DNA of 64,000 bases from Colwellia demingiae (GTDB lineage: Bacteria > Pseudomonadota > Gammaproteobacteria > Enterobacterales > Alteromonadaceae): NCBI RefSeq assembly GCF_007954275.1, contig NZ_VOLT01000009.1, forward strand, positions 1-64,000, in the 5' to 3' direction. Positions 1 to 64,000 of this stretch are shown here, piece by piece. Numbering within the stretch: the stretch's first letter is position 1; the number at the start of each line of letters is the position of its first letter. Made by a program: the position numbers and the translations under genes. The notes under the pieces are model-generated. The model was not told where the DNA came from and did no database searches. It saw nothing but the letters and a program-made list of their open reading frames with translations.

Positions 1-1
1 G

Positions 2-91
2 AAAACCAATACACCCTACGACGAATCAAAATATTTAAAGGCATTAAAACGAAGAGGCTCGCCACTGTTAAAATTTGCGGTAAATAGCTAA
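2..91 (+). CDS. 3' end of an unidentified gene (partial)
   Basis: An open frame enters from the left edge and ends with TAA after 29 residues. The peptide is basic and contains the stretch RRGSPLLKF. I do not recognise the family. A transposase tail is possible, because the neighbouring attC-like core at 123-133 has no visible partner arm, but nothing here proves it. It is convergent with the minus-strand cassette gene that ends at 132. Confidence 0.35.
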   Translation, partial: KTNTPYDESKYLKALKRRGSPLLKFAVNS

Positions 92-122
92 TTTAAACTT
101 GTTGTCCACCTCAGGGCGTGTT

Positions 123-133
123 GTTATAGGTTT
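123..133 (-). other. attC R''-type core, rest of site not visible
   Basis: On the minus strand this 11-mer is the exact complement of the core at 419-429 that opens the same cassette, as expected for the two ends of one gene cassette. It overlaps the stop codon of the cassette gene. The matching outer arm of this attC is not found in positions 1-122, so the site is either long and continues outside the window or was interrupted. Confidence 0.5.
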
Positions 134-401
134 AATCACCTGTTTTTTTGTACCCTTCACACGGAATACCGTCATTATCACCGTCCATTTTGGTATTAGG
201 ACAATGCTTAATAAAATACTTAGCTTCATCATAGGATCTCATTTGAGAACAATGTTGCCTACCATCACATTTAAACATCAGCTTCTTTTTTTCTTTATTT
301 ATAGCATATTTTTTAGAATCATTATTAGATCCCTGTTTAGCAAAACTATCTGAGGAAATTAATAAAAAAACAAGTATTAAAATTGGGGATAAAATCTTCA
401 A
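132..401 (-). CDS. Excalibur calcium-binding-like small exported protein (cassette gene)
   Basis: This 89-residue protein has a hydrophobic N-terminal signal peptide (LSPILILVFLLISS then SDSFA). The C-terminal half contains CDGRQHC and ends with DGDNDGIPCE, the signature of the Excalibur extracellular calcium-binding domain (known family: DxDxDGxxCE, paired cysteines). The cysteines are consistent with an exported, disulphide-bonded protein. I chose the TTG at 401 because AAGGA lies 9 bases upstream; a TTG at 410 is also in frame but sits directly on that ribosome-binding site. The gene is the body of an integron cassette whose boundary cores are at 123-133 and 419-429. The family call is good; the function of a stand-alone Excalibur protein is not known. 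Confidence 0.75.
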   Translation of the reverse strand: MKILSPILILVFLLISSDSFAKQGSNNDSKKYAINKEKKKLMFKCDGRQHCSQMRSYDEAKYFIKHCPNTKMDGDNDGIPCEGYKKTGD

Positions 402-418
402 TGTACACAATCCTTATG

Positions 419-526
419 AAACCTATAACGCCCACGTTAAGGGGCTAAAAATTTGTTTGCTAAAATGTTGAGGAACGAAAGCAGTCAACTGTATTTTTTC
501 CTGCTTTAACAGCTTGTTAAGTTACT
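419..526 (-). other. attC recombination site 1
   Basis: The 108-base imperfect palindrome lies between two cassette genes. Read on the minus strand it starts with the core AGTAACTTAAC (516-526), whose complement opens the upstream-side cassette at 1009-1019. It contains a central CGTTCCTC also found in site 2, and ends GGGCGTTATAGG. The GGCGTTA end is typical of integron attC sites, where IntI cuts after the G of GTT. The first core overlaps the stop codon of the gene ending at 525. Confidence 0.85.
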
Positions 527-998
527 ACTTAGCAAATAGCTTTAATTTACTTGCAAAATAATAGTAATAAACAACGATTAAAATACTGGTAAGTGAAACA
601 TCTACAATTGTTGTTTGATATGTTTCGCTTTCTTCTAAATATAAAGAATCAATAAAAATAGCGTCAATTACTCCCCAGAAAATACCAATTACAAGTGTCA
701 AAACGATTAAGCGAACAGTGATAGGTAAACCTAAAGTTACAAATCTAAGAATAAAATCTTTATCATCAGTCGATTTATTAACTTTATAACAGTAAACAAC
801 TCCAATAATTGTCATTAAACTCATAATTACAGTATTTATAGCGTCATAGAATCCATACTCTAAACCTACAGTTAAAAGCGGGTCTGTAGCTAAAGTCATA
901 AGAATGCCATAAGTTAAAAAATACTTTAATTGTTCCTTTTGACTTAAACTTTCAGATTTTAATTGTTCGATTAATGGTGATACTTTCCAAATATACAT
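525..998 (-). CDS. Hypothetical membrane protein (cassette gene)
   Basis: The 157-residue protein has about four hydrophobic segments: roughly residues 27-47 (YFLTYGILMTLATDPLLTVG), 55-72, 88-115 and 132-150. The N-terminus is hydrophilic (SPLIEQLKSESLSQKEQLK). No family is recognised. The ATG at 998 follows AAGGAAGG closely. The gene fills a cassette bounded by attC cores at 516-526 and 1009-1019, so it has probably moved by integrase-mediated recombination, and its product is expected to sit in the inner membrane. Like most sedentary-integron cassette products its function cannot be read from the sequence. Confidence 0.7.
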   Translation of the reverse strand: MYIWKVSPLIEQLKSESLSQKEQLKYFLTYGILMTLATDPLLTVGLEYGFYDAINTVIMSLMTIIGVVYCYKVNKSTDDKDFILRFVTLGLPITVRLIVLTLVIGIFWGVIDAIFIDSLYLEESETYQTTIVDVSLTSILIVVYYYYFASKLKLFAK

Positions 999-1008
999 AA
1001 CCTTCCTT

Positions 1009-1115
1009 AGTAACTTAACGCCTTACTAAGCGGCGCGAAATAGTTGGCTAAAATGTGCGAGGAACGAGTGCTAGCCAACTGTTTAGCGTCCGTTAGAGTA
1101 ACTTGTTATGAGTTT
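1009..1115 (-). other. attC recombination site 2
   Basis: The 107-base imperfect palindrome separates the cassettes at 525-998 and 1114-1971. On the minus strand it opens with AAACTCATAAC (1105-1115), the exact complement of the 1992-2002 cassette start, and closes with GGCGTTAAGTTACT. Inner arms CAGTTGGCTA and TAGCCAACT can pair, and the central CGTTCCTC is shared with site 1. It shows all the features expected of a folded single-strand attC substrate. Confidence 0.87.
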
Positions 1116-1971
1116 ACACTACTAAACCATCATTAATTGCCGTAGACAAATAAGCCAGTTTAGAATTATGTGCGGCTGGCTGGAATGTACTAGTAGCTTT
1201 TGAAGTAACCTTAATTGTAGAAATTATTGCCCCCGCAATTGTAGCTAGGGGAATATCCATACCAAGAGCAAAAAAATCAATTAATGAACCAGATGCCATC
1301 CCAATAGCAATATCTTTACCACTTAAATTTAATTCAGTGGATAAATCGAATTTTCTTGTTTTTGTAAACTTTTCAGCTGTTACCACAGTCAAGTCTGAAA
1401 TAACGCTAGCTAACTCAGACATTGACTTTTTGGCAGCCAATTCTGAATCTGGGGCAGTAAGCACAAGTTCATATAATGAATCTAAATGATTATGAAGATT
1501 TTTTAATTCATCTTTTCGGTTTTCTTTAAATTCTAAAATTTCATATATGTTGGTGTCTTTGTCGGGCACAGGTAAAATAGAAGCCAAATCAACTCTTATT
1601 ATGTTTCGTCTTTGGTTGTAGCCGTTAGGAAAAGAACACTCACTTCCTAATTGGTGTATCACCCAGTCAACAGACTTATCTTTAACTAACTCCTTTGCCA
1701 CTAGACTTTGACAAGACAAAATTGCATCTGTGACTTGGTCACCACCAAAACTTCCAGAGAAACCAACTTTAGGTCTTTCGATCGCTCCTGATTGAATTAA
1801 TATATCCTCATCGGGAAGACCAATATAAACAAGATTATTACCTGGGATAACAACTTTATCCCAATACATAATATAATAACGTAGTTCCTCAGGTGAAAGG
1901 CTACGTTCCATTTTAAATCCCTGCGGAAGTCTTTGAATGATTCCCGGGGAAGCTATAACACCTCTATCCAA
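1114..1971 (-). CDS. Hypothetical protein, possibly DUF6236-like (cassette gene)
   Basis: This 285-residue protein starts with RGVIASPGIIQR and continues into SPEELRYYIMYWDKVVIPG, which resembles the start of DUF6236-type proteins; that assignment is tentative. A mildly hydrophobic Gly/Ala-rich stretch near residues 218-252 could be membrane-associated. The gene begins at TTG 1971, with GGAG 7 bases upstream; no ATG fits better. It is the largest cassette in the array and the one nearest pfaE. Its 5' boundary core (1992-2002) is not preceded by an attC-like GGCG arm, so it may have been the first cassette after attI. Function unknown. Confidence 0.65.
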   Translation of the reverse strand: MDRGVIASPGIIQRLPQGFKMERSLSPEELRYYIMYWDKVVIPGNNLVYIGLPDEDILIQSGAIERPKVGFSGSFGGDQVTDAILSCQSLVAKELVKDKSVDWVIHQLGSECSFPNGYNQRRNIIRVDLASILPVPDKDTNIYEILEFKENRKDELKNLHNHLDSLYELVLTAPDSELAAKKSMSELASVISDLTVVTAEKFTKTRKFDLSTELNLSGKDIAIGMASGSLIDFFALGMDIPLATIAGAIISTIKVTSKATSTFQPAAHNSKLAYLSTAINDGLVV

Positions 1972-1991
1972 ATTTGTACTCCAACCTTGAG

Positions 1992-2002
1992 AAACTCATA
2001 AC
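1992..2002 (-). other. Cassette boundary core, possible attI remnant
   Basis: Minus-strand GTTATGAGTTT is the exact complement of the R''-type core of attC site 2, so it marks the leading end of the 1114-1971 cassette. The bases before it (AAACT on the minus strand) lack the GGC of an attC end. This fits an attI or attI remnant. No integrase gene follows in 2003-2409. Confidence 0.5.
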
Positions 2003-2279
2003 AGTTTAATATGAGGCAAAATTCCTTCTTTCTACAAGCTGGGGAAAATCGTCCATAATTTTATAATGAGCAGAGACTACTTGAATGTTATCTATAGATC
2101 AATGAGTTAAAAATACTGAGCTAAGTGGTCGATGTGTGAAAGGCGGCATTATTCCTGCTTTGTCGTGGAAAGAAGGCATTAAGGTGGATTGTATAAAAAC
2201 ACAGATATTTCAAAATAAAGAGTAAGACTATTTTATTATTAAAATTACTTTTATTAAACTCATTTAGTCACTTAAATAA
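2003..2279. other. Intergenic stretch between integron array and pfaE
   Basis: No convincing gene is present. The short open frame around 2136-2225 has no family resemblance. If an integrase gene once lay here, no recognisable part remains. Confidence 0.4.
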
Positions 2280-2311
2280 AAAACGCGACGTAGTTGCCTA
2301 AGTCGCGTTTT
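2280..2311. terminator. Bidirectional hairpin terminator downstream of pfaE
   Basis: A perfect 10-bp stem, AAAACGCGAC / GTCGCGTTTT, encloses a 12-base loop and is flanked by A and T runs. It lies about 100 bases past the pfaE stop and can act in either direction, separating the pfa locus from the integron array. Confidence 0.75.
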
Positions 2312-2409
2312 ATCTAAATCTTAATTAACTATTGTGCGGTTAAAATATGGCAAGCATGCGTTGCATTGATTTGTTTTTCCTACGCACAACAAACTTAATA
2401 AAAGTAGTT

Positions 2410-3258
2410 TTAGATTTCCTGATAACCAAGCAAGGGTAGGGTATTGAAAAAACGTAATTGGTAGTCAGTTTTTTGATTATCACTTTTTGTTCTTAATGAT
2501 AAAGCGATACGGTGTTCTTGTTTTTCATCAATGGCAGCAGTTGGGTAAACTAACCAGCTACGCCAAATTTGTGGTTCATCTACTCTGTGCTCAGCAAAGC
2601 TTAAGTTAATGTCCTGTTTGATAGTAAATAGATCATTATGATTATGCTCTGTATCGTTAATTTCAAAACTAAAATCAGCGAGCGGTATCGCTAAACCTAA
2701 ACCCCAAGCTTTAATATAAGACTCTTTTAATGTCCAATAATCAAAAAAGCGATTACGTTGTTGTGCTTCTGGCAGTGCGAAAAGTTCATCTATTTCTTTA
2801 GATGAAAAATAACGTTCAGCAATCGCTAATACATTATTATTGCGGCCGGTGTTTTCAACATCACAACCGATATCATCTTCAAGCGTTACTGCGCAGATAA
2901 TAAGATTTTTTGTATGGCTGATGTTAAAACGTAGCGGTAGTGGGCAATTAATCACTTCAGGTTTATCTTTATTACCTTTTTCAAACTGCCAATCTTGCGG
3001 TGCTACATCAGCATAATAAGATAATAAATCGCGTATGAAAGCACGAGTAATCAAGGCATCGTGTCTATCTTTAGCAAACTTATATCGTTGCTGTTTGGCC
3101 AACTCGGTAGCCGTGAGTAATGTTGAATAAGTTGATAATAGCTCATCATTACCGAGTAACTCCTCCGGTTTGGTCACCCATATATGAATTTCATTGGTAG
3201 CAAGGTCGAGCTTTTCTTTTGTTCGAGTGGAAAGTTCAGATTGAGAAAAAGAGGTCAT
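2410..3258 (-). CDS. pfaE: 4'-phosphopantetheinyl transferase PfaE
   Basis: PfaE transfers the 4'-phosphopantetheine arm of coenzyme A to the serine of each ACP domain of PfaA, which the PUFA synthase needs for activity. The 282-residue protein carries the Sfp/EntD-type motifs in order: LRFNISHTKN near residue 110, the magnesium site IGCDVENTGR near 130, RYFSSKEI near 148, and WTLKESYIKAWG near 175 (known WxxKEA/SxxKxxG motif). Length fits Sfp-type enzymes. It is divergent from pfaR across a 461-base gap. Divergent pfaE next to the pfa operon is known in several marine gammaproteobacteria, and here all five pfa functions lie within 22 kb. Confident. Confidence 0.95.
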   Translation of the reverse strand: MTSFSQSELSTRTKEKLDLATNEIHIWVTKPEELLGNDELLSTYSTLLTATELAKQQRYKFAKDRHDALITRAFIRDLLSYYADVAPQDWQFEKGNKDKPEVINCPLPLRFNISHTKNLIICAVTLEDDIGCDVENTGRNNNVLAIAERYFSSKEIDELFALPEAQQRNRFFDYWTLKESYIKAWGLGLAIPLADFSFEINDTEHNHNDLFTIKQDINLSFAEHRVDEPQIWRSWLVYPTAAIDEKQEHRIALSLRTKSDNQKTDYQLRFFNTLPLLGYQEI

Positions 3259-3719
3259 AAAAGTATCGGTAGCTTGTGTTGTTGATTTATTGCGTTATTC
3301 ACCTGGTGAGACGATATTTTATCATAAACAGTACAGAGGGTAATTCGTTTTTATGAGTTTTTTTAAGTTGTTTGATATAGCGCAAACCCGCTGTTTGTCA
3401 TTAGTGATAGTAATTTATACTAACTCTTTCGTAATAGAACCGATTTATAGAAAACTGGTGGAACAGTTCAGCTCATACCTTAGTCTATAAATTAGAAAAG
3501 CTTGTATCGGGTGATTGTATTGGATTTGAAACGTGTGTATATTAGCCGCGTTAAGTGGTTTATAAACGCTTTATGCTGCGTTATTGATTTCGACAATAGA
3601 ATAACTATTCTCTTCAATCAATGCCTTGCCTAAAGGCGTTTCTAGTTCCAGCTGAATCCTGCATCTTCAAGTAGAACGGGTATAATACTCTGGATAAAAT
3701 GTACGAATAAAATAGATGG
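3259..3719. promoter_or_regulatory. Divergent pfaE/pfaR control region
   Basis: The 461 bases between the two divergent starts must hold both promoters and any PfaR site. A TATAAT at 3680-3685 lies 34 bases before the pfaR ATG and is the best visible -10 candidate, without a clear -35. It sits in the tail of a dispersed repeat (3625-3685) that recurs near 27.74-27.80 kb. I see no other gene. Confidence 0.45.
3625..3685 (+). repeat. Dispersed intergenic repeat, copy 1
   Basis: The stretch from CTTGCCTAAAGGCGTTTCTA to the end of GGGTATA closely matches 27738-27798 (shared TGCCTAAAGGC, TTCCAGCTGAAT, CTGCAT, TTCAAG, CGGGTATA). Both copies are intergenic. This copy ends in the likely pfaR -10 hexamer. 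Confidence 0.75.
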
Positions 3720-4613
3720 ATGAAAATGATCAAGCAACCAAAAACTGCATCTACTCAACACGCTAACGCAACCACTACGCCAGAGATGAGAGCATTCATC
3801 CATGAATCTGACCTACCCACGGCTGTGCTTGCACGCTTATTAAAGGTTTCAGAATCTACCATCCGTAAATGGCGTAAACGAGCATCCCTTGCTGATGCGT
3901 CTAACGTACCAAAACAACTAAATACCACCTTAAGTGAAGCACAAGAGTATGTTGTGGTTGAGCTTAGAACACGCTTATTACTATCTCTTGATGAATTACT
4001 TGTGGTGTGTAAATTATTTATTAACGCCAGTGTCTCGCGTGCAGGCCTACAACGATGTCTAAAACGTCATGGTGTTTCTCGTCTTGCTGATATGGAAGTT
4101 GATGCGGAAGGTAATGGTGAGAGCAATGATGAAGATGAAACCACATCTCCTGAAGCTACAACAGTGCAAGTATTGCTAGAAGATACCCAAGCACATCAGC
4201 AACTCATTTCAGATCTTTCCCCAAAAGCAATGCGTGAAGTGTTAAACCGCGATAACGATTTGAGTGAAGATCAAGTGGTGCAAGTAAAAGTCACCCAAAT
4301 ACCTAATTTTTCAGACAGTTCTAAAGAACAACAATGTAAACGTCGTTTATTAATCGCCAATGATCCTAAGTCAGGTTGGGTCTACGTTGATATTTACGAT
4401 GGTAATGAAAGTGAAGCCGCTAGCCGTTATATGAGCTACGTACTCACCAAAGCCCCTTTTCATATCCGCCGAATTTTAGCGGGAAATTATAATGAATTTT
4501 TAAGTCGTTTTCGTTTATTAAATGAAAGTCCTGATGAGGCAACAACATTGTTCTCATCAAAAAACTTTCACGGTAGTGATACCAAAACGGATAACGAAGA
4601 TGCAAGCAAATAA
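3720..4613 (+). CDS. pfaR: PfaR-type transcriptional regulator of the pfa operon
   Basis: The 297-residue protein has an N-terminal helix-turn-helix (residues about 20-55, LARLLKVSESTIRKWRKR) and a second winged or HTH-like segment (about 75-125, ELLVVCKLFINASVSRAGLQR), the arrangement of transposase-derived DNA-binding proteins. PfaR of Shewanella and relatives is known as an activator placed just upstream of pfaA. The middle is acidic (residues 130-150), followed by a C-terminal domain without a clear family. Translation may start at 3720 or at the in-frame ATG at 3726. The stop is only 19 bases from the pfaA start, so the two genes are probably co-transcribed, implying autoregulation (inference). 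Confidence 0.85.
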   Translation: MKMIKQPKTASTQHANATTTPEMRAFIHESDLPTAVLARLLKVSESTIRKWRKRASLADASNVPKQLNTTLSEAQEYVVVELRTRLLLSLDELLVVCKLFINASVSRAGLQRCLKRHGVSRLADMEVDAEGNGESNDEDETTSPEATTVQVLLEDTQAHQQLISDLSPKAMREVLNRDNDLSEDQVVQVKVTQIPNFSDSSKEQQCKRRLLIANDPKSGWVYVDIYDGNESEAASRYMSYVLTKAPFHIRRILAGNYNEFLSRFRLLNESPDEATTLFSSKNFHGSDTKTDNEDASK

Positions 4614-4632
4614 CAACTTTAGAGAAACCATA

Positions 4633-7600
4633 ATGGCTAAAAAACAAAGCACATCTAATAACCCTGTAACGAATGAAGCAGACGAAAAAGCGTTTAATTC
4701 ACGTTTACAAGAATGTCCTATTGCCATTGTTGGCATGGCGTCTATCTTTGCTGATGCAAAGAACTTAGAAAACTATTGGGACAACATTTTTGAATCAGTT
4801 GATGCAATTAAAGATGTACCCAGTGACCGTTGGGCAAAGGATGATTATTACTCTAGCGATCCAAAAGAGGCAGATAAAACCTATTGTAAACGTGGTGGTT
4901 TCTTACCTGAGATAGACTTCGATCCAATGGAATTTGGTTTGCCACCAAACATTTTAGAGTTAACTGATATTGCTCAGTTATTGTCTTTAGTGGTTGCACG
5001 TGAAGTATTAAACGATGCAGGTATTGGTGATGGGTCTGGTTACGATCGTGACAAAGTAGGTATTACGTTAGGTGTAGGTGGTGGACAGAAACAAATTTCT
5101 CCATTAACTTCTCGCTTGCAAGGCCCAGTATTAGAGAAAGTGTTAAAAGCGTCAGGTGTTGAAGAAGCTGATCGCGCTATGATCATTGAAAAGTTCAAAA
5201 AGGCCTATATCGGTTGGGAAGAAAACTCATTCCCAGGCATGTTAGGCAATGTTATTTCTGGTCGTATTGCTAACCGTTTTGATTTTGGTGGTACTAACTG
5301 TGTTGTTGATGCTGCTTGTGCAGGCTCGCTTGCTGCAATAAAACTGGCGATTTCTGATTTACTTGAGCACAGATCTGAAGTAATGATCTCTGGTGGCGTT
5401 TGTTGTGACAATTCACCATTTATGTATATGTCATTTTCAAAAACGCCTGCTTTTACAACAGGTGAAGACATCCGCCCATTTGATAATGATTCAAAAGGTA
5501 TGATGATTGGTGAAGGCATCGGTATGATGGCTTTCAAGCGTTTGGAAGATGCTGAACGTGATGGTGATAAAGTTTACGCCGTACTTAAAGGTATTGGTAC
5601 TTCAAGCGATGGTCGCTTTAAGTCAATTTATGCGCCACGCCCAGATGGTCAAGCTAAAGCGTTAAAGCGTGCTTATGAAGATGCAGGTTTTGATCCAAAA
5701 AGCTGTGGCATGATTGAAGCGCATGGTACTGGCACTAAAGCAGGTGACGCAGCAGAATTTGGCGGCTTAGTTAAACACTTCTCTCAAGATAACGAACAAA
5801 AGCAACATATCGCTTTAGGCTCTGTTAAGTCTCAAATTGGTCACGCTAAAGCGGCCGCTGGCGCAGCAGGTATGATAAAAGCGGTATTAGCCCTTCATCA
5901 TAAAGTGCTACCAGCAACACTACATATCGACCAGCCTAATACCTCGTTAGACATTGAAAACAGTCCAATGTATTTAAATAGCGAAACACGTCCTTGGATG
6001 GCACGTGAAGATGGTTTACCACGTCGCGCAGGTGTCAGTTCGTTTGGTTTTGGTGGTACTAACTACCACATGGTATTAGAAGAATACTCGCCAAAAGCAC
6101 AAGGTCAGTATCGCTTAAATGCAGTGCCACAAACACTTTTAGTTACAGCGGCTAACGAACAAGCATTAGTGAGTTCATTAACGGATTGGAAAACTAAATT
6201 AAGTGTTAAAGCAGATGATCAACCCTACGCTTTTAACGCCTTAGTTGTTGAAAACACTTTAACGACACCTGCGGTTGATTTAGCTCGCTGTGGTTTTGTT
6301 GCAAAAAATGCTGATGAAGCAATCAAAATGATTGAAGGTGCTTTGAAGCAATTTCAAGCCAAATCAGGTAGTGCCGTTCCTTGTGAAGAATGGTCAGTGC
6401 CAACGGGTATTTATTACCGTAAGTCTGGCTTGTCAGTTAGCGGAAAAGTGGTTGCGTTATTCTCTGGTCAAGGCTCACAATACGTAAATATGGGCCGCGA
6501 GCTTGCTTGTAACTTCCCAAGCGTAATGCAAGCTGCTGCAGATATGGATAGTGAGTTTACACAAGCAGGTTTAGGTCAATTAACCCCGACAACGTATCCA
6601 ATTCCTGTATTTAGTGATGATGCACGTAAAGCGCAAGATGAAGTTTTACGTTTAACCCAACACGCACAACCTGCAATTGGCACCTTAAGTGTTGGTCTAT
6701 ATAAAGCGTTTACTAATGCCGGTTTTAAGGCAGACTTTACTGCGGGGCATAGCTTTGGTGAATTAACCGCTCTTTGGGCTGCTGGTGTAGTAAGTGATAG
6801 TGACTATATGATGTTAGCACGTAGTCGTGGTCAAGCAATGGCAGCACCTACAGGTGAGGCTGCAGAAGGGTTCGATGCGGGCACTATGATTGCCGTTGTC
6901 GGAAGTCCAACTGATATTGCTAATGATATTAAAGACATCAAAGATATCTCTATTGCAAACTACAACTCTAATAACCAAGTAGTTGTTGCCGGTGTAAGCA
7001 CTCAAATAGCAATCGCTATCGATGAGCTGAAAGGCAAAGGCTATAAAGTCGTACCATTACCAGTGTCTGCCGCGTTCCATACGCCACTTGTGGGCCATGC
7101 TCAAAAACCATTTAGCGATGCTATCGATAACGCTAAATTTAATAAGCCTCTTGTACCTGTTTATTCAAATGGCACGGCAAAAGCGCATTCAAATAAAGCT
7201 GCGGATATTAAAAAATCACTGAAAAACCATATTTTGGAGTCAGTGCACTTTAACGAAGAAATTGACAATATTTACGCTGATGGCGGACGAGTATTTGTTG
7301 AATTCGGTCCTAAAAATGTATTAACCAAGCTTGTTGAAAATATCTTAAAAGATAAAGAAGACGTTGTTGCTATTGCCGTAAATGCTAATCCAAAGAAATC
7401 GGCTGATATGCAAATGCGTCAAGCGGCAGTGCAAATGGCGGTACTTGGTTTAGAGCTTACAGAGATTGACCCGTATTCAGCAGTTAAGCGTCCATTATCT
7501 GCACCTAAAATGTCACCACTAGCAATGAAGCTAACTGGCGCATCTTATGTTAGCCCTAAAACTAAAAAAGCATTTGATGATGCACTAAATGACGGCTGGA

Positions 7601-10600
7601 CAATTAAACAAGCAACGTCAGTACCTGTTGCTGTGCCTGAGCCACAAGTGGTTGAAAAAATTGTTGAGAGAATCGTTGAAGTAGAACGCATTGTTGAAGT
7701 TGAGAAAATTGTTTACGTTACTTCAGATGGGAAAGTCTCTGACGGAACAGCTGCAGATGGTAGTCAAATTACTGCACCAATAACAAGTAATGCGAACGAT
7801 GTAGCAAATAGTATTGAACGTAGCGTTAGTCAGTTTGTTGATCACCAACAGCAGTTATTAAACGTACATGAACAATATATGCAAGGTCCAAAAGACTATG
7901 CAAAAACCTTTGATGCAGTACTTAGCACCCAAGAAGCAGGTGAGTTACCTGAAAGCTTAGACCGTACCTTAGGTATGTATCATGACTTCCAATCAGAAAC
8001 GTTGCGTGTTCATGAGCAATATTTGAATAACCAAACAGATAATATGGCAGCGATGTTATCTACTTCTGAAAGTAATGCATCGGTGACTGCTAACGTAGTT
8101 AAAACATCACCAACTGCGCCTCAAGCACCAGCTGTTAAAAGTGTAGTGACACAAGCGCCTGTTGTTAAACCAACCGCGTCAGTGGCACCTGCAACACAAC
8201 CATTACCTGCCGCCGTATCTTCTCCTTTAGTAAGTGCTCCGGTAGTAAATGCGCCTGCACAATCAGTAGCAACAGCCGTTGCGATGGCGCCAGTAGCTGA
8301 AGTTTCTATCGCTGTTCCTGTACAGAAATCATCACTTGACCTTGAACGCATTCAAACAGTGATGATGGAAGTGGTTGCTGAGAAGACTGGCTATCCAACA
8401 GAAATGTTAGAACTTGAAATGGATATGGAAGCCGATTTAGGCATTGATTCAATCAAGCGCGTTGAGATATTAGGCTCAGTACAAGAAATCATTGCTGATT
8501 TACCAGAGCTTAACCCTGAAGATTTAGCTGAATTACGTACCTTAGGCGAAATCGTTGACTACATGAAGTCAAAAGCACAAGCTGCGGCTCCAAGTGCGTC
8601 AGCGAATGACAGTGCACCAGCACTTCATTTAGTTGATAGCTCAGTTGCGCCAAGCATCGATTTACAGCACATCCAAAATGTGATGATGGAAGTGGTTGCA
8701 GAGAAGACCGGTTACCCAACCGAAATGCTTGAGCTTGAAATGGACATGGAAGCTGACTTAGGTATTGATTCAATCAAACGTGTTGAAATCTTAGGTTCAG
8801 TACAAGAAATCATTAACGATTTACCAGAGCTTAACCCAGAAGACTTAGCGGAACTGCGCACCTTAGGTGAAATTGTTAACTACATGCAATCTAAAGTATC
8901 AGCGGCTCCTGTAGCGAGTGTATCAAGTGCGTCAGCGAATGAAAGTGAAAGCAGCACGCCTGCAATCGATTTAATTCACATCCAAAATGTGATGATGGAA
9001 GTGGTTGCTGAGAAAACCGGCTACCCAACTGAAATGCTTGAGCTTGAAATGGACATGGAAGCTGACTTAGGTATCGATTCAATCAAACGTGTTGAAATCC
9101 TAGGTGCTGTTCAGGAAACTATCCCTGATTTACCAGAGCTTAACCCAGAAGATTTAGCTGAGTTACGTACCTTAGGTGAAATCGTAAGTTACATGCAAAG
9201 TAAAGTATCAGTAGCGCCTGCAACAGCTTTAGCAAGTGTGCAAACTAATGTAAGTAGCGCCCCTGTAATTGATTTAGATTACATTCAATCGGTAATGATG
9301 ACAGTAGTGGCAGAGAAAACTGGCTACCCAACTGAAATGCTTGAACTTGAAATGGACATGGAAGCTGACTTAGGTATCGACTCAATCAAGCGAGTTGAAA
9401 TACTTGGTGCTGTTCAGGAAACTATCCCAGATTTGCCAGAACTTAATCCAGAAGATTTAGCTGAACTACGTACCTTAGGTGAAATCGTAAGTTACATGCA
9501 AAGTAAAGTATCAGTAGCGCCTGTCGCTGCTGTAGATAGTGCTTCAGCCAATGAAAGTGTGCAAATTAATGTAAGTAGCGCTCCTGCAATCAATTTAGAT
9601 TACATTCAATCTGTAATGATGACAGTAGTGGCAGAGAAAACTGGCTACCCAACTGAAATGCTTGAGTTAGCCATGGATATGGAAGCAGACCTAGGTATTG
9701 ACTCAATCAAACGTGTTGAAATCTTAGGTGCTGTTCAGGAAACTATTCCTGACTTACCAGAGCTTAACCCAGAAGATTTAGCTGAGTTACGTACCTTAGG
9801 TGAAATCGTAAGTTATATGCAATCTAAAGTAGCACCCGTTGCAGATGTTACGGTAGCTGCTGAAACAAATACGCTAGCGACTGAAAGTGCTCCAGCAATC
9901 GACTTAGATTACATTCAATCTGTAATGATGACAGTGGTGGCAGAGAAAACTGGCTACCCAACTGAAATGCTTGAGTTAGCCATGGATATGGAAGCAGACT
10001 TAGGTATTGACTCAATCAAACGTGTTGAAATTTTAGGTGCTGTTCAGGAAACTATTCCTGACTTACCAGAGCTTAATCCAGAAGATTTAGCTGAGTTACG
10101 TACCTTAGGTGAAATCGTAAGTTATATGCAAAGTAAAGTATCGCCAACGGATCCGACTGACCCTAAGGGGACTGGTGCTAAAGCCACTGTTCCTTCAACT
10201 GATAAGTTAGTAGAAACAGCGGTTAACTTTCAAGGCGCACCGAGTGCAACTGTTGAACTAACAGCATTATCTTCAGTGAACAAAATTGTTCAAGATGTCA
10301 CCGGTGAAGGAAAACAATCAGGCGCTAACGCGTTAGTTGTTGATGATGGCAGTGGCACAGCAGTAGCGTTAAGTGCTCAACTGATTAAAGCAGGTTGGCA
10401 AGTTACGGCATTAAAACCTAATTGGGTGGTTAGCGATTCGAAAAAAGCGTTTGCTAAAGCAGTAAATGTTGTTGAAATTGGTACTAATGATAAAACACTT
10501 GATGAAGCTCAAGTAAAAGACATCATCGATAAAACAGCACAATTAGACGCAGTTATTTACTTACAAGCAGCAAATACTGTTGATGCTATCGAATACCCAG

Positions 10601-12924
10601 AAGCGGCAAAACAAGGCCTAATGTTAGCCTTCGTATTAGCTAAATTGTCGAATGTTAAAAAGGCAGCCAAAGCACGTGCTTCCTTTGTTGTGGTAACGCG
10701 CCAAGGTGGCGCTTTAGGATTTGCTAATGGCGATGCTGATAGTGGTACGCAACAAGTGAAGGCCGATGTTAAAGCAGACTTAGTTCAAGCGGGTTTAGCG
10801 GGCTTAGTTAAAACCATCAACCATGAATGGAACGCTGGCGAAGGCAGTGTTTTCTGTCGAATTATCGATTTATCAAGTAAATTAGCAGCAGATAAAGCAG
10901 CCACTATCATCAATGATGAGTTACTTGATATTGACGGTAGTATTGTTGAAGTCGCACATGATACCGATAACTTGAGCAATAACATTGGCTCACGTCTAAC
11001 GCTATCAGGTGTTGCTACCGATAGTTATGCACTAGCGCCAATTGCTAAAGGGTCAAACACAGCAATTAACAGTGACTCGGTATTTTTGGTAAGCGGTGGC
11101 GCAAAAGGTGTTACAGCACATTGTGTTATCGAAATTGCCAAACAGTACCAAGCTAAGTTTATTTTATTAGGTCGTTCATCCTTTGATGCCAACGAGCCAA
11201 GCTGGGCACAAGGTATTAGTGATGAAGTTGCTTTGAAAAAAGCAGCGATGCAAGCATTGATTGCAAGCGGCGAAAAACCAACACCGGTTAAAGTGACACA
11301 GTTTGTACGTCCGGTATTAGCTAATCGTGAAATTGCCCAAACATTAACGGCAATTAAAGCTGCAGGTGGTCAAGCACATTACGCTGCTGCCGACGTGACG
11401 AATAGTGAAAGTGTTAGCGCTGCGGTTCAACCGTTACTAAAAACCTTAGGTCAAGGCTCTCTACAAGTAAGTGGCATCATCCATGGTGCGGGCGTATTAG
11501 CGGACAAGTTTATTGAGCAAAAAACGCTTGAAGAATTTAACGCAGTATACACAACGAAAATAGATGGTTTATTGTCTTTATTAGCAGCAACCAATGCAGA
11601 AAACATTAAGCACTTAGTGTTATTTTCATCAGCGGCCGGTTTTTACGGTAACCCAGGACAATCTGATTACTCCATCGCTAATGATATTTTAAATAAAACG
11701 GCATACCGTTTTAAAGCATTAAACCCAAGTGCTCAAGTATTAAGTTTCAACTGGGGACCTTGGGATGGTGGCATGGTAACACCAGAGCTGAAACGCATGT
11801 TTAACGACCGTGGTGTTTATATTATTCCACTTGATGCAGGCGCTAAATTATTGGTAAGTGAACTTGTTGCAGATACTAACCGTTGTGCGCAAATCCTTGT
11901 TGGTAATGACCTCTCTAAAGATAAGTCGAAGGATACAGCTAAGGATGCATCTGTAAAAAAGCCACAAGTTAGTCGCTTAACTACCCGTGTTAATAAAACG
12001 CTTTTAGCGACTAACAATACCTTTTTAGCTGACCACACAATTGGTGATGACAAAGTATTACCAACCGTGTGCGCCATTGCATGGATGAGTGATGCAGCAA
12101 TGGTTGCTTATCCAGCATTTCATTATCAAGGACTAGCAAACTATAAGTTGTTTAAAGGCATCATCTTTGATGGCAGTGAAGCAACAGAATATTCAATCGA
12201 TATGATTGCTCAATTTGAGGGTGAAAGCTTAGTAGTAGACACTAAAATCTCAAGTACTAATGAGCAGGGTAAACTAGTATTTCATTATGGCGCTCAGTTG
12301 ACATTAGTCGCTAAAGCGCCAAGAGAAGAAGCGCCAACGGTTGAACTTATATTACCTGAAGCTTTACCTGAAGCTTTACCAGAAGCAGTACAAGCGAGCA
12401 GTGAAAATGCAAACGCTTTATATACTAATGGTACTTTATTCCACGGTGAAAGCCTGCAAGGGATTAAGGCAATACTTGAGTGTAATGAGCAAGGTCTATT
12501 ATTGCATTGCCAAGTACCAGAAGTTGCAAGTATTAAGCAGGGCGATTTCCCGATTAGTCCGTTAAATAGTGCAAGCGAACACTCGAACATCTTTGCCAAT
12601 GATATCGCTTATCAAGCCATGTTAGTTTGGGCTAAAAAGCAATTAGGTTTAGGTAGCTTACCGTCAAGTACACAAAGTTGGATGGTATACCGCGATGTCA
12701 GTCTTGGTGAAAACTTCTACCTTAAATTAACGGTAGTGAAAAGTTCAGGCAAAGGAAAGCAACGTGGCTCTTTAACGGCTGATATTGAAATGATTGATGA
12801 CAATAATCAATTACTCAGTGTAATCAAGTCAGCTAAAGTGACCGCTAGTGCTAACTTAAATGACTTATTCCTACCTAAAAAGGCACCGAAAGCTAAACAA
12901 GGTAAAAGTGAGGCCAGTGCGTAA
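4633..12924 (+). CDS. pfaA: PUFA synthase subunit PfaA (KS-MAT-6xACP-KR-DH)
   Basis: PfaA is the 2763-residue core subunit of the iterative EPA/DHA synthase. Domains in order: ketosynthase with Cys229 (DAACAGSL), His364 (EAHGTGT) and His404; malonyl-CoA transacylase with Ser707 (GHSFGE); a Val/Glu-rich coiled linker (about 1000-1030); six tandem ACPs with DSIKR serines at 1273, 1380, 1483, 1584, 1691 and 1794; a ketoreductase with nucleotide motif VSGGAKGV near 2150 and Tyr2346/Asn2350; and a C-terminal dehydratase-like region from about 2430. I chose ATG 4633 (MAKKQST): the open frame extends 37 codons upstream, but that part overlaps pfaR and reads as shadow sequence. The stop overlaps the pfaB start (TAATG), indicating coupled translation. 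Product chain length cannot be read from this gene alone. Confidence 0.96.
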   Translation: MAKKQSTSNNPVTNEADEKAFNSRLQECPIAIVGMASIFADAKNLENYWDNIFESVDAIKDVPSDRWAKDDYYSSDPKEADKTYCKRGGFLPEIDFDPMEFGLPPNILELTDIAQLLSLVVAREVLNDAGIGDGSGYDRDKVGITLGVGGGQKQISPLTSRLQGPVLEKVLKASGVEEADRAMIIEKFKKAYIGWEENSFPGMLGNVISGRIANRFDFGGTNCVVDAACAGSLAAIKLAISDLLEHRSEVMISGGVCCDNSPFMYMSFSKTPAFTTGEDIRPFDNDSKGMMIGEGIGMMAFKRLEDAERDGDKVYAVLKGIGTSSDGRFKSIYAPRPDGQAKALKRAYEDAGFDPKSCGMIEAHGTGTKAGDAAEFGGLVKHFSQDNEQKQHIALGSVKSQIGHAKAAAGAAGMIKAVLALHHKVLPATLHIDQPNTSLDIENSPMYLNSETRPWMAREDGLPRRAGVSSFGFGGTNYHMVLEEYSPKAQGQYRLNAVPQTLLVTAANEQALVSSLTDWKTKLSVKADDQPYAFNALVVENTLTTPAVDLARCGFVAKNADEAIKMIEGALKQFQAKSGSAVPCEEWSVPTGIYYRKSGLSVSGKVVALFSGQGSQYVNMGRELACNFPSVMQAAADMDSEFTQAGLGQLTPTTYPIPVFSDDARKAQDEVLRLTQHAQPAIGTLSVGLYKAFTNAGFKADFTAGHSFGELTALWAAGVVSDSDYMMLARSRGQAMAAPTGEAAEGFDAGTMIAVVGSPTDIANDIKDIKDISIANYNSNNQVVVAGVSTQIAIAIDELKGKGYKVVPLPVSAAFHTPLVGHAQKPFSDAIDNAKFNKPLVPVYSNGTAKAHSNKAADIKKSLKNHILESVHFNEEIDNIYADGGRVFVEFGPKNVLTKLVENILKDKEDVVAIAVNANPKKSADMQMRQAAVQMAVLGLELTEIDPYSAVKRPLSAPKMSPLAMKLTGASYVSPKTKKAFDDALNDGWTIKQATSVPVAVPEPQVVEKIVERIVEVERIVEVEKIVYVTSDGKVSDGTAADGSQITAPITSNANDVANSIERSVSQFVDHQQQLLNVHEQYMQGPKDYAKTFDAVLSTQEAGELPESLDRTLGMYHDFQSETLRVHEQYLNNQTDNMAAMLSTSESNASVTANVVKTSPTAPQAPAVKSVVTQAPVVKPTASVAPATQPLPAAVSSPLVSAPVVNAPAQSVATAVAMAPVAEVSIAVPVQKSSLDLERIQTVMMEVVAEKTGYPTEMLELEMDMEADLGIDSIKRVEILGSVQEIIADLPELNPEDLAELRTLGEIVDYMKSKAQAAAPSASANDSAPALHLVDSSVAPSIDLQHIQNVMMEVVAEKTGYPTEMLELEMDMEADLGIDSIKRVEILGSVQEIINDLPELNPEDLAELRTLGEIVNYMQSKVSAAPVASVSSASANESESSTPAIDLIHIQNVMMEVVAEKTGYPTEMLELEMDMEADLGIDSIKRVEILGAVQETIPDLPELNPEDLAELRTLGEIVSYMQSKVSVAPATALASVQTNVSSAPVIDLDYIQSVMMTVVAEKTGYPTEMLELEMDMEADLGIDSIKRVEILGAVQETIPDLPELNPEDLAELRTLGEIVSYMQSKVSVAPVAAVDSASANESVQINVSSAPAINLDYIQSVMMTVVAEKTGYPTEMLELAMDMEADLGIDSIKRVEILGAVQETIPDLPELNPEDLAELRTLGEIVSYMQSKVAPVADVTVAAETNTLATESAPAIDLDYIQSVMMTVVAEKTGYPTEMLELAMDMEADLGIDSIKRVEILGAVQETIPDLPELNPEDLAELRTLGEIVSYMQSKVSPTDPTDPKGTGAKATVPSTDKLVETAVNFQGAPSATVELTALSSVNKIVQDVTGEGKQSGANALVVDDGSGTAVALSAQLIKAGWQVTALKPNWVVSDSKKAFAKAVNVVEIGTNDKTLDEAQVKDIIDKTAQLDAVIYLQAANTVDAIEYPEAAKQGLMLAFVLAKLSNVKKAAKARASFVVVTRQGGALGFANGDADSGTQQVKADVKADLVQAGLAGLVKTINHEWNAGEGSVFCRIIDLSSKLAADKAATIINDELLDIDGSIVEVAHDTDNLSNNIGSRLTLSGVATDSYALAPIAKGSNTAINSDSVFLVSGGAKGVTAHCVIEIAKQYQAKFILLGRSSFDANEPSWAQGISDEVALKKAAMQALIASGEKPTPVKVTQFVRPVLANREIAQTLTAIKAAGGQAHYAAADVTNSESVSAAVQPLLKTLGQGSLQVSGIIHGAGVLADKFIEQKTLEEFNAVYTTKIDGLLSLLAATNAENIKHLVLFSSAAGFYGNPGQSDYSIANDILNKTAYRFKALNPSAQVLSFNWGPWDGGMVTPELKRMFNDRGVYIIPLDAGAKLLVSELVADTNRCAQILVGNDLSKDKSKDTAKDASVKKPQVSRLTTRVNKTLLATNNTFLADHTIGDDKVLPTVCAIAWMSDAAMVAYPAFHYQGLANYKLFKGIIFDGSEATEYSIDMIAQFEGESLVVDTKISSTNEQGKLVFHYGAQLTLVAKAPREEAPTVELILPEALPEALPEAVQASSENANALYTNGTLFHGESLQGIKAILECNEQGLLLHCQVPEVASIKQGDFPISPLNSASEHSNIFANDIAYQAMLVWAKKQLGLGSLPSSTQSWMVYRDVSLGENFYLKLTVVKSSGKGKQRGSLTADIEMIDDNNQLLSVIKSAKVTASANLNDLFLPKKAPKAKQGKSEASA
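8341..10140 (+). repeat. Six tandem ACP-coding repeats inside pfaA
   Basis: Six units of about 75 codons, each holding TGYPTEMLEL and LGIDSIKR, alternate with 25-35 residue Ala/Ser/Pro linkers; active serines are 101-107 residues apart. Unit-to-unit DNA identity is very high. Units 1 and 2 share SVQEII while 3-6 share AVQETI; units 5 and 6 read LELAMDM where 1-4 read LELEMDM. The pattern suggests recent duplication or gene conversion. Confidence 0.95.
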
Positions 12925-15644
12925 TGGTTAATAATCATTATAAAACTGCCATTATTGGTTTAGATGCTCAGTTTGAAAATCAGCAGAGCATTCAAACCGA
13001 TATTGATTGTGTTGAACGTGCGCTATACCTTGGCAAAATTTCAGGTAAGAGCCTAGGTCAAAGTGAAATATCAGACAAGGAAAATACAACACTCAATATG
13101 AGCTGTTCAGCGGCGGTTGCACGTATGGCAAGTGCTAACAAAGTGAATAGCGCTGATATCAAAGCTGTTGTGTTAATGCACGACAGTGAAAATACAGTCA
13201 TTGATATTGAAAATGTTATTGTTGTTACTTCGTTAGCTAACGCACTTCAACAAATAGATGCGTTGATTGAGCAAAACTTCTTGGTAGCCTTGCTTGGTCT
13301 TAATTTACAATTTACTAGTGCGCTTAGTTTCAGCGATAAGCAACATAGCAGTGATGTTTGCCAAGAGCTGGCGACCATTTCATATGATCAAAACTTTAGC
13401 GCTTATCAAGCGTGTAGCGGTATTGCTGCATTATTATTTGCACCAGCGACGTTTGCACAAACTCATCACTGTTACGTGTATTCACGGGTAAAAGGTTTTG
13501 CCACGGGTAGTGATATAGCCAGTGTTACGGCTGCCGCGTTAGATAAAGCGCAAGTTAATGCAACAGATATTGGTTTGCTTGAAGTTTCTGCGTTATCAGA
13601 TAAAGCAGCTGCGCTTGCTGAAACACAAGGTTTATTGAGCCATTATTTAATAAATGGTGCTAATGAAGCATTAATGAGTGAAGATGGAAATGCAGCATTA
13701 AACACGGCTATCTCTTGTGCACGAAGTGTTACCGGCGAAGGTGCTGGGTTTTCTGAAGTATTAGGTTTATTACGCAGCGTTATTGCGTTGCAACAACGTT
13801 ATATTCCAGCCATCACTGATTGGCAACAACCTGAAGCCAGTGAACTTGAAAAATGGAAAAACTCAAGCTGTTATTTTCCAACAGAGGCACGCCCATGGTA
13901 TCCACAACCTAATGGCAATGCCCACCTTGGCGCCTACAGTTGTTTAACCGTTTCAGCAAAGAATTCAGCAAATAACTCAGCAGTTAAGCATGATTATTGT
14001 CACATCATCTTGCAAGAAGAGCAGGTTGGTCTTGTCGATGGTAAACATGCTGCAAGCGATATTCGCAGTAATGGTTTTATTGCCTGTAGTGATTTACAGC
14101 TAGTATTAATTGGCGCAAATGATCTACCCACTTTATTAACCCAGTTAATTGACCTTGAAGATGAACTTGAGCTTGAAAGTAAGTCTGTGCAGAGTAAAAC
14201 ACTCCTTAAAGATATTGCCTTAACTCGTTTTGAACAGTCAAAAGCCAATAGTAGTCGTTATACGATTGCCTTATTGTGTGAATCGATAGAAGAATTAGCC
14301 AAAGAAATAAAACTCGCTAAAGCCGGTGTTCCTCTAACATTTTCTGATGTTAATTCTGATAAGAATAAACAGCAAGAATGGCGAACGCCAAAAGGCAGCT
14401 ATTTTAGTGCTAGCCCTGTTAATGATATTGAGTCATTTACTCATTCAGCTACTCATTCAGGTAAGGATTCAACATCCACTAATAATGTTTCATTTCTATA
14501 CCCAGGCATTGGTGCAACGTATGTCGGTTTAGGGCGTGATTTATTCCACCTTTTTCCTGAAATACACCAAGATGTTGCTAACTTAGCCGACGATATTGGT
14601 GCAAGTTTAAAAGATAAGTTATTAAATCCTCGCTCAATAATTCGTCCTGATTTTAAAGCATTAAAACAGCTGGATTTAAACCTTCGTGGTAAGTTGGCCG
14701 ATATTGCAGAAGCTGGCGTTGGTTTTGCGTGTGTATTCACTAAAGTATTTGAAAACGTCTTTAAGGTAAAAGCAGACTTTGCTACAGGTTACAGCATGGG
14801 TGAAGTCAGTATGTATGCTGCATTGGGTGCATGGCAACAACCTGGCTTAATGAGCGCACGTTTAGCTAATTCAGATACCTTTAATCAACGTTTATGTGGT
14901 GACTTGTTAACTTTGCGTGAGCATTGGGGCTTACCTGAGCCTTCTCATACCAATGATGAACTGATTTGGGAAACCTACACCATTAAAGCAACGTTAGCTG
15001 AAGTTATCGCTGCCAGTGAAGGTGAAGAACGTGTTTATTGCACCATAGTTAATACGCCAGACAGTTTATTGCTTGGTGGTTATCCAGCCGATTGTCTACG
15101 CGTTATTAAAAAATTGGGTGTACGTGCTATGCCACTTAACATGGCAAATGCAATTCACAGTGCACCAGCAAAAATTGAATATGACGACATGGTTGAACTT
15201 TATACCATGGACGTTACTGCGCGCTTAAAAACTAAAATGTATTCAAGCTCTTGTTATTTACCCGTACCACAAATGAGCAAAGCGATTGCTCACAGTGTTG
15301 CTAAATGTTTATGTGACCGAGTAGATTTCCCCCGTTTAATTAACACCATGCATGATAAAGGTGCGCGGGTATTTATTGAAATGGGACCAGGACGCTCGTT
15401 GTGCAGCTGGGTAGATAAAATTTTAGATTTTGATGATATCAGTAAGAATGGCCTTTCTAATAAAGAGTCGAATCAAGAGCCTAATCAAGTTGCTCATAAA
15501 GCACGAGTATCAGTGCCAGTGAATGCAAAAGGCACAAGTGACGAGTTAACGTATGTAAGAGCCGTTGCAAAATTGGTTAGTCACGGGGTGAAACTAGATC
15601 TTCACCGCTTATTTAATGGCTCAATTATCGTGAAAAAGCCATAA
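12924..15644 (+). CDS. pfaB: PUFA synthase subunit PfaB (acyltransferase)
   Basis: PfaB (906 residues) supplies an acyltransferase to the PUFA synthase and is known to influence whether EPA or DHA is made. The N-terminal 350 residues are a decayed ketosynthase-like region: positions near the usual active site read SAYQACSGIAALL, and the downstream GEGAGF segment is kept, but the full Cys-His-His set is not apparent. The acyltransferase follows from about residue 500, with FLYPGIGATY, Ser624 in GYSMGE and His745 in NAIHSAPA. The start codon overlaps the pfaA stop by one base. The 175-base gap to pfaC contains a palindromic repeat. Confident on identity; EPA or DHA preference is not decided here. 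Confidence 0.94.
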   Translation: MVNNHYKTAIIGLDAQFENQQSIQTDIDCVERALYLGKISGKSLGQSEISDKENTTLNMSCSAAVARMASANKVNSADIKAVVLMHDSENTVIDIENVIVVTSLANALQQIDALIEQNFLVALLGLNLQFTSALSFSDKQHSSDVCQELATISYDQNFSAYQACSGIAALLFAPATFAQTHHCYVYSRVKGFATGSDIASVTAAALDKAQVNATDIGLLEVSALSDKAAALAETQGLLSHYLINGANEALMSEDGNAALNTAISCARSVTGEGAGFSEVLGLLRSVIALQQRYIPAITDWQQPEASELEKWKNSSCYFPTEARPWYPQPNGNAHLGAYSCLTVSAKNSANNSAVKHDYCHIILQEEQVGLVDGKHAASDIRSNGFIACSDLQLVLIGANDLPTLLTQLIDLEDELELESKSVQSKTLLKDIALTRFEQSKANSSRYTIALLCESIEELAKEIKLAKAGVPLTFSDVNSDKNKQQEWRTPKGSYFSASPVNDIESFTHSATHSGKDSTSTNNVSFLYPGIGATYVGLGRDLFHLFPEIHQDVANLADDIGASLKDKLLNPRSIIRPDFKALKQLDLNLRGKLADIAEAGVGFACVFTKVFENVFKVKADFATGYSMGEVSMYAALGAWQQPGLMSARLANSDTFNQRLCGDLLTLREHWGLPEPSHTNDELIWETYTIKATLAEVIAASEGEERVYCTIVNTPDSLLLGGYPADCLRVIKKLGVRAMPLNMANAIHSAPAKIEYDDMVELYTMDVTARLKTKMYSSSCYLPVPQMSKAIAHSVAKCLCDRVDFPRLINTMHDKGARVFIEMGPGRSLCSWVDKILDFDDISKNGLSNKESNQEPNQVAHKARVSVPVNAKGTSDELTYVRAVAKLVSHGVKLDLHRLFNGSIIVKKP

Positions 15645-15669
15645 GCTTAAAAGAAAATATAAGAGATAG

Positions 15670-15761
15670 TGGATATCCGACAATAAACCTCGGATATGAC
15701 GCTGGTTTGCAGGGTACTTCTCTTGCAATCGTCATCCTCGAAGTGTCTAATCGGGGATCCA
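15670..15761. repeat. Palindromic intergenic repeat between pfaB and pfaC
   Basis: Two hairpins in tandem: TGGATATCCGA...TCGGATATGACG, then CGTCATCCTCG...CGGGGATCCA. The outer ends are complementary-like (TGGAT / ATCCA). The same arrangement occurs at 21920-22079 and 22417-22594, so it belongs to that repeat family. Transcription must read through it if pfaB and pfaC share a transcript. Confidence 0.75.
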
Positions 15762-15819
15762 TAGCCTAATAAATAGCGTATAAAGCGTTAAAAAAGAATA
15801 TAAACTTTTCGAGGAAAGT

Positions 15820-18800
15820 ATGGAAAATATTGCCGTAGTAGGTATTGCTAATTTATTCCCAGGATCTTCTGCACCAGAAGAATTTTGGCAGCAATTGCTG
15901 AAGAAACAGGATTGTCGCAGTAAAGCAACCAAAGAACAAATGGGTGTTGACCCTGAAAAATACACCGGAAAAAAAGGCGACACAGATAAATTTTACTGTG
16001 TGCACGGTGGTTATATTCGAGATTTCAATTTTGATGCTACCTCATTTATTCAGAACACTGCTGGTTTAACCGCACCGCTGAGTGAAGAGTACCTAAATCA
16101 ACTAGATGATCTAAATAAGTGGGCATTGTATGTTACCCAACAAGCATTAACCGACGCAGGTTATTGGGGCAGTGATAAGCTTGAGCAATGTGGCGTTATT
16201 TTAGGAAACTTATCGTTTCCAACCAAATCGTCTAATCACTTATTTATGCCGTTGTATCACCAAGTTGTCGATAACGCATTAAAAGCCGGTATAGATAAAG
16301 ATTTTCAGTTAAGTCATTTTTCTGATACTGAAATAGCAAGCAACAATATTCATCCAGATAATGCGCTGGTAGCGGGTTATCCTGCGGCGCTTTTAGCGAA
16401 AGCTGCAGGTCTTGGTGGTACACACTTTGCGCTTGACGCAGCCTGTGCATCAAGCTGTTATTCGGTTAAATTGGCTTGTGATTACTTGCATACCGGTAAA
16501 GCTGACATGATGTTAGCAGGCGCAGTGTCTGGCTCTGATCCTATGTTTGTTAATATGGGATTCTCTATTTTTCAAGCCTACCAAGCTAACAATATTCATG
16601 CTCCGTTTGATAAAAACTCTCAGGGCTTATTTGCTGGAGAAGGCGCTGGCATGATGGTCTTAAAACGCCATAGTGATGCGGTACGTGATGGCGATAAAAT
16701 TCACGCCATTATCAAAGGCGGTGCTTTATCAAATGACGGTAAAGGTGAATTTGTCCTTAGTCCAAATACCAAAGGACAAGTGCTGGTTTATGAACGTGCT
16801 TATGAAGATGCGGCAGTTGACCCTCGTGATGTAGATTACATTGAATGTCATGCTACGGGCACACCAAAAGGCGATAACGTAGAGCTTGGCTCTATGGATA
16901 CATTCTTTAGTCGCTTCCCAAGAGAAAACGGCAATAAGCCTTTGCTTGGCTCAGTAAAGTCTAACTTAGGCCACTTACTTACCGCGGCAGGTATGCCGGG
17001 TATGACTAAAGCTATTTGGGCACTCAATGAAGCAAAAATTCCCGCAACCATTAACTTAAACGAGCCATTAAGCTCTAAAAAAGGTTACTTAGGCGGCGCA
17101 CAAATGCCAACAGACACTATCGATTGGCCCGTACCTTTAAAGAAAGCTAACACAGCAAGCAAGCCAAGAACCGCTGGTGTGAGTGTATTTGGTTTTGGTG
17201 GCTCTAATGCCCACTTAGTTTTACAACAGCCTACACAGCAACTTGAACCAATCACGGTAAAAGCCAAAAAACGTGAGCCGCTTGCCATTATTGGTATGGA
17301 TGCTCATTTTGGTGGCGCTGAAGATCTTGCTAGTTTTAAAACGGTTATCGAAACTAACGGTAATACTTTTAGAGAATTACCGACGAATCGTTGGAAAGGC
17401 ATTAATCACGATACTGATGTAATGAATGCCTTGCAGCTTATTAAAGCACCTCAAGGCGGCTATGTTGAAAACTTTGATATTGATTTTTTACGTTTCAAAG
17501 TGCCACCTAACGAGCAAGACTGTTTAATTCCCCAGCAACTGATGATGATGAAAGTTGCTGATAATGCAGCGAAAGATGCAGGACTGAAAGAAGGTAGCAA
17601 CGTTGCGGTACTTGTTGCTATGGGTATTGAACTAGAGCTGCATCAATACCGAGGTCGCGTTAACTTAAGCACACAAATTGAAGAAAGTTTATTACAACAA
17701 GGCGTTACGCTTACGTCTGAGCAACGTGAAACCTTAACCAATATCGCTAAAGATGGCGTTGCTCATGCGGCGCAGCTTAATCAATATACCTCGTTTATTG
17801 GCAATATTATGGCGTCACGTATTTCAGCCTTATGGGACTTTACGGGCCCAGCGATAACGCTTTCTGCGGAAGAAAACTCAGTCTATCGTTGTGTAGAATT
17901 GGCTGAAAACTTATTCCAAACATCAGACATCGATGCCGTGATCATTGCCTCGGTTGATTTAGCTGGTTCAGTAGAAAACATTACCTTAAGACAACACTAT
18001 GGAGCAGTAAATAAGGGCCCAGTCTCAACAAATTCAGCAACCTCAGAAAATGTACTTGACCAAAATACATGGAAAGTAGGTGAAGGGGCAGGTGCATTTG
18101 TAGTTAAACCCCTGTCTAAAGTAATCCAAGTTGCTGAGCAAAGTATTTATGCCACCATAGATGGTGTTAGTTTTGCCAATGGTAAAGATGCTGCTGCCAT
18201 CACTAAAGCTGCAATCGCTTCCCTGAACATTGCAGGGCTTAACAGCGCAGATATTACCAGTGTTGAAGCACATGCCAGTGGTTTTAGTGCTGAGAATACA
18301 GCAGAAGCTCAAGCGCTACCTGCATTGTATGCAGGCAAAGCGATTAGCAGTGTTAAAAGTAATATTGGTCATACGTTTAATGCCAGTGGTGTTGCCAGTA
18401 TTATCAAAACAGCGCTGCTTTTAGATGACCAATCTTCTAAAGCTTCCGATGTTGCGTCTCACATAGCAGTCAATGGCTTAGGTAAAGACGAAAGCTGTGC
18501 GCACCTTATTTTGTCATCGAGCAAGTTAGCCCATCAAGCAGCACCAGCGCCAACAGGCAAGCAACGCCCTAAATTAATAAAAAATATTAGCTTAGGTGGC
18601 AAGGCCATTTTTGCAGACATCATTGCCAACGTTAAAGCACCGGCAATGGCGGCGATTAAACAAGCTTTTACTAAGCAACCATTACGTCAGGTTAAACAGA
18701 CGGTTAATGTCATGAACATTAAACCTAAGCTTTCTGAAGTTAAGGTATCTGAAGCAAAGGCTTCTGAAGTTCAGTTATCCCAAGCCACACAGCAAACTAA

Positions 18801-21800
18801 TTTATCTAGTCAAGCTCATACACGATCAACGGTCGTTACTGGAGTACAAGTGAAGAAAGTTACTAATACCGCTATTGCAAATAAGCAAAGCAAAAGGCAA
18901 GTACCTGCAGGTGTTAAACATCAAGCAAGTAAAGAAATTTTCCAAGAAACAGCCACACATCAAGCTTTTTTAAATACTCGCCAAATGGCAGGTCAGCAGA
19001 TTTCTAAATTGATTGAAATGCAAGCAAACGTTAGTTCACATACCACGGTAGAAAGGTCAGCTTATGTTTCAACATCAACTGCAAGCGCAGCTGAGCCGGT
19101 AAATGAACGTGCTCATGCACCTGAACTTTCGGTTGTCTCTTCAAATGTACAAGCTGCGAATGAAAGCTGGGCAAATGAATCAGGCTTTAAAATCAAAGGC
19201 CCTGCAGGTTATAGCTATCCACCATTACAACTTGAAGAGCGCTTTAATAAGCCTCAAGAAATTATTTGGGACACTGCCGATTTAGTTGAATTTGCTGAAG
19301 GTGATATCGCTAAAGTTTTTGGTGACGAATTCAAAATTATCGACAGCTATTCACGTCGTGTACGTTTACCTACCACAGATTATTTATTGGTATCGCGTGT
19401 TACTGAGCTTGAAGCCACTGTAAATGAATATAAAAAATCATACATGTGCACTGAGTATGATATTCCCGTTGATGCGCCGTTTCTTATCGATGGTCAAATC
19501 CCTTGGTCAGTATCGGTTGAATCAGGCCAATGTGATTTATTATTAATTTCTTATATTGGCATTGATTTTCAAGCCAAAGGTGAACGTGTTTATCGTTTAC
19601 TGGATTGTGAATTAACTTTCTTAGAAGAAATGGCTTTTGGTGGTGAAACACTGCGTTATGAAATCCATATCGACTCATATGCGAGAAACGGCGAGCAATT
19701 GTTATTCTTCTTTCACTACGATTGTTATGTTGGTGATAAAAAAGTACTCATCATGCGTAATGGTTGTGCGGGCTTCTTCACTGATGAAGAGCTTGCTGAT
19801 GGCAAGGGCGTAATCTTAAATGATAAAGATAAAGCTGAATTAGCCAATGCCGTTAAAAGTGATTTTACACCATTAATAACTAATGTTGATAAAGCGAAAC
19901 AAGCCAAGCAGCATTTCGATTACGTTGACATGATGAAATTGGTTGATGGTGATGTCGCGGGTTGTTTTGGTGAAGAATATAACCAACAAGGTCGTAACCC
20001 ATCATTAAAGTTCTCGTCGAAGAAATTCTTAATGATAGAGCGCATTACTAAAATTGATGCAAAAGGCGGCCATTGGGGCTTAGGTTTGCTAGAAGGTCAA
20101 AAAGACTTAGACCCACAGCATTGGTATTTCCCATGTCACTTTAAAGGTGACCAAGTGATGGCCGGCTCATTAATGAGTGAAGGTTGTGGTCAAATGGCGA
20201 TGTTCTTAATGCTTAAATTAGGCATGCATGCGAATGTAAATAACGCACGTTTCCAGCCTATGCCAGGTGAGTCGCAAACCGTACGTTGTCGTGGCCAAGT
20301 ATTGCCACAACACAATACGTTAACGTATCGTATGGAAGTAACCGCAATGGGCATGCAGCCTTACCCATTCTTAAAAGCGAATATCGAAATTATTCTTGAT
20401 GGTAAAGCGGTTGTTGATTTTAAAAACTTATCAGTGATGATCACTGAACAAGATGATAACTCACCCTATCCGGTAACTTTACCTGACAATGTTAAGCTTA
20501 AATCTCGTAACATGAAGTCAGTAACAACAAGTGCTGCAGTACACAGTGTTGATGCTAACCTTGAACTGGATGAACGTGGCGTAGCGCCATTTAAACATCC
20601 TGAACGTGCTTTAATGAAAGTTGTGTCTGATTTATCTGCGCCAAAAGAGAAAGGCGTAACACCTATTCAGCATTTTGAAGCGCCAATGGTAGCGGGACAA
20701 AATCGTGTGCCTAACCAAGCACCATTTACCCCATGGCACATGTTTGAATTTGCTACGGGTAATATTTCTAAATGTTTTGGTCCTGATTTTGACGTGTACA
20801 AAGGACGTATTCCACCGCGCACGCCATGTGGTGATTTACAAGTAGTGACACAAGTTGTCGAAGTGCAAGGTGAGCGTTTAGATCTTAAAAAGACTTCTAG
20901 CTGCATCGCAGAATACTATGTGCCAAGTGATGCATGGTACTTCACAAAAAATAGTGTGAATAACTGGATGCCTTATTCACTCATCATGGAAATTGCCTTA
21001 CAACCTAATGGCTTTATTTCGGGTTATATGGGCACCACGCTTAAATACCCAGAAAAAGATCTGTTCTTCCGCAACCTTGATGGCAGCGGTGACTTAATTA
21101 AACAGGTAGATTTACGTGATAAAACTATTGTTAATAAGTCGGTATTATTAAGCACTACTATGGCTGGCGGTATGATAGTACAAAGCTTCACTTTTGAGCT
21201 GTATGTTAAAAATGAAAGTGCTGCTGCTCAGTCATTAGAAAGTCATGACTTGTTCTACAAAGGTACGGCCGTTTTTGGTTACTTTGGTGCAGATGCGTTA
21301 ACTAACCAATTAGGTATCGATAACGGTAAAGTAACTCACCCTTGGTTTGTTGATAACAATACACCTAAATCAGATATTAAGGTGATTGATCTTAGTAATT
21401 CAAATCTACCTCTATACCAAGCGCCATTGAACAAACCGCATTATAAATTAGCGGGTGGTCAAATGAACTTTATTGATACCGTTTCAATCGTTGAAGGCGG
21501 CGGTAAAGCGAGTGTTGCGTATGTTTATGGTGAAAGAACTATTGATGCAACCGATTGGTTCTTCCGTTATCACTTCCATCAAGATCCAGTAATGCCAGGC
21601 TCATTGGGTGTTGAAGCGGTTATCGAATTAATGCAAACCTATGCACTAGAAAATGATTTAGGTAAGCAATTTACTAACCCAAGATTTATCGCACCAGCAA
21701 CTTTGGTTAAATGGAAATATCGTGGTCAAATTACGCCGTTAAACAAACAAATGTCATTAGATGTGCATATTACGGATATCGTCAAAACCGCCGGAGCTGA

Positions 21801-21903
21801 CGGGAAAGGTGAAGTACGTTTGATTGGCGATGCGAACTTGTCTAAAGATGGCCTAAGAATATACGAAGTAAAAGATATTGTATTGTCTATCGTAGAAGCG
21901 TAG
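15820..21903 (+). CDS. pfaC: PUFA synthase subunit PfaC (KS-CLF-DH-DH)
   Basis: PfaC (2027 residues) extends the chain and sets double bonds by dehydration/isomerisation. Domain 1 is a ketosynthase with Cys209 (DAACASSCYS), His344 (ECHATGTP) and His385. Domain 2 (from about 485) is a chain-length-factor-like ketosynthase: the expected active cysteine region reads TLSAEENSVYR, so the cysteine is absent. A Gln/Ser/Ala-rich linker (about 950-1110) leads to two FabA-like hot-dog dehydratases with His1440 (CHFKGDQVMAGSL) and His1918 (HFHQDPVMPGSL). GAGGAAAG precedes the ATG. Length and order match known PfaC proteins. The first dehydratase has Ala where the second has the usual Pro (VMAG vs VMPG). 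Confidence 0.95.
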   Translation: MENIAVVGIANLFPGSSAPEEFWQQLLKKQDCRSKATKEQMGVDPEKYTGKKGDTDKFYCVHGGYIRDFNFDATSFIQNTAGLTAPLSEEYLNQLDDLNKWALYVTQQALTDAGYWGSDKLEQCGVILGNLSFPTKSSNHLFMPLYHQVVDNALKAGIDKDFQLSHFSDTEIASNNIHPDNALVAGYPAALLAKAAGLGGTHFALDAACASSCYSVKLACDYLHTGKADMMLAGAVSGSDPMFVNMGFSIFQAYQANNIHAPFDKNSQGLFAGEGAGMMVLKRHSDAVRDGDKIHAIIKGGALSNDGKGEFVLSPNTKGQVLVYERAYEDAAVDPRDVDYIECHATGTPKGDNVELGSMDTFFSRFPRENGNKPLLGSVKSNLGHLLTAAGMPGMTKAIWALNEAKIPATINLNEPLSSKKGYLGGAQMPTDTIDWPVPLKKANTASKPRTAGVSVFGFGGSNAHLVLQQPTQQLEPITVKAKKREPLAIIGMDAHFGGAEDLASFKTVIETNGNTFRELPTNRWKGINHDTDVMNALQLIKAPQGGYVENFDIDFLRFKVPPNEQDCLIPQQLMMMKVADNAAKDAGLKEGSNVAVLVAMGIELELHQYRGRVNLSTQIEESLLQQGVTLTSEQRETLTNIAKDGVAHAAQLNQYTSFIGNIMASRISALWDFTGPAITLSAEENSVYRCVELAENLFQTSDIDAVIIASVDLAGSVENITLRQHYGAVNKGPVSTNSATSENVLDQNTWKVGEGAGAFVVKPLSKVIQVAEQSIYATIDGVSFANGKDAAAITKAAIASLNIAGLNSADITSVEAHASGFSAENTAEAQALPALYAGKAISSVKSNIGHTFNASGVASIIKTALLLDDQSSKASDVASHIAVNGLGKDESCAHLILSSSKLAHQAAPAPTGKQRPKLIKNISLGGKAIFADIIANVKAPAMAAIKQAFTKQPLRQVKQTVNVMNIKPKLSEVKVSEAKASEVQLSQATQQTNLSSQAHTRSTVVTGVQVKKVTNTAIANKQSKRQVPAGVKHQASKEIFQETATHQAFLNTRQMAGQQISKLIEMQANVSSHTTVERSAYVSTSTASAAEPVNERAHAPELSVVSSNVQAANESWANESGFKIKGPAGYSYPPLQLEERFNKPQEIIWDTADLVEFAEGDIAKVFGDEFKIIDSYSRRVRLPTTDYLLVSRVTELEATVNEYKKSYMCTEYDIPVDAPFLIDGQIPWSVSVESGQCDLLLISYIGIDFQAKGERVYRLLDCELTFLEEMAFGGETLRYEIHIDSYARNGEQLLFFFHYDCYVGDKKVLIMRNGCAGFFTDEELADGKGVILNDKDKAELANAVKSDFTPLITNVDKAKQAKQHFDYVDMMKLVDGDVAGCFGEEYNQQGRNPSLKFSSKKFLMIERITKIDAKGGHWGLGLLEGQKDLDPQHWYFPCHFKGDQVMAGSLMSEGCGQMAMFLMLKLGMHANVNNARFQPMPGESQTVRCRGQVLPQHNTLTYRMEVTAMGMQPYPFLKANIEIILDGKAVVDFKNLSVMITEQDDNSPYPVTLPDNVKLKSRNMKSVTTSAAVHSVDANLELDERGVAPFKHPERALMKVVSDLSAPKEKGVTPIQHFEAPMVAGQNRVPNQAPFTPWHMFEFATGNISKCFGPDFDVYKGRIPPRTPCGDLQVVTQVVEVQGERLDLKKTSSCIAEYYVPSDAWYFTKNSVNNWMPYSLIMEIALQPNGFISGYMGTTLKYPEKDLFFRNLDGSGDLIKQVDLRDKTIVNKSVLLSTTMAGGMIVQSFTFELYVKNESAAAQSLESHDLFYKGTAVFGYFGADALTNQLGIDNGKVTHPWFVDNNTPKSDIKVIDLSNSNLPLYQAPLNKPHYKLAGGQMNFIDTVSIVEGGGKASVAYVYGERTIDATDWFFRYHFHQDPVMPGSLGVEAVIELMQTYALENDLGKQFTNPRFIAPATLVKWKYRGQITPLNKQMSLDVHITDIVKTAGADGKGEVRLIGDANLSKDGLRIYEVKDIVLSIVEA

Positions 21904-21919
21904 TGATTAAATATAAAAC

Positions 21920-22079
21920 TGGATACAGGACAATATGCTCCATGCATTGTCTATTAAGTGGCATCCGTGCCACGTCCGACAAGTGATTTCGGGTATGACG
22001 TAAATAGGTAGATAGTTTACTTAATAGTGAGACATTAGCCTCTCAACCGTCATTCCCGTATTGTCTTGGCGGGAATCCA
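21920..22079. repeat. Palindromic repeat, left copy beside GIY-YIG gene
   Basis: Starts TGGATACAGGACAATATGCT, includes TTCGGGTATGACG, and ends with a hairpin TCATTCCCG...CGGGAATCCA. The first 60 bases and the last 45 are nearly identical to 22417-22594 in the same orientation. Both copies lie outside coding sequence in the pfaC-pfaD gap. Confidence 0.88.
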
Positions 22080-22120
22080 CTGTCACTAATGCGCAATAAT
22101 CAGTTATCAAGGAAGATAAT

Positions 22121-22408
22121 ATGAAACAACCCTGTGTGTATATCTTAGCAAGTGAAAAGAATGGCACTTTATATGTTGGAGTAACTAGTAATTTAGTAAA
22201 ACGTATTTGGCAGCATAAGAATCATGTTGTAAGTGGCTTTAGCGAGAAACACGAAGTAAAGCGACTAGTATATTTTGAGCAACTTGATGATATGGTCAAT
22301 GCAATTACCCGTGAAAAAGTATTAAAAAAATGGAATCGGGCTTGGAAGATTAGATTAATAGAAAAGACAAATCTCAATTGGAATGATCTGTACGATGATA
22401 TTGTATAG
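22121..22408 (+). CDS. Small GIY-YIG nuclease-domain protein
   Basis: The 95-residue protein is a stand-alone GIY-YIG domain: VYILASEKNGTLYVGVTSNL supplies the paired tyrosines and LVKRIWQHK the conserved Arg and His, while REKVLKKWNRAWKIRLIE includes the catalytic-type Glu region and basic helix. Known family: YhbQ/UPF0213-like single-domain GIY-YIG proteins. AAGGAAG precedes the ATG well. It has no obvious role in fatty acid synthesis and lies between two direct repeat copies inside the pfa operon. Members of this family are, to my recollection, often found next to such repeats in marine gammaproteobacteria, suggesting that nuclease and repeat move together (inference). Confidence 0.88.
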   Translation: MKQPCVYILASEKNGTLYVGVTSNLVKRIWQHKNHVVSGFSEKHEVKRLVYFEQLDDMVNAITREKVLKKWNRAWKIRLIEKTNLNWNDLYDDIV

Positions 22409-22416
22409 CTAGAAAA

Positions 22417-22594
22417 TGTATACAGGACAATATGCTCCATGCATTGTCTATTAAGTGGCATCCGTGCCATGTCCGACAAGAGACTTCGGGTATGACGATA
22501 AACGTGAGATTTAGATCATAGGAAGCGGTGTACTGAAAAGGTTAATAATCAAGCCTCTCAACCGTCATTCCCGCGTTGTCTTGGCGGGAATCCA
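22417..22594. repeat. Palindromic repeat, right copy beside GIY-YIG gene
   Basis: Direct copy of 21920-22079: TACAGGACAATATGCTCCAT and following bases match at nearly every position, as do AGCCTCTCAACCGTCATTCC and the closing hairpin. An extra half element, TGGATACCCGA...TCGGGTATGACAG, follows at 22620-22650 just before pfaD. Confidence 0.88.
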
Positions 22595-22619
22595 TCGGTT
22601 TGATATACATGAATAACAA

Positions 22620-22650
22620 TGGATACCCGACTAGCAACTTCGGGTATGAC
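22620..22650. repeat. Half-element hairpin just upstream of pfaD
   Basis: TGGATACCCGA and TTCGGGTATGA form a stem of about 10 bp. It is 28 bases before the pfaD ATG, and its outer arms can also pair with the hairpin ending at 22594. It may affect pfaD mRNA structure. Confidence 0.7.
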
Positions 22651-22678
22651 AGTAATAATAAAAGAATTAGGAAAGAAT

Positions 22679-24277
22679 ATGTCAAACATCGATTTTAATA
22701 ATGCCAGAGCTATTGATTGGGCTTGGAAAGTTAACGCGAACGACGTTAACAGTAACGACGTGCAAATAAAGTCAGCGTTAATGGATTTAGCAAAGCCGGT
22801 TTATGTCGCAAAATCTGCTAATGGTTTTGGAGTGGTAAACACTACCGCAGCTACGGGTGATACTGATGTAGTCGCTTTTGCTCAAAAACTTACTCCGCAA
22901 GATTTAGGTGATGATGCTTTTAAAAAGCAGCATGGCGTTAAATACGCATACCATGGCGGCGCTATGGCGAATGGCATCGCCTCCGTTGAATTAGTCGTTG
23001 CTTTAGGTAAAGCTGGATTTTTATGTTCATTCGGCGCAGCAGGTTTAGTACCTGATGCGGTGGAAGATGCGATTAAACGTATTCAAGCAGAATTACCAAA
23101 CGGACCTTATGCGGTGAACTTGATTCATGCACCTGCAGAAGAAGCATTAGAGCGTGGCGCCGTTGAACGATTTTTAAAACTTGGCGTTAAAACCGTTGAA
23201 GCTTCAGCTTACTTAGGGTTAACCGAGCATATTGTTTGGTATCGTTTAGCGGGTTTAAGTGAAAATAGCGATGGTAGCGTTAATATTGGTAACAAGGTAA
23301 TTGCTAAAGTATCTCGTACGGAAGTAGGGCGACGCTTTATGGAGCCTGCGCCGCAAAAGCTAGTTGATAAACTGCTTAGCCAAGGCAAGATAACCCAAGA
23401 ACAAGCAGAGCTGTCAAAACGCGTGCCTATGGCTGATGACATTACCGCAGAAGCGGATTCAGGCGGTCATACTGATAATCGACCTTTCTTAACCTTATTG
23501 CCGACTATCATAGCGCTTCGTGATGAAGTTCAAGCACAATATAATTTCTCTCCAGCATTACGCGTTGGTGCTGGCGGTGGAATTGGTACCCCAGAATCAG
23601 CGTTAGCTGCATTTAATATGGGCTCAGCTTATATTGTACTTGGCTCAGTAAACCAAGCCTGTGTAGAGGCGGGTGCTTCAGAACATACTCGCAAGTTATT
23701 AGCGGGCGTAGAAATGGCTGATGTGACTATGGCTCCTGCAGCAGATATGTTTGAAATGGGCGTAAAGTTGCAAGTAGTTAAGCGTGGTTCAATGTTCGCC
23801 ATGCGAGCGAAGAAGCTTTACGAGCTATACATTAACTATGACTCAATTGAAGCTATTCCGGCTGATGAACGTCTTAAGATTGAAAAACAAATATTTCGCT
23901 CTAATCTTGATGATGTTTGGGCAGGTACTGAAGCCTTTTTCACTGAACGTGATCCTGAAATGTTAGCGCGAGCACAATCTAGCCCTAAACGTAAAATGGC
24001 GCTAATTTTCCGTTGGTATTTAGGATTAAGCTCTCGCTGGTCAAATACTGGCGAAAAAGGCCGAGAAATGGATTACCAAATTTGGGCAGGTCCAAGTTTA
24101 GGCGCCTTTAATAGCTGGGTAAAAGGTACGTATTTAGAAGACTATACTCGCCGTTATGCAGTAGATGTAGCCTTGCATATGTTAAAAGGTGCTGCCTACT
24201 TACAACGAGTTAATCAGCTCAAACTACAAGGTGTTAGCTTAAGCACTGAGCTGGCTGGCTATCGTAGCGAAGATTAG
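22679..24277 (+). CDS. pfaD: PUFA synthase enoyl reductase PfaD
   Basis: PfaD is the FMN-dependent trans-acting enoyl reductase of the PUFA synthase, related to 2-nitropropane dioxygenase/nitronate monooxygenase and FabK. The 532-residue sequence shows the TIM-barrel flavin features: YHGGAMANGIAS near 95-105, LIHAPAEEA, ADSGGHTDNRP near 260 and VGAGGGIGTPESALAAF near 300. I chose ATG 22679 (MSNIDFNN) with AGGAAAG upstream; a further 20 open codons upstream lie in the repeat hairpin and are not credible. The 775-base gap after pfaC is unusually long for this operon because of the inserted GIY-YIG/repeat unit. Confident. Confidence 0.95.
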   Translation: MSNIDFNNARAIDWAWKVNANDVNSNDVQIKSALMDLAKPVYVAKSANGFGVVNTTAATGDTDVVAFAQKLTPQDLGDDAFKKQHGVKYAYHGGAMANGIASVELVVALGKAGFLCSFGAAGLVPDAVEDAIKRIQAELPNGPYAVNLIHAPAEEALERGAVERFLKLGVKTVEASAYLGLTEHIVWYRLAGLSENSDGSVNIGNKVIAKVSRTEVGRRFMEPAPQKLVDKLLSQGKITQEQAELSKRVPMADDITAEADSGGHTDNRPFLTLLPTIIALRDEVQAQYNFSPALRVGAGGGIGTPESALAAFNMGSAYIVLGSVNQACVEAGASEHTRKLLAGVEMADVTMAPAADMFEMGVKLQVVKRGSMFAMRAKKLYELYINYDSIEAIPADERLKIEKQIFRSNLDDVWAGTEAFFTERDPEMLARAQSSPKRKMALIFRWYLGLSSRWSNTGEKGREMDYQIWAGPSLGAFNSWVKGTYLEDYTRRYAVDVALHMLKGAAYLQRVNQLKLQGVSLSTELAGYRSED

Positions 24278-24316
24278 TTTTACTGTATTAAAAGTTAAGG
24301 CTTAAGAGGAAATTAG

Positions 24317-24619
24317 ATGTCAACATGTACTGAATTTGCAGTTTTTGAGGTTGAAGAAGCGAACTTAGCACGCGTTCTCGCGTTAAGTGAGTCACTATTT
24401 ATTGAAATAAATGCTGAGCAAGAAAATATTATTGCTCACGAAATATTAGTGAAAACTGATAATGCAGAAGAGTTATGTTGGCATCTTACTTGGGTAAACA
24501 TTGAAGCCGTAGAGGCAAGTTCAACTAAATGGTCAACCTATCCAAGTGCAGCAGAAATAGAGCGTTTGGTTGGTAAAAAACTCTATTATGGCCACTTTGT
24601 TGGAGTTATTGGAAAGTAA
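24317..24619 (+). CDS. Hypothetical protein at the end of the pfa operon
   Basis: This 100-residue soluble protein is acidic in its first half (residues 9-45 rich in Glu) and has aromatic segments CWHLTWVNIEAV and LYYGHFVGVIGK. The pattern suggests a small alpha/beta fold, perhaps dimeric, but I recognise no family. AGAGGAAAT precedes the ATG, and the gap to pfaD is only 39 bases, so it is likely part of the pfa transcript. A role in PUFA synthesis is inferred from position only. No cysteine-based or catalytic signature is apparent. Confidence 0.7.
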   Translation: MSTCTEFAVFEVEEANLARVLALSESLFIEINAEQENIIAHEILVKTDNAEELCWHLTWVNIEAVEASSTKWSTYPSAAEIERLVGKKLYYGHFVGVIGK

Positions 24620-24621
24620 CC

Positions 24622-24665
24622 CCAAAGCCAAAGCCAAAGCCAAAGCCAAAGTCAAAGCCAAAGAG
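24622..24665. repeat. Hexanucleotide tandem repeat (CAAAGC)n
   Basis: About seven CAAAGC-type units follow each other directly after the stop codon of the pfa-linked small gene; one unit reads CAAAGT and the last ones decay to CAAAGA and GTAAAG. It lies outside coding sequence. Slippage would alter the 3' end of the pfa transcript, not a reading frame. Confidence 0.9.
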
Positions 24666-24768
24666 TAAAGTAAAAGCAAACAACGGTGCAACGAGAAGAA
24701 GGTGTCTTTAATGCTTTTCTTTCGTTACCTATATCCCTGTATTAAGGGGCATTAGGGCAGGTTGCTTG

Positions 24769-25338
24769 TTAAGTATAATTAACGTTGTATTTGACTTGAA
24801 TGAAATCATTGGCAAAGGCAACAGACTCAGCATTGTCGAGTTTAACGCTATGATTTAATTTTCCAAACAAAGGAATGCCTGAGCCAAGCAGTACAGGAGC
24901 TCTGGTAATAATCATTTCATTAATAAGCTTTAAATTAATAAACGAGGTAATGGTTGCGCCGCCATCAATGTAGGCATGCTTTAGCCCTTGCTCAGACAGC
25001 TTATCAACTAATGCTTGAATATCACCTGCGACCATTTCAACTTTCCCCGCTAAGTTTGCAGGGGGTTGGGTGAGTGAATTACTCAAAGCATAGATTTTAA
25101 TGTCACGATAAGGCCATTGCTCGGCTGGAATATCAAAACTTGAGATCACTTCCATACACTTACGGCCCATGATCATACAATCAACAGAATTGATAAAATC
25201 AGCAAAACCCATATCTAAATTTTCACCCATATCAGCATCAGTATTACCGGCCGTATGTAACCAATCAACTCCACCATCGGGTGTTGCTATATAACCATCT
25301 GCGCTTGTTGCAATATATACAGAACATTTCATAAACAT
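24769..25338 (-). CDS. Dihydrofolate reductase-family protein (RibD C-terminal type)
   Basis: The 189-residue protein belongs to the DHFR/RibD-C fold family. It shows VYIATSADGYIATPDGGVDW at the N-terminus, MIMGRKCMEVI near residue 57, LSNSL near 85 and YIDGGATITSFI near 122, with the C-terminal PVLLGSGIPLFG typical of this group. These proteins use NADPH; the substrate of the stand-alone family is unknown. AAGGAGT lies just before ATG 25338, with a second in-frame ATG at 25332. It is last in a probable three-gene minus-strand operon with the DinB and tpm genes (gap of 21 bases to the DinB gene). Confidence 0.88.
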   Translation of the reverse strand: MFMKCSVYIATSADGYIATPDGGVDWLHTAGNTDADMGENLDMGFADFINSVDCMIMGRKCMEVISSFDIPAEQWPYRDIKIYALSNSLTQPPANLAGKVEMVAGDIQALVDKLSEQGLKHAYIDGGATITSFINLKLINEMIITRAPVLLGSGIPLFGKLNHSVKLDNAESVAFANDFIQVKYNVNYT

Positions 25339-25359
25339 GTACTCCTTGTTTAGTTTTTG

Positions 25360-25899
25360 CTAACGACTACCCTCTGAAACAATAACAGGTAAATCCATAC
25401 AGCCATAATCAACACCGGCCTGACTTAATACGCAGGTTAATTGTCCTCTATGGTGAGCTTGATGATTAAAAATATGCTGAGTAACATCTGCAACCGCTTT
25501 GGTTATAGCTGCGCCTTCAGTAGTGGTGTAAGTAATAAACCTATCACAATCCCCTTCGGTTAAATTATCGCAATAGTGGATAATTAGCTTATCAACCTGC
25601 GCTCTTAACGAGGCAATGTCTCGTAAGTTATGGTGATAAATATCTTGTGGTGAAACAGGCTCTGGAAAGTCTGATAAATCTAATGGCGACAGTTTAGCTA
25701 TATTATTTGAAGCTAAACGGCCTATTAAAATTAAATCACCAAACAGAATATGATTCCAATAGTTGATGATATTTGGGAAAAATGAGTGGGTGTCTTCTTC
25801 TAATGTATCACTTGATAGTGTCAGACAAATATCCATCAATTGGCTGTTCATCCGCTGATTATAAAGCGACATCATTTTAAAGTTTTTCGATAAACTCAA
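25360..25899 (-). CDS. DinB-family protein
   Basis: This 179-residue four-helix protein of the DinB/YfiT superfamily has the metal-ligand pattern NHILFGD near residue 49 and HIFNHQAHHRGQ near 147-153, the classic second and third histidines. Members are metal-dependent and thiol- or stress-related, and most have unknown substrates. Translation starts at TTG 25899 with GAGGAAA upstream; the first ATG codons are 8-9 codons further in. It lies between the DHFR-like and tpm genes on the minus strand with short gaps, so joint transcription is likely. The exact function is not readable. Confidence 0.85.
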   Translation of the reverse strand: MSLSKNFKMMSLYNQRMNSQLMDICLTLSSDTLEEDTHSFFPNIINYWNHILFGDLILIGRLASNNIAKLSPLDLSDFPEPVSPQDIYHHNLRDIASLRAQVDKLIIHYCDNLTEGDCDRFITYTTTEGAAITKAVADVTQHIFNHQAHHRGQLTCVLSQAGVDYGCMDLPVIVSEGSR

Positions 25900-25951
25900 T
25901 TAAATTTCCTCAAGTTAGTTATCTTGTTTATTACTCAGAGCAAAAAATTAA

Positions 25952-26590
25952 TTAGATGGCCGACAGCAGCCAAATATTTTCACTCGCATTACATTGTCCC
26001 TTTAAACCACCAGGTACCTCTATTTGTTTGAGCAGGCTCAAGCTGTATTTATCCGAGTAATACTGCTTAACGTCATCAGGACTAATCGAAAAAGGAGGAC
26101 CTTCCATCACTGTTTGGTCATATTCAAAGGTAAGTAGCAGTTGTGGCGCAATACGGGTGATTTCAAGTAAATGTGATCTATATTTCTTACGCATCTGATC
26201 TGGTAAGGCAACCAACGCAGCTCTGTCATAAATGGCATCAACGCCGCCTAATATTTCAGAAGATAGATCGAAAATATCGCCAACAAATATATCGATATTT
26301 TCTGCACTATAACAGTCTAAATTTCCTAATGTAGAAATTCTTGGCTCTACGCCAAGTTCAATAAATAGCTGCTCTACGGCTGGCTTATTTAGCTCAGCTC
26401 CGGCAACTCGATAACCTTTAGAGAGTAACCAGGCAATATCAAGCGTTTTACCACATAAGGGTAAAAATAGTCGATCACCTTCAGCCAAAGAAAGCACATT
26501 GATATATTCTGCTAATAGCGGGTTAACTGCACGTTGATGAAACCCTATTTCATTGCTTTCCCATAGTTGATGCCAAAAATTTGAATCCAT
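25952..26590 (-). CDS. tpm: Thiopurine S-methyltransferase
   Basis: This 212-residue SAM-dependent methyltransferase of the TPMT family is known to methylate thiopurines and, in bacteria, selenium and tellurium oxyanions. The sequence opens FWHQLWESNEIGFHQ, typical of bacterial Tpm. The SAM motif region is LFLPLCGKTLDIAWLLSKG near residues 42-60, with VAGAELN following, VGDIFDL near 102 and IYDRAALVALP near 120. AAGAGG precedes the ATG. It is the first gene of the tpm-DinB-DHFR-like minus-strand group, which together suggests a xenobiotic or metalloid stress role (inference). Confidence 0.93.
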   Translation of the reverse strand: MDSNFWHQLWESNEIGFHQRAVNPLLAEYINVLSLAEGDRLFLPLCGKTLDIAWLLSKGYRVAGAELNKPAVEQLFIELGVEPRISTLGNLDCYSAENIDIFVGDIFDLSSEILGGVDAIYDRAALVALPDQMRKKYRSHLLEITRIAPQLLLTFEYDQTVMEGPPFSISPDDVKQYYSDKYSLSLLKQIEVPGGLKGQCNASENIWLLSAI

Positions 26591-27041
26591 TTCTATACCT
26601 CTTAGCTATTTCAGTCATTTACTAATTCCTAGCACCCTAACAGTGACTTCAACAAATCAACAACTTAAGTTGTTAGCTATCGAAGGTGAAGAGTACTTTG
26701 TAGTAGATGTCTAGTCGTTAAATATGAACGTCATTTGCTTAAACAATAGCATTAAGTCGTCGCTAAATACCACAAAGAAGAAATGAGTAACCCCAAATAA
26801 GTAATGTGATTTTCAGGCGTTTTTTGTCAAAGCGGCGCGATAACAATATTAACAGTTGTGCATAACCTATCCGACTTAGAGATTATAACCAAAGTTATTA
26901 AACATCAATAAGTTGACATAAATTATGAATGTTTTGTGGGGTATGTAATGGAGAGCCCGCGGGGTTTTATTGAGGTCTCCATCACTATTTTTTGTTCTTG
27001 AGGCAATTATTTATATTTTGCTCTTTATCAAAAAGATTGGA
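26591..27041. other. Intergenic region with one strong dyad
   Basis: There is no gene in these 451 bases. TGGAGA (26949-26954) and TCTCCA (26976-26981) can pair around a CCCGCGGG core, followed on the plus strand by six T at 26988-26993. It resembles a terminator or a small structured RNA end, but no plus-strand gene leads into it. Confidence 0.35.
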
Positions 27042-27518
27042 TTATTCAACTATGGCTGTTTGACTTGTCCCTGAACCACCCGTTATTGGTGACCAATGTG
27101 ACGATCGTACCTTCCATTTTCCCGCTTCTTTAGTATATATCTGACTAACTCGAGTTCTATAATTACTGACCGCAGGACTTCCTTTTGGAGTCATAGAGCC
27201 CTCTGAATAATAGTGAGCTAATGCAACCTTATCAGGCACTAAAATGGTCACTTGAATATGTTTAACATCGATATTGAAAGAGTCATATTCTTCTAACCGA
27301 CCATCGGCTTTAACATTTTGAATCAATCCGCCACTAGACCAGAACTCCATAGCACCATCTTTAGAATAAGTCCCTCCAGGTACTTTGAGGTTTTCTTTAA
27401 CATAAGCATTATCGTTTACGATAGTATTTTTGACCTCTTGCTCGGTCGCAATCGCTGTCTGAGTGAATGTACCAGCGAGAACTAACAATCCAATTAGTGT
27501 TATGAATCGTTTTTTCAT
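27042..27518 (-). CDS. Exported SnoaL/DUF4440-like protein
   Basis: The 158-residue protein starts with a clear signal peptide (KKRFITLIGLLVLAGTFTQ, cleavage near ATA). The mature part has the NTF2-like pattern: an N-terminal helix region, AMEFWSSGGLIQNV, central strands (HIQVTILVPDKVALAHYYSE), and a final RTRVSQIYTKEAGKWKVRSSHWSPI, the usual C-terminal strand of SnoaL-like or DUF4440 proteins. It is probably periplasmic. AGGAGA precedes the ATG. It stands alone between two long gaps. Ligand or reaction unknown; the fold assignment is by pattern. Confidence 0.75.
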   Translation of the reverse strand: MKKRFITLIGLLVLAGTFTQTAIATEQEVKNTIVNDNAYVKENLKVPGGTYSKDGAMEFWSSGGLIQNVKADGRLEEYDSFNIDVKHIQVTILVPDKVALAHYYSEGSMTPKGSPAVSNYRTRVSQIYTKEAGKWKVRSSHWSPITGGSGTSQTAIVE

Positions 27519-27853
27519 TATTGTTTCTCCTAGGATCTGAATTATAGAATTATCATTATGATAACTTAGGTCTTCAGCGCATTTTCAAAGACAAACCCAC
27601 TAAAGCTCGTGTTGAAGTATAGGCGAACATATACCAATTGCTTGGGGTCTTGGCCAATGTTGGAGTCGAGTTCTTAAAGCTTAATAGAAAAATAGTGGAG
27701 TGTTACTTGATTTGAGATTAAGCGGAATTGCTTGCTATGCCTGCCTAAAGGCATTTCTAATTCCAGCTGAATTCTGCATTTTCAAGGGGAGCGGGTATAT
27801 GATGCTAACGCTTACTATCAAAGCGCTAGCATTTAAGATAATTTGCATCACAC
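27519..27853. other. Intergenic region holding repeat copy 2
   Basis: Apart from the dispersed repeat at about 27738-27798 nothing gene-like is seen. The region contains the promoter side of the exported NTF2-like gene. Confidence 0.4.
27738..27798 (+). repeat. Dispersed intergenic repeat, copy 2
   Basis: Matches 3625-3685, with about one substitution every ten bases and the same orientation relative to its GGGTATA end. The copies are 24 kb apart, both between genes. Confidence 0.75.
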
Positions 27854-28273
27854 TTAGTCATTATTAACTTTTGTCGGAGGTATGGCATACGTGCCAATAA
27901 CATGGGCTACTGGCTCTGCTTCACCATCGGAATATAACTCAACCTCGCCAACCACAAGGGTTCTTCCGACTTTTATCAGTGAACACTTACCGATAATATC
28001 CTTTTGCGCTGAAGGTTTACGAAGAAAGTTAATCGTTAAATTCGTTGTGACAGCGAGTGGCACCAGTCCAATTTCGCCAAGAATTGCCACGTATAAAGCT
28101 ACATCAGCAGTGGTCATCATTACGGGGCCAGAGACAGTGCCACCGGGACGCAATTCATCTTGTCCTACAGTGTGCCTAACGATCGCTCCTCGATTGCCAA
28201 CTTCATCAATCGAGCATTTGGTTTGAGGGAATTCAGAGTGTAGGAACTCGGTAAGTTCTTCTTTTGAAATCAT
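27854..28273 (-). CDS. PaaI-type hot-dog thioesterase
   Basis: This 139-residue single hot-dog domain has RPGGTVSGPVMMTTADVALY near residues 41-60, the active-site helix pattern of PaaI/YdiI-like acyl-CoA thioesterases, then VTTNLTINFLRKP and KVGRTLVVGEVEL strands. These enzymes hydrolyse acyl- or aryl-CoA thioesters. Size and motif order fit the family. AAGGCGA lies upstream of ATG 28273. It is first downstream of the CPXCG-type gene on the same strand with a gap of 91 bases. Substrate not predictable. Confidence 0.87.
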   Translation of the reverse strand: MISKEELTEFLHSEFPQTKCSIDEVGNRGAIVRHTVGQDELRPGGTVSGPVMMTTADVALYVAILGEIGLVPLAVTTNLTINFLRKPSAQKDIIGKCSLIKVGRTLVVGEVELYSDGEAEPVAHVIGTYAIPPTKVNND

Positions 28274-28364
28274 GATTCGCCTTTTATAAAGTTGGTTAAA
28301 TGTTTAGTGAAATGGAAAGGCTTAAGGAGTAAAAGTGCCATTTTATCTTTTAGCGAAGTAATTA

Positions 28365-28568
28365 TTAAAAAGCTTCATCTTCGCTATAAACATTCACGGT
28401 AAGCTCACCATCAATACTTTCAGAAATAATAAAATTTATCGGTCTACAGCACACTTGGCAATCTTCAATATACTGCTGGTCCATCTCGGATGAATCAATG
28501 AGCACTCTAATCGCTTCGCCGCAGTAGGGACAGCCAATATTTTTCTCAGATAATTGGTTCAATTTCAT
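28365..28568 (-). CDS. CPXCG-motif cysteine-rich protein
   Basis: This 67-residue protein carries two cysteine pairs, IGCPYCGEAI and DCQVCCRPI, the hallmark of the CPXCG small family that probably binds zinc in a ribbon-like fold. The rest is acidic, ending SEDEAF. I chose ATG 28568 because AAGGAA lies 9 bases upstream; 13 further open codons before it have no such signal. It stands downstream of a minus-strand hypothetical gene with an 82-base gap. Function unknown. Confidence 0.87.
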   Translation of the reverse strand: MKLNQLSEKNIGCPYCGEAIRVLIDSSEMDQQYIEDCQVCCRPINFIISESIDGELTVNVYSEDEAF

Positions 28569-28650
28569 CGATAAATTCCTTGTTTCAAATAAAGTCATCG
28601 TTAGCAATAATTACCACACAATGTTTTTTAACATATGTTTTATTTTTGCA

Positions 28651-28977
28651 TTAGTTCAGAAAGTTTTCTTCCATCATATCGAGCACTTGGACAATACTAA
28701 CATTTTTCAATTCATGCTCAGTTGACGAGTGAACCACACCGGCTTTATCACCTAGGGCAATGTCGACTAAATCAGGCTTGCTATCATGAAGTACCAAGAC
28801 AATTTTCTTATTGATAGCGATACAATCTATTGTTATTGCATCAGAGTTCATGCCTTGCTTACGTAATGTTTTGTCCATTATGCCCATGAGGGTATCAACA
28901 TTTTTATTACGGTCATAAAATATATCATTGGCTTTGGCGACTATTTCAGAGAGTTCTTTTAAGGTTTCTTTCATCAT
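28651..28977 (-). CDS. Conserved-looking hypothetical protein
   Basis: This 108-residue soluble protein is predicted helical at the N-terminus (MKETLKELSEIVAKANDIF) with an alternating central strand ITIDCIAINKKIVLVLHD and a helical end VQVLDMMEENFLN. No signal peptide or membrane segment is seen, and I do not recognise a family. Translation may start at either of the two adjacent ATG codons; the ribosome-binding site (AAGAA) is weak. It precedes the CPXCG gene on the same strand and may share its transcript. Confidence 0.65.
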   Translation of the reverse strand: MMKETLKELSEIVAKANDIFYDRNKNVDTLMGIMDKTLRKQGMNSDAITIDCIAINKKIVLVLHDSKPDLVDIALGDKAGVVHSSTEHELKNVSIVQVLDMMEENFLN

Positions 28978-29206
28978 ATTCTTATAGGTAAAGGGTTTGA
29001 TTGGATAGGCATATCATTATTTTATTACTGTAAACTAGCGAGCATTTAAAATCTATCAGCATGTTCGGTGATTATTTACTCTTGTGGAAACTGACCATGA
29101 CAGTTTGGGTTTGTTGTCTAGTGTTGATTTACATATCGATACTGGTTAGTTGTTTTGAGACCCTTTATACTTCGACCATCTTTTTTACAGAATAAGTATA
29201 ATAATT

Positions 29207-30880
29207 ATGATAAAAAAAATTGGATTATCGCTTTTATCGGCAGCAGTGCTGGTAGGTTGTGTTGCAACAACTTCTGATGACTCTTCAGAAGGCACCTCTT
29301 CAAAGATTAGCTCTTCACAGAGTAATAGCGCCCAAGACATTAGTGCAAGCTACGACAGCATTAATACTGCGCAATTAATTGAACATGTAAAAGTATTATC
29401 TTCTGATAAATTTGGTGGACGTGCGCCATCAAGCGAAGGTGAAAAACTTACCCTTGAATATTTAACTGAACAGTTTACTGCTATTGGCTTTAAGCCAGGT
29501 AATGGTGACAGTTTTTTACAAGAAGTACCGTTAGTCTCAATTGAAGCGTCAAGCGATATGACATTGTCTATTGGTGGTAAAAACTACCAGCATGGCACTG
29601 ATATGGTCATGGGTAGTGCTCGAATCAGTGAATTAGAACAGCTTAAAAATTCTGAGCTTGTTTTTGTTGGTTACGGTGTTAATGCGCCAGAATACGACTG
29701 GAACGATTATAAAGATCTTGATGTTAAGGGTAAAACGGTTGTTATTTTAGTTAACGACCCTGGTTTTGCTACCCAAGATCCTGATGTTTTTAATGGTAAT
29801 GCGATGACTTATTATGGTCGTTGGACTTACAAATATGAAGAAGCAAGCCGTCAGGGCGCTGAAGGGGCAATTATCATTCATGAAACTGCACCAGCTTCAT
29901 ATGGCTGGTCGGTAGTGAAAAACTCTTGGACTGGTCCTCAATTTAGTTTTCAACGTGACGATTTAAATAAAGGTCGTGTTGCAGTGGAAGGTTGGGTTAA
30001 CAGTACTGTTGCCGCTGAGTTATTTGCAAAAGCAGGTCTAGATTTTGATCAAATGAAAGAGCGTGCTGCTCAAGGCAGTTTCAATGTTGATATGGGTGAT
30101 TTAGATGCCTCTATTACCGTTAAAAATACTATCAAAAATTCAATTTCATATAACTTTATTGCAACTTTACCTGGTCAAAAACAAGCAGATGAGCATATTT
30201 TATACTCAGCTCATTGGGATCATCTAGGTACTGATTTAACTAAAACAGGCGACCAAATTTATAACGGTGCTCGTGATAATGCGACCGGCACTGCCGCCTT
30301 GATTGAAGTGGCTGAAGCTTTTGCAAAACTACCTAATAGACCTGAGCGCTCAATAACATTCTTAGCCGTAACGGCAGAAGAGCAGGGCTTACTTGGTTCT
30401 AAGTTCTATGCAGCAAACCCAGTAATTCCAGCAGCTAAAACAGTGGCTAATATTAATATGGATGCACTAAATGCCAATGGTAAGAGTAAAGATGTAGCGG
30501 TATATGGTTTAGGGCAATCTGAACTTGATAACTTTTTAACGAAAGCGGCTGTAAAACAAAACCGTATAATTTCGGGTGATCCAAGACCAGCGGCAGGCAT
30601 TTACTATCGCTCTGATCATTTCGCTTTTGCAAACGTTGGTATTCCTGCGTTATATGCAAAAGGTGGCTCTATACCGGCTGATCAAGCAACGGCAGATTTA
30701 AGAGCTAAGTTAGACCCAATTCTTAGTAAGTGTTATCACGGTCTTTGTGATGAATATACGCAAGATTGGGATTTAACGGGCGCTGTCGAAGATATGCAAT
30801 TATTCTTTGAAATTGGCGTTGAATTATCTGAATCAGATGTTTGGCCACAATGGAGCAAAACGTCTGAATTCAAGCGTTAA
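29207..30880 (+). CDS. M28-family lipoprotein metallopeptidase
   Basis: The 557-residue exported zinc peptidase of family M28 begins with a lipoprotein signal ending LVGC (Cys18), followed by a Ser-rich tether. A protease-associated insert (about 130-280) precedes the catalytic part. Zinc ligands and catalytic residues are seen in order: HWDHLG, GARDNATG, TAEEQGLLGS, NINMDAL and YRSDHFAFA. Known relatives are aminopeptidases. A second, GC-rich homologue lies at 44175-45884 and shares the C-terminal WPQW/SEF signature. A hairpin terminator follows at 30911. Confident on family; substrate unknown. Confidence 0.92.
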   Translation: MIKKIGLSLLSAAVLVGCVATTSDDSSEGTSSKISSSQSNSAQDISASYDSINTAQLIEHVKVLSSDKFGGRAPSSEGEKLTLEYLTEQFTAIGFKPGNGDSFLQEVPLVSIEASSDMTLSIGGKNYQHGTDMVMGSARISELEQLKNSELVFVGYGVNAPEYDWNDYKDLDVKGKTVVILVNDPGFATQDPDVFNGNAMTYYGRWTYKYEEASRQGAEGAIIIHETAPASYGWSVVKNSWTGPQFSFQRDDLNKGRVAVEGWVNSTVAAELFAKAGLDFDQMKERAAQGSFNVDMGDLDASITVKNTIKNSISYNFIATLPGQKQADEHILYSAHWDHLGTDLTKTGDQIYNGARDNATGTAALIEVAEAFAKLPNRPERSITFLAVTAEEQGLLGSKFYAANPVIPAAKTVANINMDALNANGKSKDVAVYGLGQSELDNFLTKAAVKQNRIISGDPRPAAGIYYRSDHFAFANVGIPALYAKGGSIPADQATADLRAKLDPILSKCYHGLCDEYTQDWDLTGAVEDMQLFFEIGVELSESDVWPQWSKTSEFKR

Positions 30881-30910
30881 AAGTAAAGGTAAAATCAGCG
30901 TTTAACGTCA

Positions 30911-30943
30911 AGCGGTAGTGCTGTAAAGCATTACCGCTTTTTT
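30911..30943. terminator. Bidirectional terminator between M28 peptidase and ybaK
   Basis: AGCGGTAGTGCT pairs with AGCATTACCGCT (12 bp with one G-T pair) and is followed by a T run; the convergent minus-strand ybaK gene ends 24 bases further, so the hairpin may serve both. Confidence 0.85.
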
Positions 30944-30966
30944 GTGGCTGTTTCAAACTGATCAGT

Positions 30967-31434
30967 TTACTGACAAAGCTCAGCCAGTTTGGCTTGAGTC
31001 AGTTGTTGTAAATCTTGTGGGCTTAACTCTATCTCCAAACCTCTTTTACCGGCGCTAACAAACACCGTAGTAAATTGGTCTGCTGATGAATCAATAAAAG
31101 TACTCAAACGCTTTTTTTGTCCCAGTGGACTAACACCACCTAGTACATAACCAGTAGAACGTTCAACATCGGTTTTTAATGCCATAGTGGCTTTTTTACC
31201 ACCATATGTTTTAGCAATTAACTTCATACTTAACATTGCCGACACAGGTATTATTGCAACGACCAGCGCTTTATTATCAACACTCACCACTAAAGTTTTA
31301 AAAACTCTTTCGCTTGATATACCGAGCTTTTTTGCTGCTTCATCTCCATAGGATTCACTTGCTGCATCATGTGAATATTCATGAACTTGATAAATAATTT
31401 TATTCTTCTTGGCGGCATTAATTCCTGGTGTCAT
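30967..31434 (-). CDS. ybaK: Cys-tRNA(Pro)/Cys-tRNA(Cys) deacylase YbaK
   Basis: This 155-residue protein of the YbaK/EbsC family removes cysteine wrongly attached to tRNA-Pro in trans. Typical segments are seen: YQVHEYSHDAASESYG, RVFKTLVV near residue 43, VVAIIPVSAMLSMKL, and the conserved TGYVLGGVSPLGQKKRL near 93-108, followed by VSAGKRGLEIELSP. Length fits the single-domain enzyme. AGGAAG precedes the ATG. It stands alone and convergent with the M28 gene. Confident. Confidence 0.94.
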   Translation of the reverse strand: MTPGINAAKKNKIIYQVHEYSHDAASESYGDEAAKKLGISSERVFKTLVVSVDNKALVVAIIPVSAMLSMKLIAKTYGGKKATMALKTDVERSTGYVLGGVSPLGQKKRLSTFIDSSADQFTTVFVSAGKRGLEIELSPQDLQQLTQAKLAELCQ

Positions 31435-31674
31435 ATCAACTTCCTAGGTCACCATTAGGTGTGGGTATTATTGGTCGTAATCATATAGAACATATTCACA
31501 TTTAACATATTGCATTTGCAAGAAGAATACTCTCATAAATATGTCTTTAATTTTGATAAATATCAGTGCGCTAGATCATCCTTTTATTATGATAATTTTA
31601 GTAAAGTAATTCTACAAAGCTCAGAGATTACAATTGGCTTAACGTTTAGCAACGATAGCTGAGTTTCGCAACTG

Positions 31675-34215
31675 ATGAACTTAGAATTTTTAGGCAGGGA
31701 TATCTTGTTACATACTAAAACACCAGAGCTTAACTTAATAGTTAAAGATATTATGCAATCTAGTATCTTAACGTGTCCGCCTGAGACAAAGATCAATGTT
31801 GCTGCTAATCGTATGAGAGCACGTAATATAAGCTCAATTATTATTAAAAGTAACCTTACTCTTGGTATATGGACTGAATCAGATTGCCGTAAAATTGATT
31901 TTAGCGATCAAGAACAATTTAATGTAAGCATTAGCGAGTTAATGAACTCACCTGTGCTAACGATTAAGCAAGATGTTCCGGTTAATGAGTTAGCTATTAA
32001 GTTTCGACATCACGGCGTTAGACACTTTGTTGTAGTTGATACTGATAACCTCCCAGTGGGTATAGTCAGTCAAACGGATGTGATTAAAAACCAAGGTATA
32101 GAGCATTATTTACAAGCAAAGCTTGTCGTTAACAGCTATAAAAAAAGCCAACAATTACTGCAACATGATTGCCGTTTAGACAATGTAGCAGAGCAAATGA
32201 AAAAAAATGAGTGTTCGTCTACACTCATTTTCAATAGTGAATTAAAGCAATATGGTATTGTCACTGAACGTGATTTACTGAGCCTACTCGCTCGGGGTGA
32301 ATGTACTAAAAAGGCTGCTTGGCATCATGCAAATTATCCACTAAAAACTATTCATGCCCAAAGTTCCCTTTATTCAGCTTACCAGCAATTAATCAGCAAC
32401 AATATTCGTCATTTGGCGGTGTCTGATGATAATGGAGCCATCATTGGTACTTTATCAATGGACAACATTATGTCCGATATTGAATTGGCTTACGTTGAAG
32501 AGTTACACCAAATAGTCCAACAAAGAGATATCGCCCTTAAAGAATCAAAAAAACATTTGTTGGTAGCTGAAAAAATTATAGAAGCCTCGTTAGATGGCAT
32601 TATGATCACAAATGAACGGGGCAACATTCTCTCAGTTAACCCCGCGTTTACTCGCGTGACCGGCTATCAAGAAATTGAGGTGTTAGGGCAGAATTCAAAG
32701 ATATTAAGCTCAGGCAGACATCCTAGTGATTTTTATCAAAAGCTTTGGTTGAGCATTTTAGAGAAAGGCGTTTGGCAGGGAGAGATTTGGAACAAACGTA
32801 AGAATAATGAAATATATCCTCAATGGCTGACTATCATTGAAATTAGTTAGGGTGCTGACAACAATAAAGTTTTTGCCGCTATTTTTAGCGATATTAGTGA
32901 AAGAAAGCTTGCTGAAAAGCGTATCGAAAATTTAGCTTTTTATGATGAACTTACTCAACTACCCAATCGTAGACTCTTTTTTGATCGTGTTGAAATGGCG
33001 CTAGCAACAGCACATCGAAAAAGTAATAAAATGGCTCTTTTTTTTATTGATTTAGATTATTTTAAAGAGGTTAATGACAATTTTGGTCATCGTATTGGCG
33101 ATCAGTTATTACAAAGTTTCGCTAAGCGTTTGACTGAAAGCTCAAAAGAAGGGGATACCGTTGCCCGTATTGGCGGAGACGAATTTACCTTGTTGCTAAC
33201 AGATATGCGTGAAGTAGAGCATATATGTAAAGCCTGCAATCGTATCGTTGAAAAACTTCGTCAGCCTTATCATATTGAAGGTCATGCACTTAATATAACA
33301 ACTTCTATTGGTATCGCCGTTTATCCTGAAGATGGGACAAACGAAGAGGAGCTGATGAAAAATGCCGATATCGCTATGTATCGTGCTAAAGATATTGGTC
33401 GTAATTCATTTCAATTATTTACTCCAGCAATGAATGCTCATTCACAAGAACGTTCGTTAATACAAAGTCACTTGCGTTTAGCATTAGTGCACAATGAACT
33501 TGAACTGAATTACCAAGCTCAAATCAATGGTGTTACCGGTAAAGTAATGGGCGTAGAGGCTTTATTACGTTGGTATAATCCTATTCTTGGGCAGGTATCA
33601 CCAGCACAGTTTATTCCCATGGCAGAGGAACTTGGTTTTATTACTGAGATTGACCATTGGGTGTTAGAACAAGCGTGTAAACAGCGAAATTTATGGTTAG
33701 ATCAAGGACTTGATTGTGGTCGAATAGCGGTAAATATTTCTGCTTTACACTTTCACCAAGGTAACCTTGTTGCTTCAGTAGAGTCGGTGCTAGCACAAAG
33801 CCAATTACCGGCGGAATTATTAGAGATTGAGGTAACAGAGGGGTGTTTTATTAAGCAGATGGATAAAGCCACTGACATTTTAGGACAGCTTAAAAATATG
33901 GGAGTTAAAGTTGCGCTAGATGATTTTGGCACGGGCTTTTCATCATTAAGCTATTTAACAAGTTTACCCATTGATACTCTTAAAATTGATGCGAGTTTCA
34001 TTGCTAAATTGCCGCATAATTTTAGAGAGAGCCAAATAACTTCGGCAATTATCACATTAGCGCAAAACCTTAATTTAGATATTGTTGCTGAAGGTGTTGA
34101 AACTGATGCGCAGAAGATTTTCTTGATAGAGCGTGGTTGCGTAATAATGCAGGGATATTTATATAATAAGCCCGTGTGCGCGAAAACTTTACCGAAGATA
34201 ATTCAGGATGCTTAA
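31675..34215 (+). pseudogene. CBS-PAS-GGDEF-EAL protein interrupted by one in-frame TAG
   Basis: The 847-codon frame encodes a c-di-GMP signalling protein: four CBS repeats (about 25-275), a short coiled helix, a PAS domain (about 295-410), a GGDEF domain with ARIGGDEF near 499 and an EAL domain with GVEALLRWY near 628 and DDFGTGFSSL near 740. Codon 392 (32848-32850) is TAG, in the last part of the PAS domain; the frame continues without any shift through ISERKLAEKR into GGDEF. The next in-frame ATG (32995) lies inside the GGDEF domain, so independent translation would give a damaged cyclase. Either a recent nonsense mutation, readthrough, or a base-call error. Both catalytic motifs are intact. 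Confidence 0.85.
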
Positions 34216-34396
34216 GGGCACTAATTCAATATAAAAGATGGCTAATTTTCAACTTGAGTTGTTACTGTTAAAAAGCGATAAAGCATTAGCCGAATCGAAC
34301 AACATTAATCGCCTGAAGATATAAAAAATGAGATAAATCGTTCTGGCGGTATCCGTTAACATAGATAAATATTAAATTGAGGAGTTATGTAAGTGG

Positions 34397-34591
34397 CTAA
34401 GTCGATTTGACCAATTGAAGCTTTTCATTTGATAAAGCCAAAATAACCATTAATGATAATAATATTATTGGATTGAACACCAATGCCTGAACGAATGAAA
34501 TGGGTATAATAAACCCAAGACTTAATATGCATAAAATAGATACAAAACTTAGTGTACGAATGCAGTTATAAAAAATGTCGTGAATACTCAT
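34397..34591 (-). CDS. Small hypothetical membrane protein
   Basis: This 64-residue protein has two hydrophobic segments (LSFVSILCILSLGFIIPI and ALVFNPIILLSLMVILAL) and a short basic tail (NEKLQLVKST). I chose ATG 34591 (MSIHDIF), preceded by AGGGGAT; the open frame extends 19 codons further without a start signal. It stands alone between the EAL-domain gene and a LysR gene. Family and role unknown. Confidence 0.6.
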   Translation of the reverse strand: MSIHDIFYNCIRTLSFVSILCILSLGFIIPISFVQALVFNPIILLSLMVILALSNEKLQLVKST

Positions 34592-34677
34592 AGTAATCCC
34601 CTTTATGGCTTGAATTACTACTATATTGATACCCGTCACCGTCGACAAACGTATAATACTGACGTCATGAGTGAATG

Positions 34678-35586
34678 CTATTCACCCATACTAGTTTCGA
34701 CTAACTCTTTAAACCAGCCGATAAATGCATGAATGTCACTGCGTTCTTTATCTCGAGGATGATAAACAGCAAAACATTTAGGTGAAAAGTCATTTTTTTC
34801 TTTGAATGGCTGAACCAATAATCCACTTTTTAACGCTAGATTTTCAAGGGGAACAGCCCCCAATACCAAGCCTAATCCTTGCTGTGCAGCCTGGATAACT
34901 GCATCATAAGAGCCAAGACTTAGGTTAGACTTTGACTCTACATTGTCAATGCCCACAGCACGGCCCCATTGTGACCAGCTATTTTTCATATTCGCGTGTT
35001 GAATTAACGGCACCGATTTAATTTGCTCAACATTTGATAGCTCATGTTTTTTAGCAAATTCTGGCGAGCATAAAGGGGTTACTTGTAAATCAAATATCTT
35101 TTCAGATACCACCTCAGGATAATTGCCATTACCAAGCCTTAACGCCAAGTCGAAATCATCATAGCGTAAATCAATTAGCTCCATCGATGTTTCTATTCTG
35201 AGTTCAATTGAGGGAAATTCTTGTTGAAACACCCCTAAATTTGGAATGATAATATTACTGGCGATAGTTGGGATAGTTGATATTCGCAGTAATGTTGATT
35301 GCGTTTGTGCAGAAAATTCACGCTTGAGCGATGACGTGCCATGGTCTAGTAAATGAAACATCTCTTGTACAGTAACAATATACTTCTCACCAGCAGACGT
35401 AAGTTTCACACCTCTTGTTGCTCGTTTGAACAACTCTATGCCGAGGTTTTTTTCCAGTGACTTTATCTGATGGCTAATCGCGGACGGTGTCAAGAAAAGC
35501 TCTTCAGCTGCTTTTTTGAAACTTGAATGACGCCCGGCTGCTTCAAAAAGTTGTAGTAAATGTAGAGGAGGTAAGCTTCGTGCCAT
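34678..35586 (-). CDS. LysR-family regulator (GcvA-like)
   Basis: This 302-residue LysR regulator has an N-terminal winged HTH (residues 5-65, FKKAAEELFLTPSAISHQIK, then FKRATRGVKLTSAGE) and a periplasmic-binding-like effector domain (about 95-295). The opening LPPLHLLQLFEAAGRHSSF is typical of the GcvA-like subgroup. No divergent target gene is nearby: upstream is a 457-base gap, downstream a small membrane protein. Regulated genes cannot be told from context. Family certain, target unknown. Confidence 0.92.
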   Translation of the reverse strand: MARSLPPLHLLQLFEAAGRHSSFKKAAEELFLTPSAISHQIKSLEKNLGIELFKRATRGVKLTSAGEKYIVTVQEMFHLLDHGTSSLKREFSAQTQSTLLRISTIPTIASNIIIPNLGVFQQEFPSIELRIETSMELIDLRYDDFDLALRLGNGNYPEVVSEKIFDLQVTPLCSPEFAKKHELSNVEQIKSVPLIQHANMKNSWSQWGRAVGIDNVESKSNLSLGSYDAVIQAAQQGLGLVLGAVPLENLALKSGLLVQPFKEKNDFSPKCFAVYHPRDKERSDIHAFIGWFKELVETSMGE

Positions 35587-36043
35587 GAATTTTCTTCGTC
35601 TAAAAATCGGGTTAATTGAAAGTAGATTGTCGACTATTAAATTGACAATATCAAATACTGATAACGTTTGCGTCGTGGAAATCGACCTTAACTGGCTATC
35701 AAGCTTTGTCTGCTTATATTAAAGCAGGGGAGATATGGCTGCTGATTCTTAGTGAAATAAGTTAGCATGCTCTAAGCTGCCGTTATGGGCAATAAACCGA
35801 ATACCAGCTTCCGCTTAGTGTTATCTCAGAAAGGGGCATAAAGTGAAATAGGAATTTAATCTTTATTTAGAGTGTTCTGAGTCTAATATTGACGTTTCAA
35901 TATCTTTCACTAAGGGTAACTTTCGAACAAAGTGGTCATTAACATCTAACATTCACATAAATTTAGAATATTAACACTCGAACTCATCTTTGCTCAGTTA
36001 ATTACTGCTACTCACCATTTACGTTATAGCTCTATTGGTACTC
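35587..36043. other. Intergenic region, nothing recognised
   Basis: These 457 bases between two minus-strand LysR genes hold the promoter side of the first one. I see no gene, repeat or strong hairpin. Confidence 0.4.
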
Positions 36044-36955
36044 TTAAGTCACATTTGTTACTTTTATTCTTTCAACTAAAAAGTCTACTGCCGCTTTTAC
36101 TTTTGGTACTAAATAGCGCTGTTTTTGATACAACAAATAAACGGCCATATCAGAATTTTGACTTATAGCTAACTCATGCTCAAACTTAAGTTCTTGCAAC
36201 TTCCCTGACTCAAGATATGAAGCTAACGCCCATCGCGTTGACATTAAAATACCTTCACCGTCACAGGCTTTTTTCGCCAACCATGATCCGTTATTTGAAA
36301 TTGCTACCGCTGGCCCTGATACATCATGCCATTGACCGTTCATATTGCATAGCCAAGGAGTTGGCCCTGTTGGTGTTTTAAAATAAAGGCCATTATGTTC
36401 CTTTAATTCCATCGCATTGTTAGGCACTCCGTATTTATCTAAATAACTTGGTGAAGCGACAGGAATAAAACCATTGTCCATTAGTCTTATCGCTAACACT
36501 CGCTCATTTGGAGCGTAACCACCGCGAATAGCAATATCGACATCGTCACGTCCGAGTGTTGATAATTCGTCACTTAAACTGACGTCTAATACAATTTCAG
36601 GGTATAACGCGCTGAATTCATCTAACAAAGGAAGCAATATCTTGTCACCAAAACTCACCATCGAACTTATAGATAAACGGCCCATTGGCGTTGTTTGGTA
36701 ACTACGAACCGTTTCATTGCTTTGCTCTAGTTGATTCAATATTTGCTGTATATCGTTATAATAAATTTGTCCCACTTCTGTCAGTTTAACGATTCGGGTC
36801 GAACGCTTTAATAACGTCGCTCCCAAACTTTTTTCTAAATCAGCAACGCGTCTCGATAACGATGATGGCGGCACATTAAACGCACGAGCAGCTTTGGTAA
36901 AACTGCTTGTTTCGACTACTTTACTGAAATACCGTATTGCACGTAGTTGGTCCAA
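36044..36955 (-). CDS. LysR-family regulator divergent from GST/oxidoreductase genes
   Basis: The 303-residue LysR regulator has an HTH at residues 3-60 (FTKAARAFNVPPSSLSRRVA, then LKRSTRIVKLTEVG) and an effector domain. Translation starts at TTG 36955 with GGAG seven bases upstream. It lies divergent from a glutathione S-transferase gene and an MDR-type oxidoreductase gene, the usual arrangement for a LysR regulator and its target, so it probably controls those two genes in response to a toxic electrophile (inference from context). Confidence 0.92.
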   Translation of the reverse strand: MDQLRAIRYFSKVVETSSFTKAARAFNVPPSSLSRRVADLEKSLGATLLKRSTRIVKLTEVGQIYYNDIQQILNQLEQSNETVRSYQTTPMGRLSISSMVSFGDKILLPLLDEFSALYPEIVLDVSLSDELSTLGRDDVDIAIRGGYAPNERVLAIRLMDNGFIPVASPSYLDKYGVPNNAMELKEHNGLYFKTPTGPTPWLCNMNGQWHDVSGPAVAISNNGSWLAKKACDGEGILMSTRWALASYLESGKLQELKFEHELAISQNSDMAVYLLYQKQRYLVPKVKAAVDFLVERIKVTNVT

Positions 36956-37184
36956 TTAACTTCTCCATTAAATGAATATCTGAGTATTTCTACTTTATTA
37001 TTGTCTTAAAGGCAATAGTGATTCGCATTTTACCCTATATATAACCGAATTTAAACAAGTAATAATACGCTTAACTTAAACATTGCAACCTTTACCTTGT
37101 TGCAGCGTGATAAATACTCTGCCTTTAATTGCCTTTTGTCGGCAATTAAAAACAAACGTCACGTTTATAATGGAAAATAGATTT

Positions 37185-37862
37185 ATGATTACTTTGCACG
37201 GTTTTGCGGCTAGCAACTATTACAATCTAGTGAAACATGTACTTCTATACAAAGGAATACCCATCCAAGAAAACCTTATTTACGGTGGTAGCGACGAGTT
37301 ACTGACAATCAGTCCGACTGGCAAAGTACCTGTTATCACAACGCCTGAAGGCCTTCATATTTCAGAGTCGAGTGTCATTTGTGACTTTATCGAAGAAACT
37401 TACCCTACAACTCCGCTATACCCTGAAAGTTCTGCAGAACGTGCTGTTGTGCGTCAAATTATGAAAATAGCAGAGCTTTATTTTGAACTACCAAGCAGAC
37501 GACTTATACCTTATGCATTTTCAGGCACTGAAGCGCCTGAATCGGTTACCGCTGAAGTACGCCAAGTATTAAACCGTGGCATTACCGCCTTAAGTCGTTT
37601 ATGTCAGTTTTCACCTTGGATTGCAGGTGAACAATTCACTATGGCTGATATTTACGTATATTACGTAAACACCATTGTCAGCTCTTTTGGCGCTAGCCAA
37701 CTAGGCTGGGATGTACTTGCAGAAGTACCTGGAATGAAAGCGTGGAACGATTATATGAGTCAATCTGACATTGCCCAAAACGTGGAAACAGACCGTCTGG
37801 CAAACATGCCCGAGTTTATCCAAAAGGTGAAAGCTCAGATTCAAGCAGCGAATGCTGCATAG
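37185..37862 (+). CDS. Glutathione S-transferase family protein
   Basis: The 225-residue protein has a thioredoxin-like N-terminal domain (ITLHGFAASNYYNLVKHVL, then PTGKVPVITTPEGLHISESS, containing the glutathione-binding SES-type turn) and a helical C-terminal domain (FTMADIYVYY near residue 150). It would conjugate or reduce electrophiles with glutathione. I chose ATG 37185 with GGAAAA upstream; the ATG at 37170 is possible. It is followed by an MDR oxidoreductase gene on the same strand and preceded by a divergent LysR gene. Confidence 0.87.
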   Translation: MITLHGFAASNYYNLVKHVLLYKGIPIQENLIYGGSDELLTISPTGKVPVITTPEGLHISESSVICDFIEETYPTTPLYPESSAERAVVRQIMKIAELYFELPSRRLIPYAFSGTEAPESVTAEVRQVLNRGITALSRLCQFSPWIAGEQFTMADIYVYYVNTIVSSFGASQLGWDVLAEVPGMKAWNDYMSQSDIAQNVETDRLANMPEFIQKVKAQIQAANAA

Positions 37863-37973
37863 TACATAGCTATATAAATAACCAATATTAAAATTATTAT
37901 TACGAACAAAGTATGACCAATACAATAAAGTTATTGGTTCAACAACGTTAATTATTTGCAGGAGCAAAATCAT

Positions 37974-39107
37974 ATGACAAATACAAATAAAAATATCCAA
38001 CTTATTTCAACAATCAGCGAAGACAATAAATTAACACTGGCTTTACAAGACATTGAAATAACACAACCTGGCGCCGATGAAGTGGTTATTCGTATTGAAG
38101 CTGCTCCTTTAAATCCGTCTGACTTAGCGGTTATGTTCAGCGCAGCTAATATGTCAACAGCGAGACAATCAGGCACTGAACAAAGCCCTGTCATTACTGC
38201 TGATGTTCCAGCTCAGTTTATGCCAGCGGTTAAAACCCGTGTTGGTAAAGCAACACCTGTTGGTAATGAAGGTGCAGGCACCGTTATAGCAGCGGGCTCA
38301 TCGCCTGCAGCGCAAGCATTAATGGGTAAGACCGTTGCTGTGATTGGCGGTGGAACTTATCGTCAATATATATGTGCTAATGTGCAGAGCTGCTTAGCAT
38401 TAAAAGAAGGCATTACGGCTAAAGAAGGCGCATCTGCTTTTGTTAACCCGCTTACCGCATTAGCTATGGTAGAAACAATGCGTGCTGAAGGTCATAAAGC
38501 CATCATTCATACGGCGGCTGCGTCTAACCTTGGTCAAATGTTAAACCGTATTTGTATTGCCGATGGCATCGACTTAATTAACATTGTACGTAAAACTGAA
38601 CAAGAAACTCTGTTACGTGATATGGGGGCAAAATATGTTGTTAACTCAAGTAGTGATACTTTCCTTGCACAATTAACGGCAGCGATTATTGAAACAGGTG
38701 CAACTATTGCGTTTGACCCCATTGGTGGCGGTCAATTAACAAGTGACATTCTTAACTGTATGGAAGTTGCTGCCGCTCGTGATATGAAAGAACACAGCGT
38801 ATATGGCTCTGACACTTTCAAACAAGTTTACATTTATGGCGCATTAGACCGTGGCCCTATTACGCTAAATCGTAACTTCGGTTTTGCTTGGGGTGTAAGT
38901 GGGTTCTTATTATTCAATGCGCTAGGAAAACTAGGTACTAAAACTGTTATTGCGATGCGTAAACGTGTTACAGATGAAATCACCACAACATTTGCTAGCC
39001 ACTACACACATGAAGTGTCATTGGCAGAAGTATTGCAATTAGAATCGATAGCGGCTTATTCTAAGCAAGCTACAGGTGAGAAGTACTTAATTACACCTCA
39101 AAGGTAA
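37974..39107 (+). CDS. Zinc-independent MDR/quinone oxidoreductase-like protein
   Basis: This 377-residue medium-chain dehydrogenase/reductase shows the GroES-like start (GADEVVIRIEAAPLNPSDLAV near residue 35), VGNEGAGTVIAAG near 95, and the nucleotide-binding half with HTAAASNLGQMLNRIC near 175 and FDPIGGGQLT near 245. The usual structural zinc cysteines are absent, as in quinone oxidoreductases. AGGAG lies before ATG 37974; a TTG start 18 bases earlier overlaps that signal and is unlikely. It is probably transcribed with the GST gene (111-base gap) and ends at a strong terminator. Confidence 0.85.
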   Translation: MTNTNKNIQLISTISEDNKLTLALQDIEITQPGADEVVIRIEAAPLNPSDLAVMFSAANMSTARQSGTEQSPVITADVPAQFMPAVKTRVGKATPVGNEGAGTVIAAGSSPAAQALMGKTVAVIGGGTYRQYICANVQSCLALKEGITAKEGASAFVNPLTALAMVETMRAEGHKAIIHTAAASNLGQMLNRICIADGIDLINIVRKTEQETLLRDMGAKYVVNSSSDTFLAQLTAAIIETGATIAFDPIGGGQLTSDILNCMEVAAARDMKEHSVYGSDTFKQVYIYGALDRGPITLNRNFGFAWGVSGFLLFNALGKLGTKTVIAMRKRVTDEITTTFASHYTHEVSLAEVLQLESIAAYSKQATGEKYLITPQR

Positions 39108-39131
39108 TTACTTCTTAACTGGTTGAATAAA

Positions 39132-39167
39132 AGCAGACACCAATAATTATTGGTGTCTGCTTTTTTA
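39132..39167 (+). terminator. Strong intrinsic terminator
   Basis: AGCAGACACCAATAA and its complement form a near-perfect 15-bp hairpin, followed by a T run. It ends the GST/oxidoreductase transcript. Confidence 0.92.
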
Positions 39168-39469
39168 TTTACTTACTCAAAATAGAAGAGAACTTGTATT
39201 CATTTAACTTGGCTTTATGAACGGAAAACTGCCTGTATGGATTAAACATATGAATCTTCGCAGCAGTTATGAAAGCCATTAATGTTGATGTAAGGGATAG
39301 ATAAGTAGGTTCCACTTCAAACTAAGATTCAAAATCTATAAATTAATTAATATCACACCCGTTCGCGAAATATCAATTTCATTTTTTATATAGCTTTACT
39401 ATCTACCTAAGATAAAGCAATTACTTGGTCAGCAAAATTATAATTACACATAAATATCAAAGCAGTGAC

Positions 39470-39731
39470 AATGTTGTCGTTATCCTGTTGTGTAGTTACC
39501 CGAGAAAATGAAAATTATGATGTGTCTCAAATGGCGAGCTGTAAATTATCTATTAATTTACAGCATGAAGACGAAGTTATGCTTTACCACTTAAACCAAG
39601 GCAAAAATACAGTTGATGATTTTCAATCGTAAAAGCTATGGATAATTGCCGATGCTCACTTAACTGAGAACGGTGTTATTTATAACGTAGATAGAAATAA
39701 TGACTCTATTCAACATTGTTTAACGTATTAA
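39470..39731 (+). pseudogene. Possible small decayed gene with an in-frame stop
   Basis: A frame from the ATG near 39470 runs about 53 codons (containing MASCKLSINLQHEDEV) to TAA near 39630, then continues in the same frame for about 32 codons (IIADAHLTENGVIYNV) to a second TAA. Both parts look like ordinary coding sequence. It may be one gene with a nonsense codon; no family is recognised. The rest of 39168-39744 shows nothing. Confidence 0.35.
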
Positions 39732-39744
39732 AGGATATTCGACT

Positions 39745-40056
39745 ATGAAAACAATTAATTTAAGCATTGACGATGGTCTTAAAAATGTCGAGTTGGCAAA
39801 ATTAACAGACAAAAAAAATACTTATGACTTATTGATGGCGGCTAGTGTTGGCGGCGTTATGTTTGCTGGTGTAGCTAACGATTCCAATAATAGTTATGTT
39901 GTTACGACGGCTATTGTTTGCTTGTTGGTTTTTGCACATTTTCGCAGTGAAGTAAAAAGCAATCTTAGCATTATGATCAATAATGAAGATTTTAAACGTC
40001 GTAATGGGTGTTACCCCGAAGATTACGCAAAAACTATGGGTGTACCACATGAGTAA
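39745..40056 (+). CDS. Hypothetical protein with one or two membrane segments
   Basis: This 103-residue protein has a hydrophilic N-terminus (SIDDGLKNVELAKLTDKKN), a hydrophobic middle (LLMAASVGGVMFAGVA and YVVTTAIVCLLVFAHF) and a charged C-terminus. AAGGAT lies upstream of the ATG. It follows a possibly decayed small frame and precedes a convergent LysR gene. I do not recognise a family; the membrane location is a prediction from hydrophobicity. Confidence 0.6.
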   Translation: MKTINLSIDDGLKNVELAKLTDKKNTYDLLMAASVGGVMFAGVANDSNNSYVVTTAIVCLLVFAHFRSEVKSNLSIMINNEDFKRRNGCYPEDYAKTMGVPHE

Positions 40057-40290
40057 TAGCGGCTTACACAATCGCGTAGATTAGTTGATTTTTGAGTTTG
40101 AAAAGCTTCTACGGGATAGAAAATTAACCTACCCGTTAAGTGGTTATGAAACGTGAGAACAGCTTTTGACCATTTTTGGTTAGTTGCTGTGTCCTATTTA
40201 ATGGTACTTACTAATAGTAGATCACAAGCCTTCCTCTTCTCGCTATTAGCGGACGGTTTTATTTTCAGATAAAGTATGGCTTAATTAATA

Positions 40291-41256
40291 TTAGGGTACA
40301 TCGTTTTGATTATCATCAAATGAAAGCATCTTATGATAATTTAAAAACTCATTTTTGAACCACTGGTGTTCTTCACTCAACGCAATGCGTTGATGCGTTA
40401 TAAGGTACACATCTGTGACATGCTCTGGTTGCTGATTAAATATATATACGGGTGAAAAATGTTCTGTCCAATCCTCACAATTCATTAATATATTGGGTCC
40501 CGCTAATAGCCTATCAGATTTTTTTACCATATCAGTTAATGTGCTCAGTTGACCACTTCTAAGTACGATAGACCGCTGTAGTTTTTTATCCCTTAATATT
40601 TGATCTATTGGCATATTATGGGGAATGTTTTTTTCATTATTCATTGCCAAATCTACAAAATCATACGCTAAGCATTGCTCAATAGTTCTGTTTTTTTTCT
40701 GCAATAATGGGTGGTTTTTGGCTGCAAAAATAGCAGTACTTACACTGGCTATTCTATGAGAATTAAAATGTGGATCGGGTGACTTTAAAATATGAATAGA
40801 AAAATCATAATCACCATTTTCTAACCCAGTAAATGGCTCTCTATCGGCTGATAGCTCTGATATTTGAATATTAGGAGCTTGTTCAGTAATGTATTTAATG
40901 AAGGGTAAAACCAGTGCTTGGCTAGTAATGGCGGGGACTGAAATTGAGAATTCTTGCTGGCAGCGTTTTGCTTCAAAGGGTTCATCTTCTATTAACAGCT
41001 TAATATCTTTAATTAGCAAGGGTAATTTATTCGCTAATAATTCGCCTTTAACCGTTGGCACCAAACCATGAGAAATACGGATAAAAAGTGGATCATCAAA
41101 TAACTCACGTAAACGTTGTAACGTACGGCTCATCGCTGGCTGAGTTATATAAAGTGCCTCCGCAGCTTTTGTTACACTTCTTTCTTTTAATAAAACACTT
41201 AATGCAACGAGTAAATTAAGATCAATACGAGAAAGTTGTTGCTCAGTTTTATTCAT
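40291..41256 (-). CDS. LysR-family regulator paired with a DUF1254 gene (copy 1)
   Basis: The 321-residue LysR regulator begins SRIDLNLLVALSVLLKERSV, with HTH ALYITQPAMSRTLQRLREL and FDDPLFIRISHGLVPT following; this NodD/LeuO-like N-terminus is shared almost residue for residue with the LysR at 57343-58299. I chose ATG 41256 with AAGG upstream; nine more open codons precede it. It is divergent from the DUF1254/DUF1214 gene at 41480 across about 220 bases, so that gene is the likely target (inference). Confidence 0.92.
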   Translation of the reverse strand: MNKTEQQLSRIDLNLLVALSVLLKERSVTKAAEALYITQPAMSRTLQRLRELFDDPLFIRISHGLVPTVKGELLANKLPLLIKDIKLLIEDEPFEAKRCQQEFSISVPAITSQALVLPFIKYITEQAPNIQISELSADREPFTGLENGDYDFSIHILKSPDPHFNSHRIASVSTAIFAAKNHPLLQKKNRTIEQCLAYDFVDLAMNNEKNIPHNMPIDQILRDKKLQRSIVLRSGQLSTLTDMVKKSDRLLAGPNILMNCEDWTEHFSPVYIFNQQPEHVTDVYLITHQRIALSEEHQWFKNEFLNYHKMLSFDDNQNDVP

Positions 41257-41479
41257 GATATGCCTTGGTGTAATGTTATTCATGATTAATGGTGATTTGT
41301 AGTTATATCATGATTCTTGTATCTTTGGTTCATCAAATGTTTAACGCATTCGAATAAAGTAAAGTATATTAAATTCATCACTATAAATAACAGTCATAAC
41401 TACTAATGCATTTCAGTGAGCGTTATGGAAGTTGTCTATTACTGAAGACAAACATTAAAACCCTAAAGGATTACATAAC

Positions 41480-42502
41480 ATGAAAAAATCTATCTTAATG
41501 GTTACCATTGGTCTTGCTCTTGTTTCTTCTTCTACTTTCGCGGCTACAGCTATCGATGGTAAAGAATATAAGGAAACTATCCCTGTTACCGTTGATAATT
41601 TTACACTTGTTGAAGCACAGGTTAACTTCCTGAAATGGAAAAACAAAAATGCAATGAACAAGATGTTTGACCTTACTATTCCAACGCCAGCAGGTCCAAT
41701 GCCAACCGTTCGTATGAATCGTGACACATTATACTCAGCTCAGTTAGTTGATGCGTCAAACGGCTTTAAGGTACATATGCCAAAGCAATCAGTTTATACC
41801 TCAGTATTAGTGCTTGATGAAGCGGGTTATGCACAAGAGTACATCTGGCAACAGGGCGACCATGACATTACTATCGACCAAAAACACGGTAAGTTTGTAT
41901 GGGTACTGTTCCGTATCGGCCTTGAAGAAGGCATAGAACAAGCTCGTGTCGTTCAAAAACAACTTAAATTAACGGGGCAAGGGTCTGCTGTATGGAATCC
42001 TAAAGCATACGACCAAGACTCTTATCAAGCAATGCACGATGCAAATATGCAAAAAGCGATTGATTCAGGAATGCTACTTGAATACGGCTTCCAGTCAGAT
42101 CGCATTACTAACGAAGCTAAATCACTAAGTGATGCCGTTGGTTGGGGCGGAATGGACCATAACATTAATAACTACCAAGTGGCTGGAAATATGGATGGTG
42201 GTGCATGTTATACAACTACCTTCGCAGACCCTAAAGTTGATGAGTTCTGGTCATTCACTGTATACGATGCAGATGGTTGGTTATTACCTATGGAATACAA
42301 GTCAGTGATTAACTCAAACGAAGCAGTGGCTAATGCGGATGGCACCTATACTATCTCATTCAACTGTGGTGATGATGCAATCAACAACCTTGAATCAGGT
42401 GGTAACGCTGGGTTTGGTTTTGCATGGCGCACATACGCTTCATCTTATAAAGTTAAATCGGGTAAGTGGAACCCAATCAATAACTTGATTAAACAGAAAT
42501 AA
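41480..42502 (+). CDS. Exported DUF1254/DUF1214 protein (copy 1)
   Basis: This 340-residue protein has a Sec signal peptide (KKSILMVTIGLALVSSSTFA). The DUF1254-like part includes PTVRMNRDTLYSAQLVD near residue 75 and the DUF1214 part includes GWGGMDHN near 218, FADPKVDEFWSFTVYDADGW near 255 and the end. The function of these domains is unknown; members are usually periplasmic or exported. It resembles the truncated lipoprotein at 63018 (RMNRDT, GWGG, FWS.TVY shared) more than the 511-residue protein at 58494. AAAGGA precedes the ATG. A divergent LysR gene lies upstream. Confidence 0.88.
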   Translation: MKKSILMVTIGLALVSSSTFAATAIDGKEYKETIPVTVDNFTLVEAQVNFLKWKNKNAMNKMFDLTIPTPAGPMPTVRMNRDTLYSAQLVDASNGFKVHMPKQSVYTSVLVLDEAGYAQEYIWQQGDHDITIDQKHGKFVWVLFRIGLEEGIEQARVVQKQLKLTGQGSAVWNPKAYDQDSYQAMHDANMQKAIDSGMLLEYGFQSDRITNEAKSLSDAVGWGGMDHNINNYQVAGNMDGGACYTTTFADPKVDEFWSFTVYDADGWLLPMEYKSVINSNEAVANADGTYTISFNCGDDAINNLESGGNAGFGFAWRTYASSYKVKSGKWNPINNLIKQK

Positions 42503-42821
42503 TTAAGTAACAGCTATAAGGCATTTTTCGGAGTGCCTTATGACGGTAACTTAACTAAACAGGTAAAACGGATAGCTACTGCTTCATCTTAGGATACTGC
42601 TAAGTTTTTACATGTAGTACAAAAAGGATATCAAATAAGTTATCTCTCAATACATCGGCTATGTCAGCTTCCGTATCTTTGTTAACATTGGCTAGTGAGC
42701 ATTAGAGACTTCTTCAGCTAGCCATAAGCTGACATAGTGGGGATTCAATTGTTATATGAAACATGTAAAGCGTACGCATTTTTCAATAGGCCATGACTAT
42801 CTATCTAATTTTGAAAGAAGG
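42503..42821. other. Intergenic region with hairpin and dispersed repeat
   Basis: ATAAGGCA / TGCCTTAT (about 42518-42541) forms a hairpin just after the DUF1254 stop but has no T run. The repeat at 42663-42737 fills the middle. No gene is seen. Confidence 0.5.
42663..42737 (+). repeat. Dispersed palindromic repeat, copy A
   Basis: GTCAGCTTCCGTATCTTTGT opens a 75-base unit that closes with AAGCTGACATAG; the ends are inverted (GTCAGCTT / AAGCTGAC), and inner GGCTAG / CTAGCC also pair. Nearly identical to 57271-57346, with partial relatives at 43797-43825 and, inverted, 48409-48447. Confidence 0.9.
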
Positions 42822-43562
42822 TTAAGGTAAAATTGTAATATTTTTATGCGATAAACTTTCATCTTGAAATCGTTTAAATCTTTTTTTGATAAATCCTTCA
42901 TGATGCAATTTTGTTAAGGTATGACTTAATTGTTTAAGGTGTTTTATATTTTTTATATGCAAGTAGTGATAGCTGTTAAAGGATAATTCTTTTAGTTTTT
43001 TGACAAAAAATTGAGTATCAAATCTAATTTTTTTTAATATTTTAATATTGACGTCATATGACACCATGACATTGATAAAACCAGCAGCCATTGCCCTGTA
43101 AAGGCTTATTTCTGTGTTAAATTCTCTACAATTAAGTTTTTGTTCTTTACAAAAAGTTTTCGCATATTGAAACTGATGGAGATAACCAATAGTGGTATGT
43201 CGATAGGACTGACAAAATTCGCTCTTTTGACAAATAATTAATCCGTAAGCTTTGATTAACTCTGGATCTAATCTAATTAGATTTGGATCTTCATCACCTA
43301 TATGTCTATACCTTGCAAACACAGCATCTAGTTTACCTTGTTGCAGCAAAATAGACTCACGCTTTCTGGTTGTGTGTGAAAATTCTACTTTGTAGTTTGC
43401 GCGTTCATATAAGTTTTTGATGAGATCTTTCATCATTTTTGAAGATTTTGTTTCTTCACTTGAACTGGTTGTATTGATTTTGAATGTTGCGATTTCAGCT
43501 GCGTTAATATCAACAACCAAAAACTGAATCAAGGCTAATAGAACAAGTACAACTCTTTGCAT
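42822..43562 (-). CDS. Periplasmic solute-binding-like protein (SBP family 3)
   Basis: The 246-residue protein has a signal peptide (VVLVLLALIQFLVVDINA) and a type-II periplasmic binding fold: LIKNLYERANYKVEFSH, then LLQQGKLDAVFARYRH, TIGYLHQFQYAKTFC and a second-lobe AMAAGFINVMVSYD. This pattern occurs in amino-acid-type binding proteins not linked to an ABC transporter. It contains paired cysteines near residues 110-145. No transporter genes are adjacent, so it may act as a sensor or orphan receptor. Ligand unknown. Confidence 0.7.
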   Translation of the reverse strand: MQRVVLVLLALIQFLVVDINAAEIATFKINTTSSSEETKSSKMMKDLIKNLYERANYKVEFSHTTRKRESILLQQGKLDAVFARYRHIGDEDPNLIRLDPELIKAYGLIICQKSEFCQSYRHTTIGYLHQFQYAKTFCKEQKLNCREFNTEISLYRAMAAGFINVMVSYDVNIKILKKIRFDTQFFVKKLKELSFNSYHYLHIKNIKHLKQLSHTLTKLHHEGFIKKRFKRFQDESLSHKNITILP

Positions 43563-43990
43563 GCCGAAGCTAATAATTGATTTTCAGGTATATCCACTTT
43601 AACAAAGAAAAAGCTACTGTCAACTTAATCAATTCTGCCTGCTTATAGGGATTTTGATGAAGGTGTAATAGTCTAATTAAAGGCTGAATCCTTATTTAAG
43701 TATTATGATAATTATACCTTGAAGGAGACATTAAAATCAGACCCTGAACACTTTTAATTATCGCACAGAATAATTCTTATTCTTATATTCAACATAGTCA
43801 GCTATCGTATCAAAGTGATGATTAGACAGGGAAAATTTTAATGACAAATAACGACCGCTTATCTATAACACTTCCTCTGTAGCTCATCAGATCAGTCTTA
43901 CCCCATTTCCATGGACACACTATGATTGGCACTGACCTTTTTATTCCAAGTCTCAAGGATAAATAATATATAGAAATGAAGTAGCAGCTT
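43563..43990. other. Intergenic region with a partial repeat and IS debris
   Basis: Contains the repeat fragment at 43797-43825 and runs into an IS3-like remnant. No intact gene is seen. Confidence 0.4.
43797..43825 (+). repeat. Dispersed repeat, partial copy D
   Basis: GTCAGCTATCGTATCAAAGT then GATGATTAG matches the opening of copies A and B and, most closely, the inverted partial copy at 48409-48447. Confidence 0.55.
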
Positions 43991-43992
43991 GA

Positions 43993-44094
43993 GGCTTGTT
44001 TAATCGCTTGACTGAAGTAAGAGAAATAACCGATAGTTCGATGGTCGAATATAATTATGACTGTTCATATGAAGTTGGCTTTACACTGAACTAA
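43993..44094 (+). pseudogene. IS3-family OrfB C-terminal remnant
   Basis: The frame reads RLTEVREITDSSMVEYNYD then SYEVGF and a stop. This matches the end of IS3-family transposases (pattern ...EVRxITExWMxxYNxxRPHExLG), with the conserved RPH replaced by CS-Y. Upstream sequence has stops in this frame, so only a decayed tail is left. It lies directly before the GC-rich M28 gene. Confidence 0.55.
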
Positions 44095-44174
44095 GAACTG
44101 TCTATCAAAAAACACCTAAAAACCATATCGAGTTATTTTGTGCCACACTTTCAACTTTGTCGAGAAACATGTTT

Positions 44175-45884
44175 ATGAGTCGCTTTAACCAGTTTTGTAT
44201 CTGCTTTACCCTAATGATCGGCATCAGCGCCTGCGCTGAAAAAAACGAGTCGGTTGTCGACAACGAAATAAATAGAGCGGCAGCAGCCATAGATAGTCAG
44301 CGTCTCTCGGACATTGTTAAAGTCCTCGCTTCGGATGAGTTCGAAGGCCGAGCACCCGGCGGACCAGGTGAAGCGAAAACTATCGCCTTTCTGGTCGATC
44401 AGTTTCAGTCTCTGGGTCTTGAACCTGGCGGTGAGAACGGAACTTGGACGCACGCAGTTCCCTTGATTCATACTCAATTGGCCCAGAACGGTCATTTGAG
44501 CGTTAAGATAGGCGATACCAGTCAAACTTGGCAACAAGGTATTGATGTTGCGGTCAGCACAGTGCGGGCTGTTGAAGCTGTAGCCATTGATGGTGCTCCT
44601 CTAGTCTTTGTTGGTTTTGGTGCCAGCGCTCCTGAACGAGACTGGGATGATTTTGGTGATATTGATCTAACCGGCAAAGTTGCCGTTTTTTTGGTTAACG
44701 ATCCTGATTTTTCGGCTGCCAATGACGAGCCTGTCGCGGGGCGATTTGGTAACAAGCGCATGACCTATTATGGCCGTTGGGCATACAAATATGAGGAAGC
44801 TGCTCGTCGCGGGGCTCTGGCTGCGCTGGTGATTCATGAAAACAAGGCTGCGGGCTATGGATGGAACGTCGCAGCTTCAGCACCGGGTGACCAATTTGCA
44901 CTGGCTGAAACTAGTGGCCCTTTGCCCCCTCTGCTACAAGGCTGGCTTCACTATGATGCGGCAACCGCATTGTTTACAGCAGCTGGTTTGGATCTTGTCG
45001 AACAGCGTCGGCTCGCCCGACGTGATGATTTCTCTGCGTTCGAATTACCACAAGTGTCCTTAAATGCGCGCTTTGATGTTTCCGTTGAGAAAATTGAATC
45101 GCAAAACGTACTGGCACGACTGCCTGGCAGTACACGTGCTGACGAGACCTTAATGGTGTCGTCTCACTGGGATGCCTATGGTCATGGTGAGCCAGATGCG
45201 CAGGGACGTACTGTGCGCCCTGGTGCCAATGATGATGCTTTGGGTTCGGCTGGCGTGATTGAACTGGCGCGAGTACTCAAGGCAGGGCCGCCAATGGCGC
45301 GCAGCGTAGTGTTTGCGGTATGGACTGCGGAAGAAAGTGGCCTGCTGGGTTCAGCGGCGTATGCCATGAAACCAATTTATCCTCTGCATTCAACCGTAGC
45401 TAATTTTACCCTAGATATTCTTCAGACTGCTGGTCCGGCCCGGGATGTAATATTAGTCGGTGAAGGGCAGAGTGATCTGGAAGACGATCTGACTCAGGCA
45501 GCAGCGCTGCAATCACGCGTGGTTACCCCAGAAAACCTGCCAGAAAATGGGTTGTTTTTCCGCGCCGACCATTTTTCATTGGCACGACAGGGAGTGCCTG
45601 TATTGCTGATTATGGGGATCGCAGGAGGAGCTGACTTGGTTGACGGTGGTCGTGCTGCCGGTGATCAATGGATCGCTGACTATACCGGCAATTGCTATCA
45701 TCAAACCTGCGATGCGTGGAGCGCCGATTGGGATCTTCGGGGGGCGGTTGAAGACATTGAATTATTTCATACAATATTACGGGACCTAGGTGATTCTACG
45801 CGATGGCCCCAGTGGAAGGCGGGTTCCGAATTTCGCGCGATCCGCGCTGAAACCGATGACCAGCGAACTGTGCCGTCAACCTGA
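44175..45884 (+). CDS. Second M28-family lipoprotein peptidase, GC-rich and likely acquired
   Basis: This 569-residue zinc peptidase has the same architecture as the gene at 29207: lipoprotein signal ending ISAC (Cys20), PA-type insert, then HWDAYGH, GANDDALG, TAEESGLLGS and FRADHFSLA, and the same WPQW...SEF tail. Its codons are strikingly GC-rich (CTG leucine, CGC, GGC) compared with the TTA-rich neighbours, and an IS3 remnant lies just upstream, both signs of horizontal transfer. I chose ATG 44175, nine bases after GAGAAA-type sequence; ATG 44169 and TTG 44157 are also open. Substrate unknown. Confidence 0.88.
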   Translation: MSRFNQFCICFTLMIGISACAEKNESVVDNEINRAAAAIDSQRLSDIVKVLASDEFEGRAPGGPGEAKTIAFLVDQFQSLGLEPGGENGTWTHAVPLIHTQLAQNGHLSVKIGDTSQTWQQGIDVAVSTVRAVEAVAIDGAPLVFVGFGASAPERDWDDFGDIDLTGKVAVFLVNDPDFSAANDEPVAGRFGNKRMTYYGRWAYKYEEAARRGALAALVIHENKAAGYGWNVAASAPGDQFALAETSGPLPPLLQGWLHYDAATALFTAAGLDLVEQRRLARRDDFSAFELPQVSLNARFDVSVEKIESQNVLARLPGSTRADETLMVSSHWDAYGHGEPDAQGRTVRPGANDDALGSAGVIELARVLKAGPPMARSVVFAVWTAEESGLLGSAAYAMKPIYPLHSTVANFTLDILQTAGPARDVILVGEGQSDLEDDLTQAAALQSRVVTPENLPENGLFFRADHFSLARQGVPVLLIMGIAGGADLVDGGRAAGDQWIADYTGNCYHQTCDAWSADWDLRGAVEDIELFHTILRDLGDSTRWPQWKAGSEFRAIRAETDDQRTVPST

Positions 45885-46178
45885 ATAAGGCGATTAACTG
45901 TCCCACTGTAATGGACCTTTGTTAAAGGCAGCTATTTAGGAGCAGTTGCCGTTACGGACGTAAGTTCTTATTTTCGCAGTGAGGAAAATGGTAAAACCTT
46001 AATCGTCGGAACAAATGTTGTAGTGGGATAAGCGTGAAGGTAATATAGAATACTAAGTTATCAGTTTAAGAGAAATCAGACTTTGAATTTAAAATTCAAA
46101 TGTAGACTATGCAACTAAATTAATGTCAGTGCTCTTGCTTAGATTCTCTTACTGATTATCATGACAATACTTATTTGG
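45885..46178. other. Intergenic region after the acquired peptidase
   Basis: The sequence returns to low GC within about 150 bases. No gene is seen. TCCCACT near 45901 and AGTGGGA near 46023 could mark an old element boundary, but the match is short. Confidence 0.3.
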
Positions 46179-46361
46179 TTAGATGTCTGTTGCAGGGGCT
46201 ACTTTCACGTATTCATAACTAAAAGCTCTGACTTTTTTACCTGAATTTGCAACAAACTCTACAGTTGTTGAACGAGGTAATATTAATATTGCCTCAAACT
46301 CCTCACCAGCTAAAAAAGTATCATGGCCACACACTAGGTCTTGGGTTAATTTAATTCGCAT
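46179..46361 (-). CDS. Small hypothetical protein
   Basis: This 60-residue soluble protein with mixed strand pattern includes LTQDLVCGHDTFLAGEEFEA and FVANSGKKVRAFSYEYVKV, suggesting a small beta-barrel or SH3-like fold. GGAAA lies upstream of ATG 46361. It stands alone. No family recognised; the even codon composition makes it a plausible real gene. Confidence 0.5.
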   Translation of the reverse strand: MRIKLTQDLVCGHDTFLAGEEFEAILILPRSTTVEFVANSGKKVRAFSYEYVKVAPATDI

Positions 46362-46811
46362 TTGTAATTTCCGCTATCTATGTTGAATAATTGAACTGAT
46401 TGTAACATTATTTTTACGTAAAAATTAGTGTGAAAAATGTTCTGATTGATTTCAATCAAATTTTTGGAAAATATCACCTTATCTGATCAGTAAATTGCCA
46501 TGGTGTTTAACTTTTTGAATATATGAAAGATAAACTGAGAAACCAACTAAATTTGAACGACAGCTAAAATTTTTGCTTGAATAAGCGTTAACGCTTAGCT
46601 GAAATTGATTCCTATGTTAATACCTATGACATAAAGTTTATTACTGTGGGAGAGTAATAAAAGACCTCACTAAAATACAGTTAACTAGTTTCAGATTTCG
46701 CCACAAAGCGAACTCTCTTCATGAATTAAAATCACCTCGCTTAAGGAGCACTTTGATAGGAAAGCTGAAAGGCACTAATTCGTTTTTATTATTTGTCTGT
46801 GCGTATTGAGT
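46362..46811. other. Intergenic region with a 16-bp perfect palindrome
   Basis: TAAGCGTTAACGCTTA at 46582-46597 is a perfect palindrome, the size and shape of a dimeric repressor operator, though no regulated start lies close by. No gene is seen in these 450 bases. Confidence 0.4.
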
Positions 46812-47405
46812 TTAATTAAACTGTGAGTAGAGTAAAAAAAATGCTGTCACAATCAATAGTCCCCCCATTAATTGATTAAAAAGCTGTAGCCTTAATTGAT
46901 TATTCAAAAGTATTGTTACTTTATCTCCTAATACAGACCAAGAAAAAAGTGATAGATAACAGACTAAAAAATAAATAAATAAAAATGTTAAAAACACTTT
47001 GTTATTTTCAATATCTGAAAATAAAGAAACACCTGCCATACTCGCAATCCATGCTTTGGGATTTAACCATTGTAAAAGGAAACCTTGTATAAAAGTGGGC
47101 AGCTTTTGCTCTTTAACACCTAAGCTAGGCTTTGAAGATGCGATTAAATACCCCATATAGACAATAAATAATGATCCAGCAATTGCTAAGTATTTAAGCA
47201 GTAATGGATACAAATCAATAATTTTATAAAAACCTAATCCGATAAATAATAACAGTGTGGTGAAGCCAATCGTTCCACCTGAAACGAATGCGAACGTTTT
47301 ACGTACCCCGTAATTTGCTCCTGAAGATAAAATTACCATATTCACAGGCCCAGGAGATATTGACATAACCAATGAAAATGAAAACATTGCGAACAATAAT
47401 GACAT
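46812..47405 (-). CDS. LysE-family amino acid exporter
   Basis: The 197-residue inner-membrane protein has six hydrophobic segments and the LysE/RhtB opening FSLVMSISPGPVNMVILSSG, then GGTIGFTTLLLFIGLG and QWLNPKAW near residue 112, which is diagnostic. Such proteins export amino acids or related metabolites by proton exchange. GAGGAAAA precedes ATG 47405. It is divergent from a LysR gene only about 100 bases away, which likely regulates it. Confidence 0.92.
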   Translation of the reverse strand: MSLLFAMFSFSLVMSISPGPVNMVILSSGANYGVRKTFAFVSGGTIGFTTLLLFIGLGFYKIIDLYPLLLKYLAIAGSLFIVYMGYLIASSKPSLGVKEQKLPTFIQGFLLQWLNPKAWIASMAGVSLFSDIENNKVFLTFLFIYFLVCYLSLFSWSVLGDKVTILLNNQLRLQLFNQLMGGLLIVTAFFLLYSQFN

Positions 47406-47507
47406 AATTTTTCCTCTAGTTTTTTGTAAACTATATATCCATTCTATTAATAAGATAAGGTGCTACAATTCAACTTCACTGTTCTAAATACTTCAATAAA
47501 GACACAA

Positions 47508-48377
47508 ATGATAGATGAATTACGATCAATGGCTATTTTTGCTGAGACGATCAAACAAGGTTCTTTTAGAGCTGCTGCAAAAGAGCTAAAACTTTCACCT
47601 TCAGTCGTTAGCTATCAAGTGACTCAATTAGAAAAATCCGTTGGTACGGCGTTAATTTATAGATCGACCAGAAAATTGTCGTTAACATCTGAAGGTGGAG
47701 TATTGTATCAGTATGCTTTAAATATGATCCAAGCTGCACAGCAAGGGTTAAATCAAGTAGCTATAGAAAAACAAGAGTTAAGAGGCACTTTAACCCTCAC
47801 GTTACCTTCAGCTTTAATCAAGTCAGAAATAAGTAAAAAAATATCTAAATTTAGTAAGTTACATCCTTTTTTGAATTTTAAGTTATTTTATACTGATGAC
47901 AGACAAGATCTGATTCACCAAGGCATTGATTTAGCTTTTAGGGCAGGGGCAATGGATGACAGTAACCTTAAGTCAAAACGGATCGGAGAAATTAATAGAA
48001 AATTAGTTTGTTCTTATGATTATTGGAAAGAAAATATAACCCCCATCTCTCCTCAGGACTTAACAACATGGAATTGGATAAAGTTAGATATGCTTCCCAA
48101 TCATAGGACTTTAGTAAACTCTTCGGGTGAAAAATGTGAAATTGGTTTTGAAAGCAATATCATTGTCAATAGTGTTGAAGCTATGACTCAGCTCTGTATC
48201 AATGGCGCAGGTATAGCAACACCTCCTGATTATTTAATCGAAAAAGAAATTAAAAATAATGCGTTGGTGGAATTGCTACCAAATTGGCAAGTTGAGCCGA
48301 TTCCGCTATATGCAGTTTGGCCGAGTAATGTATTTCAAAATAGTAGTGTTAAACGTTTATTAGAATTTTTAATCTGA
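47508..48377 (+). CDS. LysR-family regulator divergent from the LysE gene
   Basis: This 289-residue LysR regulator starts IDELRSMAIFAETIKQGSF with HTH AAAKELKLSPSVVSYQVTQL and YRSTRKLSLTSEGG, followed by the effector domain; the subgroup resembles those opening with MDxLRxMxxFxxVVExGSF. I chose ATG 47508; a GTG start 16 codons upstream is open but unsupported. Its divergent neighbour is a LysE-type exporter, the probable target. It is followed by a region with an inverted repeat copy at 48409. Confidence 0.9.
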   Translation: MIDELRSMAIFAETIKQGSFRAAAKELKLSPSVVSYQVTQLEKSVGTALIYRSTRKLSLTSEGGVLYQYALNMIQAAQQGLNQVAIEKQELRGTLTLTLPSALIKSEISKKISKFSKLHPFLNFKLFYTDDRQDLIHQGIDLAFRAGAMDDSNLKSKRIGEINRKLVCSYDYWKENITPISPQDLTTWNWIKLDMLPNHRTLVNSSGEKCEIGFESNIIVNSVEAMTQLCINGAGIATPPDYLIEKEIKNNALVELLPNWQVEPIPLYAVWPSNVFQNSSVKRLLEFLI

Positions 48378-48408
48378 CACATATATTTGAACGGAATATG
48401 GTCGTAAT

Positions 48409-48447
48409 TAGCCAAACTAACGTTCACTTTGATACGAAAGCGGACAG
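48409..48447 (-). repeat. Dispersed repeat, partial copy C (inverted)
   Basis: On the minus strand it reads GTCCGCTTTCGTATCAAAGT, then GAACGTTAG and GGCTA, matching the first 40 bases of copies A and B with a few changes. Confidence 0.65.
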
Positions 48448-48604
48448 TATCAAAAAGTAGTTTTTATATTTGAATATAGTGCTACGAGTGTTATGGGTTT
48501 TTATTGTCATAGGTAAATATTAAGATTAGTCTCATCAACATTCTAATTCTACACTCTATAAATACGTTAAAAATATTTATGCTTAAAAGCCAAGAGAACC
48601 TCTT

Positions 48605-49651
48605 ATGAAAAACTGGATAAAGCAGAGTGTGCAAAAAATTGAAGCTGACTATAATCGTTCGGCAGATACTCACCTTTTAAAAATAGATATCCCTAAAGCC
48701 CCCTCTATTCATCTATACCTTAAAGATGAAAGTACTCATCCTACAGGCAGCCTTAAACATCGGTTGGCCCGTTCACTTTTTTTATACGCTCTGTGTAACG
48801 GAAGAATTAAAGAGGGTACCACTATTGTCGAGGCCTCATCTGGCAGTACTGCTGTATCTGAGGCATATTTTGCACAAATGATTGGCGTACCTTTTATTGC
48901 TGTTTTACCTAAATCAACAGCGAAGAGTAAAATAAATAAAATCGAATTTTATGGTGGAAAATGTCATTTTGTTGATTCTGCTCCAAAGATGCATGACGCT
49001 GCGACAAAGCTTGCAGCCGAAATTGACGGATACTTTATGGATCAGTTTACCTATGCTGAAAGAGCGACAGATTGGCGTGGAAATAATAATATTGCCGAGA
49101 GTATTTATGACCAAATGGAAAAAGAACCTTACAGTATACCAAGCGCTATTGTGATGAGTGCTGGTACTGGAGGCACTTCAGCAACTTTAGGTAGATATAT
49201 CCTTTATAGAGGCTTTGATACAAAACTTCTGGTAGTAGATCCTGAGAACTCAGTTTTCTACGATTGCTTTAAATCGGGTGACCGCTCACTGACAAACAAT
49301 AAATCAAGCCGTATTGAAGGTATTGGTCGACCTAAAGTTGAGCATTCTTTTCAACCTAATGTTATAGACCGAATGATGCAAGTGCCTGATGCAGCGAGCG
49401 TAGCAACAATGTTATGGTTGGAAAAAATTATTGGTAGAAAAGCAGGTGCTTCAACAGGAACTAATATATGGGGGGCATTATGTCTTGCTGAGGAGATGGA
49501 GGCTAACAAAGAACAAGGCTCAATAGTGACTTTGATGTGTGATAGCGGTGAAAGGTATTTAGACTCATATTATGACGAACAGTGGGTTAAAGAACACATA
49601 GGTGATATTCAACCGTACACCGATAAGTTGAATTATTGGTTCTTAAAATAG
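48605..49651 (+). CDS. PLP-dependent cysteine synthase/desulfhydrase-like enzyme
   Basis: The 348-residue fold-type II PLP enzyme carries the Schiff-base lysine in HPTGSLKHRLA near residue 50, the phosphate-binding EASSGSTAVSEAYFAQ near 80, FIAVLPKSTA near 98 and GTGGTSATLGRYI near 185. It belongs to the cysteine synthase/cystathionine beta-synthase superfamily; the subgroup with this opening is often annotated as cysteine synthase family or L-cysteine desulfhydrase. It has no adjacent sulfur genes, so the reaction is undecided. The ribosome-binding site is weak. Confidence 0.87.
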   Translation: MKNWIKQSVQKIEADYNRSADTHLLKIDIPKAPSIHLYLKDESTHPTGSLKHRLARSLFLYALCNGRIKEGTTIVEASSGSTAVSEAYFAQMIGVPFIAVLPKSTAKSKINKIEFYGGKCHFVDSAPKMHDAATKLAAEIDGYFMDQFTYAERATDWRGNNNIAESIYDQMEKEPYSIPSAIVMSAGTGGTSATLGRYILYRGFDTKLLVVDPENSVFYDCFKSGDRSLTNNKSSRIEGIGRPKVEHSFQPNVIDRMMQVPDAASVATMLWLEKIIGRKAGASTGTNIWGALCLAEEMEANKEQGSIVTLMCDSGERYLDSYYDEQWVKEHIGDIQPYTDKLNYWFLK

Positions 49652-49776
49652 TAATCCCCAACGTATTAAATGTTTCATTTCTTCATTACTTTTTTGATTT
49701 CCTCTTTAGCGCTATGTTTACTACTGTGACTTTGCCCAATAAAAGTAGATAGGGACTTAACTTGATGTTCGCTGTT

Positions 49777-49800
49777 AACGAGTTAACTTTATAACTCGTT
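49777..49800. terminator. Hairpin at the end of the PLD gene
   Basis: AACGAGTT / AACTCGTT form an 8-bp stem with an 8-base loop directly after the minus-strand stop at 49801. There is no long T run, so it is a weak terminator candidate for the two convergent genes. Confidence 0.45.
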
Positions 49801-51333
49801 TCACAAGTATTTCTCTATCGGTAGTAATTGTAACAAACTTGATTTAACTCGTTCGCCTAGGGCTGTCTCTGGTTCGCTATCCCAGGTTTTTTCACCGGAA
49901 TACCAACGGACTTTTCCTTCACATAAGTTCAGACGCCAGCTATTATCTTCGCTCATCGCCTGCTCAATATTATCAGCAAGCATTTCAGCTACTCGCTGAT
50001 TTTCGATCACTAGAAGGGACTCTGTATTGAGGTAAGTTGAGCGTAAGTTGAAGTTAAAAGAGCCGATACTAGTCACTCGCCTGTCAAAAACAGCAAATTT
50101 AGCATGAAGACCATAGGCCGCTGTCGGTGCACATTTGGATAAGTCTCTAGTAGACTCTTCACACAGATTAGTTTCTGGTTTCAATTCGAATAACTGTATA
50201 CCATGCTCAAGTATATCTTCACGTCGACCTGCGTAACCAGAATGATTAGTGACTAGATCATTAGAGGCCATCGAATTGGTCAATGCTTTTATCTGAACGC
50301 CATTACTCGTTAACATCTGTAGCGCTTTTAGTTGGCGATCATCAAAGATTAGATAAGCAGATTCTAATAATATTTCTTGTTTTGATTGGCGTGCCAACTC
50401 GGCCAATAATTTAGCTGTAGCTTTGGGTTCACTGGTGTTGTCTACATCGACAGGGACAGGTCGATCTGAAATAAAACGTGCTTGCACCCAGACCATCTCG
50501 TCCATCACATCCTTTAAAAAGCTATTAGCACTCTTATTTCCTTCTGGCAAAGCGGGGTAGTGTTTGTAGTGAGGAGGAGCCACTTTATCTAGTACCGCTA
50601 GATCTGTTGAGACTTTATCAGCCAGTAAATTAATAGGGTAAGACCAGCGACTGTTCCAGTATTCTACAAAGCTAGCTTGGACATCAGTTACCACAGTACC
50701 CATAACGAGTACATCACGGTCACGGAAATTTATTTCATCAGAAAGGTCAAAATATTCGTCGCCAATGTTACGGCCCCCAACAATGGACAGAACACCGTCG
50801 ACGGTAAATGACTTATTGTGCATACGGCGGTTTAGACGAGAAAAATCACTAAGTAAATTTAGCCATTTTACTACCCCACGACGACTAGGAATAGGGTTGA
50901 ATATGCGGATTTCTATTTGAGGATGAAGATCAAGTGCTGCCAGAAAAGTCTCTCGTTCGCTTAAGTTGAAATCATCAAGCATTACACGTACTTTAACACC
51001 ACGATCTGCAGCCGCTATCAAGCGGTTTGCCAAGTAGAGTCCTGAAGCATCTGCGTTCCAAATGTAATACTGGACATCGATACTGTGCTCAGCTGTTTCG
51101 ATTAGAGCCAACCGCTGAGCCAAAGCATCCCAGCCATTATCCTGCAACAGAATGGCGCTCGCTCCTTGTTTTGACTGTTGTGGCTGATAAGTGTCAGTTA
51201 ATTCGGACAATGTACTCGTTAATTGGGGGACTAGTGGTTCAATCGGATGCTTGATCTCCTCGGGGAGTGAAGCACAGCCAGAGATAATGGCGACTAAAAT
51301 AATGATTACATGAATACGTTGGAGCGCAGGCAT
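49801..51333 (-). CDS. Phospholipase D-family lipoprotein (cardiolipin synthase ClsC-like)
   Basis: The 510-residue protein has a lipoprotein signal ending ISGC (VIIILVAIISGCASLPEE) and two HKD motifs, HNKSFTVDG with GGRNIGDEYF near residue 195-210 and HAKFAVFDRR with GSFNFNLRS near 420-435. Also typical are VQYYIWNADASG near 85 and RVMLDDF near 115. Similar proteins (YmdC/ClsC type) make cardiolipin or act as phosphatidyltransferases; the lipoprotein anchor suggests periplasmic action at a membrane. AGAGGAAA precedes the ATG. It ends near the stop of the PLP enzyme gene (convergent). Confidence 0.9.
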   Translation of the reverse strand: MPALQRIHVIIILVAIISGCASLPEEIKHPIEPLVPQLTSTLSELTDTYQPQQSKQGASAILLQDNGWDALAQRLALIETAEHSIDVQYYIWNADASGLYLANRLIAAADRGVKVRVMLDDFNLSERETFLAALDLHPQIEIRIFNPIPSRRGVVKWLNLLSDFSRLNRRMHNKSFTVDGVLSIVGGRNIGDEYFDLSDEINFRDRDVLVMGTVVTDVQASFVEYWNSRWSYPINLLADKVSTDLAVLDKVAPPHYKHYPALPEGNKSANSFLKDVMDEMVWVQARFISDRPVPVDVDNTSEPKATAKLLAELARQSKQEILLESAYLIFDDRQLKALQMLTSNGVQIKALTNSMASNDLVTNHSGYAGRREDILEHGIQLFELKPETNLCEESTRDLSKCAPTAAYGLHAKFAVFDRRVTSIGSFNFNLRSTYLNTESLLVIENQRVAEMLADNIEQAMSEDNSWRLNLCEGKVRWYSGEKTWDSEPETALGERVKSSLLQLLPIEKYL

Positions 51334-51632
51334 TTTTTACATTTCCTCTTTTACTTATTAAAAATAAATTTTAATTCAATTAACTAATTATCTCATTCAA
51401 CTTCATTGGAGCTAGAAACACCTATAATATTACCAGTCTATTGTCTAAAACATAAGGTATATGAATTACATAGGAAGGATAATTACACTTTGTTATTTAA
51501 GCAACTATCTTGGTACCTGCATTCTTAATTTATTTAATTCTTGGTTTTTTTGTGGCATAAATCATTAGATGCAAATGAGATATACAAAAGATAGTGAGAA
51601 AGCACTGCGATTAAACGCTACATATACTCTAA
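51334..51632. other. Intergenic region left of the IS element
   Basis: About 300 AT-rich bases with the promoter side of the PLD gene; no gene or repeat is recognised. Confidence 0.35.
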
Positions 51633-51701
51633 GGCGATGTATGGACTCCACAACCCTAGCAACTAGGCTAGAGTTGCTGTAACTATTAAGGAGTACATAT
51701 T

Positions 51702-52736
51702 ATGTTGAAGTCTACTATCTTTGGAATTGATTTAGCTAAGAATATTATTCAGGTTTGTGAAATTAGCAAACATGGTGAGTTAGTTAGCAATAAAGCCGTT
51801 AGCCGTCAAAAGCTTAAAGAGATCCTGGCAAAGGCAAAACCTGCTGTTGTGGCAATAGAAGGATGTGGTAGCAGTCATTATTGGGGCCGATATGCGGAAA
51901 ATTTCGACCATGACGTGCGGATAATTAGTCCTAAAAAAGTAAAAGGCTTTCTCCAAGGACATAAAACAGATGCTAATGATGCGCTGGCCATTGCAAATGC
52001 GTCGTTACAAATAGGGTTGAAATCGAGTAAGCCTAAAAGTGAACAGCAACAAACGATCCAAACATTAGAGACAAGTCGCGTTTATTTATCTCGTAGTATT
52101 ACTTCTTTAAGTAACCACCTACGTGCCATGCTTTACGAGTACGGCATTGTGAGTGCTAGAGGGGTTAAAGCATTAACGACAGTCGTCCAAGATACACTCA
52201 ATGACGTAGATTCAATTCCAGAATGTTTACGATCAACCGTTAACCAACTGTGGTTGACATATTTGCATCTAAAACAAGAATTAGCCCAATTAATAAAAAC
52301 CAAAAATGCACTTATTCGTCAATTACAACCTTGCAAAAAATTAATGGATTTAGAAGGTGTTGCTGAAGTGTGTGCAGGCATGTTGTATTCATCAATAGGT
52401 GATGGGAAACAGTTCAAAAATGGCCGTGAGGCATCTGCATTTATTGGATTAACCCCTAAGCAACACAGCTCTGGAGGTAAAGTATTCATGACCGGAATTG
52501 ATAGAGCAGGAGGGATTAAGGAGCTGAGATCAGCCTTATACCAGGGTGCACTTTCTTATATTTGTCGATTACCGGAAGACCCCCAAACCGCAAAACAAGC
52601 ATGGTTGATAAGGCTAGTTCATCGAGCAGGACTTAAACGAACCTGCATTGCTTTAGCCAATAAAACGGTTAGAACCGCTTGGGCAATGTTACGGTATGAA
52701 AAAAAATATGAACAGCAGCCATTGTTAGCAATATAG
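51702..52736 (+). CDS. IS110-family transposase (DEDD recombinase)
   Basis: The 344-residue transposase has an N-terminal RuvC-like DEDD domain (FGIDLAKNIIQVCE near residue 7, AIEGCGSSHYWGR near 48, KTDANDALAIA near 87) and the C-terminal Tnp_20 domain with LEGVAEVCAGMLYSSIGD, FIGLTPKQHSSGGK and GIDRAGGIKELRSALYQGA containing the catalytic serine region. These enzymes insert circular IS copies under guidance of a bridge RNA transcribed from the element. AAGGAGT lies before the ATG. The protein is full length and uninterrupted. Confidence 0.95.
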   Translation: MLKSTIFGIDLAKNIIQVCEISKHGELVSNKAVSRQKLKEILAKAKPAVVAIEGCGSSHYWGRYAENFDHDVRIISPKKVKGFLQGHKTDANDALAIANASLQIGLKSSKPKSEQQQTIQTLETSRVYLSRSITSLSNHLRAMLYEYGIVSARGVKALTTVVQDTLNDVDSIPECLRSTVNQLWLTYLHLKQELAQLIKTKNALIRQLQPCKKLMDLEGVAEVCAGMLYSSIGDGKQFKNGREASAFIGLTPKQHSSGGKVFMTGIDRAGGIKELRSALYQGALSYICRLPEDPQTAKQAWLIRLVHRAGLKRTCIALANKTVRTAWAMLRYEKKYEQQPLLAI

Positions 52737-52739
52737 AAA

Positions 52740-52963
52740 CACGAGCAATAACAACAAGCAAAGTTTTTACAATAATGATAAAGCATAAACGGTAAGACCA
52801 ACCTATTAAAAACCTGACCAAAGCGAAAGTCATCAAGACTGTTAAGGCGACAAGGATAATAGGTGCGCAAACATCATAGGCTAGAGAATAGCTTTCTCAA
52901 AAAAAGCCGTATATACGACCGCATCTTAATTTGTTTAATGTTAAATTGTTAATTGTAAAATAC
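52740..52963 (+). ncRNA. Candidate bridge-RNA region of the IS element
   Basis: Some 225 bases of noncoding sequence separate the transposase stop from the right inverted repeat, which is where IS1111-type elements keep their guide (bridge) RNA. ACCTATTA (52801-52808) and TAATAGGT (52857-52864) can form a stem around a 48-base internal region containing a small AGTC/GACT hairpin, the kind of stem with a large loop expected for a target- or donor-binding loop. Location by established family logic; the structure is my reading. Confidence 0.45.
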
Positions 52964-52978
52964 GTGGAGTCCATATAC

Positions 52979-53182
52979 GCTTTGACCCAGAGAGGCAGTT
53001 GCCATACGTCGAATACTTAAGCTGTAATAGCTAAAAGTATTTGTTCGGCTCATCACTCCCTGCTATTAAAGATCATTATAACTCTCTAGCTTGTCTCATT
53101 TGTATCTTTAATAAGCTATTGAACATTCAGTTAAAACAAGCTATACATTAGTTTCGCACGACTTATTAATAAGGGATTTATC
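52979..53182. other. Intergenic region right of the IS element
   Basis: Contains the promoter region of the DUF3604 gene; nothing else seen. Confidence 0.35.
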
Positions 53183-55087
53183 GTGAAGCACAATAAAGTC
53201 TTTCTGACACTAATTACACTTTGCTTATCTGCTACCAATACCTTTGCTTCTGACAAAGTCAGTGAAGCGGCAAAAAAATACTCACCTTACGCTAATTCAG
53301 ATGTGCCAATGAATGTCTATTGGGGTGACTCCCATGTTCATACTGGACTTTCACTGGATGCAGGCCTTTTTGGAAACACACTGGGTCCTGATGAAGCCTA
53401 TCGCTTAGCTAAAGGCGAACAGCTCACCGCCTCATCAGGTGTGCCTATTCAGCTTGCTCGCCCGCTAGACTGGTTAGTTGTTGCTGACCATACCGATTTA
53501 ATGGGTATTGCTACAGATATAAAATCGGGTACACCTAATATACTTGCCGATAAGAAAGGTAAAGAGTGGCATGAAGGCTTTAAAAAAGGTGGTAAAGCTG
53601 CAGGCGAAGCTGCTTTTGATTTGATCAGTAACTTTTCACAGATGACCCTACCAGAGCAACTGGTTGAAGATTATAGCCCCGGCTCAAAAGTTTTCGGTGG
53701 CGTTTGGAAAGAAATCGTTAATGCCGCTGACGACCATAATGAACCAGGTTTGTTTACTGCCTTTATTGGTTTTGAATGGACCTCAGTACCCAAGGGCTTT
53801 AACTTACACCGTAATGTTGTGCTAAGAGATGGCGGTGATAAAGCCTTAAAAGTACAACCACCTACAACGCAACCACCATTAGGTAGTACTGATCCTCTCG
53901 ATTTATATAAATGGTTAGAGGATTATGAGAATAAACAAAAAGGTCAAGCTTTTGCCTTCTCTCATAATGGTAACTTATCTAATGGTTGGATGTTCCCAAC
54001 AGAAGATACCTATGCTGGTGGCAAAGTTGATAATAATTATGTGAAACTACGTGCCAAGTGGGAACCGCATTATGAAGTTACCCAAATTAAAGGTGACGGC
54101 GAGGCACATCCATCACTTTCACCAGACGATGAATTTGCAGATTATGGTACATGGGATGTTGGTAATCTTGATATTTCTCAATTGAAAAAACCTGAAATGC
54201 TTAAAGGCGAATATGCGCGTGAAGCACTTAAGCAAGGTTTAGCATTAGAGAGAAAACTAGGCACCAACCCTTATAAATTTGGTATCGGTGGTGCAACAGA
54301 TACCCATACTTCGCTTGCAACTGCTGATGAAGATAACTTTTTTGGTAAGTCGACTAGCGTAGAGCCTAATAAAGATAGATCTAGCCATCCTTTTGTAAAA
54401 TCAAAATTAGGTGCGCATGAAGGTTATGCACTTCTTGCATCAGGATACACGGGGATCTGGGCAGCAGAGAATACACGTGAAGCCTTATTTGATGCTTGGG
54501 AACGTAAAGAAACTTACGGTACCACAGGTCCAAGAATGAGAGTGCGTATGTTTGGCGGTTGGGGCTTCACAGAAGAAGACTTATACGCTAATAACTCTGC
54601 AGCCATTGGTTATAAAAAAGGTGTACCTATGGGGGGCGAGCTTGTTAAAGCTAAAGGTAAGTCTCCAAGCTTTATGGTAACCGCTTTAAAAGATCCACAA
54701 AGTGCTAACCTTGACAGAGTTCAAATGATTAAAGGTTGGATTGATAAAGGCGGAAAATTACATGAAAAAATCTATGACCTTGCAGTATCCGATGGTCGTA
54801 AAATTGACAACAATGGCCGTGCTAAACAGCCAGTTGGCAATACCGTTGATCTTAAAACTGCAACTTGGATTGATAACATAGGTGATCCTCAATTAGCCGC
54901 TGTATGGACTGATCCAGACTTTGATAAAAACGAATCTGCTTTTTATTATGTTCGTGTATTAGAGATACCTACACCGACTTGGATTCTTTACGATGTAGTT
55001 AAGTTAGGCGCTAAAGTTCATAAGAATGCTAAGTTAGTGGGGCAGGAACGTGCTTATACCTCACCAATTTGGTTCTCACCTAAATAG
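53183..55087 (+). CDS. Exported DUF3604 protein (PHP-like metal site)
   Basis: The 634-residue protein has a signal peptide ([17 protein letters not shown]) and DUF3604 hallmarks: [17 protein letters not shown] near residue 45, [14 protein letters not shown] near 95, [11 protein letters not shown] near 258 and [10 protein letters not shown] near 373. The HxH, ADH and DTH sets resemble the metal ligands of PHP-type phosphoesterases, so a metal-dependent hydrolase is plausible (inference). Starts at GTG 53183 with AAGGGAT upstream. A terminator follows, then a PpiC-like gene and a HupE-like gene on the same strand. Substrate unknown. Confidence 0.9.
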
Positions 55088-55121
55088 AAATAGTTAAGTG
55101 ATTTGTTATGGTTTCCAATAT

Positions 55122-55145
55122 AAAGCCCGCTTTTGCGGGCTTTTA
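55122..55145 (+). terminator. Intrinsic terminator after the DUF3604 gene
   Basis: AAAGCCCGC / GCGGGCTTT is a perfect 9-bp hairpin with a T-rich tail. It separates the DUF3604 transcript from the next two genes unless read through. Confidence 0.92.
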
Positions 55146-55207
55146 TTTAAAGCCAAAATAAATTCTCAATACCACACTCAAGAAACATAATTCAAGACAC
55201 CCAATCT

Positions 55208-56089
55208 ATGATAAAAAAACTACTGACTGATCCCTTAATTCACTTTCTTTTAATCGGCATTTTATTTTTTGTGACGTACAACTCATTGAATCCTAGTACG
55301 AATGAATCGGATACAATTGTTATCAGTGCAGGAAAGATTGAGCAAATAAATAACCATTTTTTAACCCGCTGGAAACGACTACCCAATGAAAAAGAATTAC
55401 AGCGCGCTATAAAAGCTTTTGCAACACAAGATGCCTATTTACGTGAAGCGAGAAGTTTGGGGCTAGACAAAAATGACGCGGTGATAAATTCACAGCTACA
55501 TAAAAAAATGCTCTACTTAATTGAAGACATAGCGTCCGCAGAAGAGCCTTCGGCTAAAATGTTAGAAGATTATTATCTTTTACATCAAGATAAATATCTT
55601 GGCCCTGCCATTTATAGTTTTACCCAAGTATACATTTCTACCGAACGCCTAAAAGATGAATTAGACCAACTACTATCTACTCAACAAGCACGAATTATAA
55701 AAGGCTTAGCACCTGTTGGTGACCCAAGCTTAATGCAAAGTGATTTCGTCGAAGCAACAAATTTTCAACTTACTCGTAATCTGGGCAGTGAATTTCCCGA
55801 AAGCCTAAAAGGCAAACCATTAAATCAGTGGTTTGGTCCTATTGAATCTGCACTGGGTCTACATTTTATTTATTTAACTGACCATGTTGCCGCTAAACTT
55901 GGAACACTTGAGAGTGTTAAAGAAAAGGTGTTGGATGATTGGCATTATCAAAACAAGAAAAATGTTCAGGAAAAATATGAAGAACAGTTGTTAGCGCAAT
56001 ATAAACTGGAAGTACAAATGCCTGAAAGCAAAGCCCTAGAAACAATAGCAGACGTAAAAGTGGCAATAAGCAAAGAACCCGAACAATGA
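55208..56089 (+). CDS. Membrane-anchored PpiC-type peptidyl-prolyl isomerase
   Basis: The 293-residue protein has an N-terminal membrane anchor (LIHFLLIGILFFVTYNSL) and a SurA/PpiD-like helical chaperone arm (residues 45-125, RWKRLPNEKELQRAIKAFA). A divergent parvulin-type region follows (about 130-265: SFTQVYIS, then LNQWFGPIESALGLHFIYL), whose last part is typical of PpiC rotamases. It probably folds exported proteins at the periplasmic side. Its stop overlaps the start of the HupE-like gene by four bases (ATGA), so the two are translationally coupled. Confidence 0.82.
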   Translation: MIKKLLTDPLIHFLLIGILFFVTYNSLNPSTNESDTIVISAGKIEQINNHFLTRWKRLPNEKELQRAIKAFATQDAYLREARSLGLDKNDAVINSQLHKKMLYLIEDIASAEEPSAKMLEDYYLLHQDKYLGPAIYSFTQVYISTERLKDELDQLLSTQQARIIKGLAPVGDPSLMQSDFVEATNFQLTRNLGSEFPESLKGKPLNQWFGPIESALGLHFIYLTDHVAAKLGTLESVKEKVLDDWHYQNKKNVQEKYEEQLLAQYKLEVQMPESKALETIADVKVAISKEPEQ

Positions 56090-57069
56090 AGTATTTAATT
56101 TCACTATGCTTGTTTATGTTAATTAGTCAGTCGGTGTTCGCGGATGATATGCGTCCGGCCTCTCTCACTATTAATTCCCTTGATAACAAAACATTCGACG
56201 TTGTTTGGAAACTGCCCCTAAAATCAGGAAAAACTCCACCGCTATCTGTTACGTTTGATGAACAAACCATGATAGTAGGTACAACACGTTCGCGAAAAAC
56301 AACAACAGCGGTTATTGAAAAATGGTCCATCGAAAGGGCACAAGGTTTAACAGGTTTTACTGTTTACGTGGACGGCCTGACTAAAACCAATAAAAATGTG
56401 CTATTACGCATCATCGATAAAAAACAACAAACTATCACCACGGTACTGAATGCCGATCAGCAAAGCTTTTCAGTATCAGGCAAGGATGACTTAAAAGCTG
56501 AGAACACAATACTCACATATATTGTGTTGGGTACTGAACATATTCTGATTGGCTTTGATCACTTACTCTTTGTAGCATGTTTGGTTTATATATCTGGCAC
56601 ACGAAAAAAACTCTTAATGACGATAACAGGCTTTACTGTTGCACACTCAATTACCCTTATTCTCGCAGCAACAGGTGTGCTTTCTATACCTATCCCGCCT
56701 GTTGAAGCTGTCATAGCACTGAGCATTGTATTTCTAGCGTGGGAAATAGCTAAAAATAATAAAGACAGCTTAAGCTTAAGTTATCCTGTTTTGGTCTCAT
56801 CAAGCTTTGGTTTATTGCATGGCTTTGGTTTCGCTTCAGTATTAGCTGATATTGGTTTACCTGAAACTGAAAAAATAATGGCGCTGCTCTGTTTTAATAT
56901 TGGCGTGGAAATTGGTCAGTTATTATTTGTCGCCGCGTTATTTATTATTTTTTATGTGATATCGAAATTGTATAAACCACTAACGAAAGATACTTTGCGT
57001 TTTCCAGTAAGTTACTTATGTGGTTCTCTTGCTAGTATATGGATGCTGGAACGATTAGCGGCGTTTTAA
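56086..57069 (+). CDS. HupE/UreJ-2 family membrane protein
   Basis: The 327-residue protein has a signal peptide and an extracytoplasmic N-terminal domain (about 20-140), followed by six or seven membrane segments. The HupE/UreJ signature GTEHILIGFDHLLFV lies near residue 153, with GFTVAHSITL near 185, SSFGLLHGFGFA near 240 and NIGVEIGQL near 275; its histidines and acidic residues suggest metal transport, and family members handle nickel or cobalt (established for the family, not shown for this subgroup). Coupled to the PPIase gene by a four-base overlap. Confidence 0.87.
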   Translation: MKYLISLCLFMLISQSVFADDMRPASLTINSLDNKTFDVVWKLPLKSGKTPPLSVTFDEQTMIVGTTRSRKTTTAVIEKWSIERAQGLTGFTVYVDGLTKTNKNVLLRIIDKKQQTITTVLNADQQSFSVSGKDDLKAENTILTYIVLGTEHILIGFDHLLFVACLVYISGTRKKLLMTITGFTVAHSITLILAATGVLSIPIPPVEAVIALSIVFLAWEIAKNNKDSLSLSYPVLVSSSFGLLHGFGFASVLADIGLPETEKIMALLCFNIGVEIGQLLFVAALFIIFYVISKLYKPLTKDTLRFPVSYLCGSLASIWMLERLAAF

Positions 57070-57270
57070 TCGTTTCTCATAAGTTTAGCGGCATGGTATC
57101 TGGCACTTTTTACCAATATCAATAAAGTATTAAAAGGAGCATTGTGTTCCTTTGTAGTGCCAGAGAGCCATTAAATTTATGTCTGCTATATGATCAGAAA
57201 GCTGACCCCACTATATTTTATTTTTTATGCCATCAGAACAAATTAAGGTTTCAAATAGATTTCTATCAAG

Positions 57271-57346
57271 GTCAGCTTTCGTATCTTTGTTAACATTGGC
57301 TAGTGAGCATTAGAGACTTCTCTAGCTAGCCAATAGCCGACATTAG
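57271..57346 (+). repeat. Dispersed palindromic repeat, copy B
   Basis: Matches 42663-42737 at almost every base (GTATCTTTGTTAACATTGGC, TAGTGAGCATTAGAGACTTC). It ends on the stop codon of the LysR gene. AAAGCTGACC at 57198-57207 and GGTCAGCTTT at 57270-57279 form an additional inverted pair, extending the structure to the left. Confidence 0.9.
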
Positions 57347-58299
57347 CTTTTGTCGTTCATCGCTTTTAGGTGCGTTAACAACTCTTGCTTAAACCACTGG
57401 TGCTCTGGAGACTTTTGTATTCTGTCGTGTTCAACCAGAAATAATTTTATATCATTTTTTTTGTCCGATGCAAAATGATAAATAGGGTTGAAAAACTTAC
57501 TAAACTCTACAGACTTCATTACCACTGAGGGCGCTATAAACAAATGATCACTAGTTCTTAATATTTCCATTAATATTTGCAACTGATTACTACCGAATAT
57601 GATATTTCGTTGTAATCCATGGGCAGATAATACGTTATCGATAGGGTGACTAAACTTTTCCATTTTTTCCCCTTCTGTCATCAGGCTGATAAAGTTATAA
57701 GCCACACATTCCTTTAATGTAATCCCATTAGCTTTATCTAATTTAACTTTACTCAAGGGGTGATCTTTTCTAGCAAAAATGGCTAATTGTACGTCGCCGA
57801 TATAAGTTGAAGTAAAATTGGCAGGCAGTTCATCACTCAAATAAATTGAAAAATCGAGCGTGCTATTCTCTAACATATGAAAAGGGTTAGCTTTAGCAGC
57901 ATATTCAGTAAAGCTCATCAAAGGCGCTTTGCTTGCCAACGCATTAAACAAGGGTAAAGTGCATGCCGTACCAAGAATAGAAGGAATTGAAAGGCTAAAA
58001 TTGGCTTGAGAAGTTAAAGGGTCAAAGAAATCTTGATTGATGACCTCATGTAATTCATCGAATACATTGAATAGCACTTTACCTATTTGTTTGGCCTTTT
58101 CTGATGGCACTAAACCTTCTGAAGTACGATAAAATAAAGGATCGTCAAACGTTTCTCGTAAACGTTTTAGTGTTTTACTCATAGCTGATTGCGAAACAAA
58201 AAGCCTTTGAGCGGCACGAGTGACACTTTTTTCTTTCAATAAAACATTTAAAGAAACCAATAAATTCAGATCTATCCGAGATAGCTTTTGCTCAATCAT
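57343..58299 (-). CDS. LysR-family regulator paired with a DUF1254 gene (copy 2)
   Basis: This 318-residue LysR regulator is closely similar to the one at 40291-41256: SRIDLNLLVSLNVLLKEKSV, then FVSQSAMSKTLKRLRETFDD and LFYRTSEGLVPS. The HTH lies at residues about 20-60, the effector domain after 90. I chose ATG 58299; eleven further open codons precede it. It is divergent from the DUF1254 gene at 58494. Its stop codon lies within repeat copy B. The paired arrangement repeats that of copy 1, so each regulator probably controls its adjacent DUF1254 gene (inference). Confidence 0.92.
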   Translation of the reverse strand: MIEQKLSRIDLNLLVSLNVLLKEKSVTRAAQRLFVSQSAMSKTLKRLRETFDDPLFYRTSEGLVPSEKAKQIGKVLFNVFDELHEVINQDFFDPLTSQANFSLSIPSILGTACTLPLFNALASKAPLMSFTEYAAKANPFHMLENSTLDFSIYLSDELPANFTSTYIGDVQLAIFARKDHPLSKVKLDKANGITLKECVAYNFISLMTEGEKMEKFSHPIDNVLSAHGLQRNIIFGSNQLQILMEILRTSDHLFIAPSVVMKSVEFSKFFNPIYHFASDKKNDIKLFLVEHDRIQKSPEHQWFKQELLTHLKAMNDKS

Positions 58300-58493
58300 C
58301 TTTCTATATTCCTGTACATTCCATATGTTCATGTTCAGGTATGATTATCATTCCTTTGAGGGAATAAAGCAATATTGATAGTATAGCTACAGTGAAGTTT
58401 AGCTAGTTAATTATTTATTACTTGCACCAACAAGCTTTGTTAACTAAATTAAAGCTAAGTTTATAATATCATTAATTTTACAGGAGAATAAAA

Positions 58494-60029
58494 TTGAAAT
58501 ATTCATTGCAAAAAATATCAGTGATTGCCTTGGCAACCATGACGCTTGCATGTACCGCCACGGCAGATAGTACATCAACCTATACACCTAAATATAAAGC
58601 TAACGTACCCGCAGGTATTATCACTCCCGATTCTGTAGATACAAAATATGCAGGTGAACTGACCTTTGTAGATGGTTTCCCAACCGATGAAACAATTGCA
58701 AAAGCAGATGATTTTACCGATACCGCGCGTGCCTTTGAGTTATTTGAATCAGGTATGGCAACAGCGTCTATGTACGCCATGCTTAAAGGTCATCGAGACA
58801 TTGGTGTTAAACCGAATAAGACTGTCGCCATTACTGAAACCTTAATGGACGCAAAATCATTATGGTTAACACCAAATACAACAACGCCTTATGCACATGC
58901 TGAGATTGATGTTAAAAATGGCCCTATTGTTATTGAAGTGGGTAGCCCAGTAATTTCGATTCTTGATGATGCTTACTTTTTATATGTGGCTGATATTGGT
59001 TTAGGTAATGCTAAAGATCAAGGTAAAGGTGGTAAGTACCTTATTGTAGGTAAAGACTACAAAGGTGACATTCCTAAAGGTTACATTGTTTATAGAACTA
59101 ATACTTACCGTCATTGGTTGCTTACTCGACCTTACCAATTACCAGGTGAGTCCTTAGAGCAAACATTAACTAAGTTTAAAAAGACATTTAAAATTTATCC
59201 ATTAGCGGATGCTAAAAATCCAGAGCCAATGGAATTTATGGATATTTCGGGTAAGCAGTACAATACGCTTCATTCGACAGATGCAACCATCTATAACGAG
59301 CTAAATGAAGTTATTCAATACGAAGCCGCTAACACCGCTGACCCAGAATTTCTTGGTTTAGCAAAAGCAATTGGTATTGAAAAAGGGAAAGCGTTCAAAC
59401 CTGATGCGCGTATGCAGAAGATATTAACTGAAGCATCAAGTATAGCGAATGCGGCATTCCGTGGCGTAATGTACAAGCCTAGTAACCCTAACGCGTACTT
59501 CTACGAAGATCGTAAATGGTTTTCGCCATTAGCAAGTGGCAGCCATGAGTTTATTGATAAAAATGGTGCTCGTGGTTTAGATGACCGTATTGGTATGCAC
59601 TTTTTTGCAACAGGTATTACACCATTTATGGTAAAACCTGCGGTAGGCCAAGGCTCTGTATACGCAGTAGGCTCAATGGATAATCACGGCGTAATGCTAG
59701 ATGGTGGTAAAACTTATTCAGTAACATTACCTGGCCCCGTTCCAGCGGTAAACTTTTGGTCATTCATGGTATACGATACGCACACACGTTCCATTTTAGA
59801 AACAGACCAAAAAACGGGTGGTGTTGACTCTAATTTAGCAGGAATGCTTAAAAATAAAGACGGTGGTGTAACGATTTACTTTGGTCCTAAAGCACCAGCA
59901 GGCCAAGAGAAAAACTGGATAGAAACAGTACCAGGAAAAGGTTTTCATTCATTACTTCGCTTATACGGTCCAGGTCAAGAGTGGTTTGATAAAACATGGA
60001 AACCGGGTGATTACATCGAAGTTAAATAA
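58494..60029 (+). CDS. DUF1254/DUF1214 lipoprotein-like protein (copy 2, long form)
   Basis: The 511-residue protein has an N-terminal signal with a lipobox-like MTLAC near residue 20. The DUF1254 domain follows (about 60-200, including LWLTPNTTTPYAHAEIDV and PVISILDDAYFLYVADIG), then the DUF1214 domain (about 380-505, including VNFWSFMVYDTHTRSILETD and LRLYGPGQEWFDKTWKPGD). Translation starts at TTG 58494 behind AGGAG. It is the long, canonical two-domain form. A decayed copy of its C-terminus is found at 60928-61200. A divergent LysR gene lies upstream and a terminator downstream. Function unknown. Confidence 0.9.
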   Translation: MKYSLQKISVIALATMTLACTATADSTSTYTPKYKANVPAGIITPDSVDTKYAGELTFVDGFPTDETIAKADDFTDTARAFELFESGMATASMYAMLKGHRDIGVKPNKTVAITETLMDAKSLWLTPNTTTPYAHAEIDVKNGPIVIEVGSPVISILDDAYFLYVADIGLGNAKDQGKGGKYLIVGKDYKGDIPKGYIVYRTNTYRHWLLTRPYQLPGESLEQTLTKFKKTFKIYPLADAKNPEPMEFMDISGKQYNTLHSTDATIYNELNEVIQYEAANTADPEFLGLAKAIGIEKGKAFKPDARMQKILTEASSIANAAFRGVMYKPSNPNAYFYEDRKWFSPLASGSHEFIDKNGARGLDDRIGMHFFATGITPFMVKPAVGQGSVYAVGSMDNHGVMLDGGKTYSVTLPGPVPAVNFWSFMVYDTHTRSILETDQKTGGVDSNLAGMLKNKDGGVTIYFGPKAPAGQEKNWIETVPGKGFHSLLRLYGPGQEWFDKTWKPGDYIEVK

Positions 60030-60053
60030 CTTTACTTTGATTAGGTAACCATT

Positions 60054-60088
60054 AAGCGATAGTTGAACATTCACTATCGCTTTTTTTA
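60054..60088 (+). terminator. Intrinsic terminator after DUF1254 copy 2
   Basis: AAGCGATAGT / ACTATCGCTT form a perfect 10-bp stem followed by a run of T. Confidence 0.93.
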
Positions 60089-60258
60089 TAAATTAAACAC
60101 CTGTTTAGTGACCGTTTTAGCTCTGAAAGATATGCCACTGCTAGCTGAAGAATAAGAGTGATAAGAAACATTTAAGCAATATCACAATAACAATCTCCTT
60201 TTAGATACAAACCCATAACCATTAAATAAACGTAACAAACACGATTGGAAAATTAACC

Positions 60259-60927
60259 ATGGCTACGATTCAACTCTACTCATTAGGATCGCCTAATGGG
60301 ATAAAAATACCCATTGCGCTAGAAGAAATGGGGCTAGATTATGATGTTCACCCTGTAGATATATTAAAGGGTGAGCAGCATAATGATGACTTTAAAAAAA
60401 TAAACCCAAATAGCAAAATCCCTGCATTAGTTGACTTGAACGGGCCGGGTAATTCAAGTCACTCTATTATGGAGTCGGGTGCTATTTTGCTTTATTTAGC
60501 TGAAAAGTCTGGAAAATTGATGTATCAAGATCCGGTATTACGCAGCGAAACTATTCAATGGCTATTTTTTCAGTCAAGTGCGGTAGGTCCTATGTTTGGA
60601 GCTTTTGGGCATTTTCATACCTACAGTAAAGACGCGTGTGATCACCCGTATCCAGAAGAAAGGTTTGCTAACGAAACTAAACGTTTACTAAAAATTATCG
60701 ATGAAAGGCTTGAAAATCAAGACTTCATTGTTGGTGATGAATACAGTATTGCCGATATTTCTATTTTTCCATGGGTGATATGGCTTGATGTTTTTTATAA
60801 TGCATCAGAACAACTGTCGCTGAAGTCATTTACTCATTTAATGCAATGGCTTGATGTTTGTAAAAATAGACCTGCGACAATAAGGGGATTTGATGTCTTT
60901 GGTTTTTCAGAAATTGGGAAAACGTAA
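60259..60927 (+). CDS. Glutathione S-transferase family protein (Ure2/YghU-like)
   Basis: The 222-residue protein has a thioredoxin fold N-terminus (IQLYSLGSPNGIKIPIALEE, then NPNSKIPALVD and HSIMESGAILLYLAEKSGKL), where the SPNG turn and SIMESGAI match Ure2-like and YfcG/YghU-type GSTs. Its C-terminal helices include YSIADISIFPWVIW near residue 163. These proteins often have disulphide reductase activity with glutathione. GGAAA lies upstream of the ATG. It follows the DUF1254 gene after a terminator and precedes a DUF1214 pseudogene fragment. Confidence 0.9.
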   Translation: MATIQLYSLGSPNGIKIPIALEEMGLDYDVHPVDILKGEQHNDDFKKINPNSKIPALVDLNGPGNSSHSIMESGAILLYLAEKSGKLMYQDPVLRSETIQWLFFQSSAVGPMFGAFGHFHTYSKDACDHPYPEERFANETKRLLKIIDERLENQDFIVGDEYSIADISIFPWVIWLDVFYNASEQLSLKSFTHLMQWLDVCKNRPATIRGFDVFGFSEIGKT

Positions 60928-61230
60928 ATGCCACAATTAACATTACCAGCTCCAATTATTGCACGTGATTTCTGGTCTTTCATGGTATACGACCACTTTA
61001 CCCGTTCAATTTTAGAAACGGATCAAAGAACTAGCGAGGTTGATTCTAAGGGAGCGGCATGAAAAAAGCTAAAGTGAGTAGTGTAACAATGTACTTTGCT
61101 CATAAAGTGCTAGCTGGTAAAGAGCAAACTGTGCCAAATAAAGGTTCAATGTATTATTTCCTTTAGACGGATCAGAGTATTAATGGTTTGATAAAACATG
61201 AAAATCAGGCTATTTTATTGAATAGAAATA
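60928..61230 (+). pseudogene. Decayed C-terminal copy of a DUF1214 gene
   Basis: Immediately after the GST stop, the sequence reads LTLPAPI...DFWSFMVYDHFTRSILETDQR, matching VTLPGPVPAVNFWSFMVYDT and SILETDQ of the gene at 58494. It then breaks (in-frame TGA near 61059) and later regains YFAHKVLAGKEQ (compare YFGPKAPAGQEK) and a WFDKTW-like stretch. It is a fragment of about 300 bases with stops and small deletions, so not expressed as a useful protein. Confidence 0.85.
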
Positions 61231-61314
61231 ACCTTAAATAGTTATTATTTATAGGGTTTATAATTACTTGTCAGCATTGGTACTCAACAGTGCTGGCAAA
61301 TTTGGGAGGATAAA

Positions 61315-61857
61315 ATGAAAGAACAAGAAGCTGAACAAGTAAGCGAGGAAGCAACGGCGCACCCCCCGAAGACTTCTAGTAAAATCATGGGCGTATTTAA
61401 AGCTATTGCTAAGGTGGTTATTTTCTTAGTGGTGGCTGTAGTTGCCGCAAAAACGTTTGCTATTTTAGGCGCAATTCACGGCAAGGACTTACCTGAAAGT
61501 TATTTTTCTGGAGGTTATCCAACTATTTTAGCTTTACTTGATTCTGAAGTATTTATGGGGTTAATTTTCTTTATCACCCTATCAGTATTTGCCTATGTTG
61601 GTTATCTATTATGGGAACTACATGAAGTGGCTGTGCATAAAGCTGAAGCAAGCTCCTCACCGCAAATGCAGCTAATATTCGCACTTTCGTTATGTGGATT
61701 ATTTATTCATAAGGCGTGGTGGGTATTAGCCATTATTATCGCTTTCACAAGTTGGGAAGCGATTGGTAATAGTATTAGTAACATGATTCATAAAGGCATT
61801 ACTAAAGAACAGAAGGATAAAGAAAAAGAGAATAAAGCAGCAGGAGAGAACGCATGA
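61315..61857 (+). CDS. Hypothetical inner-membrane protein paired with HlyD-like gene
   Basis: The 180-residue protein has about four hydrophobic segments (near residues 30-50, 73-100, 116-128 and 131-145). The N-terminus is acidic (EQEAEQVSEEAT) and the C-terminus highly charged (GITKEQKDKEKENKAAGENA), a possible coiled cytoplasmic tail. GGAGG precedes ATG 61315. Its stop overlaps the HlyD-like start by four bases (ATGA), so the two are co-translated and probably form one complex. Family not recognised. Confidence 0.75.
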   Translation: MKEQEAEQVSEEATAHPPKTSSKIMGVFKAIAKVVIFLVVAVVAAKTFAILGAIHGKDLPESYFSGGYPTILALLDSEVFMGLIFFITLSVFAYVGYLLWELHEVAVHKAEASSSPQMQLIFALSLCGLFIHKAWWVLAIIIAFTSWEAIGNSISNMIHKGITKEQKDKEKENKAAGENA

Positions 61858-62843
61858 AAGAGATAATGCTACCTTACATTTTAATTATGTGGACACTGGT
61901 AAAGCTCGGTGTCATTCAATGGAACTTAAGAAATGCGGTTTATATTGTTAGCTTAGGCTGCTTTATGTCATTCATGTTATTTACCGCGCATCGCTTTTGG
62001 TCTCCTGCGGATTTAACTGATAGCTCAACCGTAAAAGCGCCTCATGCGGTATTAAGTCCTCTAATCGGGGAGCAAATAGATACTATTTATGTCACTCATA
62101 ATCAAGTGTTGAAAAAAGGTGAGTTAATTTACTCTTTAGTTGATACCGACTCTGAAGCTAAAATTGAAGGTGCTGAAGCACAAGTGGCGCAACAAGAAGA
62201 GCTTATCGCTCAATATAAAAGAGATATTCAACGTAGTATTGATGCCCCTGGTGTTTTTGCTCTGCGCGATATTGAAAAAATAAAGTCTGATTTAGATTAT
62301 TCTGAGGCGATGAAAGACAAAGCGGAAGCAGATTTAGAAACAGCACATTTTGAGCAATCTCGTATGGAAATTAGAGCGCCCTTTGATGGACAAGTGTCTA
62401 TCACTAATATTTCATCGGGCTCTCGTATTGGTAATATGCATATTTATGATACCAGCAAAAAATTTGTCGAAATGCGTATTCCTGACCAATCTTACCGTTA
62501 TATTAAAAAAGGCCAATTTGCAGAGTTTTTTGTGAATGCCTACCCGGGAGAAATATTTAGAGGGAGAGTACACAGTATTACCGCAGGTACTGGTGAGGCA
62601 ATGATTTCGCCTAGAGCTTCAGAACAACAGGTTAGACAGCATGTTGGCAACAATACCTCAGCACATGGCAGAACGGTTGTTATAGAATTTATTGAACCTG
62701 AAGGTTATAACGTACCAATTGGCTCTACTGGCTCAGCTTGGATATCAGCAACTAAGCCGGTACCTATATTAGGCTTTATGGACATTATTGGCGCAGCAAC
62801 CGTTAGATTAAAGGCTTACAAAGCTTATTTGAATGCGTTGTGA
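61854..62843 (+). CDS. HlyD/EmrA-type membrane fusion protein
   Basis: This 329-residue periplasmic adaptor has a membrane anchor (residues about 26-46, AVYIVSLGCFMSFMLF) and a lipoyl half-motif (VKAPHAVLSPLIGEQIDTIY). A coiled-coil hairpin follows (about 100-165, AEAQVAQQEELIAQYKRD), with the second lipoyl half (RMEIRAPFDGQVSITNISSG) and a beta-barrel domain with GSTGSAWIS near the end. These proteins link an inner-membrane pump to an outer-membrane channel. No pump or TolC-type gene is in the window; the coupled small membrane protein upstream may replace it. Confidence 0.88.
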   Translation: MKEIMLPYILIMWTLVKLGVIQWNLRNAVYIVSLGCFMSFMLFTAHRFWSPADLTDSSTVKAPHAVLSPLIGEQIDTIYVTHNQVLKKGELIYSLVDTDSEAKIEGAEAQVAQQEELIAQYKRDIQRSIDAPGVFALRDIEKIKSDLDYSEAMKDKAEADLETAHFEQSRMEIRAPFDGQVSITNISSGSRIGNMHIYDTSKKFVEMRIPDQSYRYIKKGQFAEFFVNAYPGEIFRGRVHSITAGTGEAMISPRASEQQVRQHVGNNTSAHGRTVVIEFIEPEGYNVPIGSTGSAWISATKPVPILGFMDIIGAATVRLKAYKAYLNAL

Positions 62844-63017
62844 TGAGTATTACTAACAATGATATGTCGTAAGTTACAATATGTGTTTAGTGCATATTGT
62901 TTATGATATTAAGTCATTGGCGGGATGTTGTCTGACCAGTTAATATATCTCCAATGACTTAGCACAAACTTAAAAACTTACTTCAAGCTCTAACTAGAGT
63001 TTTAAAAGGAAATTAAA

Positions 63018-64000
63018 ATGAAATCAATTACCAAATCTACTAATACCACTATGACTAGCAATATCAAAAAATCATTGATTGCTTTATCAATTGTTACCGT
63101 CCTGTCAGCCTGTACTACAACGACCAATGAAAACCAAAATGTTACTAACTTAGATAACTTTTTTGTTGAAAGCGGCGGCGTGATCGTTACTCCAGCGATG
63201 TACCCAACTCTTGAAACATCACATCAGATCCTTAAAAATCAGGACTTAGTTGGTGTGAATAATATTTTGCATAAACGAGAATTAACGCCAACAGATAATC
63301 AACCCGTTGTTCGTATGAATCGTGATACCTATTATTCATTTGCCGTGATTGATGTTTCAAAAGGGGCATCGATCACCATGCCAGAAATACCAGCGGGTAA
63401 ATATATGTCGATTCAAGCTGTAACGGAAGACCACCGCATTCAGGCAATGGAATATGGCGCAGGCACATTTGAATTGTCTACACACACGGGCTCACATGTT
63501 TATGTGGTTATTCGTCTGGACGCAACGTTCTCTGAAGCGCAAGCAAAAGAAATTCAAGACAAAATGTCGGTGAAAGCAAATTCAAGTACTGAGTTTACAG
63601 CACCTACAGTAAACGAACAGTCATTCACTCAAGTTGAAAATTCATTAAAAGCACAAATAGCGGGCATTGCTAAACGTGACGGTGTTAATGCATTAACGGG
63701 TATGTTTACTGATGTTAAAGGTGACTCTGCTAAGTTATATACCGATGAAAAATATCAAGTAGGTGCGGCAATAGGTTGGGGGGGCGCACAAATGGTAGAT
63801 AATATTTACGAGGTGTCAGGAAACTACCCGATGGATCAATGTCATCAGGCGACCTTTGAAGACCCTAAAAATAAAGCTTTTTGGTCAATAACGGTTTATA
63901 ACAAAAAAGGTTTCATGTTTGATGATGCTGCTAACGTGAGTTCAAATACCGCGGTAATGAATAAAGATGGTCGTTACACCGTTAGTTTTGGTTGTGGTAG
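63018..64000 (+). CDS. DUF1254/DUF1214 lipoprotein (copy 3, cut by the window end)
   Basis: This open frame of at least 327 residues continues past the window. It begins with a lipoprotein signal ending in LSAC (SLIALSIVTVLSACTTTTN). The DUF1254-like part carries PVVRMNRDTYYSFAVIDVS near residue 98, and the DUF1214 part AIGWGGAQ near 251 and FEDPKNKAFWSITVYNKKGF near 282. It resembles copy 1 (41480) most: RMNRDT, GWGG, TF.DPK and FWS.TVY are shared. AAGGAAATTAAA lies upstream of ATG 63018. No LysR gene is adjacent, in contrast to the first two copies. Function unknown. Confidence 0.87.
   Translation, partial: MKSITKSTNTTMTSNIKKSLIALSIVTVLSACTTTTNENQNVTNLDNFFVESGGVIVTPAMYPTLETSHQILKNQDLVGVNNILHKRELTPTDNQPVVRMNRDTYYSFAVIDVSKGASITMPEIPAGKYMSIQAVTEDHRIQAMEYGAGTFELSTHTGSHVYVVIRLDATFSEAQAKEIQDKMSVKANSSTEFTAPTVNEQSFTQVENSLKAQIAGIAKRDGVNALTGMFTDVKGDSAKLYTDEKYQVGAAIGWGGAQMVDNIYEVSGNYPMDQCHQATFEDPKNKAFWSITVYNKKGFMFDDAANVSSNTAVMNKDGRYTVSFGCG

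Follow-up and report, generated by a model that had tools for sequence, protein, structure and literature searches.

What joins a small stand-alone nuclease gene to the palindromic repeats that bracket it in the gap between pfaC and pfaD of Colwellia demingiae? The initial annotation of the window, by which we mean the whole stretch of 64,000 nucleotides analysed here (contig NZ_VOLT01000009.1), had placed a GIY-YIG gene between two direct copies of a 160-180 bp palindromic repeat, plus a half copy, and had likened the layout to REP/RAYT systems, in which nuclease and repeats travel together, with a GIY-YIG enzyme in place of the Y1 transposase.

Build and history of the pfaC-pfaD unit

The open reading frame in the gap (Table 1) contains a single Pfam domain, GIY-YIG (E 5.9e-15), and comparison of the flanking repeats confirms that the gene is bracketed by direct copies; the genome of the window holds one close copy of it. 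In a comparison of 117 proteins, residues Y7, Y18, G20, R28, H32, E65 and N84 are retained in at least 97%, and among 57 they do not vary; we take them to be the usual catalytic positions of the GIY-YIG fold. A dN/dS ratio could be computed for 10 of 21 genus pairs and lay between 0.05 and 0.14, with dS exceeding 1 in 9 of the 10. Taken together, the conserved residues and low ratios indicate that the gene is maintained as an active-looking nuclease. The predicted structure (pLDDT 93.4) came nearest to the solved folds of UPF0213 proteins (1zg2, 1ywl), Slx1 and the N-terminal domain of UvrC, all as weak matches (best E 2.3e-3), and none of these three showed a sequence-level match at E 1e-3 or better. 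A phmmer search of PDB sequences returned three matches, the best being a WD-40 chain (5.6e-4), and nothing useful; the phage collection gave no match at E 1e-10.

Table 1. Features of the pfaC-pfaD region in the window
Feature	Position	Strand	Basis or remark
Further REP dimer (- then +), directly upstream of pfaC	15669..15762		REP pattern
pfaC, upstream neighbour	15820..21903	+	Name from the initial annotation; neighbour also conserved in relatives
Repeat unit copy 1 (REP dimer)	21920..22079	+	Repeat comparison; ssDNA folding
REP type B, copy 1	21920..22000	-	~50-nt double hairpin inside (about 21927-21975); boundaries by eye
REP type A, copy 1	22048..22079	+	CGTC tag, 8-bp stem with one mismatch, 9-nt loop, CCA tail
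GIY-YIG nuclease gene	22121..22408	+	95 aa; Pfam match, residue conservation, model pLDDT 93.4
Repeat unit copy 2 (REP dimer)	22417..22594	+	Repeat comparison
REP type B, copy 2	22417..22497	-	Same ~50-nt insert as copy 1; boundaries by eye
REP type A, copy 2	22563..22594	+	Perfect 8-bp stem
Single uninterrupted REP type B, TGTC tag	22619..22651	-	Complete hairpin; the "half copy" of the initial annotation
pfaD, downstream neighbour	22679..24277	+	Name from the initial annotation

The repeat of 160-180 bp does exist as two direct copies, which match in a block of 98 nt (89% identity) and another of 43 nt (95%). Rather than one long palindrome, each copy proved to be a REP dimer with a double-hairpin insert of about 50 nt in one of its arms. 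Likewise, the supposed half copy is an extra repeat and forms one complete REP hairpin, half of a REP dimer. Type A reads CGTC-ATTCCCGC-loop-GCGGGAAT-CCA in copy 2, from which copy 1 differs by one mismatch, and type B, as seen in the final hairpin, reads TGTC-ATACCCGA-loop-TCGGGTAT-CCA; the two types are placed head to head, and the pfa genes around them are co-directional. As single-stranded DNA, positions 21920-22080 (z -4.27; 0 of 200 shuffles equally stable) and 22561-22653 (z -4.27; 1 of 200) fold more stably than shuffled sequences. The REP pattern has 7 matches in the own genome and its reversed form has none, and strict REPs number 11 in this genome and up to 49 in relatives.

The double hairpin (AGGACAATATGCTCC..GCATTGTCTAATAAG..CATCCATG..), at about 21927-21975 and 22424-22472 inside the type B REPs, also occurs alone elsewhere in the same genome (L013-L017, L020), and the variation in its second stem is mostly compensated, as judged by eye. 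The second copy in relative G022 has a type B REP without this insert, and a search of Rfam with positions 21800-22800, double hairpin included, gave no useful match at E 1.

CGTC REPs are defined, in the accessible part of Di Nocera et al. (2013; PMC3733652), by a CGTC tag, a stem of 8-9 bp and a CCA tail, and lie mostly in head-to-head dimers; Neisseria dRS3 is counted among them. The window REPs share the CGTC tag, with TGTC as a variant, an 8-bp stem starting with AT, the CCA tail and the head-to-head dimers, and so agree with the tag, stem and tail rule of the CGTC REP super-family (CGTC or TGTC/CCTC; 8-9 bp stem starting AT; CCA). They differ in the loop, which has 9 nt in the window's type A whereas four families listed in that part of the survey have 4-5 nt, other loop lengths being noted there in some species. 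A second difference is that a dedicated transposase was apparently absent for CGTC REPs as far as the same part goes (PMC3733652), whereas a GIY-YIG gene is attached here. Judged by their sequence, the window repeats appear CGTC-like, and CGTC REP serves as their working name.

The history of the gap was followed in the 24 of 39 genus genomes with pfaD. Gene and REPs together occupy it in 8 of the 24 (G000, G003, G009, G017, G022, G027, G038 and, over a contig break, G033), the gene copy of G022 being decayed; REPs stand without the gene in three (G007, G018, G019), and neither is present in 13. Empty sites were therefore found, as the initial annotation had asked, and repeats accompany the gene in all 8 relatives that have it there. 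The REP-only site of G018 holds exactly one repeat unit, whose left part resembles copy 1 and whose last REP resembles copy 2, with few bases to distinguish them, as would be expected if the gene had been lost by recombination between direct repeats. Two of the 13 gene-free gaps (L127, L137; genomes G005, G024) contain another gene of about 410 aa, so that the pfaC-pfaD gap takes different inserts. Another repeat-like stretch (CTCATTGCCATTTGGCAC.. / CTCATTGTCATTAGGCAA..) recurs in several gaps that lack REPs, namely those of G010, G012, G016, G023, G029, G034 and G036.

A second common site, in G001 and G038, lies beside a polysaccharide-deacetylase-like gene (named by eye), and the G001 copy there has a stop. 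In the gene tree G017, G038 and G022, which all carry a CCTCGAG-type REP, form a group (0.92), and in the pfaD tree, whose branches are partly weak, G017 falls with G000 and G018 (0.97) and G022 beside G010 (0.86). Synonymous divergence of the gene exceeds that of its neighbours between G000 and G009 (0.82 versus 0.41 and 0.40) and between G000 and G017, and is 0.46 between G017 and G038, where the neighbours have 0.45 and 0.59. Since the excess appears in some pairs only, the gene-REP cassette may possibly have been exchanged in some lineages. The idea that nuclease and repeats travel together gained no support: orthologous sites are common to several species, with loss and decay, and no recent transposition was seen. 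The pfaC-pfaD unit is probably a resident and no recently jumped element.

Association of the nuclease gene with CGTC REPs

The pairing recurs far beyond this gap. A first set of 88 loci comprised the window, the best 80 of 153 confirmed relatives and 7 further genus copies (of the 12 matches in the genus search, one was the window itself and another 4 were already among the best 80). A structural REP motif lies at most 500 bp from the gene at 77 of the 88 loci and on both sides at 55. Close to the gene there are 1.96 REPs per kb, versus 0.124 per kb in the remainder of these loci, a 16-fold enrichment. The loci span Gamma-, Beta- and Alphaproteobacteria, Desulfobacterales, Chloroflexota, Nitrospinota, a cyanobacterium, a Bacteroidota MAG and Gemmatimonadetes, a span to be read with possible contig misplacement in mind, many of the genomes being MAGs. 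The class search yielded 102 matches, 30 of them with loci (29 new), and this independent set of 29 repeated the result, with a REP near the gene at 25 loci, on both sides at 21, and 1.98 versus 0.040 REPs per kb. Of the combined 117 loci, 102 have a CGTC REP no more than 500 bp away from the gene.

Another GIY-YIG paralogue served as a control. It is 30% identical to the window protein, and is present in 39 of 39 genus genomes. The name UPF0213/YhbQ-like, first used for it, is borne out neither by Pfam, where it matches GIY-YIG alone, nor by NCBIfam, where it matches nothing. No REP was found near it at any of 30 loci (from 40 matches). For the other 72 matches of the class search, 60 stretches, mostly more divergent, were fetched, representing 58 distinct genes (two genes occurring twice), and strict REPs lie near 20 of the 58 (21 of 60 stretches), on both sides in 11. 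Set against 102 of 117 among the nearer relatives, this means that the association is at its strongest close to the window protein and fades with divergence. A motif-free test, which asked for a repeat of at least 12 nt common to both flanks, was positive at 99 of 113 of the combined 117 loci (4 with short flanks left out) and at 32 of 58 among the more divergent stretches (31 of 56 without doubles), against 1 to 3 of 600 mononucleotide shuffles per test. The core of the initial proposal, a REP/RAYT-like pairing with a GIY-YIG enzyme, is thus upheld, and the association of this subfamily with the repeat does extend to other genomes.

Among the records examined in a plasmid collection, 3 of 5 (L257-L259) have strict REPs within 500 bp, and two, from Rhizobium (L260) and Sinorhizobium (L261), have no strict REP within that distance. 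In Azospirillum lipoferum (L259, 1374-1880) the same gene splits sufB and sufC and, like the window gene, has a REP dimer on either side. At 698-1312 of L218, from class genome G237, the open frame continues through four REPs and gains a C-terminal extension.

The REPs around the gene are also oriented non-randomly. Over the 117 loci, the nearest upstream REP is on the + strand in 71 of 88 cases and the nearest downstream REP on the - strand in 61 of 89. Where REPs flank both sides (75 loci), the order is + then - in 50. In 21 of the 71 cases with an upstream + REP, only 12-15 nt separate the end of that REP from the start codon. The nearest strict REPs of the window itself are + and +, and it follows the common order only if the interrupted type B REP is counted.

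REP abundance follows gene presence at the level of whole genomes. Of 369 genomes in a class sample, 74 contain the gene (E 1e-12). Five or more generic CGTC REPs occur in 31 of these 74 versus 26 of the 295 without it (odds ratio 7.5, p 2e-10). Within the genus, the 10 of 39 genomes with the gene (E 1e-8) contain 3-49 REPs, and 14 of the 29 without it have none, with a maximum of 32. The abundance p-values overstate certainty because class and genus counts include the REPs beside the gene itself, the generic CGTC pattern misses Colwellia-type loops, and the genomes are not independent. REP-rich genomes without a detected gene, 26 of 295 in the class and genus members such as G005 with its 32 REPs, are counter-evidence.

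Co-variation of protein and stem

The protein and the repeat also vary together. Distances between proteins correlate with distances between stems (Mantel r 0.31, p 0.0005; r 0.27 with GC held), and mapped on the protein tree the full stem needs 48 changes versus a shuffle mean of 63.75, and its sixth base 15 versus 30.7, no value as low being reached in 300 shuffles in either case. Stem base 3 gave no sign of a relation to the protein tree: 38 of 300 shuffles needed as few changes.

The sixth stem base is tracked by residue 70, a lysine in the window protein, which lies in the predicted model at the end of the helix holding E65. Of the 92 loci compared, 51 have K at this position, 38 of them with C as the stem base; of the 41 with E, N, G or S, 37 have G. 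When the rule fixed beforehand was applied to held-out loci, a small sample, a predicted G was G in 6 of 6, and a predicted C was C in 3, G in 2 and A in 1; 8 further stretches (7 genes) had residues outside the rule, mostly with A as the stem base. Pooled over 103 loci, the counts for K/R at residue 70 with stem base C were 43/4/10/46. Among the 26 closest disjoint C/G pairs, K/R stood with C in 21, with G in none, and did not differ in 5, and other sizes gave 12/0/3 (15 pairs) and 30/0/10 (40 pairs), although these pairs reuse the discovery loci and are near neighbours rather than proven independent events; a test of independent pairs on supported branches had only 2 usable pairs. Residues 51, 67 and 72 likewise differ between the C and G classes.

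Candidate role of the nuclease and its alternatives

Across many phyla, then, the GIY-YIG nuclease and CGTC REPs are associated, with a preferred inverted order and with protein-repeat co-variation. Such a recurring pairing of enzyme and repeat suggests that the enzyme recognises the repeats. The unit resembles the REPtrons of RAYTs, whose flanking inverted REPs, co-evolution and correlated abundance, as presented in the accessible part of Nunvar et al. (2010; PMC2817692), have counterparts here in the inverted flanking REPs (50 of 75 loci), the REP abundance with gene presence and the co-evolution. Divergence above that of the neighbours at an orthologous site, given for RAYTs in the same part (PMC2817692), is seen here in some pairs. 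The REPtron joins a Y1 HUH transposase to GTAG REPs (PMC2817692), whereas here a GIY-YIG nuclease is joined to CGTC REPs. RAYT identity was rejected: the Pfam match is to GIY-YIG only and, with HUH enzyme and GTAG tag absent, the window unit is not a RAYT. A free-standing homing endonuclease was also rejected, the protein having 95 aa and a single Pfam domain; a PHROG homing-endonuclease match is weak and covers residues 1-39 only.

A 2025 paper in Nature Communications reportedly introduces the Ssn nucleases, GIY-YIG enzymes that act specifically on single-stranded DNA, together with a Neisseria repeat named NTS, and its abstract is said to report that the Neisseria enzyme and repeat modulate natural transformation. 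Like the Ssn nucleases as reported, the window protein has a GIY-YIG domain with the catalytic residues, and it probably belongs to this family of single-strand nucleases. The initial annotation had suggested that the repeat-nuclease unit could be poorly described. The enzyme family is partly known through the reported Ssn work of 2025, and the CGTC REPs were described in 2013; a literature search of limited coverage found no paper joining a GIY-YIG enzyme to REPs. Two papers in which the relevant terms occur together proved unrelated, the words coming from an author's name and from mitochondrial introns. A gonococcal homologue, 58% identical to the window protein, sits within a dRS3 cluster, and we infer that it is the published Ssn. 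Its locus, in a record labelled plasmid and 2.17 Mb long, contains 16 matches in 3.3 kb to the dRS3 consensus published in PMC5525351, as given in the accessible part of that paper.

We consider it likely that the product of this gene is a nuclease dedicated to a family of CGTC-type REPs, the two forming a RAYT/REPtron-like system with a GIY-YIG hydrolytic nuclease. Such an enzyme could bind the REP hairpin in single-stranded DNA, as in lagging-strand, repair or uptake intermediates, read the stem partly through residue 70, and nick close to the CGTC tag, which is unpaired. Copying, deletion or rearrangement of REPs by the repair or recombination systems of the host could follow, and might yield REP dimers, local arrays and gene loss. 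Cleavage of single-stranded REPs, its position, the spreading of REPs and a benefit to the host would all belong to this predicted role.

An enzyme of DNA uptake or defence, cutting incoming single strands, for which the REPs would be targets that mark the chromosome or limit recombination and which would take no part in REP spread, seems unlikely to us, even though the reported modulation of natural transformation by Ssn and its repeat, as well as the gonococcal homologue amid its 16 consensus matches, would suit it. So would the use of dRS3 as insertion sites by filamentous phages, given in the accessible part of PMC10745880. This explanation leaves aside the inverted REPs at the gene, with 21 of the 71 upstream + cases ending 12-15 nt before the start codon, and uptake control alone would not predict a REP copy number that follows the gene in a REPtron-like pattern.

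The same short distance to the start codon at 21 of 71 loci, and the location of the window REPs between co-directional pfa genes, could instead reflect RNA hairpins that control the nuclease gene or stabilise the operon mRNA and are no DNA substrates; we find this quite improbable, as REPs far from the gene, inverted REPs downstream of it and a residue that tracks a stem base would be left unexplained. Equally improbable, in our view, is an ordinary active transposon, in which REPs would be the terminal repeats and the GIY-YIG protein would act as the transposase: the inverted flanking REPs of 50 of the 75 two-sided loci and the occupied, REP-only and gene-free sites among relatives resemble one, but the own genome has one close copy, 54 of the 74 class genomes with any match have a single one (maximum 5), the orthologous sites are shared between species and show decay, and the phage collection gave nothing at the threshold used. 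Sheer coincidence, with REPs gathering in intergenic gaps and the gene falling by chance into REP-rich places, would fit the REPs that occur without the gene and is rejected by the control paralogue (0 of 30) and the REP orientation, the 16-fold local enrichment and the residue co-variation arguing against it as well, so that we give it next to no credence.

Returning to the dedicated REP nuclease, the survey of 2013 left the enzyme of CGTC REPs, if any, open, and the present data name a candidate for what is, with Neisseria dRS3 included, a widespread repeat class (PMC3733652). The prediction is specific to one residue, 70, and one stem base. More tentatively, and with chances that we put somewhat short of even, CGTC REPs including Neisseria dRS3 might be made and maintained by their own GIY-YIG nucleases, as a second REP-nuclease system, independent of RAYTs and found across many phyla, in which residue 70 would be the centre of a readable specificity code between protein and stem. 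If this is true, two unrelated nuclease folds would each have entered into partnership with REP hairpins, and one enzyme of 95 residues could open a way to study how repeats drive genome change in many bacteria.
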